DNA from: a virus
Length of the DNA stretch: 37,760 bases
Strand: one strand, 5' to 3'
Virus record (IMG/VR): IMGVR_UViG_3300043431_000055
Location: 1 to 37,760 of that record
Positions 1-37,760 of this stretch are shown one piece after another (positions within the stretch are counted from its first letter, which is position 1; the number at the start of each line of letters is the position of its first letter). The notes below the pieces were generated by a model that was not told the origin of the DNA, made no database searches, and saw nothing but the letters and a program-made list of their open reading frames with translations. The position numbers and the translations under genes are program-made.

Positions 1-540
1 GCCAACGAAGCCCTCGACAAGATGGCAGAGAACGCCCGTGAGTTGAGGCTGGACTATGAGCCAGCACAGCAGGAACCGCCTGCATGGTGGCCTGCTGTTG
101 AAAACATCCTAAAAGAGTACGGACTGCAAGCAATAGACTTTGTTGCAGATTTCAAAGCCGCTCTGGCAGAGCAGCCCCATGAGATTGGCGCGAGGCTGGC
201 CTGCGAAGGCAAAGGCATTTCCGATCTGTGGGGCGCAGTCAAATCCGATGCAGACATGGCCGAGGCGCAACGTGGGTATGAAGCTGCACTGGCACAGCAG
301 CCAGCACAGCAGGAGCCTGTTGGCAGGGTGTGTTTTGAAGGGGATGAAGTTGTGTGGACAGGTGATCCGCCTGAGTCTGGCACTTTACTCTACACATCCC
401 CACCAGCACAGCGCAAGCCGCTGACGGATGAGCAAACAAAACTGCTTTGGCATAAGGCTCGAATGTGTATGGGTTCAAACCGTTGGACAGTGTTTAAGAA
501 TCTGATCGAAGCCGCCCACGGCATCAAGGAGAACACATGA
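1..540 (+). CDS. Modular AQQEP-repeat phage accessory protein (5' end may be cut)
   Basis: The frame is open from the first base; the first ATG is at 22 (172 aa), but codons before it also read as protein, so the true start may lie left of the window. The protein is a mosaic of short segments joined by Ala/Gln/Pro linkers: AQQEP occurs near residues 13-17 and again near 96-100, and the matching DNA motif (ccagcacagcagga) is repeated at 61-74 and 301-314, with a 10-nt partial copy at 403-412. The C-terminal part contains LYTSPPAQRKPLTDEQ, a module common in Burkholderiales phage and prophage accessory proteins. No catalytic motif is visible and the function is unknown. The stop overlaps the next start by 4 nt (ATGA). 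Confidence 0.75.
   Translation, partial: ANEALDKMAENARELRLDYEPAQQEPPAWWPAVENILKEYGLQAIDFVADFKAALAEQPHEIGARLACEGKGISDLWGAVKSDADMAEAQRGYEAALAQQPAQQEPVGRVCFEGDEVVWTGDPPESGTLLYTSPPAQRKPLTDEQTKLLWHKARMCMGSNRWTVFKNLIEAAHGIKENT
61..412 (+). repeat. Short dispersed repeat inside first gene
   Basis: The 14-base motif ccagcacagcagga is present at 61-74 and 301-314, and its first 10 bases recur at 403-412. All three copies are in the same reading frame and encode the Pro-Ala-Gln linkers between protein modules, so they are part of the gene's modular make-up rather than an independent element. Confidence 0.6.
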
Positions 541-821
541 AACTAGAAGACATTAAATTTCTCCAAGAGGTTCGCTCCCGCAGCCAAGACCCAGAGATGA
601 TGAACAGAATCATTGACGTGGCTGTTAACGGATTGCAAGACAGAGCACGCAAGTCAGACGAACGCGCCGCAGATATGGAAGTGATTGCAAGCATGGCCAT
701 GAACACACGTTTGTTCAAAGGCAACGAAAACTTTTTGGCACAAAAGCTGGAGAAGTGGAACGGTAAAACATCACTGCGCTGGGATGACCAGATCGCCAAA
801 CTCAAGGAGAAGAACACATGA
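537..821 (+). CDS. Hypothetical small helical phage protein
   Basis: A 94-aa protein starting with ATG at 537, overlapping the upstream stop by 4 nt; the ribosome-binding segment aaggagaacac lies just before it. The sequence is highly charged and predicted to be mostly alpha-helical, with no cysteine, signal peptide or membrane segment. It ends in KEKNT and overlaps the next gene by 4 nt. I do not recognise the family. Its position in a run of small coupled early genes suggests an accessory, non-virion role; this is inference only. Confidence 0.7.
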   Translation: MKLEDIKFLQEVRSRSQDPEMMNRIIDVAVNGLQDRARKSDERAADMEVIASMAMNTRLFKGNENFLAQKLEKWNGKTSLRWDDQIAKLKEKNT

Positions 822-952
822 AGTGGCTTGACAAACTCTTCGACTGGTTCCTGTCGGTCAAGCAAACCGCAGACCCCCTTTGCACCTACTGCAAAGGTTT
901 GGGCTATGACGCAAGCGGGTACGCCTGTACCTGCGTGGAGGAGAAAGAATGA
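818..952 (+). CDS. 44-aa zinc-knuckle-like micro-protein
   Basis: ATG at 818 follows aaggagaagaacac and overlaps the upstream stop by 4 nt; the stop at 950-952 overlaps the next ATG at 949. The product begins MKWLDKLFDWFLS (amphipathic helix), followed by a DnaJ-like cysteine motif: C22-x2-C25 with the following KGLG, then C38-x-C40. Four cysteines in this arrangement could bind one zinc ion. Single-unit versions of this CxxCxGxG motif are common in small phage proteins of unknown function. Clean coupling on both sides supports it as a real gene despite its size. Confidence 0.65.
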   Translation: MKWLDKLFDWFLSVKQTADPLCTYCKGLGYDASGYACTCVEEKE

Positions 953-1221
953 AACAACCTGAAGCCCTGCGACTTGCTGATGTGCTTGAGCATTTCTACA
1001 TGAACATTGGAAAATTTGACTCACACGGAGCCGCCACCGAACTACGCCGCCTGCACGAAGCAAACCAAGCGATGCTTGAGGCGCTGGAAGAAATGCTGGC
1101 CGCAGAGCGTATGAGCATCCGACCTCCCATCACAGTCATGCAAGCAGAAGAAAGGCTGGCACGAATACGGTCAGCCGCAGCCAAAGCAGAAGCCGCTATT
1201 GCCAAAGGAGAGCAACAATGA
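949..1221 (+). CDS. Hypothetical phage protein, helical (90 aa)
   Basis: Starts at ATG 949 with ggaggagaaaga just upstream and is coupled by 4-nt overlaps on both sides. The pattern ALRLADVLE then ELRRLHEANQAMLEALEEML resembles a widespread family of short helical proteins in beta-proteobacterial phages, with a predicted coiled coil over about residues 25-55 and an Ala/Glu/Lys-rich C-terminal helix. Function is unknown. It has no cysteines and no membrane segment, so it is probably cytosolic. Confidence 0.72.
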   Translation: MKQPEALRLADVLEHFYMNIGKFDSHGAATELRRLHEANQAMLEALEEMLAAERMSIRPPITVMQAEERLARIRSAAAKAEAAIAKGEQQ

Positions 1222-1427
1222 AAATCATCAAAGACGAGATTGCCACACTTAAGCGAGGGCGCAGAGTCACCATTGAACTGCGACACGATGAAGAGTACGC
1301 CGTCCTTACGCATGGCGCTTACTACCGCCTTGGTGGACAGGTGGACGACATTGTGCAGAGCCATGTCATTGCAGACATGAGCCGTGTCTACTGGTGCAGT
1401 ATTTCTCAGAAGTGGGAGGAGGCATGA
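1218..1427 (+). CDS. Hypothetical small phage protein (69 aa)
   Basis: ATG at 1218 follows aaaggagagcaaca and overlaps the previous stop by 4 nt. The product (MKIIKDEIATLKRGRR...) appears to be a small alpha/beta protein with an early strand-rich half (RVTIELRHDEEYAVLT) and a YWCSIS segment near the end. It has one cysteine and no recognisable motif. Its stop overlaps the glutaredoxin start by 4 nt, so the two are probably translated together. Function unknown. Confidence 0.68.
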   Translation: MKIIKDEIATLKRGRRVTIELRHDEEYAVLTHGAYYRLGGQVDDIVQSHVIADMSRVYWCSISQKWEEA

Positions 1428-1660
1428 ACATCATCATCTACACAAAAGCAGGATGCCCCAACTGCGTCACAGCAAAGCGTCTGCTGGATAGCAAGGGGTT
1501 GGAATATGGTTCATTTGACATCAATGAGTACCCTGCGTCTTTTGAGGCAATGCTAAAAACCAATCCAGAGGCCCGTCAGATGCCCCAGATATTCATCAAC
1601 GGCCAGCGTGTCGGCGGACTGGCTGGACTGCAAGCAGCATTGAAGGAGTTGGGGTTATGA
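1424..1660 (+). CDS. Glutaredoxin
   Basis: A 78-aa glutaredoxin: strand MNIIIYTKAG, active-site CPNC at residues 11-14, a helix with KRLLDSKGLEY, then the cis-proline strand MPQIFINGQRVGG and a C-terminal helix. The family reduces disulfides in ribonucleotide reductase and other proteins using glutathione; phage versions are thought to sustain dNTP supply. The start is ATG 1424 rather than the in-frame 1394, because it directly follows gtgggaggaggc and gives the standard N-terminal strand; the upstream gene stop overlaps by 4 nt. No ribonucleotide reductase is in this window, so the partner may be a host enzyme or lie elsewhere. Confidence 0.93.
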   Translation: MNIIIYTKAGCPNCVTAKRLLDSKGLEYGSFDINEYPASFEAMLKTNPEARQMPQIFINGQRVGGLAGLQAALKELGL

Positions 1661-1821
1661 CCGATTGGTTTATTGGCTTTGCGATGGCGGCGGCTTCTGT
1701 CTTTATTTTTTTGTTTGGCTGGATGGTCAGCGCATCAACAATCGGATGGGAGTGCAAAAACATGGGGGTTTTTTATGTAGGCACATCCGTGTACGAGTGT
1801 GCGGTTAAGGAGAAGAAATGA
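1657..1821 (+). CDS. 54-aa single-pass membrane micro-protein
   Basis: ATG 1657 overlaps the glutaredoxin stop by 4 nt after an aaggagttgggg segment, and the stop overlaps the next ATG (1818). The product has one strongly hydrophobic helix at about residues 4-27 (IGFAMAAASVFIFLFGWM) followed by a short tail with two cysteines and a lysine-rich end. It would sit in the inner membrane. Such micro-proteins are frequent in early phage clusters, sometimes acting on host membrane functions; no specific role can be assigned. Confidence 0.62.
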   Translation: MTDWFIGFAMAAASVFIFLFGWMVSASTIGWECKNMGVFYVGTSVYECAVKEKK

Positions 1822-2027
1822 AAACAGTGATTGAGATGGCGCGTGAAGCAGGGTTTACACAGCCTGAAGGCGAGACTTGGTATGAAGCATTTCCTCAGTG
1901 CATTGAACGCTTTGCCGAGCTTGTCCGTGCTGACGAGCGCAACGCATGGCCTGCCGAAATGGAAGCAATGGAGCGACAGGTCAACATCCTGACCGATGTG
2001 TTGGCACAAGCAAGGAGCAACACATGA
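1818..2027 (+). CDS. Hypothetical small phage protein (69 aa)
   Basis: ATG at 1818 after ttaaggagaaga, coupled by ATGA overlaps on both sides. The product starts with MKTVIEMAREAGFTQPEGE and continues FAELVRADERNAW and a helical C-terminus (EMEAMERQVNILTDVLAQ). The 'MAREAGF...ERFAELVRADE' pattern is common among beta-proteobacterial phage accessory proteins of unknown function. No catalytic or membrane features are visible. Confidence 0.72.
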   Translation: MKTVIEMAREAGFTQPEGETWYEAFPQCIERFAELVRADERNAWPAEMEAMERQVNILTDVLAQARSNT

Positions 2028-2227
2028 ACAACTATGAACAGGCAACACAGGAAGTACGCGATGCCTTCAATGCATTGTGCAAAGGCCGTGTCGAAGCTGC
2101 TGTGAAGGCCGAACGTGAGGCTTGTGCTCAGTTGGTGGACGATAACGCAGACGAGTGCAGTGGACCGATGGGGTTGGTGCTACGAGCAAACGCAGAAGCA
2201 ATCAGGGCAAGAGGAGACAACACATGA
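2024..2227 (+). CDS. Hypothetical small phage protein (67 aa)
   Basis: I choose ATG 2024 because it follows the local ribosome-binding pattern (caaggagcaacac) and overlaps the previous stop by 4 nt, although the frame is open further upstream. The protein is helical and charged, with the run VEAAVKAEREACAQLVDDNADEC, similar in style to phage proteins ending in 'AEREACA.....AIRARGD'. That helix-loop-helix pattern recurs in many phage accessory proteins; function unknown. Coupled to the next gene by ATGA. Confidence 0.7.
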   Translation: MNNYEQATQEVRDAFNALCKGRVEAAVKAEREACAQLVDDNADECSGPMGLVLRANAEAIRARGDNT

Positions 2228-2469
2228 CACCAAAATCTTTTGACATTGACACAGCCAAGCATATTGTCGGGGACGCACGTATGCGCGTGATCGAGACCAA
2301 GGCACGAGCTGATGCTGACGCAGGAACGCACGATGCCCCTCAGCGAGACGCCGGAGCGTACTGGGACCGTGTACGCAGCGACATGGAGTATGTTATTTAC
2401 ACCACGACGCACCAAAAACGCCTTGAGCGTGTGGCGCGAATCAAGCAACGCGAGACGGAGAAGCCATGA
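2224..2469 (+). CDS. Hypothetical phage protein (81 aa)
   Basis: ATG 2224 is chosen over an upstream in-frame ATG (2155) because it has agaggagacaacac just before it and the usual 4-nt overlap. The product is acidic-to-basic, predicted helical (KARADADAGTHD, then YWDRVRSDMEYVIYTTTHQKRLERVARIKQRE), without cysteines or membrane segments. No family is recognised. The basic C-terminal helix could contact nucleic acid, but this is only a guess from composition. Confidence 0.66.
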   Translation: MTPKSFDIDTAKHIVGDARMRVIETKARADADAGTHDAPQRDAGAYWDRVRSDMEYVIYTTTHQKRLERVARIKQRETEKP

Positions 2470-2549
2470 AGTTTCAAATCACCATTGCAATTCTGTTCGC
2501 CGTTGGAGCGACTGCGTGGCTTCTGTTTTTGACGAGGGCAATGGCATGA
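2466..2549 (+). CDS. 27-aa membrane micro-protein
   Basis: ATG 2466 follows cggagaagcc and overlaps the upstream stop by 4 nt; the stop at 2547-2549 overlaps ATG 2546. The peptide is MKFQITIAILFAVGATAWLL followed by FLTRAMA, i.e. essentially one transmembrane helix. The tight coupling on both sides is the main support. Its own start segment matches the cassette seen at neighbouring genes, but at this length it could also be mainly a translational bridge. Confidence 0.45.
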   Translation: MKFQITIAILFAVGATAWLLFLTRAMA

Positions 2550-2698
2550 CCAAAGAAGAAGCCCTGCAAGAAATGATGTTGTTGTCAGCACTGGAGTCGT
2601 GGGTGTTCAGCCAGTCGGCCCGCCTGCCCGACTACTTGGTTGAAAACATCCAGCGCTCTCTGGAGGTGCTGGAGCGCATCGTATTGGAGAAGCCATGA
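2546..2698 (+). CDS. Hypothetical 50-aa phage protein
   Basis: ATG 2546 overlaps the preceding stop by 4 nt and the stop overlaps ATG 2695. The product (MTKEEALQEMMLLSALESWV...) is a short amphipathic helical protein ending in LERIVLEKP. An upstream in-frame ATG at 2312 would overlap two other genes completely, so the short form is preferred. No family recognised. Confidence 0.6.
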   Translation: MTKEEALQEMMLLSALESWVFSQSARLPDYLVENIQRSLEVLERIVLEKP

Positions 2699-2892
2699 GA
2701 TACACGCAAGCCAAACCTCTGGTTGAAAAGCTGATGAACATCGCTGTTCTGTACCACGCATCGCCAACCCTGTTGCGCGAGAAGGTTTACAACGCACTGG
2801 ACGAGTTCCTGCCCGACCTTGATGAGGGCTGCCGTGAGCGCGGGTGCATTGCCGTCGATCACTTCAAGGAGAAGCCATGCCAACCAAAGTAA
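2695..2892 (+). CDS. Hypothetical phage protein (65 aa)
   Basis: ATG at 2695 after attggagaagcc, 4-nt overlap with the previous stop. The protein is helical (KPLVEKLMNIAVLYHASPTLLREKVYNALDEF split by turns) with two cysteines near the end and a third just before the terminus. It overlaps the next gene by 16 nt. Function unknown; no catalytic signature. Confidence 0.65.
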   Translation: MRYTQAKPLVEKLMNIAVLYHASPTLLREKVYNALDEFLPDLDEGCRERGCIAVDHFKEKPCQPK

Positions 2893-3044
2893 GCGAGCGA
2901 AACATCCGCATAACCATTGGCATGATGCGCTCGATGGCGAACCACAAACCCATCAGCCCGTTCCACCTCGAAGCGGCCAAGGACATGGAGGCCATGCTCG
3001 AAGAGCTGCTGGCCCTACGCAAACAACTGAAAGAAAAGAAGTGA
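2877..3044 (+). CDS. Hypothetical 55-aa helical phage protein
   Basis: ATG 2877 is preceded by tcaaggagaagcc, the same ribosome-binding segment as at neighbouring starts, and overlaps the previous gene by 16 nt. The product has a basic N-terminus and a helical, leucine-rich C-terminal half (LEAAKDMEAMLEELLALRK) suited to a short coiled coil. The stop overlaps the GTG start of the next gene by 4 nt. No family recognised. Confidence 0.62.
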   Translation: MPTKVSERNIRITIGMMRSMANHKPISPFHLEAAKDMEAMLEELLALRKQLKEKK

Positions 3045-3343
3045 CCCCTGTACGCCAAAAAAGAATCCGCACGCTGCTGCGGGCAAATCCGCAAGGCATG
3101 ACGCCCAAGGAGATCGCGGCGGCAACGGGCTTGCATGTTGCCAACGTCCGGGCATCACTCAGGACAATGCCCGACACCTACGTTGATCGCTGGCGCATGG
3201 GTCAGCGCGGGCAGTTCGAGAAGGTGTGGGTCGCTGTGCATGTACCAGACGACTGCCCTCACCCCAAAGATCGCGTCAAGTGGGGTGTGCACTACAAGAA
3301 ACCAAAGACCCAGTGGGTCATCACAGAAGGAGCAACCAGATGA
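3041..3343 (+). CDS. Helix-turn-helix DNA-binding protein, paralogue A
   Basis: I place the start at GTG 3041, which overlaps the preceding stop by 4 nt (GTGA) and leaves a 100-aa protein; the open frame extends upstream to an ATG at 2819 but that would bury two genes. The N-terminal 45 residues read as a winged-helix type HTH: RIRTLLRANPQGM, TPKEIAAATGLHVANVRASL, then TMPDTYVDRW. The second half is strand-rich with basic residues (KWGVHYKKPK). It is clearly related to the gene at 3642, which has IRTLLRDNPDGM and TMPDAYIDRW. Probable transcription or DNA-binding regulator; the target is unknown. Confidence 0.72.
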   Translation: MTPVRQKRIRTLLRANPQGMTPKEIAAATGLHVANVRASLRTMPDTYVDRWRMGQRGQFEKVWVAVHVPDDCPHPKDRVKWGVHYKKPKTQWVITEGATR

Positions 3344-3642
3344 AATGTAAATGCCACCCCGACTCGCCATTCCATTGGGCTGAACACAAACGCGACAGCA
3401 TCTTCATGTCCGACTACGTTTTCCGTGCCAAGGGTGCGGAGGGTAAGAGCGGATCGCAGATCGCCAGCGACTTTGTTGAGACGCAGCGCGGGATGGGTAG
3501 AAGTCCGGGTACTATTAAGAACTTGGGCGCACCCATCACCAACAAAGAGAAAGAGCAGGCACTGACTGCATACAAACAGTTCGGTATTTACAGCCGCGCC
3601 CAACCAAACGTGAAACCTTCCCCCAACAAACACGAACTGTAA
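3340..3642 (+). CDS. Hypothetical phage protein between the two HTH paralogues
   Basis: ATG 3340 follows agaaggagcaaccag and overlaps the upstream stop by 4 nt; the stop TAA overlaps the next ATG by one base (TAATG). The 100-aa product has an N-terminal CKCHPDSPFH segment that could bind metal through Cys/His, and a middle region, KGAEGKSGSQIASDFVETQ, that could fold as a small helical domain. The C-terminus is polar. I do not recognise a family. It sits between duplicated HTH genes, so it may have been carried into place by the same duplication. Confidence 0.62.
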   Translation: MKCKCHPDSPFHWAEHKRDSIFMSDYVFRAKGAEGKSGSQIASDFVETQRGMGRSPGTIKNLGAPITNKEKEQALTAYKQFGIYSRAQPNVKPSPNKHEL

Positions 3643-3911
3643 TGAGAACCTTTGCAACGCAATCCATCCGCACACTGCTGCGCGATAACCCCGATGGCAT
3701 GGACGTAGGCACTCTGGCCAACATGCTTGACCGGGAGCCGGGCAATGTGCGCACCCGTTTAAAAACCATGCCTGATGCGTACATCGACCGCTGGGTGCGC
3801 CGTAACGGCAACCCACCACTGGCCATCTGGTGTGTGGTTGTGCCCCCAGAAAATTGTCCCCCACCTGAAACCAAACGAAGGAGAAAGCAAAGTGAAACCA
3901 ATTCCAACTGA
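3642..3911 (+). CDS. Helix-turn-helix DNA-binding protein, paralogue B
   Basis: An 89-aa protein starting at ATG 3642, one base into the upstream stop. Residues 8-50 form an HTH unit, SIRTLLRDNPDGM then DVGTLANMLDREPGNVRTRL and TMPDAYIDRW, which matches the protein at 3041-3343 almost element by element. Both end with a segment containing VP followed by D/E-x-C-P (VPDDCPHP in A, VPPENCPPP in B). Likely a DNA-binding regulator derived from a tandem duplication; the tail of B is shorter and very basic (KRRRKQ). Confidence 0.72.
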   Translation: MRTFATQSIRTLLRDNPDGMDVGTLANMLDREPGNVRTRLKTMPDAYIDRWVRRNGNPPLAIWCVVVPPENCPPPETKRRRKQSETNSN

Positions 3912-4266
3912 GAACCAAATGAACCTCGACCTGACCCCAGAGGAGGAAGAAGAGATGGTGCGCATGCTCAACAAAGCAACCAGTGTCGGGCGCAAGTTCG
4001 ATGCTGGCAAACTTGACTACACGCTTGTGCCGTGGGATGGCTTGGAAGAAGTCGTCAAGGTGCTTGAGTTCGGTGCACGCAAGTACGCTCGTGATAACTG
4101 GCAGCACGTTGAGGGCGGTATGCAGCGCTACCAAGCGGCAGCATTCAGGCACCTGATTGCCTACAACCAAGGCGAGAAGGTTGACCAAGAGACAGGGTTG
4201 TCGCACCTCGCACACGCAGGCTGCTGCCTGTTGTTCTTGTTGTCACTGGAGAAAAGCAATGGCTGA
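3892..4266 (+). CDS. dATP/dGTP diphosphohydrolase-like protein
   Basis: The conserved block starts around residue 33: GRKFDAGKLDYTLVPWDGLEEV, FGARKY (60-65), DNW (68-70), RYQAAAFRHL (to 88), GEKVDQETG and HLAHA (H105, H108). This is the pattern of the phage dATP/dGTP diphosphohydrolase N-terminal family (Pfam PF18909), all-alpha enzymes related to MazG/dUTPase-2 that strip pyrophosphate from dNTPs. I place the start at GTG 3892 because aaggagaaagcaaa lies directly upstream, identical to other starts here; ATG 3919 is the alternative. It overlaps the previous gene by 20 nt. Role: shaping the dNTP pool; the exact substrate cannot be read from sequence. Confidence 0.78.
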   Translation: MKPIPTENQMNLDLTPEEEEEMVRMLNKATSVGRKFDAGKLDYTLVPWDGLEEVVKVLEFGARKYARDNWQHVEGGMQRYQAAAFRHLIAYNQGEKVDQETGLSHLAHAGCCLLFLLSLEKSNG

Positions 4267-4623
4267 CACGATAAAACTGAAAGCGGCAGATTGGGTGGCA
4301 CTCAGACTTCTGTACATACTGATCTCGTCTGACCCAAGCACTGTGCGTTTGCCAGATGTGCAAAAGGCTATTCAGTTCTATGAACGGAAGCTGCGCCCAA
4401 AGGGTGGCAATAAGTACAGCTCTGGACATATCCAAACAGCCTTCGCGCTGCTGAACAAAGACATTCCGTATGACGGCGTCACCTTTGCCAACCCCGAAGT
4501 ACAGCTTACCCGGAAAATAGCTGTAGAGAAATACTACAGTGCACAGGCGTACGACGAGGCCGGGCAGTTTTACACAACGCCCAACACGGTACTGAACGAG
4601 ATGGAGAAAAGCAATGGCTGACA
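4247..4623 (+). repeat. 22-bp direct repeat at two consecutive gene junctions
   Basis: Positions 4247-4268 and 4602-4623 are identical over 22 bases. Each copy encodes the last residues EKSNG plus stop of one gene in one frame and the ribosome-binding site plus ATG-GCT-GAC start (MAD) of the next gene in another frame. The intervening segment is exactly one gene (4259-4621), consistent with insertion or exchange of a gene cassette by recombination at the repeat. Confidence 0.75.
4259..4621 (+). CDS. Hypothetical phage protein (120 aa), repeat-flanked
   Basis: ATG 4259 follows ggagaaaagca and overlaps the previous stop by 8 nt. The N-terminal half (MADTIKLKAADWVALRLLYI) looks helical, and the pattern of helices followed by RPKGGNKYSSGHIQTAFALL could be a small winged-helix fold, but no specific family is evident. 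The gene is bracketed by the 22-bp repeats at 4247-4268 and 4602-4623, so it may be a recent insertion. The 8-nt overlap is repeated at its own 3' end. Confidence 0.66.
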   Translation: MADTIKLKAADWVALRLLYILISSDPSTVRLPDVQKAIQFYERKLRPKGGNKYSSGHIQTAFALLNKDIPYDGVTFANPEVQLTRKIAVEKYYSAQAYDEAGQFYTTPNTVLNEMEKSNG

Positions 4624-4814
4624 TGGCAACGTGTAAGACGTGCGCACACTGGACGGATGGCGCTGGAAACAACACAACACATTTATTAAAGGACAAATAT
4701 GGCAAGAACTCCAGAGGCGGCGGTAAAAGCCCGCGTCAAGAAGACGCTGGACGAGCTAGGCATCTACCACTTCTCTCCTCCCGGCATGGGACTGGGGCGT
4801 GCGGGTATCCCTGA
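4614..4814 (+). pseudogene. Truncated Cys-motif small protein (probable gene remnant)
   Basis: ATG 4614 has a good start context shared with the gene at 4259. The first residues, MADMATCKTCAHWTD, match the start of a common type of small phage zinc-binding protein (CxxC followed by an aromatic), which normally carries a second Cys pair. Here the frame soon runs into the VRR-NUC gene (from 4699) and overlaps it out of frame for over 110 nt, where composition is no longer protein-like. I read it as a gene whose 3' half was lost when the nuclease cassette was joined. It may still be translated as a short peptide. Confidence 0.4.
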
Positions 4815-4995
4815 TCTCATCTGTTGCTACAACGGCCTGTTCCTCGCCATCGAGTGCAAGGCAGGCAAGGGCAAGACCACTGCGCTACAAGAGCGCGAAC
4901 TCAATGCCATACGCACAGCCAAGGGGCTGGCTTTTGTCATCAACGAACACAACATGAACAACCTCAAGGAGCTACTGCAATGGACAAAGAACTGA
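4699..4995 (+). CDS. VRR-NUC domain nuclease
   Basis: A 98-aa stand-alone VRR-NUC protein of the PD-(D/E)xK superfamily. Key parts: acidic N-terminal helix (E6), GIPDLICCY with P38-D39, then the E52-C53-K54 strand, and Q64 in ALQERELNAIRTAKG followed by the final strand AFVINEH. These correspond to the metal-binding D, E-x-K and Q of the family. Stand-alone phage VRR-NUC proteins are thought to cut branched DNA (Holliday-junction-like) during replication and packaging. The start ATG 4699 follows aaaggacaaat. It overlaps the next gene by 16 nt and lies just ahead of the DNA polymerase. Confidence 0.9.
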   Translation: MARTPEAAVKARVKKTLDELGIYHFSPPGMGLGRAGIPDLICCYNGLFLAIECKAGKGKTTALQERELNAIRTAKGLAFVINEHNMNNLKELLQWTKN

Positions 4996-5264
4996 CGAAC
5001 CGCTGGGAGCACGCACTCACCAAGATACTGGAGCTGCCCGCTGAAAAGCGCAAACACTTTGCGCTCATGCTGGTGAGTTTGGCGGACTGCTATGACGACG
5101 ACATCGACAGTGCCGCAACTGTGCTGATCCACCGGGACGACAAGCTGGTGTTGTTCAGTGCGGGTGCCACCGAGTTCGAGTGCGCAGAAATGCTGCAAAA
5201 AGCAAACGAGTTGGTGCACGCCGTAGCTACGGCCGATGCGCCAGAAAAGGGGATGTTCAATTGA
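4980..5264 (+). CDS. Hypothetical phage protein (94 aa)
   Basis: ATG 4980 lies inside the 3' end of the VRR-NUC gene, after aaggagctactgca. The product is an alpha/beta protein: helical start (NRWEHALTKILELPAEKRKHF), an acidic DCYDDDIDSA turn, a strand DKLVLFSAG, then a helix ending AEMLQKANELVHAVATADA. No family recognised. Its stop overlaps the TTG start of DNA polymerase by 4 nt, so it may be translationally coupled to the polymerase. Confidence 0.68.
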   Translation: MDKELTNRWEHALTKILELPAEKRKHFALMLVSLADCYDDDIDSAATVLIHRDDKLVLFSAGATEFECAEMLQKANELVHAVATADAPEKGMFN

Positions 5265-7252
5265 GCGCACCATACGATCAGATCATCGTGCTGGACTTTG
5301 AGACAGCATGGGGCCGAGCCGCGCACATACGGCTTGGCTTTTCAACACAGACCAACGAGGAGTACGTGCGGGATCCCCGCTTCAAAGCATGGGGCCTGTC
5401 ATGGAAGTATCTTGGCAGCGATGACCATCCAGTATGGGTGACACGCAAGGACTTGCCTGAGTTCTTCGCCAGCATCGACTGGAGCCGCACTGCGGTGGTT
5501 GCACAGAACGCACTGTTCGATGTGTCCATCATGAGCTGGCACTACAACGCCAAGCCTGCATTCATCTTCGACACACTCTCGATGGGCCGTGCACTGCGCG
5601 GTGTGGAGGTGGGCAACAGCCTGAAGAAACTTGCGGAGATGTTCAACCTGCCGCCCAAGGGTGACGGTCTTACGCCTTCCGAGAACATTCTGGACGAGCT
5701 GCCTGAGCATGTGGAAGAAGTGCTGGCCGACTACTGCTGCCACGACACATGGTTGTGTGAGCAGATTTTCTTGCGCTTGATCGAGGGGTACCCCGCCAAG
5801 GAGCTGCGCCTCATCGACATGACGCTGCGCATGTACACAAACGCGTGTCTTGAACTCGACCGCGAGATGCTCATCAAAGCGCTATCAGAAGAAGGAGAAA
5901 AGCGTGAAGGACTATTACAAAAGCTCGGCGTGGAGGAGTCTGCGCTTGCGTCGAACCCAAAGTTTGCGGAAGTCCTTACTCTCATGGGCGTCTCTCCCCC
6001 TACGAAAGTCAGCAAGACCACTGGGAAGGAGGCGTTTGCTTTCGCAAAAAATGACGCGCTATTTCAGGCGATGCTCAACGGTGAACGTGAAGATGTTGCC
6101 CTTCTTTGCGAGGCGCGTCTACGCGTTAAGTCTACAACCGAGCGTACGCGTGCGCAGCGGTTCTTGGACATATCGGGCAGGGGCCCGCTCCCGGTACCGC
6201 TTAGCTACTACGGCGCAGCAACGGGTCGTTGGACTGCCGCCAAGGGCAGTGCCATCAACATGCAAAACCTCAAGCGGGGTTCGTTCTTACGCAAAGCAAT
6301 CATGGCACCGCTGGGGAACCAGCTTGTCGTTGGGGACCTTTCGCAAATTGAACCGCGAGTACTCGCGTGGTTTGCGGATTACGAAGATATGCTCGACATC
6401 TTCCGGTCTGGCAGTGACGCTTATGCCGCTTTCGGTGCTCAGATGTTCAACATACCCGGCCTTTCAAAAGAAAGCCATCCAGACTTGCGACAGTCTGCAA
6501 AGTCTGCGCTACTCGGTGCGGGGTACGGGCTTGGCTGGGCGTCTTTCGCTGCCCAGCTTCTCGTTGGATTCCTTGGCGCACCTCCCATACGCTACGACAA
6601 GGCGTTTGCAAAGAAGCTCGGGGTCACGTCTGCGTACATCGACAAGTTCGTTGGCTGGGACGACAACGTCAAGAAGCTCCAAGAGATTCCGCACACATGC
6701 ACCGAGCGGGAGTTGCTGATCCACTGCGTGGCGGCCAAGAAAATCATCGACATCTACCGGGAAACGGCTCACCCCGTGGTCAGCTTCTGGGACATGTGCT
6801 CACGGCTGCTGGAGAAATCGCTTTACGGGGGTGAGGAGGTGGTGTATAAATGCGTCACGTTCAGAAAAGAAGAGATCGTTCTGCCCTCGGGCATGACGCT
6901 CAAGTATCCGAACTTACGCAACGAATACGATAAAGAAACCAAGCAAAGTAATTGGGTATACGGTGAGGCGGGCGTCAAGCCAACCAAGTTGTATGCCGGT
7001 AAGATAACGAACAACATCGTGCAGGGAACTGCGCGAGTAGTGATGACAGACGGCATGCTACGGGTGGATAAGAAGTACCCCGTGGTAGGCACAGTGCATG
7101 ATGAATTGCTCTGTGTTGTGCCTGACGCTGAGGTCGAGTACGCCAAGGACTGGGTGCTGGAGCAGATGATTGCTGTGCCCAAGTACATGCCCGGCATACC
7201 GCTGAACTCAGAGGTCGGTGCGCACCGCCGTTACGGTTTGGCAAAGGGGTGA
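5261..7252 (+). CDS. Family A DNA polymerase with 3'-5' exonuclease
   Basis: Replicative polymerase of the T7/pol I type, 663 aa with a TTG start at 5261. I prefer TTG because it overlaps the upstream stop (TTGA), follows agaaaagggga, and gives an N-terminus running straight into exonuclease strand 1; an upstream ATG (5180) adds an unlike 27-residue basic tail. Exonuclease: D12-F-E14, QNALFD (N83, D87) and YCCHD (Y158, D162), a DEDDy set. Polymerase: YYGAATGRWTA, motif A GDLSQIEPR (D359), motif B R410-x3-K414 with Y422-G423, and motif C H613-D614-E615. All catalytic residues are present, so it should be active and proofreading. It copies phage DNA together with the primase-helicase at 13828. 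Confidence 0.96.
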   Translation: MSAPYDQIIVLDFETAWGRAAHIRLGFSTQTNEEYVRDPRFKAWGLSWKYLGSDDHPVWVTRKDLPEFFASIDWSRTAVVAQNALFDVSIMSWHYNAKPAFIFDTLSMGRALRGVEVGNSLKKLAEMFNLPPKGDGLTPSENILDELPEHVEEVLADYCCHDTWLCEQIFLRLIEGYPAKELRLIDMTLRMYTNACLELDREMLIKALSEEGEKREGLLQKLGVEESALASNPKFAEVLTLMGVSPPTKVSKTTGKEAFAFAKNDALFQAMLNGEREDVALLCEARLRVKSTTERTRAQRFLDISGRGPLPVPLSYYGAATGRWTAAKGSAINMQNLKRGSFLRKAIMAPLGNQLVVGDLSQIEPRVLAWFADYEDMLDIFRSGSDAYAAFGAQMFNIPGLSKESHPDLRQSAKSALLGAGYGLGWASFAAQLLVGFLGAPPIRYDKAFAKKLGVTSAYIDKFVGWDDNVKKLQEIPHTCTERELLIHCVAAKKIIDIYRETAHPVVSFWDMCSRLLEKSLYGGEEVVYKCVTFRKEEIVLPSGMTLKYPNLRNEYDKETKQSNWVYGEAGVKPTKLYAGKITNNIVQGTARVVMTDGMLRVDKKYPVVGTVHDELLCVVPDAEVEYAKDWVLEQMIAVPKYMPGIPLNSEVGAHRRYGLAKG

Positions 7253-7255
7253 TGT

Positions 7256-7438
7256 ATGCGAGAAGGGTATGAGTACGTTACGTACAACACTGCGCGTTTC
7301 TGGGTTGAGGAAGGTATGTACTCCGTCGAGGACATTGAAAACTTGCTCGTTCAGATGCGCAAGGCCAAGGCAGCACAAGATACAGTTTTAACCAAGGAGA
7401 AAGCAAATGAAAGAACTAACACTACCCAAGAAAGTTAA
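7256..7438 (+). CDS. Hypothetical 60-aa phage protein
   Basis: ATG 7256 lies three bases after the polymerase stop and uses the aaaggggtgatgt region as ribosome-binding site. The N-terminal part (YEYVTYNTARFWVEEGMYSVEDIENLL) is compact and helical; the C-terminus is polar and overlaps the metallopeptidase gene by 32 nt. No family is recognised. Confidence 0.62.
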   Translation: MREGYEYVTYNTARFWVEEGMYSVEDIENLLVQMRKAKAAQDTVLTKEKANERTNTTQES

Positions 7439-7715
7439 GGTGGGGGACAACTGGTACAGCGTTGACATCGCTGACTCCATGCGCAGCAGGATGTACATGG
7501 GCGAGGTGCACTACGCCAAGCGCACCATCACGCTGGCGCGTAAGTCATACCACGGTGTGCCGCTCAAGCTGTCGGCGCTGCACGAGACGTTCTGGCACGA
7601 GCTGACACACGCCATCCTTGAGAGCATGGGCCGCGACACACTGAACAACGACGAAGACTTTGTCGAAGAGTTCAGCGCCCGTCTATCCAAAGCCATTGAG
7701 TCTGCGAGGTTCTGA
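7407..7715 (+). CDS. Small HExxH zinc metallopeptidase-like protein
   Basis: A 102-aa protein with a zinc-binding helix H64-E65-L-T-H68 in the context HETFWHELTHAILESMG, and an acidic downstream helix (DEDFVEEFSARL) that can supply the third ligand. The upstream strand-rich part with YHGVPLKLSALHE fits the minimal SprT/ImmA-type phage metallopeptidase layout. ATG 7407 follows aaggagaaagcaa, the standard start segment here, although it overlaps the previous gene by 32 nt. Possible roles are cleavage of a host or phage protein (ImmA-type) or DNA-protein crosslink handling (SprT-type). The neighbours, DNA polymerase and nuclease, do not decide between them. Confidence 0.78.
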   Translation: MKELTLPKKVKVGDNWYSVDIADSMRSRMYMGEVHYAKRTITLARKSYHGVPLKLSALHETFWHELTHAILESMGRDTLNNDEDFVEEFSARLSKAIESARF

Positions 7716-7891
7716 TGGACGACGACTTCGACAAGTTAATGCAAAACACCCTGCTCTACGGTACGGGCGTTTTGTTGATGCAGATGGACGAGAAGCTGGG
7801 CATTACGACACGGGTAGTACCCCTCAAGGAGTACGCCGAGTTGGGCGAAGCGCTTGAGTGGATTCAAAAAAATTCAAAGGACTTTTCATGA
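7715..7891 (+). CDS. Hypothetical 58-aa acidic protein
   Basis: ATG 7715 overlaps the upstream TGA by one base; the stop at 7889-7891 overlaps ATG 7888 of the RecB-type nuclease by 4 nt. The product starts MDDDFDKLMQNTLLYGTGVL, continues with a helical region containing VPLKEYAELGEALEWI, and ends in a serine/lysine tail. No motif or family recognised. Coupling on both sides supports it as a real gene. Confidence 0.55.
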   Translation: MDDDFDKLMQNTLLYGTGVLLMQMDEKLGITTRVVPLKEYAELGEALEWIQKNSKDFS

Positions 7892-8553
7892 CAGTTAAAT
7901 GGTCACACTCGGCCCTCAAAGATTACGAGGGCTGCCCTCGCCGATACCACGAAGTGAAGGTGCTCAAGAGCTACCCGTTCACGGACACACAAGCAACGCT
8001 GTACGGCAAGGAGTTGCACGAGGCGGCTGAGTTCTACATCAAGGACGACAAGCCGCTGCCCCCACAGTTTGAGTTCGTCAAGGACACGCTCGATGCACTG
8101 AAGGCCAAGCCCGGCCGCAAGCTGTGTGAGCACGAGATGGGCGTCACGTCCGATCTGCGCCCTTGCGGATTCATGGATAAAGATGTATGGGTGCGCGGTA
8201 TTGCCGACTTGCTCATCATCGACGATGACAACTTGACAGCTCGCGTTGTCGACTATAAAACGGGAAACAACAAGTACCCTGATCGGGAGCAGTTGAAGCT
8301 GATGGCACTGATGGTGTTTGTGCACTTCCCGCACATTCGCAAAGTGACTGGCGCTTTGTTGTTCGTGGTCAAGAACGACTTGGTCAAGGCCAGCTACCTG
8401 CGCGGTGAGTCCGAGGAGTACTGGTGGGATTATCGGGAACGTGTCGCCCGCATCGAACAGGCACATGACAGCGGTGTGTGGAACCCAAAGCCCACGCCGC
8501 TATGCGGATGGTGCGTCGTCAAGACGTGCGAGTTCAACAAGAAGAGGGATTGA
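7888..8553 (+). CDS. RecB/Cas4-type PD-(D/E)xK nuclease with four-Cys (Fe-S type) site
   Basis: A 221-aa nuclease of the PDDEXK_1/Cas4-AddB group. N-terminal SALKDYEGCPRRYH carries C16; then YGKELHEAAE (H44), RGIADLLIID (D107), VVDYKTGNN (D122, K124), and a C-terminal CGWCVVKTC with C206, C209 and C214. One Cys before and three after the nuclease core is the arrangement that binds a 4Fe-4S cluster in Cas4 and AddB. All catalytic positions are present. ATG 7888 overlaps the upstream stop by 4 nt; the longer start at 7858 is in frame but lacks that coupling. In phages these single-domain proteins process DNA ends for recombination-dependent replication; the helicase at 9086 is a plausible partner. 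Confidence 0.9.
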   Translation: MTVKWSHSALKDYEGCPRRYHEVKVLKSYPFTDTQATLYGKELHEAAEFYIKDDKPLPPQFEFVKDTLDALKAKPGRKLCEHEMGVTSDLRPCGFMDKDVWVRGIADLLIIDDDNLTARVVDYKTGNNKYPDREQLKLMALMVFVHFPHIRKVTGALLFVVKNDLVKASYLRGESEEYWWDYRERVARIEQAHDSGVWNPKPTPLCGWCVVKTCEFNKKRD

Positions 8554-8555
8554 AT

Positions 8556-8738
8556 ATGGAGCTGCATCTGACAAACGGAGAACAGCGCTACGTCCCCATG
8601 GGAGGCGCTACCTACGGATACTATCTGGACAGCATCACCTTGCAGCTCAAGGACCTTTACGCCTTGAGGGCTATGGACGACGCGCACCTGCGCGAATATC
8701 TTGGCGTGTTATGCACACGCTTTCCACCAACGGAGTAA
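8556..8738 (+). CDS. Hypothetical 60-aa phage protein
   Basis: ATG 8556 follows gaagagggattga, two bases after the nuclease stop. The product (MELHLTNGEQRYVPMGG...) looks like a beta hairpin followed by a helical segment (LDSITLQLKDLYALRAMDDAHLREYLG) and one cysteine. An upstream in-frame ATG (8478) lies inside the nuclease gene and is less likely. Not recognised. Confidence 0.62.
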   Translation: MELHLTNGEQRYVPMGGATYGYYLDSITLQLKDLYALRAMDDAHLREYLGVLCTRFPPTE

Positions 8739-8744
8739 AAAACC

Positions 8745-8978
8745 ATGACACAAGTAAACGGTAAGAGGAACTACAAACATGCCTACAAGCTGCAAAAAGC
8801 AACTGGCGAAACCGCCGATCAGGTCGAGCGCCAGCGAGCGCGTCGTGAGTACGACAAGAAAGGCGTGGACCGTGCAGGCAAGCACATCGACCACATCAAG
8901 CCACTGCGTGCAGGAGGCAAGTCAACGCCGGGCAACACCCGCCTCAGAAGCCCAAAAGCAAACATGTCCGACAAGTGA
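8745..8978 (+). CDS. Small HNH-type phage protein
   Basis: A 77-aa protein: basic N-terminal helices (KRNYKHAYKLQKATGE, ERQRARREYDKKG), then the HNH core KHIDHIKPLRAGGKSTPGN with D49-H50 and N64, then TRLRSPKANMSDK with N73. This is the compact HNH layout found in many phage genomes near replication genes, likely a DNA-nicking or structure-specific nuclease; there are no zinc-binding cysteines. The start ATG 8745 has only a weak upstream purine run (cggagtaaaaaacc). The region after its stop holds a Cys-rich open segment in another frame, described separately. Confidence 0.78.
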   Translation: MTQVNGKRNYKHAYKLQKATGETADQVERQRARREYDKKGVDRAGKHIDHIKPLRAGGKSTPGNTRLRSPKANMSDK

Positions 8979-9099
8979 GCGGTGCGCAGACTTCGATGAA
9001 GACTGCGCCGATATAAAAAACAAAACGCTGTGCTGGCTGTACCAACCTGAACTTGGTACATGCCCGTACTTACAAGGAGAGAGCAGTGGAAATCATTGA
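8964..9099 (+). pseudogene. Coding-like Cys-rich segment without its own start (frameshift or remnant)
   Basis: In the frame at positions 3n+1, the stretch after the HNH stop reads RCADFDEDCADIKNKTLCW then LYQPELGTCPYLQGES, with four cysteines spaced x6, x8, x9. It looks like a real protein fragment, but no ATG, GTG or TTG precedes it sensibly in that frame. Dropping a single base in aagtgag at 8973-8979 would join it to ATG 8964 (MSDK, then ERCADF). It could be a decayed small gene, a +1 frameshift product of the HNH gene, or an assembly error. The 3' end overlaps the helicase start by 14 nt. Confidence 0.3.
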
Positions 9100-10645
9100 C
9101 GACAAAGCCGTCGTCTTCAGAACGCGCAACCCCGAGAAGTACAAGATCATCCCCAAGCACAAAGTCATCGAGCGTGATGATGGCGGCTACGATGTTGCTG
9201 TGTACTGGGGCCTTGACGAAGCGCGTGTGCTGAAGAACCTCGGTGTGAAAGACATTCAGTCCCCGATCACCCGCCGCTACAAGTGGCCCGGGCGATACAA
9301 GCCAATGCAGCACCAAGTGGAGACTGCATCGTTCCTCACCATGCACAAGCGTGCGTTTTGTTTCAACGATCCCGGCACAGGCAAGACGCTTGCTGCGCTG
9401 TGGGCTGCTGACTACTTGATGACGCTTGGTTTTGTGAAGCGTGTGCTTATCCTGTGCCCACTGTCGATCATGCACTCAGCGTGGCTCAGCGATCTGAACA
9501 ACTCAATCATCCACAGATCAGCAATCGTGGCGCACCATGCCAAGGCAGCGCGCCGTATCGAGATGATCCAGCAGGACTATGAGTTCGTGATCTGCAACTA
9601 CGACGGGCTGAATCTGATTGCCGACGAGATCGTCAATGATGGCCGCTTCGATCTGGTGATTGTGGACGAAGCCAACGCGTACAAGACGCCAACCACCAAG
9701 CGGTGGAAGACGCTCAAGTCTGTGCTCAAGCCTTCGTCGCACTTGTGGATGATGACGGGCACCCCGGCATCGCAGTCGCCTGCTGATGCGTATGGCTTGG
9801 CCAAGCTGGTCAACCCAGACGGTGTGCCGCTGTTCTTCACGGGATGGCGCGACTCGGTGATGAACAAAGTCACCATGTACAAGTGGGCACCCAAGCCTGA
9901 CGCCAAGGACCGTGTGTTCGCAGCGCTGCAACCCGCCATCCGGTTCTCCAAAGACCAGTGCTTGGACCTGCCGCCAGTCATCACCATGACGCGAGAGGTT
10001 CCGCTGACACCGCAGCAAGTGAAGTACTACAACCTGCTCAAGGACCAGATGCTGGTGCAAGCCGCAGGGGAAGTCATCACAGCGGTCAATGCCGCAGCTA
10101 TGCTGAGCAAGCTGCTTCAGGTGTCGTGCGGTTCTGCGCTGACCGACACCAAGGAAGTGGTGGAGTTCGATGCTGCGCCAAGGCTGGGCGTGTTGGAGGA
10201 AGTGCTGGAGGAGACGAGCCGCAAGGTGATTGTGTTCGCCCTGTTCCGCGCATCCATCGACAGCATACAGAAGCACCTGACAAGCAAGGGCATCGCCAAC
10301 GAGTGCATCCACGGCGGCGTGACGGCTACCAAGCGGGCCGACATTATCCACAGGTTCCAAACAAATCCGGAGCCGAGGATTCTGGTGATGCAACCGCAAG
10401 CTACCGCACACGGGATTACCCTAACTGCGGCCGACACCGTGGTGTTCTACGGCCCCCTGATGAGCGTCGAGCAGTACATCCAGTGTATTGCCCGTGCTGA
10501 CCGCAAGGGGCAGGACTCCGACAAGGTGACAGTCATCCACATCCAAGGCTCCCCCGTGGAGAAGAAGATGTTCAAGGCGCTCGAAGCAAAAGTTAGTGAC
10601 AGCACACTTTTGACCGAGATGTTTACTTTGGAGATTGCGTCGTGA
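9086..10645 (+). CDS. SNF2-like DEAD/DEAH superfamily 2 helicase
   Basis: A 519-aa two-lobe SF2 protein. Motif Q/I region KPMQHQVETASFL then DPGTGKT (95-101); motif II DEAN (194-197); motif III TGTPA (from T224); second lobe with VIVFALFRASIDSIQKHL and motif VI region CIARADRKGQ (R470, R473). RADRxGQ is typical of the SNF2/Rad54-like branch seen in podovirus and siphovirus replication clusters. The start is GTG 9086 after acaaggagagagca; an upstream ATG (9053) lacks such a site. It is likely a DNA translocase or helicase aiding origin opening, fork restart or recombination; the direct partner is not shown by sequence. DEAN replaces the common DEAH, which some phage members share. Confidence 0.92.
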   Translation: MEIIDDKAVVFRTRNPEKYKIIPKHKVIERDDGGYDVAVYWGLDEARVLKNLGVKDIQSPITRRYKWPGRYKPMQHQVETASFLTMHKRAFCFNDPGTGKTLAALWAADYLMTLGFVKRVLILCPLSIMHSAWLSDLNNSIIHRSAIVAHHAKAARRIEMIQQDYEFVICNYDGLNLIADEIVNDGRFDLVIVDEANAYKTPTTKRWKTLKSVLKPSSHLWMMTGTPASQSPADAYGLAKLVNPDGVPLFFTGWRDSVMNKVTMYKWAPKPDAKDRVFAALQPAIRFSKDQCLDLPPVITMTREVPLTPQQVKYYNLLKDQMLVQAAGEVITAVNAAAMLSKLLQVSCGSALTDTKEVVEFDAAPRLGVLEEVLEETSRKVIVFALFRASIDSIQKHLTSKGIANECIHGGVTATKRADIIHRFQTNPEPRILVMQPQATAHGITLTAADTVVFYGPLMSVEQYIQCIARADRKGQDSDKVTVIHIQGSPVEKKMFKALEAKVSDSTLLTEMFTLEIAS

Positions 10646-10797
10646 GAATTGTTAGGCTTTTTACGGACGACTTTGGAAACCTTTGTCGTTATGTGGAGAC
10701 AGAATCTTGTAAGTTTTGGTATCCCGCAGTCGGCAAAAAAGAACACGCACTGTTCATGTCGTGGGAAATCTACGACGACTGGGGTGGCTTGAAATAA
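10642..10797 (+). CDS. Hypothetical 51-aa phage protein
   Basis: GTG 10642 overlaps the helicase stop (GTGA). The product reads MRIVRLFTDDFGNLCRYVE and continues with CKFWYPAVGKKEH, then FMSWEIYDDWGG. It appears to be a small strand-rich protein with two cysteines and several aromatics. No family recognised. It closes this transcription block: the next 78 bp are non-coding and carry a promoter candidate. Confidence 0.55.
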   Translation: MRIVRLFTDDFGNLCRYVETESCKFWYPAVGKKEHALFMSWEIYDDWGGLK

Positions 10798-10813
10798 ATT
10801 CTTGAAAAGGGGG

Positions 10814-10841
10814 TTGCAGACCTTAAAAAACCATGTAAACT
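10814..10841 (+). promoter_or_regulatory. Candidate sigma-70 promoter for the second replication block
   Basis: A -35-like TTGCAG at 10814-10819 and a -10-like TAAACT at 10836-10841 are 16 bp apart, in one of the few non-coding gaps of the left arm (10798-10875). An alternative pair is TTGAAA (10802-10807) with TAAAAA (10825-10830) at 17 bp. Both are imperfect. AT-rich sequence and the following aggagaaagca ribosome-binding site of the gene at 10876 fit a transcription start here. Confidence 0.4.
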
Positions 10842-10875
10842 GTCCAACGCTAGACAAAAACATTAGGAGAAAGCA

Positions 10876-11301
10876 ATGACTGAAGACCTCGACGAGGTGG
10901 GCGCAGCGCCCGCCGAAGAAGCGATCCCGCTGGATAAGCTGGTCGCAATCCATGCCAAGATCAAGGCACGCCAAGCCAAGCTCGACAAAGAGATCGCTGA
11001 TCTCGAAGAGCAGCGCGAAGCAATCCGCCTTGCCATCAAGGACCAGATGAAGGCCCTCGGCCTGACATCTGTAAAGACTTCCGCTGGAACCGTGTCGTTG
11101 TCGAAGACGACGCGCTACAACACACAGGACTGGGACTCGTTCAAAGCATTCGTGCTTGAGCACCAAGTCGTTGACCTGTTGGAGAAGCGCATCGCCCAGA
11201 CCAACATGGCACAGTTCTTGGAAGAGAACCCCGGCGTTCTTCCGCCGGGTTTGAACTCAGTCACTGGGTTCGACATTCGTGTAACACCAATCCGAAAGTA
11301 A
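10876..11301 (+). CDS. Coiled-coil phage protein (Gp157-like architecture)
   Basis: A 141-aa protein with an acidic N-terminus, a long charged helix with heptad character at about residues 20-60 (KLVAIHAKIKARQAKLDKEI, then LEEQREAIRLAIKDQMKALG), followed by strand-rich SVKTSAGTVSLSKTTRYN and a helical C-terminal part ending FDIRVTPIRK. A coiled coil followed by 'ktpxGtvxl' strands resembles the siphovirus Gp157 family, whose role is unclear. It is the first gene after the candidate promoter and immediately precedes the ssDNA-binding-like gene, a common pairing in phage replication modules. Confidence 0.6.
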   Translation: MTEDLDEVGAAPAEEAIPLDKLVAIHAKIKARQAKLDKEIADLEEQREAIRLAIKDQMKALGLTSVKTSAGTVSLSKTTRYNTQDWDSFKAFVLEHQVVDLLEKRIAQTNMAQFLEENPGVLPPGLNSVTGFDIRVTPIRK

Positions 11302-11308
11302 CGCAACC

Positions 11309-12289
11309 ATGAGCAATATCACGCTTTTCAATTCGTCCAATGTTCCCGCATTTGCCCGTAACAACGAGCTGTCTGACACCGCCAAAGCCCTGACGGGCGG
11401 CACAGGTGCATCGACCAAGCGCATCTCCATCAAAGGCGGCGTGTTCCGTCTGGTGGCTGGTGGCAAGGAGATCACCTCGATCGAAGACCGCCATCTGGAT
11501 GTGGTCATTGTCCGCGCTGCCCCCAAGGTCAGCCGCATCTTCTACACCGGCGCATACGACGCCGCTGCGGTCGTGCGCCCTGACTGCTGGAGCAACGACG
11601 GCGAAAGACCAGACGCCAGCATTGAGTCACCACAGAACAGCACCTGCATGGGTTGCCCACAGAACGAAGCTGGATCAGGCAACGGCAATAGCCGCGCTTG
11701 CCGCTTCCAACAGCGCCTTGCTGTTGTGTTGGCTGACAACCTTGACGGCGATGTGCTGCAACTGACTCTGCCTGCTACGAGCATCTTCGGTAAAGAGGAC
11801 GGCGACAAGCGCCCCCTGCAAGCCTTCGCCCGCTACCTCGCTGCGCAGACACCGCCTGTTAACCCAGAGCAGATCGTCACACGCATGAAGTTCGACACCA
11901 AGGCTGAGTCTCCAAAGCTGTTCTTCCAACCTGTGCGTTGGTTGACTGACGACGAGTACCCTGCTGTGATCGCACAGAGCGAGTCGGACGACGCCAAGAA
12001 AGCTGTGACACTGACCGTGGCACAAGCAGACGCCGTGAAAGCTGCACCGATGGCCATCCCCGGCGCTGCCCCCAAAGCAGCAGTCAAGACGCGCCCTATG
12101 GGTGAGTTGGTGGAAGAGGAAGAAGCCGCTGCTGTGGCCGAGGTCAAAGCTGCCAAGGCTCCCAAGACCAAGCCCGCTGCTGACGTTGACGACGAGCCAG
12201 AAGTGCGCAAGGAAACGGCCAAGGCTTCGGCAGTCCCTGCCAAGAAGTCGAAGCTGGCGGACATCGTGTCTGACTGGGACGACGAGTAA
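11309..12289 (+). CDS. Probable single-stranded DNA-binding protein
   Basis: A 326-aa protein with a compact N-terminal region of about 240 residues and a disordered Ala/Lys/Glu-rich linker ending in SDWDDE. A short acidic tail after a flexible linker is the hallmark of phage and bacterial SSBs. Residues about 95-135 hold WSNDGERPDAS, SPQNSTCMGCPQN (C113, C116), and RACRFQQRLAVVL (C131), which suggests a zinc-stabilised site. The block resembles a family in podovirus replication clusters that I associate with SSB function; the assignment rests on architecture and context (coiled-coil gene before, primase-helicase after), not on a demonstrated OB fold. The start ATG 11309 is close to the upstream stop. 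Confidence 0.65.
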   Translation: MSNITLFNSSNVPAFARNNELSDTAKALTGGTGASTKRISIKGGVFRLVAGGKEITSIEDRHLDVVIVRAAPKVSRIFYTGAYDAAAVVRPDCWSNDGERPDASIESPQNSTCMGCPQNEAGSGNGNSRACRFQQRLAVVLADNLDGDVLQLTLPATSIFGKEDGDKRPLQAFARYLAAQTPPVNPEQIVTRMKFDTKAESPKLFFQPVRWLTDDEYPAVIAQSESDDAKKAVTLTVAQADAVKAAPMAIPGAAPKAAVKTRPMGELVEEEEAAAVAEVKAAKAPKTKPAADVDDEPEVRKETAKASAVPAKKSKLADIVSDWDDE

Positions 12290-12296
12290 GTAAATC

Positions 12297-12377
12297 GGGG
12301 CTGAAAGCGGATGCTGGCTACGAGAGTGCCGTAGCTTGAAGTGCAGTGTCCACTACCAGACGCAGCGAGTAGGCCCC
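12297..12377 (+). ncRNA. Possible structured RNA in the gap after the SSB-like gene
   Basis: The 108-bp gap 12290-12397 contains nested complementarities: GGGGC (12297-12301) pairs with GCCCC (12373-12377) as a closing stem; GCTACG (12317-12322) pairs with CGTAGC (12330-12335) around a 7-nt loop; AGTG (12340-12343) pairs with CACT (12351-12354) around a 7-nt loop. Together they could form a three-way junction directly before the aaggagaaagcag start region of the next gene. It could be a small RNA, a leader structure or an RNA processing site. Short stems make chance pairing possible. Confidence 0.25.
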
Positions 12378-12397
12378 ACCTTACAAGGAGAAAGCAG

Positions 12398-12673
12398 ATG
12401 GCAATTGGAACAATGCAAGGTGCTGCAGGTATGGTCTATGACCCCAACCGCGACATGTACTACGACGATGCACGTCGCTACGAGTACGAGAGGGCGATGC
12501 AGTACCGCCGACAAGAGGAGGAGTACCGCAGAGCGCAGCAAAATGCGTACTACAACCCCGCCCAACAGCAATCAAAGCTGGCGAACACAGCGCCGAAGCC
12601 GGACCTGAAAGACCCGCTGGCCTTCTTACAAAACACTGACAAAAAACTTTTATTAACTGGAGAAATGCAATGA
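12398..12673 (+). CDS. Tyr/Arg/Gln-rich small phage protein (91 aa)
   Basis: ATG 12398 follows aaggagaaagcag exactly like other genes here. The product has a Gly/Met-rich start (AIGTMQGAAGMVYDPNRDMYY) and a very charged Tyr/Arg helix (ARRYEYERAMQYRRQEEEYRRAQQ), then a Pro/Lys-rich segment and a hydrophobic end. Composition suggests a nucleic-acid or protein-binding helix rather than an enzyme. It overlaps the next gene by 4 nt. No family recognised. Confidence 0.66.
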   Translation: MAIGTMQGAAGMVYDPNRDMYYDDARRYEYERAMQYRRQEEEYRRAQQNAYYNPAQQQSKLANTAPKPDLKDPLAFLQNTDKKLLLTGEMQ

Positions 12674-12951
12674 CACTGAAACCCTTCGCAGAAATTATCG
12701 CCCTGTCCAAAGAAAAACTGGCAGAGTCCCTTGCGCCCATCCGTGCACGCAAGGTAAAGTCGCAGGCCGAACTGGAGATGGCCAAGCTGGACGACGAGCT
12801 GGTTCGCCTTGAGGCTGACATCCAAGAGCAGTGCGCCAAGGAAGACCTGAACTTCCCCGCGCTTCTCGACAAGCTCGACAAGGTGGCGTTGCTTGAGCGC
12901 CGCAAAGCACAGTATGAGATCGTGCTGGCCCAACTGTTCCCCAAAAAATAA
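12670..12951 (+). CDS. Coiled-coil phage protein (93 aa)
   Basis: ATG 12670 overlaps the upstream stop by 4 nt, after ctggagaaatgca. Residues about 10-85 are almost entirely helical with heptads (SKEKLAESLAPIRARKVKSQ, then AELEMAKLDDELVRLEADIQ and KVALLERRKAQYEIVLAQL). One cysteine is present. No catalytic motif. It probably forms a dimeric coiled coil; function unknown. Confidence 0.68.
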   Translation: MTLKPFAEIIALSKEKLAESLAPIRARKVKSQAELEMAKLDDELVRLEADIQEQCAKEDLNFPALLDKLDKVALLERRKAQYEIVLAQLFPKK

Positions 12952-12966
12952 GCTAGGAGAAAGCAA

Positions 12967-13344
12967 ATGAAGAAACTGTTTGCACTGTTTGCCGTTGCGG
13001 CAGCTCTGGCGGGCTGCCAGTCTGACGCTGACGTTGCCTCGCGCAACGTGTCGAAGGCTGCTGACAACTTTGAAGTAGCGCGTCGTGTGATCTTCTACAA
13101 CGGCATCACCAACGACTACATGCTGTCCATTGAAGGATATTGCTCTTTGGGCAACAACGACAAGGCAGGCTACCTTTCCGTTACCTGCAAGACCGGCCCC
13201 GGCGTCTACAAGAAGCACTTCCTCGGCCTGTCCGACAATGTGACTTTCTTCGTTGAGCAACTGGAGGCAAAGAATGTCAGCACGAGTTTTTACCGTGTTG
13301 TGTTCAAGCCGTCCACCATCGTTCCTGACATCGAGATCAGATAA
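12967..13344 (+). CDS. Beta-sandwich phage lipoprotein
   Basis: A 125-aa lipoprotein precursor: MKK, hydrophobic LFALFAVAAA and lipobox LAGC with the acylated C17. The mature part starts QSDADVASRNVSKAADNFEV and continues VIFYNGITNDYMLSIEG, CKTGPGVYKKHFLGLSDNV and YRVVFKPSTIVPDIEIR. This matches a beta-sandwich lipoprotein carried by many beta- and gamma-proteobacterial phages and prophages. It would be anchored in the inner or outer membrane facing the periplasm. Its location inside a replication cluster means it is probably made early, which suits superinfection exclusion; that role is inferred. The aggagaaagcaa start segment matches its neighbours. A UUCG hairpin follows the stop. Confidence 0.85.
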   Translation: MKKLFALFAVAAALAGCQSDADVASRNVSKAADNFEVARRVIFYNGITNDYMLSIEGYCSLGNNDKAGYLSVTCKTGPGVYKKHFLGLSDNVTFFVEQLEAKNVSTSFYRVVFKPSTIVPDIEIR

Positions 13345-13347
13345 CAG

Positions 13348-13365
13348 CGGGGGCTTCGGCCCCTG
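13348..13365 (+). promoter_or_regulatory. UUCG-capped hairpin between lipoprotein and HTH gene
   Basis: A 7-bp stem (13348-13354 with 13359-13365, one G-T pair) closed by a TTCG tetraloop lies 3 bp after the lipoprotein stop and 8 bp before the next ATG. It lacks a T-run, so it is a poor intrinsic terminator; it may stabilise the upstream mRNA end or limit translation of the next gene, which has no clear Shine-Dalgarno sequence. Confidence 0.5.
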
Positions 13366-13373
13366 TCAACACC

Positions 13374-13652
13374 ATGCCCTACTCACAAGACATCATCAAC
13401 AAGGTAGCCGCTACCCCCAAATCGCTGGGCACCCAGCTTGGGCGGTGGGCTATACACCACGACTTCTCGGTCGTGCGAATATCGCGGGCGCTCGGGGTAA
13501 CCCGACAGACCGTTTACAACTGGTTTTTCGGCAAAGAAATCTTCCCGGCCTATCGTGACCGCGCAGAGTGGATGCTGGAAATTTTAAAGAACTCACCAAA
13601 CGCGGAAGCCGCATGGAGCAAGATATGCACGGAATTGAACCTCGAACCCTGA
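13374..13652 (+). CDS. Small helix-turn-helix phage protein (92 aa)
   Basis: ATG 13374; unlike its neighbours it has no purine-rich ribosome-binding site, because the UUCG hairpin occupies that place. The middle of the protein is a classic HTH: FSVVRISRALGVTRQTVYNW with preceding and following helices (LGTQLGRWAIHH, FPAYRDRAEWMLEIL). The C-terminal tail is helical with one cysteine. Probably a DNA-binding regulator of the phage or its host; the recognition site is not identifiable. It overlaps the next gene by 40 nt. Confidence 0.72.
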   Translation: MPYSQDIINKVAATPKSLGTQLGRWAIHHDFSVVRISRALGVTRQTVYNWFFGKEIFPAYRDRAEWMLEILKNSPNAEAAWSKICTELNLEP

Positions 13653-13807
13653 GCAACCGAGAACTCATCTTGGCCTGCGACAACGAGTGGAGCATGGGCG
13701 GTCTGCCCAGTGAGTTGCAGCTTGAGCTATACAACCGTTTCTGCAAACTTGCACCCCTTGACGAGTTCCCCGCCATCGACCCACGCCAGATTCCGCTGCC
13801 ACTGTAA
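13613..13807 (+). CDS. Hypothetical 64-aa phage protein
   Basis: I choose ATG 13613, preceded by cgcggaagccgc; ATG 13625 and an upstream ATG at 13568 are alternatives. It overlaps the HTH gene by 40 nt in a different frame. The product contains TLSNRELILACDNEWSMGG then LPSELQLELYNRFCKLAPLD, a two-helix pattern, with two cysteines and a Pro-rich end. Not recognised. It ends 20 bp before the primase-helicase. Confidence 0.6.
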   Translation: MEQDMHGIEPRTLSNRELILACDNEWSMGGLPSELQLELYNRFCKLAPLDEFPAIDPRQIPLPL

Positions 13808-13827
13808 CCCCCTACCGAAGGACTTTC

Positions 13828-16797
13828 ATGACCCCGCTCGATTTGTTAGCGGCTGTTCTTCCGTCGCCGGGTAATGGCTATTACTGCGCGGTTGAACTTT
13901 CAAACAGAAAACAACACGTCTTTGCAGAGACGCTGGAGGAGATAATGCCCACCGCTGAGAAGTGGGCGAAGGCTGGATACGACACATACTTTGCGCTGGG
14001 CACGTTCGGCACCAATAAGGACCGGACCAAAGAGAACATGCACGCCAGTCAGGTGCTGGCTGTGGACCTCGACTGCAACCACCCCAAGGACATCCCCGAC
14101 GCTGAAGGCGTCATCAAGGCCAAGGCATATCCGAGCGCCAAAGCTGCGGCGCAGGCGCTTGCAAAGTTCTGTGCTGACACAGGGCTGTCCGACTTGGGCG
14201 ACCCGTGGCTGGTTCACTCGGGCGGCGGCATCCATGCGTACTGGCCACTGGACGCTATGCTGTTCAAGGAAGACTGGTACCCGCTGGCCAAACGATTCAA
14301 AGAGCTGTGCATCAAGCAGGGCTTGGCCATCGACACCGCTGTCACAGGCGATGCTTCCAGAGTCTTGCGCATACCTGACACGACCAACACGGGCATCAAG
14401 AACGGCAAGCCAGTGCGCGGCGCTACGCAAGTGCGTAGCATCTCCGAGGGTGATCGGTTTCGCGTGGACGACATTGACGCCATCCTGACGGCCAATGGGT
14501 TCGGCAAAGACTTCGTGAAGATGCCCACCTCCAGCTCTTTGTCCCTGCCGGGGCAAAGGCCGACCAGTGTCAAACCTTCTTCGCTTTCTTCCGCGCTCAC
14601 GCAAAACAGCGTGACCATGTTCAAAAACATTCTGGTCAAAACCAAGTACGGCAATGGCTGCGGCCAACTGCGCCACTACGTTGAGAACGCCTCTGATGAC
14701 GGCATGGAGCCGATCTGGCGCGGGATGCTTAGTTGGGCCAAGGTCTGTGATGACGGCGAGAAAGCCTCCGTCTGGCTGAGCGACCTGCACCCATACCCAC
14801 ACGAGCGCATGCACCAGAAGCTGGCCGAGATCAAAGGCCCGTACTCTTGCGCTGCCATGGACGATATGAGTCCCGGCGTCTGCCGCGAGTGCCAGCACTG
14901 GGGCAAGATCACGAACCCGCTGATCTTCGGCCGAGAAATGTCAGTGGTCACTAACGAGACTGAAGTCGAAGTCGCAGCGCCTGCCGGTGCAGCGGACGAT
15001 GCCGAAACTATCTTGGTGTCGCAGCCAGAGCCGCCACGGGGCTTTGCGTACGGCCAGCGCGGCGGTGTGTTCATGGAGCGAAGCGAACTCGACGCCAACG
15101 GCAGCGAGGTCAAGAAGCAGTTGCTGCTGTGCTCACACACCATATTCCCTGTGGACATCCTGAACAACAACGGGATACATGAGGTGCACTTCTGCGTCAT
15201 ACGCAACAAGCAGTTGCACGAGGTGCTGGTGCCACAGAAGTCTATCGCCAGCCAAGACGAGACCATCAAGCACCTGTCGAGCCAGAACATCATGGCGTCG
15301 TTCGGTGCAGGCAACGACAAGAACTTCTACGGCTACATCCGCGCCAGCGTGGAGAAACTCAGCACAGAGAAGGAACCGATCATCATGCCGCCAAGCTACG
15401 GCTGGCAAGAGGACAACAGCTTTGTGTTCGCAGGCAAGGTGTATAGCGCAAACCGCCAGCCTGTCACAGTTCCGATGCCTGAGCTGAAGAACATCGTGAT
15501 GAACACACGCCCAACGGGAACGCTTGAGGCTTGGAAGAAGATCATCAACATGCTGATCCGGCGCAAGATGTGGGACCAGCTTGCTGTTGTCATGGCGGGT
15601 GCTGCTGCCCCCTTGATGAAGTTCACTGGCTTGCACGGCTTGACCGTTCACGTTGCATCGTCCGAGTCAGGCACAGGTAAGTCACTGTCGCTCGACTTGG
15701 CTGCATCCATCTGGGGCCACCCGATCCACTACCGCACAGGCGCAGGCACTTCCCCTGTTGCCATGCAGCAGCGGCTTGGCATGCTGCACAGCCTGCCTTT
15801 GATTACCGACGAGATCACGACCAACAACCGCAAGGACTTCGAGTGGTTCCCTGCCTTCTTGTTCAGCATGAGCGAGGGTCGCGGCAAGGAGCGCATGGAG
15901 TCGGGCACCAACAAGGAGCGCTTGAACCTGTCGGTGTGGTCATCCATCTCGTTGATGTCTTCAAACCGTCCTGCTGTGGACTACATGACTGGCGACCGCA
16001 AGCACTCATCCGAGGGCGAACTACGACGCTTGATTGAGTTTGCAATGGATCAGAAGCTGGAGTGGTCGTCAGACGAGATCGAACTCATCAAGTCCTTGCA
16101 GTCCAACTACGCTGTTGCTGGCGAGGTGCTGGCGCAGTTCTTTGCTGACAACGTGCCGCTGCTACGGGAGCTGGTGCCTGAGTGTTCACGCCGTATGTAC
16201 GAGGAGTTCAAAGCCCCTAACGACGAGCGCTACTGGATGGCGGGCGCAGGTGCGGTAATGGCCGCTGTGTTGATCTTCAGCGATAAGCACACGGGCTTGG
16301 CAAACGTCCCGGCCAAGGAGATCATCGAGTCGTACCGCCGCCAGCTCGACCACCTGCGCTCGTGCATCAAAGGCGGCAAGCGTACGGCCGAGGACGTGCT
16401 CAACGCCTACATTCAGGAATACCAAGGCAAGTTCGTCATCGTCAAGTTTGGCGAGAAGGCGGGCCCTGCTGCAATGTTTGGCGACGGCACATCTGTCGGC
16501 AAGACGACAACTCGCCAAGAGGTCATGGGTCGGGTTGAGCACGGCGTGTCACCGGGCTGCATCGACTTCTATATTGAGGAACGGCTGCTGCGTGCCTTCT
16601 GCTCCAACATGAGCTTCAGTTACACGACGTTCAAGACGGAGATCGCGCACATCTTCTCGGTGTACCAAGCGCCGAAGAAAGACATGCTCGCCAAGACGGA
16701 CGGCCCACCACTTCGTGTGATGGCGCTGAAACTGACGGCCAACACCAACACTCTGGACGATGCAACACTCTTACCGGTTTCCATGGTCGAGGCTTAA
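13828..16797 (+). CDS. Primase-helicase (AEP-like N-terminus, DUF927-like ATPase)
   Basis: A 989-aa replication protein starting at ATG 13828 after cgaaggactttc. N-terminal residues 60-200 look like an archaeo-eukaryotic-type primase: AVDLD (D80, D82), HSGGGIHAYW (H130) and GDASRVLRIPDTTN (D175, R178). A Cys cluster follows (C341, C352, C355). The C-terminal half is a DUF927-type P-loop ATPase with SESGTGKS (Walker A, K618, S619) and LITDEIT (Walker B, D661, E662), then a long helical tail. It would synthesise primers and unwind DNA for the polymerase at 5261. No separate DnaB-type helicase or DnaG-type primase is visible, so this protein probably fills both roles. Confidence 0.88.
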   Translation: MTPLDLLAAVLPSPGNGYYCAVELSNRKQHVFAETLEEIMPTAEKWAKAGYDTYFALGTFGTNKDRTKENMHASQVLAVDLDCNHPKDIPDAEGVIKAKAYPSAKAAAQALAKFCADTGLSDLGDPWLVHSGGGIHAYWPLDAMLFKEDWYPLAKRFKELCIKQGLAIDTAVTGDASRVLRIPDTTNTGIKNGKPVRGATQVRSISEGDRFRVDDIDAILTANGFGKDFVKMPTSSSLSLPGQRPTSVKPSSLSSALTQNSVTMFKNILVKTKYGNGCGQLRHYVENASDDGMEPIWRGMLSWAKVCDDGEKASVWLSDLHPYPHERMHQKLAEIKGPYSCAAMDDMSPGVCRECQHWGKITNPLIFGREMSVVTNETEVEVAAPAGAADDAETILVSQPEPPRGFAYGQRGGVFMERSELDANGSEVKKQLLLCSHTIFPVDILNNNGIHEVHFCVIRNKQLHEVLVPQKSIASQDETIKHLSSQNIMASFGAGNDKNFYGYIRASVEKLSTEKEPIIMPPSYGWQEDNSFVFAGKVYSANRQPVTVPMPELKNIVMNTRPTGTLEAWKKIINMLIRRKMWDQLAVVMAGAAAPLMKFTGLHGLTVHVASSESGTGKSLSLDLAASIWGHPIHYRTGAGTSPVAMQQRLGMLHSLPLITDEITTNNRKDFEWFPAFLFSMSEGRGKERMESGTNKERLNLSVWSSISLMSSNRPAVDYMTGDRKHSSEGELRRLIEFAMDQKLEWSSDEIELIKSLQSNYAVAGEVLAQFFADNVPLLRELVPECSRRMYEEFKAPNDERYWMAGAGAVMAAVLIFSDKHTGLANVPAKEIIESYRRQLDHLRSCIKGGKRTAEDVLNAYIQEYQGKFVIVKFGEKAGPAAMFGDGTSVGKTTTRQEVMGRVEHGVSPGCIDFYIEERLLRAFCSNMSFSYTTFKTEIAHIFSVYQAPKKDMLAKTDGPPLRVMALKLTANTNTLDDATLLPVSMVEA

Positions 16798-16945
16798 AAA
16801 GGGCGAGGGGTTCTTCATCCCTTGCGTTGCCACAGAGCGCGTCAGAAAGGCAGGGCTTAACGCAGCCCTGCCTCTTCGCATCTTCGACGCCAAAGCATAC
16901 CACGCCATCCACAAAGGAATGAGCGGGGTTTGGTTTTACCGCTGA
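16760..16945 (+). CDS. Small phage protein at the convergent junction (61 aa)
   Basis: ATG 16760 lies in another frame inside the end of the primase-helicase gene; the frame runs to a stop at 16943-16945. The product includes WSRLKKGEGFFIPCVATERV, then KAGLNAALPLRI and ends GMSGVWFYR. The 'G.GFFIP...GVWFYR' frame is typical of a small phage protein with a beta-rich core that I recognise by pattern but cannot name. Its C-terminal 10 bp overlap the stop of the giant gene on the other strand, and the 10-bp hairpin at 16848-16873 lies within it. No good ribosome-binding site is present, so coupling to the primase gene is likely. Confidence 0.6.
   Translation: MQHSYRFPWSRLKKGEGFFIPCVATERVRKAGLNAALPLRIFDAKAYHAIHKGMSGVWFYR
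16848..16873. terminator. Perfect 10-bp inverted repeat, likely bidirectional terminator
   Basis: AGGCAGGGCT (16848-16857) and AGCCCTGCCT (16864-16873) are exact reverse complements around a 6-nt loop. The hairpin is GC-rich and lies 60-90 bp before the convergent overlap. On the minus strand it is followed by TTTCTG; on the plus strand by a C/T-rich run. Because the stem is symmetric it can act on transcripts from both arms. It lies inside the 61-aa gene at 16760, so part of that gene would be downstream of a terminator. Confidence 0.55.
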
Positions 16946-19900
16946 GTTGCAGCCTCTGCCTTGCGCCGTAGGGTCAGGAACCTGTCGGCGGCTTGCTGCT
17001 TTGCTTCCTCCAGCTTGTCGAGTCGTAGGCGCTTTTCCTGCGCGTTCAAGTCGCTGCGCTCCTGTGTCCGGCGCACATCCTCGTTGATACGGCCCACGAG
17101 CTGGCGGTACTGCCCCGCTGCGGAGGACAAGGCCAGCTCAGTGCGGTTGCTGTCGCGGTATGCAAGGGCGTCTTCGCGGCGACCTTCCTTGAGCATTTTG
17201 TTGAAGGTGGTCTTCGCATCCATAGCCTCCTTGGCTTCGCGGTACACCACGTCGGAGTCACCACCGCCGTACTTCTTCTGAAAGGCCGAACCAACCAACG
17301 GCAGGTCAGACGCACGGGCTTCAGCTTTCTCAGCCTTACCTTCGCTCTCAAACAACCCGTTTGCTGCGGCCACCGCAGCGAGAGGCAGCACACCGAAGTA
17401 GCCGCGCACAATGTGCTCGATCTGGATAGGCGACAGGATTGGAACAGCGTTGCTCAGTTGCTTAGCCAGCTCGGTTGTCGTGGCAAGGTAGCGCTCTTCG
17501 GTTGTGTAACCCTGCATACGCTGCGGTTCAACGGAGCCCCCGGTCAGGAAGTTCTTGTTGGTCCACACCTCAAACGCAGGCTTGACGATCTGCGGCATGC
17601 CCATCGACGAGTAGCCGGGGACAGAGCCCAAGAACAAGTCGCGGATTGCTTGCCACTGCGCCTTACCGTCAGTCTCGGCACGCATGCCGTCGACAGCAGC
17701 CACGGCCAGCGAGAAGAAGTAACCAGCTTCGAACGGGATTGGCAGCTTCAGGGGCTCGTCCACGCCGGGGATCGGCAGGAAGAAGTTGGAGTACTTGTCC
17801 CGTGGACGTGCGTTGCGGAACGTCTCGTCGTCTTCCATGGCCATGGCGTACACCAGACCAGTAGCGGTCAACAATAGGGCGTTGTTGAAGAACTTGCGCT
17901 TGATCTGCTGCTGTTCTTCGAACGGCATGTTGCCCCGGGCGGCTTTGACCAACACGTTCAAACCCTGAATCTGGGCGTTGAAGAACGGGATCAGGCGGCT
18001 GGCGTACTGCAGCGTTGGTGACAACCCACGCTTGTAGAAGTTCATGGACTCCATCGTGGCCAAGTCGGCCTCAACTTCTGACAGTCCTTGGGCCTCAGCG
18101 TTCTTGAGCACCAGCGCCAATGTGGCAGCGTCCGCTCGCATCGCGTACCGGTCAGCCGCAGCAAAAACTTTCTCCAGTGCGCCTTGGTCCTTGCCGCTGG
18201 CAATCTGAAGCGCCATTTTCTTCATGTCAGACATGTCGCCTGCGAAGATGTTGGATTGGATCAAACCCTTTTCAAGCAGCTTGGCTTGCATATCACTGCT
18301 GCCCGTGCTCATGCGCAGATACTCAGCGCCTGCCTTGAATACAGACGAGAACACGTTGCTGTTCAGGCCGCCGGTAAAGGCCGCAGCCATTGGTTCGCGC
18401 AGCAACTTGCGGGCAATGTACAGAGGTGTTCGGGTCACGCCAGCACGCAGCCAGTCAGCAGCAACCCCACCCAGTTTCAAGAAGCCGGGCAGCGCAAGGC
18501 TTGCGCCCTCCAAACTCTTAACAACCAACTCGGCCGGAACGCCTTCGGCAAGGGTCCCCTTGGTGTCCACAACAATGTGGCGCTCACCTGTGTCCTTTGG
18601 GTCGTTGGGGTCGGGCTCGTGGAAGAAACGCACGGTGTTAGGGCTGTCCGGCCCGGTGCCTTTAAGGATAGGCATCAAGTTCTTGCGCTTGCCTGTGACA
18701 GGGTCTACCGGACCCATGCCTTTGCCCAGCGCCTGCAAGCCATAAGCCACACTCTTGGTGGCGTTGTTGGTCAGCGCCATGTCAGTCAACAGCAGCGTGT
18801 TCTGCTGGAGGGCTTCGTTCAGGGGCAGCAGCTTTGTCTCACCACCTTTGAGTTCGGCAAGATATGGCTGGCGACGGATGTCACCCACGTTGAACGAGAC
18901 GTTGTTGCCAAAATGAAGCGTGGCGTTACCGTTCTTGACGCGGTAGTACGGCACGTAGTCACCGTCTTTGAGCAATCGAGCCGCTTCCTTCTTGGAGATG
19001 CGCCCGGTGCTGGCGAGGAACTCAATCAAACCCTTGTTGTAGGCGTTGTACTTGCGGCGCACATTCTCCAGCGCAGACTTCAGGGCAGGATTGGCATCGG
19101 CTGCGGCTAATGCCGCTTTCAGTTCTTCCTCCTTAATACCCATCTCACCAAGGTCCAGCTTGGACAAACCTTTGTTTTGTGCACGTTGAGCCACCATGTA
19201 CATTTGCGCAACGTCCATTTTCATCTGTGGACTGTCTTTTGGAATGTCCGCGATGGCATCAAACACCTCACGCGCACTGTTCTTGTTGGTGCTGCGGTAT
19301 CCAACGAACCCCTTGGAGTCTGTGTACTGTTCCAACGTACCGACGTTCATGACGGTGAACATCTGCGCCATCTTCTGTTCAGCTTTGCGAACGTGGTAGA
19401 TGGCCTGCTTGAACAGGCTGTCGTCGCCAAACTTGAGAACATCGCGTAATGCTGCACGCATGTCGACAGCGCCCATTTCAGCTTCTAGCGCAATGTTATT
19501 ACCCAGCTTTTCTTTCAGAGTCTTGGGTTGTGCAATTGTTTTAAGGGCAAGTGCTTCAAGTGCGTCGGTTGGTGCGGTTTGTTTGGAGCGATACGAGGGG
19601 GTCGCTACGCCGGTGGTGCCGGTACCAGCTTTGCCGCCTTCGATGACGTAGTGGCGTGCGTTGGCGATGATCTGATTGACCTGTGCGTCTGTGACCGTGT
19701 CCTTGAAACCAAAGGTGTCGCGCAGCCACTTCTTGATGGTGTCGTAAATCTTACGCATGGCGCTACGGGTATCCGGCGCGTTGGGGTCCAGCTCGGCTTG
19801 CTCTGCCAGCGCTTCTTCCACGGCGGTGTTCTGGTCAAGCGACTTGATCTGTTTCATCTTGGCGTTGGCCGCCTTGCGGATGGCTGCGTTGCCGTTGTAG

Positions 19901-22900
19901 ATGTCGGTCATAGTCTTGGCGTAGGTGCCGCCCAGAACCGACTGCAAACCGAAGTGGCCTGCGATCTCGTGCACAGCGGTCAGGATCACATCGTTGACGC
20001 TGCGCAGGTTGGACGCAACCAAGTAGACCTTGCCGCTTGTTGGATCGTACAGGCCGGGGATTTTGCCCAGCATGTTGTCGCGCTTGGCTTGGTTCAAGAT
20101 ACGAACAGGCAAACCTTTCTCGTCAGCCACCACAATCGTCTGAGGCTTGTTAACCCAACCGTCAGTCAGTGCGTCGTATGCTTTTTGCACCTGCGGAACG
20201 CTCATGCTTGGGCCGGTTGTTTCTGCCACACGGTACAGCACCTGTTTTGCTTTGAGCCGCTCCGCTGTTGTCTTTTGCATATCAGCAAAGCGTTCGGCAG
20301 GTGTCAGCGGAATTTCGACGGCAGTACCGGCTGTGTTGCCCTTGCCCTCGAACAAAGTCTTTTGGGACTTGGCGGCATCACGCGCCTGCGAACGTGTCAG
20401 GGGTTCGCCGGAGGTGGACGCAGCAGTTGTGCGCTCAGTAGCGGCCTTGACTTCTGCTGCGCGAGTCTTTGCTTTTTCTTCGGTGGTCGGGAACGTACGG
20501 CGTGTTGCGCCAGCGGGCGCAGCTTCTTCAATCTTGCCTTCGGAGATCAGGCCCTCCATCCACTCAACGCGAACAATGGCGTCGGCCAGCTTGTTGATCT
20601 GCGACTTCATACCCACCCAGATAACAGGTGTTTTGGCAAGTTCCGCCTTTACCTGTGCCAGCTTTGCTTCAGCGGCATCCAGCTTCGGTCCGATGACATC
20701 GCGCTCGGCAGTTGTCTTGGCTTTTTTGTATGCCTTGTCCAGCGCATCGCGCAGGTTCTGTGTAGGTTCGACCATGTCCTTGGCCATCGCGGCTTTGGAC
20801 TTGTCTTGTGCTTGCTGGATTTGTTTCTCCAGATCAACCACGCGTGCACGATACCCACCAAGAACCTGTGTTGGCACACCTTTAATTTGGGCCTGCTCCG
20901 CAGCAGTCAAGACGGGTGCTTCACCGTTACGCTCACGCGCAAGCAACTGCGCCTCAGTCAGCGCCGGGTACTGTGTGGCTCTGTCGTACAACGGCAGGTT
21001 GTTGAGCGCACGCTCGGAGGGCTTGAGCTGCCCTGTCTCAACCTGCGCTTTACGCTCAGCTTCCTTGACCGCAGCATCTGCACGTTTCTTGTCGGCCGCA
21101 TCTTTGCGCAGGCGTGTCTGCAGTTCGTTGTTTTCTTTCTGCAGGACGTCCAATTCTGTTTGAACGGCCTGCAGTTCTTGTTTGGCTTGGTCGATGCGGT
21201 ACACGGACGGTGCTTTATCCAGCAGGGCCGTCATTTTTTGAACCGCAGCGAACGACTGCATCTGGCCATCCAGTACAGACAGCGCGGAGTTCAGCAACGC
21301 CATGTCGGTTTGCGCCGATTGGAGTTGCTCATTTACAGCGTCAATATCTGCAATCAGCTCCTGCACGCCGCCTTCGTTGTAGCCTTGCTCGATGACTTGC
21401 TTACGCGCTTGTTTGAGGTCTTCAATGGCTCCGGCAAGAAGCATGCGGTCAACGGTCGCTTTGCTTGCGGCGGAACGAATCTCAGCCATGTCACGCTTGG
21501 CCTGTGCTACGTCCTTGTTGGCTTTCAAAACCGAGTCAGCACTGCGGTACTCCGCGTATTGCTGCAAGATGTCCTCAATCTCCGCGATCAGCCCGTTGGC
21601 GCGTTTCTCCAGTGCGGGGATGGCCTGCGCACGCTTGGCGATCTCCTCGTCCCGGCGCAACTGCTGGCGCAAGTTCTGTACGAGCTTGCTCTTCATGAAC
21701 ATCTGGAACGCGCCACGATTGCCTTTGATGGCACCGAGTTTCTCCTGTTCTTCCGGGAACAGTGACTTCTGACGGCCGTCATCACGAGCCGCTTCTTCTT
21801 GCTTGAGCAACGGTTCTTCAAGCTCTTGGGCCAAGGACAAATCTACGGCACGGGCAGATGGGCCACGCAAAGTAGAGGGCGTAGTGTCTGCTACGCGTTT
21901 GGTCACTTCGGCTGCGCCGCGCACACCTGTTCGGCGGTCTTCTGCGTCTGGCTGCGCAATAGGTGTCTTCAGCCCAGACGCGGCTTCTCCGGGAACAGCA
22001 CCAGTGATCTGCTGCACTTGCTTTGTGCCTGCCTCTGTGGGGGCTGTGGTGGATGCCCGCGCTTGTTGTTCAGGCGCTGGTTGGAATGTTTGCAAATCGG
22101 CGGTACGCGCCTGCCCCTTGCGGGGGACTCCTTCGGTGCCACTTTCAATTTTTGAAAGCTGCTCATCAACCAGCGCGAAGTAGTCCTCCCCTGACTTTGG
22201 GAGCGCCTTCTCTACACGTTGCAAAAGACCGACTGCCTCGGGCGACAAGTCGTATGTGGACAGCACTCGGTTGAGTCTGTCCGCCAGCTCTTCCCGAGTC
22301 ACGGGGGCAGTGCCTTCATTGCGGCCACGGAGCTTGAACTCAGCGCCGGGAACGCGGCGCAGGTTACGCGGCTTTTCTTCTTCCGCTGTGAACGTAACAT
22401 CCTCGTCCATCAACTTCTGCTGCATCTGGCCGATAGCCGCCGAGCCCGCAGGCGCAGGTTGTTCAGTGCCAAACAAGCTGAACTGATCCGAGATACCTGC
22501 GGGTGCCGCCGCCATACGCTGAAGACCTGCAAACTCCCCGCCTAGCGCTTGCACACGTTGTGCCTCTTCGGCATCACGTCTTTCTTGTTCCCGCTGCGCA
22601 TCCAGAGCGGCTTGCTCCTCTTCCTCAACGCCAGCAATACGTTGCTGCCCTGCTGCGGTGCCTTTTGCGGCCATAGCTTCGCGTTGACTCTGCGCGGCAA
22701 CAAGCGGCAACTCCAACGTCCGGGGGGTGCCGAAATCGAAACCCTGCTGCCCGCTGGTGGCGGTTTGCAGTTGCGCATCCAGCTTGGCGATCTTTGCACG
22801 TAGGCGCTCGGCCTTATCAGGATCGAAGCCGGGGCCTGCCATGTCGGCCAGCTTCTTTTGCTCTTTATCCAACTGGGCTTGGAGCGCCGCAGGATCGGTC

Positions 22901-24399
22901 TGAACGTCCTCAACACCCGCTTGTTCTAGCTGGCGGTCAAGCTGCGTGATTTCCTTTTGCAGCCCCTTGCGTACTTTGAGCGATGAGTCAAACTGCTCCA
23001 TGTTTGATGCGGCAACGGCATCAGACATCTCTTGCTGATTTTGTTCAAGCAGTTGCTGAGCTTGACGTTTGCGCTCCAAAAGTTGCTCTGGCGGAACAAC
23101 ATCTTGCTCTTGCGTTGTCTTTGCGGATTCTCCAGTTGGGGCGGTCAGTTCAAACTGCTGCGCCTCACGTTGTTGACGCGCTTGCTCCATCAGGCCGGAC
23201 TTTTCAAGACGATCGACTTCAGCGCCAAGGTCCTTGCGGGCCTTTTTGTTTTCTGCAAGCTGCGCAAAAATACCTCGGTTGTGTTCGGCGTCGGAGAACT
23301 CTGTGGCAGAGCCTTTGACAATTTTGCGCCGCTGAGATTCCAGCGCCTTCTGTTCTTCCAAAAGACGCTCGTTGTTTTGCAGCACTTCGAGTGCGTAATC
23401 AGGCGTTTGCTTTGCGGCTGCTTCTTTCTCTTTGGCAACGCGCTCTTGTTCGGACCGTGCGGCTGCGGCCTTGAGCTTGTCTTCTCTGTCAGCCTTGGCG
23501 GCTTGAGACTGCGCACCACTGCGCTCGATGTAACGGCCTGCGGGGGCAAGAGTGCCGCCCAACACGGCTCCGCCGATGAAGCTGTCGATGTACTCTTTGC
23601 GGGCTTCTGGGTCGGTAATGTTCAGCCCGGCTTGCAAGCGCTCCAGCACTTGTTGCGTGGCTTCAGTGACGCCTTCTCGGCCTGCGGTTGCGCCAGTCTT
23701 GGCGGTGTAGTCCATGATGGTTTTGCCAAGCGTCTGACTGGCAAGAGCCCGAGCTTGCTCGGTTGTCAGCTTAGAGCCCACGGAGCCGAACAGCTTGCCG
23801 ATACCGGGAACCAGCGCCATGGCGGCAGTGTCAATCAGTGCTTGTGGGATAGCAGCGCCAAGGGCCGCAGCTCCGCTGGCTTCTTGCAACGACTTGCCCG
23901 TGCCCAGTTGAGCGCCGAGGTTGGAGCCTGTGAACTGGCCAGTGGAAACAGCGCCTGCGCCCAGCAAACCCAGACCAGCAGCGACAGGGGCAGACACCGG
24001 AGCGGCCAAGGCGGCAAGACCTGCGGCTGCCGGAGCAACCATGTACGGCACGGAACCGCCAGCTGTCTCTTTCAGCTTTTGCCAAGGGGACTCAACCCAA
24101 CTGTCTTCTGTGGGGGTGAAGCGTGCCTGTGCACGCTTTTGCGCAGCTTCGTATTCTTGCTGCGCCTTGGCCTCATCCATCAGGCCAGCCTTACCGGCGG
24201 TCAGTGCGGCTTCGCCTTTGAGACGCTCAAAGCCTGCGGCTGCGGCAGCTTTGAAACCCTTGGTGTCTTCCTTGGGTTTCTCTTCTTTTTTAAACGCATC
24301 GGGATAGAGTTGACGGGCTGCCATCATCCCCTCTAAGGGCGTTTGGCCCTCTTTCAATTCAAGGTACGCGCCGCTGGGGAGTTGGATGTAATCAGCCAT
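16936..24399 (-). CDS. Giant polyvalent virion protein with HExxH metallopeptidase motif (2487 aa)
   Basis: Starts at ATG 24399 (weak site ggatagaaa) and fills 7.5 kb. Residues 115-152 are Gly/Ala-rich and hydrophobic (SVPYMVAPAAAGLAALAAPV), a possible membrane-inserting stretch. Long charged, Gln-rich coiled-coil regions follow to about residue 1350. A zinc site H1477-E-I-A-G-H1482, with AVEEALAEQAE about 45 residues later (E1528/E1529) as probable third ligand, marks a gluzincin-like peptidase. The C-terminal third, including WLRAGVTRTPLYIARKLLRE near residue 1985, matches large polyvalent protein domain LPD38. Such proteins are known or inferred to be packaged and ejected with DNA. By size and position I infer an internal virion protein that helps cross the envelope and may cleave host proteins. 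No transglycosylase motif was found. Confidence 0.88.
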   Translation of the reverse strand: MADYIQLPSGAYLELKEGQTPLEGMMAARQLYPDAFKKEEKPKEDTKGFKAAAAAGFERLKGEAALTAGKAGLMDEAKAQQEYEAAQKRAQARFTPTEDSWVESPWQKLKETAGGSVPYMVAPAAAGLAALAAPVSAPVAAGLGLLGAGAVSTGQFTGSNLGAQLGTGKSLQEASGAAALGAAIPQALIDTAAMALVPGIGKLFGSVGSKLTTEQARALASQTLGKTIMDYTAKTGATAGREGVTEATQQVLERLQAGLNITDPEARKEYIDSFIGGAVLGGTLAPAGRYIERSGAQSQAAKADREDKLKAAAARSEQERVAKEKEAAAKQTPDYALEVLQNNERLLEEQKALESQRRKIVKGSATEFSDAEHNRGIFAQLAENKKARKDLGAEVDRLEKSGLMEQARQQREAQQFELTAPTGESAKTTQEQDVVPPEQLLERKRQAQQLLEQNQQEMSDAVAASNMEQFDSSLKVRKGLQKEITQLDRQLEQAGVEDVQTDPAALQAQLDKEQKKLADMAGPGFDPDKAERLRAKIAKLDAQLQTATSGQQGFDFGTPRTLELPLVAAQSQREAMAAKGTAAGQQRIAGVEEEEQAALDAQREQERRDAEEAQRVQALGGEFAGLQRMAAAPAGISDQFSLFGTEQPAPAGSAAIGQMQQKLMDEDVTFTAEEEKPRNLRRVPGAEFKLRGRNEGTAPVTREELADRLNRVLSTYDLSPEAVGLLQRVEKALPKSGEDYFALVDEQLSKIESGTEGVPRKGQARTADLQTFQPAPEQQARASTTAPTEAGTKQVQQITGAVPGEAASGLKTPIAQPDAEDRRTGVRGAAEVTKRVADTTPSTLRGPSARAVDLSLAQELEEPLLKQEEAARDDGRQKSLFPEEQEKLGAIKGNRGAFQMFMKSKLVQNLRQQLRRDEEIAKRAQAIPALEKRANGLIAEIEDILQQYAEYRSADSVLKANKDVAQAKRDMAEIRSAASKATVDRMLLAGAIEDLKQARKQVIEQGYNEGGVQELIADIDAVNEQLQSAQTDMALLNSALSVLDGQMQSFAAVQKMTALLDKAPSVYRIDQAKQELQAVQTELDVLQKENNELQTRLRKDAADKKRADAAVKEAERKAQVETGQLKPSERALNNLPLYDRATQYPALTEAQLLARERNGEAPVLTAAEQAQIKGVPTQVLGGYRARVVDLEKQIQQAQDKSKAAMAKDMVEPTQNLRDALDKAYKKAKTTAERDVIGPKLDAAEAKLAQVKAELAKTPVIWVGMKSQINKLADAIVRVEWMEGLISEGKIEEAAPAGATRRTFPTTEEKAKTRAAEVKAATERTTAASTSGEPLTRSQARDAAKSQKTLFEGKGNTAGTAVEIPLTPAERFADMQKTTAERLKAKQVLYRVAETTGPSMSVPQVQKAYDALTDGWVNKPQTIVVADEKGLPVRILNQAKRDNMLGKIPGLYDPTSGKVYLVASNLRSVNDVILTAVHEIAGHFGLQSVLGGTYAKTMTDIYNGNAAIRKAANAKMKQIKSLDQNTAVEEALAEQAELDPNAPDTRSAMRKIYDTIKKWLRDTFGFKDTVTDAQVNQIIANARHYVIEGGKAGTGTTGVATPSYRSKQTAPTDALEALALKTIAQPKTLKEKLGNNIALEAEMGAVDMRAALRDVLKFGDDSLFKQAIYHVRKAEQKMAQMFTVMNVGTLEQYTDSKGFVGYRSTNKNSAREVFDAIADIPKDSPQMKMDVAQMYMVAQRAQNKGLSKLDLGEMGIKEEELKAALAAADANPALKSALENVRRKYNAYNKGLIEFLASTGRISKKEAARLLKDGDYVPYYRVKNGNATLHFGNNVSFNVGDIRRQPYLAELKGGETKLLPLNEALQQNTLLLTDMALTNNATKSVAYGLQALGKGMGPVDPVTGKRKNLMPILKGTGPDSPNTVRFFHEPDPNDPKDTGERHIVVDTKGTLAEGVPAELVVKSLEGASLALPGFLKLGGVAADWLRAGVTRTPLYIARKLLREPMAAAFTGGLNSNVFSSVFKAGAEYLRMSTGSSDMQAKLLEKGLIQSNIFAGDMSDMKKMALQIASGKDQGALEKVFAAADRYAMRADAATLALVLKNAEAQGLSEVEADLATMESMNFYKRGLSPTLQYASRLIPFFNAQIQGLNVLVKAARGNMPFEEQQQIKRKFFNNALLLTATGLVYAMAMEDDETFRNARPRDKYSNFFLPIPGVDEPLKLPIPFEAGYFFSLAVAAVDGMRAETDGKAQWQAIRDLFLGSVPGYSSMGMPQIVKPAFEVWTNKNFLTGGSVEPQRMQGYTTEERYLATTTELAKQLSNAVPILSPIQIEHIVRGYFGVLPLAAVAAANGLFESEGKAEKAEARASDLPLVGSAFQKKYGGGDSDVVYREAKEAMDAKTTFNKMLKEGRREDALAYRDSNRTELALSSAAGQYRQLVGRINEDVRRTQERSDLNAQEKRLRLDKLEEAKQQAADRFLTLRRKAEAATQR

Positions 24400-24418
24400 T
24401 TTCTATCCGCAAATTGTG

Positions 24419-24438
24419 TCCGGGAGGCGCGGCCCGGA
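24419..24438 (-). other. Hairpin in the gap before the giant gene
   Basis: TCCGGG at 24419-24424 and CCCGGA at 24433-24438 form a 6-bp stem around an 8-nt loop, in the 69-bp spacer between the genes ending at 24469 and starting at 24399. There is no T-run on the minus strand after it. It may slow polymerase or mark an mRNA processing site that sets the level of the giant protein. This is the widest gap among the virion genes except the one before the tail fibre. Confidence 0.35.
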
Positions 24439-24468
24439 TAGTAAGTCGCCTTTTTTCGATTATGCCAG

Positions 24469-26148
24469 TTACGGCTGTTGCAGTACAGTCGCGCCCTTGC
24501 CCGGTGTTTTTGTTGTCGGTACCGCAAACCGCGAAGCAAACTGGTCAAAGGAGTCGGGCGGGGTGACGGTTTCTTTACCAGCAAACCCGGTCAAGTACTT
24601 GCTATACGCTTCGTAAAGGTTGAACTTCTCGGCCTTCATTTTCTGCAACGCCTCAGCTGCCTTGACTGCATCACCCTTGTTGTCCGCAAGCAACTTGTCA
24701 AACACAAGGCGGTCGGGTGTGTCTTTATGTGCGGCAATAGTGGCTGCGTTGCGTGCGTTTGCTCCGCCTTCCCGTGTAAGGGTGTTTTGGCGCTCGGCCT
24801 CAATTTGTCGAGTTGTCTTGAGGTCGTCTGCTGCCGCGCCAAAGATAGCCGTGACGTTCTTCTGCTTGATACCAAGATCGGAGACCAGACCGTTGTACAG
24901 CAACTCTTGACCTTTGAGTTTGGACTCGCGTACTTCTTTCTCGGCAGCACGGATGTCTCTGGCGTTCATGTCGTCGCGGTTGATTCGCAAGTCGTCAAGA
25001 CGATCGCGGGCCTCGGCAAACTTGGATTTAGCGGCCTCGATCTTGTCCAGACCAGCAACATAGCGCTCGCTGCCAACTTGGATACCTTTGCCCAGCGCAA
25101 CGCCAAGACCGCCGGGAGTGGACATCATGGCTGCACCTGCCTGCAGCAGCGCCAAACCCATGTACTTGTCGCCCATGCCTTCCAGACCTTTTTCCTGTTT
25201 GGCAAGGCGCTCCTCACGGCCCTTGTATACATCGCCGCGTTTCTCAATATCCGCTTTGGTTGCAGCCAAGTTCTGCTCGGTCAAGTCCTTGATACCGGCA
25301 ACCAACCCCGCACGGGCGTTTCGCAACCCGCCAACTTCTTGGTCAATTTGGCCAAAGTATTTCTGTTGCAGCGCATCAATGTCTGTTGGCCCCGTATCTG
25401 CCTTTGCCGCTGCGTTTGCTGCGGCTGCTGCGCCAAGCCCTGCGCCGGGGGCCTTGCGGCCAGTATCGGCAGTGGGCGCTGCTTTGCTTGTTTGCGGCGC
25501 GGCTGCTGCCTGTTTTGCAGCCCGTTCTGTCATGTACAGGTTAGACGCAGCATCGAACTGGGCCATGTCTTGTGCCGGGTTTGATTGGGCGGCGGACATG
25601 TCTGCCAGCATCTGATCGCTGGGCGCAGCATAGCCTTGGGCCACACGGCGTTTTTCTTCTGCTGCACGTGCAGCCGCATTCTTTTCGCTCATTTCGCGGT
25701 ACCAGCGACGCAAAATTGGCTCTTCTTCGGGAGCACCTTGTTGCGGGATGATGTTACCAGTACCGGCCACAAAGCCGGGTATGTCGCCCATCATGCTGGT
25801 GGGTTTAGGCATGCCGCCGTACTGGTACCGCTCCACATCACCGCCGTCAGCAAACGCAATGATGCCGCCGCCTGCAAAGTTCATGTTACCTGCGGGAAGC
25901 TGGCCAATCCCCTGCTCTTCGGGGAGTTGTTGGGGAGCCATTCCGGCGACCATCTGGTCAACCACCTTGGGCTGCTCTTGCACGCCCTGAGCGCCTTGGC
26001 CCGCAGCACGCATCTCCTTGCGGCGGTTGGACTCCGACATGGCCAGCGCCATGATGTACGGGTCGGCCTTGTGCATCTGAGCGTACTGCTGCAACTGCGC
26101 GTCTGGCAACTTGGCCAGCGTGGACGTGATCTTGTTGACATCAATCAT
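24469..26148 (-). CDS. Virion-associated protein with GGGIIAFADGG motif (559 aa)
   Basis: Starts at ATG 26148. The N-terminal part (MIDVNKITSTLAKLPDAQLQ) is followed by a Gln-rich region, then NMNFAGGGIIAFADGGDVER and YQYGG, a motif shared by virion-linked proteins of many freshwater and marine podoviruses, seen near internal-protein genes. The middle is Ala/Lys-rich and low complexity; residues about 270-470 are predicted coiled coil, with a hydrophobic Gly/Ala patch (YMGLALLQAGAAMMS). No enzyme motif. It lies between two other internal-protein-like genes, so I infer a component of the ejected core or a tail-lumen scaffold. Exact role unknown. Confidence 0.7.
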   Translation of the reverse strand: MIDVNKITSTLAKLPDAQLQQYAQMHKADPYIMALAMSESNRRKEMRAAGQGAQGVQEQPKVVDQMVAGMAPQQLPEEQGIGQLPAGNMNFAGGGIIAFADGGDVERYQYGGMPKPTSMMGDIPGFVAGTGNIIPQQGAPEEEPILRRWYREMSEKNAAARAAEEKRRVAQGYAAPSDQMLADMSAAQSNPAQDMAQFDAASNLYMTERAAKQAAAAPQTSKAAPTADTGRKAPGAGLGAAAAANAAAKADTGPTDIDALQQKYFGQIDQEVGGLRNARAGLVAGIKDLTEQNLAATKADIEKRGDVYKGREERLAKQEKGLEGMGDKYMGLALLQAGAAMMSTPGGLGVALGKGIQVGSERYVAGLDKIEAAKSKFAEARDRLDDLRINRDDMNARDIRAAEKEVRESKLKGQELLYNGLVSDLGIKQKNVTAIFGAAADDLKTTRQIEAERQNTLTREGGANARNAATIAAHKDTPDRLVFDKLLADNKGDAVKAAEALQKMKAEKFNLYEAYSKYLTGFAGKETVTPPDSFDQFASRFAVPTTKTPGKGATVLQQP

Positions 26149-26156
26149 GGCGTACC

Positions 26157-27260
26157 TCAGATTTTGGACAGGGCCAGCTCAGCCAGACCTGCCGATTTTT
26201 TCTTCTTGCCTTTGGGCTCGGAGCTTACAGTGCCGCCCTTGGCGTAACTTTTCATGACACCGCCAGCGGCTGCTCTCGCGCCACCGCCCATAAGGTACGC
26301 GCCGGCAAGCGATGTTCCTGCGCCAAGGATTTGCGAACTTGCGCTCGGCCCGGGAGCGTACATGGTTTGCGTCGAGCCCGACGGCGTGCCGCGCAGCAAG
26401 TTGGATTGGAACTCCAGCTGCTGGTATGGGAACTTCTTCTGCGCCAAAAAGTCTTCGTACTGCTGACCAAGGATGTTCTGAACCTGTTGCTGTTGCTGAG
26501 TGCCGTAGCCCGCCTGCAACTTGTTGACATCCATCCCCTGCTGGAACTGCTGACCCGCACCTGTGAGCGCTGTCTGGAGCCCTTGCAAGCCAAGACCCGC
26601 GCCGTACTGACGTGACTGCTCACGAAGCTGCTGCTCCGTGTTGAATTGGTTTTGTGCGCGGCCGTAAGCGTCCTGCAAACCACGGGCCTGAATGTCGCCC
26701 TTTTGGGTTGCCAAGTTGCGAGCCGCTTCTGCGTCCATGATGGCCTGACGGCTGCCGCCAAAAGCACCGGACTGGACGGCTTGCGCGCCGCGCTGAGTGC
26801 CTGCAATATCGGCGGTTCGCTGCGCTTCACGCTGCTGGATGTCCACCACGTTCTGCATGTACGGGTCCATGTACTGACCCGCTTGCGCACCGAACTGGCC
26901 AGTGGCGTAGGGGTTGTACTGGGTGTTGAGTGCCTTATCGACAGCTTGACCTGTGGCGGCCGAGGGAGCCATCGCCCCAGCGCCTTGGAATGCTTGCTGC
27001 TGCAGTGGCGTGAACTGTGCAATGCGCTCGCCGCCGTAGGCTTGGTATGGGGCCTCAGAAAGCGCTGCCCCCTTACCCAGAACCTCCTGTGCGTATGGCT
27101 TGGCCCAGTCTGGCAGGTCTTGGGTTTGTGTTGTCTGAGCCGGTTGGCCTCCACCGCCGTCGTCGCCTTGCGGCTTGATCTTGCGATCACCGTAGTGCTT
27201 GAAAGCGTGCTCGGGCAAGTCTGGAATATCCAGATGCAGCTTGGTGGAGTTCATTCTCAT
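26157..27260 (-). CDS. Virion structural protein, Gln/Ala-rich (367 aa)
   Basis: The start ATG 27260 overlaps the GNAT gene stop by 4 nt (ATGA); ATG 27254 is a second option. The central region reads YMDPYMQNVVDIQQREAQRT, then SGAFGGSRQAIMDAEAARN, a pattern I recognise from podovirus structural gene clusters next to large internal proteins. It is Gln-rich and predicted helical, ending in a Gly-rich stretch (LAGAYLMGGGARAAAGGVM) and a lysine-rich tail. Likely a tail or internal-core protein. Function is not known; assignment is by family pattern and gene order. Confidence 0.72.
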   Translation of the reverse strand: MRMNSTKLHLDIPDLPEHAFKHYGDRKIKPQGDDGGGGQPAQTTQTQDLPDWAKPYAQEVLGKGAALSEAPYQAYGGERIAQFTPLQQQAFQGAGAMAPSAATGQAVDKALNTQYNPYATGQFGAQAGQYMDPYMQNVVDIQQREAQRTADIAGTQRGAQAVQSGAFGGSRQAIMDAEAARNLATQKGDIQARGLQDAYGRAQNQFNTEQQLREQSRQYGAGLGLQGLQTALTGAGQQFQQGMDVNKLQAGYGTQQQQQVQNILGQQYEDFLAQKKFPYQQLEFQSNLLRGTPSGSTQTMYAPGPSASSQILGAGTSLAGAYLMGGGARAAAGGVMKSYAKGGTVSSEPKGKKKKSAGLAELALSKI

Positions 27261-27664
27261 AGCTCAATCCTCATCACATTGTGGGTCTTGTTCAGCCCCA
27301 TTTTCTCGTACATTGGGACCAAGTTGTCTTGGCACCAGCATTGTGCTTTTGTGGCTCCGTTCAGGCGCATCCACTGCATGGCCTCTTCAAACACATGCTT
27401 GCGGACAATACTCTTGCCACCCATCAAGTGGGCATGTGCCACGCGGTGCATCGGCAAGTCTTGAAAGCTGATCGTCACCGCGCCCGTGATGCCCTCACCG
27501 GGCTCTTCCCAAACCAACAAGCTGTACGCCCCCGTGCGAACGCCGTACTCGACCTGCTCAATGGTGATCGAGCCGGGATCAATGTCAATGGCCTTTTGCA
27601 GCAACGGCGCGGCCAACGGCCAGATGGATGGCATGAGGTTTGGTGGGACTTGGTGCAGTGGCAT
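27257..27664 (-). CDS. GNAT-fold acetyltransferase-like protein in virion cluster
   Basis: A 135-aa protein starting at ATG 27664, two bases after the preceding stop. Pattern: N-terminal helices, strands ITIEQVEYGV and AYSLLVWEE, GAVTISFQDL, a helix with VFEEAMQWMRLNGAT, then KAQCWCQDNLVPMYEKMGLNKTHNVMRIEL. The last part, with a conserved Tyr and 'K-x-GL/F..T..V-x-R', is typical of GNAT folds found in podovirus structural clusters. The acetyl-CoA loop (Q/R-x-x-G-x-G/A) is not clear (GGKS is present), so it may be a structural relative rather than an active enzyme. It is coupled to the downstream gene by ATGA. Confidence 0.65.
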   Translation of the reverse strand: MPLHQVPPNLMPSIWPLAAPLLQKAIDIDPGSITIEQVEYGVRTGAYSLLVWEEPGEGITGAVTISFQDLPMHRVAHAHLMGGKSIVRKHVFEEAMQWMRLNGATKAQCWCQDNLVPMYEKMGLNKTHNVMRIEL

Positions 27665-27666
27665 GG

Positions 27667-29442
27667 TTAGGCAGGCAGGAGTTTTTCGGCGCGGCTGTTG
27701 ACGGCTACGCGGTCTTTACCGGTGGTCTTGGCGCGGGCCTTTTGCACGCGGTCCATCATGGCGTACAGCTTGCGTGCACCAGCCTCGGTCGAGCCGTTGC
27801 CCAACTCAGAGACGATGCGGGCCGGAACCACGAACTCTCCGTCAGCCAGACGGGCTGGGCGCTTGTCGCCAATTGAGGCGGGGATGTCGTCAGAAACACC
27901 ATCGCCGGGTCCACGCAGCAAACGTCCGCCGTCCGAGTAATCGCCCAGATGGCTTTGGCCACCTTGAGCCAAAGAAGCGATGCCGCCTCCATAATCCGTG
28001 ACGGTCGCAGGAGGTGCGTACGACCGCCATACTTTTGGTACGGGTGCCGCAGCGAATGTGCCGGTAGTAGGATCAAAACTGTATGGCTTCATGAGTCCGC
28101 TTGTGTCGTCCACCCACTCGCCGCCAGCTGCTTGCGCTTCGGGGCTCATTGGTTGTTGACCAAGTCCACCAAACGAATTTTTAAACAGAAAGTCCTTCAA
28201 AAGCCCCATGGCTCCTGCTTGCGCGCCTGCGGTAGGTTGCACAGTGGACTGCACCGGAGCCGCAACAACAGATGCTGCAGCAGGAGTTGGCTTTGGCCCT
28301 TGGCCCATCAGGTACTTGAACGCATCGCCGGACTGGCCGGACATGGTGTAGTACGGGTTCTCTTCGACAGGCTTAACTGCCTTGGTCTCGCCGCCTTCAG
28401 CAAAGCGCTGACCGCCATTGGCCATCAGGGTCTCGGCTTGGTTTTGGTTTGACATGGACTCGACTGGGCCGAGGTCCATCAGGCCGCCGCCAGCAGCAGT
28501 GCGGGTGTAGACGGGGTTGAGATGCGTGCGCTCGCCCGTGTAGGCTCCGGTGTAGCCAGCTTGTGGGTCCGACACTCGGCCGGGCGCATATGTGTAGCGC
28601 CATGGGTCTTCTTTGGCCTTTTCCGCTGTCTTCTGTTCATCTTGCTGCATGAGCAAAGGCAACCCTGCGGCATAACCGTACTTCAACAGGCCCATGCCGC
28701 CGCCAATACCTTCTTTGCTCATGAATGCATCACGGCCAGCTTCGGTTCCCAAGTTTTGGAAGCCGCGACCAAGTTGTGAAAACTTGTCGGCCATAGGCGT
28801 GACCGTCTGAGGAGCGGCGTTAATGACCGCTTGTTGCGCCTGAATTGGCGTAGCTGCAGGCGACACTCCAGCAAGGGCGCCACCACCAGTACCCCCGCCA
28901 AAACCGCCGGACATCGCAGCCGTTGTTCCCTCGGTTCCAAGTGCGGCCCCAGCCGCTTCTGTTCCGGCAAGCGCACTACCGCCACCAAAACCACCAGACA
29001 TTGCGGCCGTTGTTCCCTCTATCCCGGGGGCAATGCCAGCCATCCCAGCCTCTGCCGCACCTGCGCCAACACCTGCAGCACCAGCGCCCATCAAACCACC
29101 AGCTAAACCAGCGCCGCCGTATGCGCCCAAACCAGCCATCAAGCCTTTTTTCAAGCTGCCGGTAGCAACACCATACCCCGCGCCAGTAATGCCTGCAGCC
29201 ATCAAGGGAGTCAGTGTGCCACCAGATGCAACAGACAACCCAACCCCAATCACGGTCGGCAAAATACTCGACAGGAAACCAGCTTCTGGCAGACCAGTAT
29301 CTGGGTTGACGGTCAGGGAGCCGCCATGTGCTTTGGCAAGCGCCTGCAGGCCAGCCACTTCTTGTGGGGCCATATGGACTAGGGTCGAATCTGGACCACG
29401 GCCACGGGAGGCCATGTGTTGTGCGGCAAGTTGTAGGCTCAT
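27667..29442 (-). CDS. Virion protein with conserved N-terminus and Gly-rich repeats (591 aa)
   Basis: ATG 29442 overlaps the upstream stop by 4 nt. The N-terminus is strongly conserved in style: AAQHMASRGRGPDSTLVHM, APQEVAGLQALAKAHGGSLT, NPDTGLPEAGFL, a block found in structural clusters of many podoviruses and siphoviruses. It is followed by hydrophobic Gly/Ala-rich stretches (GFLSSILPTVIGVGLSVASG; GAGYGVATG) and two copies of GTTAAMSGGFGGG with a 29-residue period. The C-terminal half is Pro/Gly-rich and ends with a basic helical tail. The repetitive Gly-rich middle suggests a flexible, membrane-interacting or extended part of the virion, probably released with DNA. No catalytic motif. Confidence 0.75.
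   Translation of the reverse strand: MSLQLAAQHMASRGRGPDSTLVHMAPQEVAGLQALAKAHGGSLTVNPDTGLPEAGFLSSILPTVIGVGLSVASGGTLTPLMAAGITGAGYGVATGSLKKGLMAGLGAYGGAGLAGGLMGAGAAGVGAGAAEAGMAGIAPGIEGTTAAMSGGFGGGSALAGTEAAGAALGTEGTTAAMSGGFGGGTGGGALAGVSPAATPIQAQQAVINAAPQTVTPMADKFSQLGRGFQNLGTEAGRDAFMSKEGIGGGMGLLKYGYAAGLPLLMQQDEQKTAEKAKEDPWRYTYAPGRVSDPQAGYTGAYTGERTHLNPVYTRTAAGGGLMDLGPVESMSNQNQAETLMANGGQRFAEGGETKAVKPVEENPYYTMSGQSGDAFKYLMGQGPKPTPAAASVVAAPVQSTVQPTAGAQAGAMGLLKDFLFKNSFGGLGQQPMSPEAQAAGGEWVDDTSGLMKPYSFDPTTGTFAAAPVPKVWRSYAPPATVTDYGGGIASLAQGGQSHLGDYSDGGRLLRGPGDGVSDDIPASIGDKRPARLADGEFVVPARIVSELGNGSTEAGARKLYAMMDRVQKARAKTTGKDRVAVNSRAEKLLPA
28894..29019 (-). repeat. 87-bp-period repeat in the Gly-rich virion gene
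   Basis: Two near-identical segments of about 36 bp, at 28898-28932 and 28985-29019, encode GTTAAMSGGFGGG; they are offset by 87 bp (29 codons). They differ at several third-codon positions, so selection has kept the protein repeat while the DNA drifts. Confidence 0.75.
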
Positions 29443-29750
29443 GTTTTCACTTTCAGTACGTTACCTGCGGTGGTATCGTAGTAGATGTCCCCCACCCGGA
29501 GGTTACTCAAATCTGCCTGTGTTGGCAAGCTCACCGTGAAGGTGTTGGGGGTTGTTGGGTCAGGCTGAACAAAGCTCAAGCCCGCCACAATCGTCCCGTT
29601 CACCCGCTGAGTGGCTGCCGCGATCGGCCCTGCGTTGTCCAACTGGTTGAAATACAGGCGCAAAACGCTTGTAAGCTGGTCCATGAACCTTGCGTCGTAT
29701 TCTACCGGGGCAATGGGTAGCTGGGGGGCTTTGACGTTCTTTTGACTCAT
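29439..29750 (-). CDS. Small virion protein (103 aa)
   Basis: The start ATG 29750 shares one base with the upstream stop (TAATG). The protein has VEYDARFMDQLTSVLRLYFN, QLDNAGPIAAA, then a strand-rich half with VGDIYYDTTAGNVLKVKT. I have seen this pattern in structural clusters of podoviruses, adjacent to the GRGPDSTLVHM-type gene. It is probably a small structural or assembly protein; no catalytic residues. It is coupled to the downstream virion gene by a 4-nt overlap and preceded by an inserted homing-type endonuclease. Confidence 0.68.
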   Translation of the reverse strand: MSQKNVKAPQLPIAPVEYDARFMDQLTSVLRLYFNQLDNAGPIAAATQRVNGTIVAGLSFVQPDPTTPNTFTVSLPTQADLSNLRVGDIYYDTTAGNVLKVKT

Positions 29751-30379
29751 TATGCAATCCCCCAGTGCAGGCGCTCAAGTTCTTTTCTGGCGGCAATAGC
29801 TTCTTCAACAGTTGCTGTAAGCGCCGCGTAAAACTTCTTTTTATTCACCGTTATTTCGGCAAGCCACTTACCACCGCGCCGATTTACTCCAACATGCCCA
29901 GACTCGCTGTTTTTTCGGACGCGGATATTGCGGGCCTGCGTTGGCAGATCGGCCCATCGGCAGTTTCCCGGAACGTAGTTGCCGTACGGATCAATGCGAT
30001 CTAAAGTCTCAGTTCCAATAGGTTCCCCCATGTCTCGTGCAAAACACAAGTAGTCGTGCCATGCCGGGTGTACCTGCATCCCAACTGCGCCGTAGCGCGG
30101 GTAGTCTTTGTCGTTTGGGTTGTTGCAGCGGCGCATCATTGCACGCCATGTGTTGTAGGATGGTTTGTTCCACCCGCCATGCTTGGTGATTTTTTCTTTT
30201 AAAAAACAACCACACGAAGTAGTGTTACCAGTAACAAGCCCACCAGACACCACCACAGCTTCTTTGCCGCAGTCGCACAGGCATCGCCACATAACTTTTT
30301 TCGAGGCGCTGCGCCCGGCATCCTCAAGCACAAGCAGACGCCCAAATCTCTGGCCTTTTCGATCAATAAATTTCGGCAT
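29750..30379 (-). CDS. HNH homing-type endonuclease with AP2-like DNA-binding domain
   Basis: A 209-aa protein starting at ATG 30379 with AGGAGG four bases upstream (30384-30389); a longer in-frame start (30424) would overlap the promoter and is rejected. Residues 1-60 hold a zinc ribbon: C33, C35, C37 in RCLCDCG, then SCGC with C56 and C58. The middle has the HNH-type LDRIDPYGNYVPGNCRWAD, and the C-terminus, SGHVGVNRRGGKWLAEITV followed by a TVEEAIAARKELE helix, is an AP2/ERF-like DNA-binding unit. This combination is typical of free-standing phage homing endonucleases. It interrupts the run of virion genes and has its own promoter, so it is best read as a mobile selfish gene. All HNH positions look intact. 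Confidence 0.9.
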   Translation of the reverse strand: MPKFIDRKGQRFGRLLVLEDAGRSASKKVMWRCLCDCGKEAVVVSGGLVTGNTTSCGCFLKEKITKHGGWNKPSYNTWRAMMRRCNNPNDKDYPRYGAVGMQVHPAWHDYLCFARDMGEPIGTETLDRIDPYGNYVPGNCRWADLPTQARNIRVRKNSESGHVGVNRRGGKWLAEITVNKKKFYAALTATVEEAIAARKELERLHWGIA

Positions 30380-30401
30380 AAGCCCTCCTAAAAGAGCTTT
30401 T

Positions 30402-30431
30402 ATTGTACACTGGAATCTGTGCATAAGTCAA
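30402..30431 (-). promoter_or_regulatory. Sigma-70-type promoter of the homing endonuclease
   Basis: On the minus strand, TTGACT (plus 30426-30431) and TACAAT (plus 30402-30407) are 18 bp apart, five of six matches to each consensus. The transcription start would fall about 15 bp before the AGGAGG site of the endonuclease. The -35 element overlaps the stop codon (30428-30430) of the upstream tail gene, so the endonuclease can be expressed independently of the late operon. Confidence 0.72.
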
Positions 30432-32371
30432 CGTCTGCCGTCAGGGCGGATGTCAATTGACGGAACGCCAAGCTGCCACTGCACGCCCAGCCCGTCAGAG
30501 CCGACCCGGAACGCCATTTGGCGACCGCGCACGCGGGTGTACACAATCTCGGTGAACTGCTGCACCACGTAGTTGCGCTGGCCCTGATAGTTCTGGGTGC
30601 TCACGACATTTGGAGCGGGCGCTGTGCCGTAGTTTGAGCCCGGGTTCTGCCGAGGGCGCACGGTGAATGTGACCGAGGGGTTGTTCACGTACGAGCCGTC
30701 AAACGTCACGTCGGGGATCATGCGCCACACAAAGCCGTAATTGTGGCCGTCACCAATGTTGATGTCGGCAGACTGGATGTACGACTCGATCGCAGTGGGT
30801 GGGTTGGTTGTACCGTCGTCCACGCCGTCTTCGTGATAGATCAACTGGCCGTTGTAGCCTGCTGCAGAAGGGAAATCACGCAGCGGCGAGTCAACCCAAG
30901 CGGTGCGCGACATGTTGCCGTACGACCAGATTTTCTCCAAGTGGTTGTACACCACGTAGCGGTCGATCACCGTGGAGTTGGCCGAGCAGTAGAACCACCA
31001 GATTTCGTTGAAGCCTTCATTGGTGCTGGCAAAGAACTGGTACTGCTGCTGCAGGTTGATGTCGCCGAAGATGTACTGGCGCAGGGGGCAATAGAGCGTT
31101 TCCACACGACCGGAGTACATGTAGAACTTGTCCAAACCCATCCAGTACGTGACGTTCGCGGCCGTGGCAATTGCGTTCGGGCCAGCAATCGAGATGTTCG
31201 CACCCATGATCTGGAAACCCCAGACGTACGGTGGGCCAAGGTACTGCATGGAGTACACGGCGGCGTCTGTCCACACCAAAATTTCTTGGCGAGTCTGCAG
31301 GTTGGCCACGATGGACGAACCCGTGCTCAGGCGGTAGCTACCGGCCTGATTGGTGACGGCAGGAGTCCATGTGGTGTAGTCTTCTTGGTCCGACCAGCGC
31401 ACAAGCAACGGGTCTATGTCGGTAGAACCATAATCATTGCAGCCAAACGCGATTACGAAGCGAGACGAATCTGAGACAGCCACAGCGTTACACACCGATG
31501 GGCAGCTTGTGTCGGTGGTGTACGGAGAGGGGCTGGTCGAGCTAAGCAAAACCGCACGGTCGTACACCGTAGGGCTGGCGTTCACCTTCCACAGGTACAG
31601 CGCCCCGCCGCGTGGGTTGATGACAAGGTCCTGACCGTAGTTGGCCTGACTCCACAAACGCATTTGCACGTCAACGCCGAGACCCGCAGGGGCGGCTATA
31701 CCCCACCCTGTCAATGTACCGCCTGAGTCCCCGCCCCATCCTCCCGCACCCCAACCAACACCCACGGTAAAAATTTCTCCGCCTGTGGAGATTTGGTATG
31801 TAAAGGTTGCCGCGCCTGTTGTGCCAGAAGACGTGGCGGGGGAAGATACTGTGATACTGTACGTACCAGATGTGATGTAGGTGATGCGGAACTCAAGGTT
31901 CAGCGCAGCCGCAGGGATGCCGTTGATCGCACCCCCGACGCCCGAGATGGTCACAAAGTCCCCGGTCTGTCCACCGTGCCCCGCGTCGTTGATTACCACG
32001 GTGGTAGAGCCATTAATTGTGGTGAAGGCGTTTGATGCGACTGTGCTCTCCAGTCGGATCGGCGTGACGTCGTAGAAAGAACCGCCAGCCGACGGCTGAA
32101 TGTAGTATTTAAGGTTGGTGCCCAAGCCAAGCAAGTTACTGCCAGCCAAAGAAGTCCAGCACAACAGGGAGCGGCATACACCCCAGAATGAACCCGCAGG
32201 CGGCTGCAAAACTGCTTCAGCGGTGCCGGTATCCAGCGTCCAGCCACCAATTTTTTCGGGGTACCCGGATCGGAAGCGTACCTTGTCCATCTCGAACCAT
32301 GTGCCTTCATTGGCCAAGCTCGACGACTCCCTATTCACGCCCGGTCTTAGTTGCAATTTCTGTAATGGCAT
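30428..32371 (-). CDS. Tail protein, large beta-rich (647 aa), gp10-like candidate
   Basis: Starts at ATG 32371, nine bases after the endolysin stop. The N-terminus (PLQKLQLRPGVNRESSSLAN, then EGTWFEMDKVRFRSGYPEKI) is a distinctive block found in podovirus tail proteins of this size. The body is strand-rich, Gly/Trp/Tyr-rich, with repeated motifs such as LVRWSDQEDYTTW, QEILVWTDAAVYSM and YGNMSRTAW, suggesting a beta-propeller, as in P22 gp10-like packaged-DNA stabilisation proteins. The C-terminal part ends RQMAFRVGSDGLGVQWQLG. I assign it as a tail nozzle or DNA-stabilising tail component; the specific gp10 homology is inferred from fold pattern. Confidence 0.75.
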   Translation of the reverse strand: MPLQKLQLRPGVNRESSSLANEGTWFEMDKVRFRSGYPEKIGGWTLDTGTAEAVLQPPAGSFWGVCRSLLCWTSLAGSNLLGLGTNLKYYIQPSAGGSFYDVTPIRLESTVASNAFTTINGSTTVVINDAGHGGQTGDFVTISGVGGAINGIPAAALNLEFRITYITSGTYSITVSSPATSSGTTGAATFTYQISTGGEIFTVGVGWGAGGWGGDSGGTLTGWGIAAPAGLGVDVQMRLWSQANYGQDLVINPRGGALYLWKVNASPTVYDRAVLLSSTSPSPYTTDTSCPSVCNAVAVSDSSRFVIAFGCNDYGSTDIDPLLVRWSDQEDYTTWTPAVTNQAGSYRLSTGSSIVANLQTRQEILVWTDAAVYSMQYLGPPYVWGFQIMGANISIAGPNAIATAANVTYWMGLDKFYMYSGRVETLYCPLRQYIFGDINLQQQYQFFASTNEGFNEIWWFYCSANSTVIDRYVVYNHLEKIWSYGNMSRTAWVDSPLRDFPSAAGYNGQLIYHEDGVDDGTTNPPTAIESYIQSADINIGDGHNYGFVWRMIPDVTFDGSYVNNPSVTFTVRPRQNPGSNYGTAPAPNVVSTQNYQGQRNYVVQQFTEIVYTRVRGRQMAFRVGSDGLGVQWQLGVPSIDIRPDGRR

Positions 32372-32380
32372 TTTTGCCTC

Positions 32381-32977
32381 TTAGGTGAGCACAGCCAGCG
32401 CGTGGTTGATGTGCTTGATACGATCTTCGAGCCCGATTGTCCCACCATTTATTTTTTTCGTCATCCCGGTGTAGTCTTTTGCATCTGCTTCTTTGTTCAG
32501 GCCGCGTTTGTTCCAGAACCAGCCAGCGGTAAGCGCCGCATATTTTTGTCCGCAAACAAGGTCGGGGCTGCTTACAAGGTCTTCACCCAAGGCGTCGCTG
32601 GCCATGCGGTAGTTGTCCTTGCCGGTCAACTGGATGAGTCCTCGGCCTTTGTACAGGCTTCCTTCCTCTGTTTCCTCAGTGCCGTTACCCATACGGCCAC
32701 CATAGACCTTGTTGGCGATCTTGTCGGGGTTGCGGTGGTAGGGCTTGGCTGACTCCAATGTAGGGAAGCGTGAAGGCCAAACACGGCACAGACCTTCAGC
32801 AGAGTAGTTCAGGTTCTCTTGCAGGGTCTTGAAGTTGCCGGACTCGTGCGCACACTGGCCAATGAACGCCGCCATACGCAGAGGTGTGTTGATCTCGTAC
32901 CGGCTGAATGCCTCGTTCAGCGGCTCCAGCCAGTCTTCGGAGATGTGCAGTTCTTTGAGTTGTTCAGCGGTAATCAT
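32381..32977 (-). CDS. Endolysin, GH19 chitinase/muramidase type
   Basis: A 198-aa enzyme starting at ATG 32977, coupled to the upstream holin-like gene by ATGA. The GH19 core is visible: AAFIGQCAHESGNFKTLQEN with catalytic E45 (HES) and second acid E54, LNYSAEGLCRVWPSRF, then YKGRGLIQLTGKDNY and a C-terminal helical bundle. This family cuts glycosidic bonds of peptidoglycan. There is no signal peptide or membrane anchor, so release needs a holin; candidate holins are immediately upstream in the operon. Length is normal for single-domain phage GH19 endolysins. Confidence 0.94.
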   Translation of the reverse strand: MITAEQLKELHISEDWLEPLNEAFSRYEINTPLRMAAFIGQCAHESGNFKTLQENLNYSAEGLCRVWPSRFPTLESAKPYHRNPDKIANKVYGGRMGNGTEETEEGSLYKGRGLIQLTGKDNYRMASDALGEDLVSSPDLVCGQKYAALTAGWFWNKRGLNKEADAKDYTGMTKKINGGTIGLEDRIKHINHALAVLT

Positions 32978-33471
32978 TTCAAGTCCTTGAGTTTCTGGAT
33001 TTCGTCAGCTTTGTCTTTGGAGCCTTGGGAACTTCCACGGTGGAAGTTGAGCACCGTTCCGGCCAGCGTCCAAAGGGAGCCCAGCGCGGTATACGCCAGC
33101 GCCTTGTTGGCATCCGGCACGCCCTTGAAGAACACGATAAACGTCATGAGCAGTGCGCCCCCAACGATCAAAACATCCACAATATACGCCACGTTTTTGG
33201 CCAGAAAGGAAGCCGAAGACGACTCCTGAATCTTGGCGTTCATGTCTCTTGCGCTGTTTGTGTTGGCGTTGTGCAGCTCGAATTCCTTGAGGTCGATCTC
33301 GGACAGCTTTTGCGCGGCTTGAGGATCCGCTTGGATCGCGGCGGCCACAGCCTCCACCGTGTCGGCGACACCGAGTTTATCGGCGATCGCCTTGACTGCC
33401 ATGCCGCCAAGAGGGCCAGCCACAACCGTGGCAAGGCCGGGAGCAATCGTTTTAAGCAGGTCGGTCAGCAT
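32974..33471 (-). CDS. Holin-like membrane protein (165 aa)
   Basis: ATG 33471 lies inside the preceding small membrane gene (20-nt overlap); the stop overlaps the endolysin start by 4 nt. The N-terminus has a moderately hydrophobic Gly/Ala segment (LATVVAGPLGGMAVKAIADK), a long helical soluble part (residues 40-95), then two transmembrane helices, VLIVGGALLMTFIVFFKG and YTALGSLWTLAGTVLNF, and a basic tail. This layout fits the three-TM holin family first described in gene transfer agents (PF11351-type). Adjacent placement to the endolysin makes it the most likely holin. Confidence 0.78.
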   Translation of the reverse strand: MLTDLLKTIAPGLATVVAGPLGGMAVKAIADKLGVADTVEAVAAAIQADPQAAQKLSEIDLKEFELHNANTNSARDMNAKIQESSSASFLAKNVAYIVDVLIVGGALLMTFIVFFKGVPDANKALAYTALGSLWTLAGTVLNFHRGSSQGSKDKADEIQKLKDLK

Positions 33472-33772
33472 CTTTTTTCTCCTCTAATTCCACTTCTGGC
33501 TCAGGTTCCGGCTGCTTGGGCGGGAACATTTCAGCAACAACATCTTTCCCTTTGATCGCCAACAAAGTACCAAGCGACCCCAAGATGTACTTGCTCATGT
33601 CCGACAGCAGAAAGAAAAACTGCTTGTCGGCTGGCGAAATCTTGTTGATTGGCTGCTGCACAAAGACCAGCGAATACATGGACAGGAAAACCATTGTGAC
33701 AATGGTGACGCAAAATGTCACGGCAATCGTCAGTTTGATCTTGGACTCAACGTGTTCAGGACTCCAGTTCAT
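33452..33772 (-). CDS. Two-helix membrane protein of the lysis block (106 aa)
   Basis: ATG 33772 overlaps the lipoprotein stop by 4 nt. Two hydrophobic helices are visible, residues about 14-37 (TIAVTFCVTIVTMVFLSMYS) and about 60-74 (KYILGSLGTLLAIKG), then a Pro/Glu/Lys-rich acidic tail that continues into the next gene. It could be a second holin, a pinholin or an antiholin; the sequence does not decide. Position between the lipoprotein and the holin-like gene supports a lysis role. Confidence 0.7.
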   Translation of the reverse strand: MNWSPEHVESKIKLTIAVTFCVTIVTMVFLSMYSLVFVQQPINKISPADKQFFFLLSDMSKYILGSLGTLLAIKGKDVVAEMFPPKQPEPEPEVELEEKKDADRPA

Positions 33773-33969
33773 CGCACTTCACTCTCTTTCTCATCGGGGA
33801 TGGCAAGTTGGTCTGGGCAAGTTTGTGTGGCAGAGCATGTTGGCCGCTGGCACTCTGGCTTTCCCCAGTTGCTTGGGTTTTGGCACGGGTAGCGAAACGT
33901 GTCCTCGCAACCGGCCAGCAGAAACATTCCACACACAAGCAAACAAAACCATACGAACATTCTTGCCAT
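33769..33969 (-). CDS. Cys-rich lipoprotein, o-spanin candidate (66 aa)
   Basis: I choose ATG 33969 (aagg four bases upstream) rather than 34026, since it gives a clean signal peptide: MARMF, hydrophobic VWFCLLVCGMF, lipobox LLAGC with the acylated C21. The mature part starts CEDTFRYPCQNPSNWGKPEC and continues RPTCSATQTCPDQL, with five more cysteines after C21. I recognise this EDT-Y/F-RYPCQ-PxNW pattern from lysis regions of freshwater and T4-like phages. Small outer-membrane lipoproteins next to a TM coiled-coil protein are typical o-spanin partners. The Cys content is unusual for an o-spanin, so function is only probable. Confidence 0.68.
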   Translation of the reverse strand: MARMFVWFCLLVCGMFLLAGCEDTFRYPCQNPSNWGKPECQRPTCSATQTCPDQLAIPDEKESEVR

Positions 33970-34027
33970 GCGCCTTACGTGGAACATAGCGCAAGCGTAT
34001 CCGGCATCAAAGTCATTTCGGCCCATG

Positions 34028-34531
34028 TCAGTTTCCCAGCTTGTTGGTTGTTGCCCTTTTCAGCATGGCCATCTCAGAGCGGAGACTTGCAGCGGTGCTG
34101 TCAAGGTCTTGCTTGAGCGAGGTCAGCTTGGTGTTCACCTCGCGGTTCATGCTTTCAACAGCAGCTTTTGTCTCCCGGCTTGCTGCGCCCGACTCAGTCG
34201 CAGCGCCAGCGGCCACTGCTTTGGTTTCCCTTGCCAAGGCAATGGCATCGGACGATTTTTCAGCAATACGAACTGCCTGCTCAGCAATAGCAAGCTGGCG
34301 CTCTTTGACCGATTTGAGTTCGATTTCAAAGGCTTGAACCTTCTCCTTGAATTCGGTGTCGTCATATGGTTTAAACTTGTCCACCGCCTCGATGGTTTTG
34401 TTCATCTTTGACCAAAAATTAATCCCCGTATAAGCCGCTCCGCCGATAATCGGCAGGAATGTCACGATCAAGCCAAGAATCATCTGGCTTGATAAGCTCA
34501 CTGAAAAATTCTTGTTGTCTTCGGATGCCAT
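34028..34531 (-). CDS. Membrane-anchored coiled-coil protein, i-spanin candidate (167 aa)
   Basis: ATG 34531 lies 113 nt inside the upstream Cys-rich gene. The topology fits an i-spanin: short cytoplasmic N-terminus, one TM helix at about residues 17-36 (MILGLIVTFLPIIGGAAYTG), then about 130 residues of charged and Ala-rich helix with heptads (KVQAFEIELKSVKERQLAIA; SLKQDLDSTAASLRSEMAML). It lies next to the lipoprotein at 33769, the expected o-spanin. Together they would span the periplasm and fuse membranes at the last step of lysis. I do not see Rz sequence motifs, so this is a topology and context call; a structural coiled-coil protein is the alternative. Confidence 0.6.
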   Translation of the reverse strand: MASEDNKNFSVSLSSQMILGLIVTFLPIIGGAAYTGINFWSKMNKTIEAVDKFKPYDDTEFKEKVQAFEIELKSVKERQLAIAEQAVRIAEKSSDAIALARETKAVAAGAATESGAASRETKAAVESMNREVNTKLTSLKQDLDSTAASLRSEMAMLKRATTNKLGN

Positions 34532-35537
34532 CGGGTATCTCCTGTGCGAGCGAAATTGGGTTAATCAATATTGGTTGTTTTGGCAGCTTCTGCTCCAGCT
34601 TGCGCATGAATTCCACACTCTTTGCCGCTACCGAGGCAGACGCACTCGTACTTTGAGCCGCAGTGTTCGCAGCCGTTTGTTCTGCCGCCCTGTTCCCGCT
34701 GTCCAGCACTTCGACCATTGTATTGCTTATGGGCGCTCCGGTCTCTGCCGCACTCTCCTGAGTCATCATCTGCGCAGGCGTCGTTGGTGCAGTTGCAAGT
34801 ACGCTCTGCGTGACGCGGACACTTATGACGGAGATTGGGCTGATGACTGACATGGTGTTCGTCGGATTGCTGGTCGCTTTCACGCAGCTGTTGGATGTAG
34901 TCAGCCAGTTTCCTGACCACACCGTTGCGCCATACGGATTTGGGCAGCTGCTCGTTTGCTGCTGGAGGATTTGACCCGTGTATCCAGTTTGGCATGACAG
35001 TGTTTGAACCTGTGTGGTGATGTGGCAAGTTGGTGGGTTCCATCGGCATGAATCAGCCGTCAGTTGCCATTGACCTTGGATTGGTTGCCCATACGGGTCT
35101 GGGCAGGTGTTTTGCTTGGTGTACGTTTTGCCGCCGTTTTGGTTGGGTTGGCAGGCGTCTTGACGGGTTTCGACTGTGGCGACACAAGTGGGTGGAGCTG
35201 GCTGGCAGGTGCCGCTTTCCTTGAACCACCCTGAGTCAACTGCCGCTCCGCCAACGCAAGTGCTCGTACGCTTCCATGTCTCACCCCCAATTTGGTTAGG
35301 TCCACACGATCTGGACTGCGTTTCTGAGCTGGGGGTGCAGGCTGGTGCGGGCGGAACGTAGTTGGGACAGAAGGCTTGCTGCCAACTTGCGTCATGTGCT
35401 CCGGGCGCACAAGCCCAGCAGGTTGGGTTGGCCGTGCAGTGCCCTGCGAACCCCGGCCGCGCAGGACCCGAGCAATAACAGCTTTGAGCCAGCGCATTAC
35501 TTGTCCACAGAAGCAGAAGTAGCAGGAACTTTGCCAT
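34419..35537 (-). CDS. Secreted protein with three four-Cys repeats (372 aa)
   Basis: I choose ATG 35537, giving a clean signal peptide (MAKFLLLLLLWTSNALAQ, cleavage after ALA or AQ); 35597 is an in-frame alternative. The mature N-terminus has seven cysteines in residues 20-57. Then follow three repeats, each with four cysteines: 67/78/94/111, 118/129/145/164 and 171/182/198/218, spaced 11, 16 and 17-20 residues apart. Each contains a T/S-C-x...N/T-G-x-T pattern and ends in a Trp plus xxSC/xxTC (QWQLTADSC; NWLTTSNSC), reminiscent of thrombospondin-type units. The C-terminal 150 residues are low-complexity, then helical. It overlaps neighbours by 41 and 113 nt. A periplasmic or surface role is likely; function unknown. 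Confidence 0.72.
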   Translation of the reverse strand: MAKFLLLLLLWTSNALAQSCYCSGPARPGFAGHCTANPTCWACAPGAHDASWQQAFCPNYVPPAPACTPSSETQSRSCGPNQIGGETWKRTSTCVGGAAVDSGWFKESGTCQPAPPTCVATVETRQDACQPNQNGGKTYTKQNTCPDPYGQPIQGQWQLTADSCRWNPPTCHITTQVQTLSCQTGYTGQILQQQTSSCPNPYGATVWSGNWLTTSNSCVKATSNPTNTMSVISPISVISVRVTQSVLATAPTTPAQMMTQESAAETGAPISNTMVEVLDSGNRAAEQTAANTAAQSTSASASVAAKSVEFMRKLEQKLPKQPILINPISLAQEIPDGIRRQQEFFSELIKPDDSWLDRDIPADYRRSGLYGD

Positions 35538-35940
35538 ATAGCTTTGTGAATCGTTCTGGGTGACGGCGAATCCACTCGTTCTGAGCAGCATCTCCAATCA
35601 TGCCAAGTGTTGGGCACGGGCTTCCAGACTCCATCATGGCATCCCACACACGGATGTCGGCGCACAGCACCGCAACCGCTGTGACTTTTAGGCCGAGATC
35701 ATTCAGCGTTTTTGCCAGCTTGATGCGCTCACAATTGCCATCACTCAGCACCGTGCCACCAGAAATTCCGATGACTGTCGACGACACCGCACCCGACACA
35801 GGAACAGCGCAAATATCGGAACCCATGGCAGACAGGCTTGGAGCCATGGCTGTGGGAGGCGGTTGGTTCTTGTACGTGATTGTGGTGTCCTGTGCATAGA
35901 CCAGCGCAGGGGCCAGCAGGAGCAGGACGAGGTATTTCAT
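35497..35940 (-). CDS. Secreted phage protein with signal peptide (147 aa)
   Basis: ATG 35940 overlaps the tail fibre stop by 4 nt. Signal peptide MKYLVLLLLAPALVYA with probable cleavage before QDTT. Mature part: Pro-rich TITYKNQPPPTAMAP, a region with GSDICAVPVSGAVSSTVIG and a C-terminal domain with CERIKLAKTLNDLGLKVTA, VAVLCADIRVW, and EWIRRHPERFTKLYGK. The pattern of alternating strands and helices with four cysteines looks like a compact periplasmic domain. I recognise this type of gene next to Cys-rich repeat genes in other phages but do not know its role. It ends 41 nt inside the following gene. Confidence 0.66.
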   Translation of the reverse strand: MKYLVLLLLAPALVYAQDTTITYKNQPPPTAMAPSLSAMGSDICAVPVSGAVSSTVIGISGGTVLSDGNCERIKLAKTLNDLGLKVTAVAVLCADIRVWDAMMESGSPCPTLGMIGDAAQNEWIRRHPERFTKLYGKVPATSASVDK

Positions 35941-36944
35941 GCCGTCCGCTTCCACATCGCCACAGTGATGTATGGCTGAAGGTTAGCGTTAGTTCCGCTG
36001 GAGCCTGTGGAATTAACAGTGACTGTGTGTGAGTGCGTACCAGCAGAAGATGTCGCAATAGATCCTGTGAAGGCAGTAGTGCCTCCTGTAGTTATCCGCC
36101 CATCTCCCGTTTCTGTTGTTGCAAAATCAGTTAGATTATGCGTATGTGCTCCCGTTGAGTCAGTAGAAGCAGTATGGTTGTGGCTAACAACAATAGCGTC
36201 CTTACTACCGCCAGTCTCTTCCAAGGCATCAAACAAGCTATCAGAACCGTCCAAGCCAACCATCACGCGGCCAGCACCGAAGGCTGCCCAAGTACCGAAG
36301 CCTAACAATGTAGCTGGGTTGGTCGTCACGCCTGCATTAATGTAGATGGAGCCGACTGGATACGCAGCTTGCAGCGCAGCAGTCACAAAAGCTGTGGTCG
36401 CAATCTGTGTGGTGTTTGTTCCCGGAGATGCTGTGGGCGCTGTAGGCGCAGCCGCCGTCAAATTTCCGTTTAGATCGCCTGTCACGTTGCCGGTTACGTT
36501 GCCGACAACGGTCCCAATCAGGTGCGTGTTCTGCAAAGCAAAGTTGGTACCGTCAGACCACACGGTCATGGTTTTTCCGGCAGGGATCACAACGCCCGCA
36601 CCGGCCGCAGTCGTATTACCGATCACCGTGGAGTTGTAAATCGTGGCTGCATACGAACTGGCGTTGTAGATGACGTAGGTCTTCTCGGCCGGAGGGGCGT
36701 AGACGGCAAACGCTGCAGTGGTGGTTGTGGTCAGCGCAATCGTCATGTTGCGCGACTGGTCTGGTGCGCCGTTAAGTGCCGTGAAGGCTTGGCTTGCGCT
36801 TGTAACCGAGACGGACGTATAGCCAGCAATTGCAGACTCGATCAGGCCGCCAAGGTTTGTGTTGGTCGTTGTCCCCCATGTACCCGCTTGATCGCCGGTG
36901 GTGATGAGTTCAATTCGCAAGGATGGGGAGTAGGTGCTTGCCAT
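35937..36944 (-). CDS. Tail fibre / collar-type receptor-binding protein (335 aa)
   Basis: ATG 36944 follows gaaggacattt. N-terminus ASTYSPSLRIELITTGDQAG, then TWGTTTNTNLGGLIESAI, is the usual virion-attachment domain of phage fibres. The centre has short repeats (VVGNVTGNVTGDLNGN) forming a shaft. The C-terminal part has YPVGSIYINAG, GFGTWAAFGAGRVMVGLD and ends NLQPYITVAMWKRTA, the phage tail-collar/microcystin-dependent module. Three His-x-His motifs (255/257, 267/269, 304/306) lie in the tip, as in trimeric tips that bind metal ions (T4 gp37/gp12 style). It probably forms a trimeric host-binding fibre. No intramolecular chaperone domain is seen. Confidence 0.88.
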   Translation of the reverse strand: MASTYSPSLRIELITTGDQAGTWGTTTNTNLGGLIESAIAGYTSVSVTSASQAFTALNGAPDQSRNMTIALTTTTTAAFAVYAPPAEKTYVIYNASSYAATIYNSTVIGNTTAAGAGVVIPAGKTMTVWSDGTNFALQNTHLIGTVVGNVTGNVTGDLNGNLTAAAPTAPTASPGTNTTQIATTAFVTAALQAAYPVGSIYINAGVTTNPATLLGFGTWAAFGAGRVMVGLDGSDSLFDALEETGGSKDAIVVSHNHTASTDSTGAHTHNLTDFATTETGDGRITTGGTTAFTGSIATSSAGTHSHTVTVNSTGSSGTNANLQPYITVAMWKRTA

Positions 36945-37028
36945 AAATGTCCTTCAGTTCGGTGTATTTTCGCAGGTTTACGGCGTGCTGTCAGCCGGCA
37001 GACGAGCTTCAAACGCCGCGCCCTGTTA

Positions 37029-37268
37029 TTACGGCTCGTCAGATGCCGGTTGCTCGGTAGCCAACTGCGCATCATCCGCAGGGGGGCCTTCGCGGGGCAC
37101 AATATTTAAAAAGTCTTTGGTTGGGTCATATTCTGAAACCTCGCCATACACCCCGTTGAGAATGTCGGCAAACACAATATCACCGTCGATGTAGTACGGG
37201 GTATCATGTTCGTCTATGAATGTGAACGCTTTACCATCGACTGTTTTCATCAAGAAAAAAACTTGCAT
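37029..37268 (-). CDS. Small acidic phage protein (79 aa)
   Basis: ATG 37268 follows ttgaggtgcaaa; a longer in-frame start (37319) overlaps the upstream gene and adds a basic tail unlike the rest, so it is rejected. Product: MQVFFLMKTVDGKAFTFIDE, HDTPYYIDGDIVFAD, ILNGVYGEVSEYDPTKDFL and an acidic disordered tail. It seems to be a compact beta-rich domain with no cysteine. The 84-bp spacer to the tail fibre start shows no clear promoter. Function unknown; location suggests a fibre assembly or tail accessory role. Confidence 0.66.
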   Translation of the reverse strand: MQVFFLMKTVDGKAFTFIDEHDTPYYIDGDIVFADILNGVYGEVSEYDPTKDFLNIVPREGPPADDAQLATEQPASDEP

Positions 37269-37276
37269 TTTGCACC

Positions 37277-37760
37277 TCAACCAACGGTGATACAGCCGAC
37301 TTGATTTTCTCCAGCCCATATCTGCTGATTAGCTACATAGTGGCTTCGATCAAGGTCGCCCTCTTGCATCAGGATTGTTATCACATCCCCAACGGCAACG
37401 CTTACGACCAAAGAAAATACGTTTACCCCAATACAGAAGCCGTACGAACCGATGGTGCCTCCGTTTTTCGCAAAATACAGGGTCGCGCACCCGTCTGTGT
37501 CAGTACTTCTGCCGTCGGCGGTCAGAAAAATACTCCCGCTGGCATTGACTGTGAATCGCGCCGTTTGTACAGTTGTATACCGTGGTACGCCCGAGGCGCT
37601 GTTCGGTGCAGACGCTATCTGGTACGTCTTTATACCCGTAAGTACCGGAAAACTCGGCGCTCCGTGAAAGTCATTCAGCGACAGCGCCCCAGACGCGGGG
37701 ATTAAAGTGCGCACCCCAGATGGAGTTCCCGTTGTGCCGGGAATGATGTACGGGCCGCCT
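37277..37760 (-). CDS. C-terminal part of a tail protein cut by the right edge
   Basis: The frame is open to the right edge, reading GGPYIIPGTTGTPSGVRTLI then PASGALSLNDFHGAP; a GTG at 37714 is internal, not a start, because protein-like sequence precedes it. The remaining region is strand-rich (TARFTVNASGSIFLTADGRS, YFAKNGGTIGSYGF, VGDVITILMQEG) and ends GENQVGCITVG. The 'LxxxGPLSLNDFxG' style block occurs in phage tail proteins near fibres. It is the most upstream late gene visible; the rest of the gene lies outside the window. Confidence 0.72.
   Translation of the reverse strand, partial: GGPYIIPGTTGTPSGVRTLIPASGALSLNDFHGAPSFPVLTGIKTYQIASAPNSASGVPRYTTVQTARFTVNASGSIFLTADGRSTDTDGCATLYFAKNGGTIGSYGFCIGVNVFSLVVSVAVGDVITILMQEGDLDRSHYVANQQIWAGENQVGCITVG

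Follow-up and report, generated by a model that had tools for sequence, protein, structure and literature searches.

A Giant LPD38-Type Phage Protein with an Exchangeable Zincin Cassette Bordered by Class-Specific Linker Tags

The window analyzed here, a virus fragment of 37.8 kb (37,760 nucleotides; IMG/VR record IMGVR_UViG_3300043431_000055) that derives from an uncultured, probably short-tailed freshwater phage, encodes a giant protein, P0001, which is a further member of the polyvalent class. The computational analysis shows the architecture of this protein, a zincin-like fold with invariant ligands, repeated swapping of the zincin cassette among relatives, and short tags in the linkers on both sides of the cassette that are specific to the class of zincin it holds. 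The tags on its two sides fit each other, which suggests, short of proof, a protease that divides the protein into fragments. The LPD38 domain, the HExxxH zincin, and the idea of autoprocessing are already known; indeed, a proposal dating from 2017 has polyvalent proteins autoprocessed by their zincins (Iyer et al. 2017, PMC5512222). We found no conserved flanking site for autoprocessing named in that article, nor did we find in it the combination of class-specific flanking tags with a swapped slot that is never empty. This combination was likewise not found in the open-licence literature; since the search covered open-licence papers, an earlier description elsewhere is possible. If the tags are cut sites, the autoprocessing proposal becomes directly testable, and the exchange of cargo in giant ejected proteins without broken delivery would be explained.

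As Table 1 shows, P0001 consists, in order, of an N-terminal part, a variable helical middle, the zincin, and an LPD38-containing C-terminal part. The first-pass annotation, made from the sequence of the window, had described the 2487-residue reading frame, a hydrophobic Gly/Ala N-terminal segment, and an LPD38-type C-terminus, and all three are borne out. The hydrophobic segment contains 24 Ala, 16 Gly, and no Arg in 99 residues, with a peak at residue 128; on this composition it is a candidate membrane-active part. LPD38 scores 86.9 bits against a curated cut-off of 27 bits (Pfam PF18857), and the domain was detected in 15 of 15 diverse relatives. The middle is helical and rich in Ala, Gln, and Glu. 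The "very long coiled coils" of the annotation stand as far as its helical character goes, but heptad-like stretches are clear only within residues ∼929–1126. The Pfam scan returned LPD38 alone and no second domain, PHROGs and NCBIfam gave nothing useful, the sole PADLOC match (LmuB, E 0.34) was disregarded, and a sequence search of the PDB gave no match. The methylase and helicase domains of DarB-like antirestriction proteins were not found in P0001 with Pfam, PHROGs, PADLOC, or NCBIfam.

Table 1. Features of P0001 and of the neighboring cassette genes, with positions in the window
Feature	Residues	Positions	Strand	Basis or remark
ORF P0001, LPD38-type polyvalent/ejection protein	2487 aa	16936–24399	−	ATG start
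N-terminal region, conserved	1–410	23170–24399	−	identity 44–69% in most relatives, minimum ∼31%
Hydrophobic Gly/Ala-rich segment	117–215	23755–24051	−	composition and hydropathy; conserved among relatives
Variable helical middle ("cargo")	411–1386	20242–23169	−	alignment with first-round relatives
Upstream tag LYRV, candidate cleavage/recognition site	1388–1391	20227–20238	−	low-pLDDT linker
Class A zincin domain	1393–1588	19636–20223	−	predicted model and fold matches
HEIAGH (HExxxH)	1477–1482	19954–19971	−	H1477, E1478, H1482 invariant, 65 relatives
E1528–E1529, glutamate helix	1528–1529	19813–19818	−	E1529 and A1532 invariant
Downstream tag YRSK, at C-terminal region junction	1603–1606	19582–19593	−	low-pLDDT linker
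C-terminal region, conserved	1607–2487	16939–19581	−	53–85% identity among relatives
LPD38 domain	2194–2369	17293–17820	−	Pfam PF18857, E 2.5e-24
Cassette neighbor	559 aa	24469–26148	−	upstream in 50/64 relatives
PHROG "DNA ejection protein"	367 aa	26157–27260	−	phrog_4287 E 1.3e-18; upstream in 64/64 relatives
Gly/Ala-rich cassette protein	591 aa	27667–29442	−	upstream in 63/64 relatives
Virion structural protein	647 aa	30428–32371	−	phrog_3287 E 9.7e-53

The motif that the first-pass annotation read as a zinc peptidase site is present and invariant, with E1528/E1529 located 51–52 residues past it, although HEIAGH has the form HExxxH and thereby exceeds the classic HExxH by one residue. This variant has already been described for the zincin MPTases of phage polyvalent proteins (PMC5512222). 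An HExx(x)H motif arises in 0.75% of shuffled P0001 copies, which, together with its invariance across relatives, argues against a chance occurrence. Across 65 class A and class B domains (classes are defined below), seven columns are invariant, namely H1477, E1478, H1482, G1484, E1529, A1532, and E1536, that is, the HExxxHxG motif plus the last three residues. Structure prediction around residues 1400–1560 had been put forward as a check on the zinc site. The model of the trimmed domain (residues 1393–1588), built with 65 sequences, is zincin-like, with a mean pLDDT of 84.6 and core values of 93–98. Its elements run helix, strand, helix, two strands, active-site helix, and glutamate helix, the order described for polyvalent MPTases (PMC5512222); HEIAGH lies on model helix 76–111 and E1529/A1532 on model helix 131–144.

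Comparison of the model with known structures in a second aligner gave known zincins as the highest-Z rows. M34 zincins were best (Z 8.1), followed by ArdC (Z 7.0, 3.6 Å over 115 residues, 16% identity), MATCAP (Z 6.5), IrrE (6.4), and PPEP-1 (6.4). Foldseek, by itself, gave no match to this model at E < 0.001, so the fold relation is distant; an earlier model that included the tails (pLDDT 64) had no useful Foldseek match. The ligands in ArdC are H201, H205, and E229; E228 serves to orient a histidine, and the glutamate helix carries an ExxA signature (PMC7213743). Because of the analogy to E229 and E228, E1529, which forms an ExxA with A1532, is likely the third metal ligand, and E1528 would be a second-shell residue. 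The model, the fold comparison, and the invariant ligands agree, and they support the assignment as a gluzincin-type zincin peptidase that would bind metal and be catalytically active.

A first search of environmental metagenomes returned 53 virus loci, which have in common residues 1–410 and ∼1604–2484 and vary in the length and sequence of the middle. L002 matches the P0001 middle over its full length, and L049 and L031 match the greater part; the other first-round relatives have a middle of different length and unrelated sequence. After four further scans the set comprised 220 proteins with the C-terminal part, or 103 once those with ≥97% identical C-terminal parts were removed. The slot holds a zincin with HExxH or HExxxH in 103/103. 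These fall into class A (HExxGHxGL, n = 43, including P0001), class B (HEVGxHxG, n = 39), and class C (HELTHAA-like, n = 19), and two relatives hold class B and class C zincins together. Since three scans had used zincin queries, the 43 representatives fetched by whole protein or C-terminal part only were examined separately; they divide into 16 A, 12 B, and 15 C, and the zincin is absent from none of them.

On a FastTree of the C-terminal part the zincin class changes at least 33 times, and well-supported branches alone force 21 gains or losses of class A, 19 of B, and 14 of C; the tree is a quick one, and recombination within the C-terminal part would inflate the count. The exchange is evident in single proteins as well. 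Most of the P0001 middle recurs at ∼76% in L049 and L031, which nevertheless carry a class C zincin, whereas L009 has a zincin 88% like that of P0001 but a different middle and an ART domain. In L009 (3514–12645) this ART-PolyVal domain (E 4.7e-26) forms an insertion that follows the zincin and precedes the downstream tag. The two proteins with both a B and a C zincin, L181 and L183, have them in opposite orders and are possible intermediates of cassette exchange. The class B zincin had no match in phage records, and bacterial genomes searched with the C-terminal part yielded no real prophage relative and one weak Pirellulales match.

The tags were recognized in the linkers that border the slot. 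In P0001 the upstream tag occurs in the context VLYRV, 88 residues ahead of the zincin motif, and in the model with tails both tags lie outside the zincin fold. Class A proteins have an aromatic-Arg word before the zincin and YR[ST]K before the C-terminal part; class B proteins have FSRG and LLFSR in the corresponding places. In the final counts, 40/43 class A proteins carry the upstream word ([FY]R[TSVIP]) and 40/43 the downstream one, with no FSR-like tag among them, while 37 of the 39 class B proteins carry the upstream word ([FLY]SRG) and 37 the downstream FSR tag, with no YRT-like tag. No crossover of tags between classes A and B is seen. Class C is mostly tagless (0–2/19). The patterns were noticed post hoc and widened (LSRG, YSRG, FSK) with the extension set in view; when the discovery loci (L002–L054 and P0001) are excluded, the counts are 27/30 at each end for class A and 25/27 at each end for class B. 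In 15 tree-independent A/B pairs, tag and class agree in 13–14 and conflict in none (p 1e-4 to 5e-4, about 2e-4).

In the first class B set, FSR occurs almost exactly twice in ∼3000 residues. Rare variants are LSRG/LSRK in L158, YSRG/YSKG in L173, and YSVG/FSVK in L199. The class C protein L315 (3614 residues) has only two [FY][AS]R words; YARG lies 95 residues ahead of the zincin motif, and YARA stands at the C-terminal part junction. The downstream tag keeps to that junction despite 170–450 residues of extra cargo after the zincin. In L010, L015, L016, and L017 an insert of ∼170 residues separates the class B zincin from the tag, and it starts with an RRTFLRGA stretch resembling a Tat signal. 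The tag word alone is not specific, since the folded C-terminal part of P0001 has [FY]R[STV] as well (GYRS at 1701 and YYRV at 1819). Within class A, similarity between the two tags of a single protein (15.26) hardly differs from that between tags taken from different class A proteins (15.12). As a general trait of zincin proteins beyond this family the tags were rejected, since 48 further class C proteins stayed at the background level. P1 DdrB was also rejected as a yardstick, as its zincin profile is unrelated and its LSR words lack specificity.

We give roughly even chances to the reading that the zincin is a self-processing protease with cut sites in its own cassette. P0001 would then be an N-terminal delivery part, cargo, a zincin protease, and the LPD38 C-terminal part, packaged and then ejected together. 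The zincin would cut near LYRV and near YRSK, releasing a delivery/cargo piece of ∼1390 residues, a protease of ∼215, and a C-terminal piece of ∼880, either before packaging or after ejection. More tentatively, the phages of this group may use a polyprotein strategy, in which interchangeable protease cassettes bring their own cut sites and self-excision separates freely recombinable cargo and delivery parts. Published cases point in both directions: N4 vRNAP, TraC1, and ArdC stay unprocessed through packaging or transfer, while P1 DdrB is reported as processed (PMC5512222). The main weakness of the self-processing reading is linkage, since the tags sit at the ends of the exchanged cassette and their agreement with class could follow from that position. 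The mostly tagless class C, the absence of extra likeness between the two tags of a class A protein, and the low specificity of the tag word also weigh against it.

Taken to its limit, linkage would make the tags passive recombination marks, the ends of an exchanged DNA cassette with no cut-site function, which we consider very improbable. The sequence after the tag does follow the lineage of the C-terminal part and the preceding sequence that of the cassette, and the Ser of the class B tag is always encoded by TCN, never AGY, which indicates common descent of tag and cassette. However, the 37 upstream class B tags are written in 20 different DNA words. Because synonymous codons vary to this extent, the constraint appears to act on the amino acids, and a DNA recombination site is argued against. 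The tags are also conserved islands within otherwise variable linkers, again pointing to selection at the protein level, and the same word is present at both ends of the cassette. An unlikely but different role for the domain is that of a metal-binding scaffold for packaging or translocation, with dispensable catalysis and tags that serve as linker signals for unfolding or assembly. It has precedent in N4 vRNAP, whose zincin region is needed for encapsidation while the protein stays uncut (PMC5512222), and in ArdC, whose catalytic center is dispensable for its conjugation function, the E229A mutant being still functional (PMC7213743). Against these precedents, every relative scored has HExxH or HExxxH, and none of the 65 aligned A and B domains departs from the ligand Glu, a degree of conservation beyond what a scaffold requires.

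The first-pass annotation raised the possibility of a counter-defense protease that acts on host targets, and the analysis gave no specific support for this. An effector that cleaves host (defense) proteins once ejected, with class swaps reflecting changing host targets, is named as a possibility in PMC5512222, and frequent swapping would suit an arms race. Anti-defense domains do occur on related polyvalent proteins (ART in L009, methylase/helicase in a Vibrio phage, ddrB-ParB in an Aeromonas phage), but none was detected in P0001. All 103 relatives keep the slot filled, while cargo comes and goes, and the class-matched flanking tags would have no role; we therefore regard the effector as doubtful. 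Self-processing fits better than counter-defense because the zincin is always present, in three interchangeable classes, with class-matched tags at both ends.

P0001 resembles the catalogued polyvalent proteins (PMC5512222) in its giant size, the combination of LPD38 with an HExxxH zincin, proposed cotransfer with DNA, and proposed autoprocessing. It differs in having no other catalogued domain beyond LPD38 and the zincin; L009 has ART-PolyVal in addition. The DarB-like gp69 of Burkholderia phage JC1 (PMC9144972) shares the LPD38 C-terminal part, at an identity of only ∼22%, a zincin (HEAFH) that matches the class B profile (E 3.9e-6), and a similar position after small virion genes. In contrast to P0001, it has 4515 residues with transglycosylase, LPD3, and methylase/helicase domains. 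A polyvalent protein of Vibrio phage 1.232.O (AUR96762.1) aligns with P0001 over residues 1395–2477 (24%, E 2.5e-49), which takes in a class A-like zincin and LPD38; unlike P0001, it has 3292 residues, helicase, methyltransferase, and GNAT modules, the motif HELVVH, and no clear tag pair. Protein p69 of Aeromonas phage phiARM81mr likewise has LPD38 and a class A-like zincin, but with ddrB-ParB and methyltransferase domains. Its tag-like words are of another class, with RFSK ∼92 residues before the motif and KFSQ and KMSQ after the zincin. ArdC of plasmid R388 (PDB 6sna, 6i89) shares the zincin fold, the active-site helix, and the ExxA of the glutamate helix, whereas it is small, has an ssDNA-binding N-domain and an HExxH motif, and acts in antirestriction without need of catalysis.

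The gene for P0001 is the last of a conserved, presumed ejection cassette (Table 1). The first-pass annotation had called the protein ejected-type, and homology and gene context make packaging of P0001 in the virion, followed by ejection along with the DNA, most likely; gp69 was identified in CsCl-purified JC1 virions by mass spectrometry with 51 unique peptides (PMC9144972). The JC1 gene order resembles that of the window (head closure, small, GNAT, ∼330 aa, 510 aa, giant), and no sequence similarity to the JC1 neighbors was detectable outside the C-terminal part and zincin of the giant protein. Within the cassette, 27257–27664 (−) encodes a GNAT-like acetyltransferase (weak phrog_1249 match, E 0.03) with similar genes in 16/64 relatives; JC1 has an acetyltransferase gene in the corresponding position. 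Among the structural genes, 29750–30424 (−) encodes 224 residues that by eye look like an HNH/AP2-type mobile endonuclease and have no Pfam match.

Two further genes of the window may be mentioned. The product of 34419–35597 (−) is a 392-residue Cys-rich protein with repeated Cys/Gln-rich units, a signal-like start, and no Pfam match. Finally, 7407–7715 (+), in the early region, encodes a stand-alone protein of 102 residues with HELTH and a downstream Glu; it is weakly SprT-like (Pfam E 0.001, below the cut-off) and is a second, small zincin candidate.
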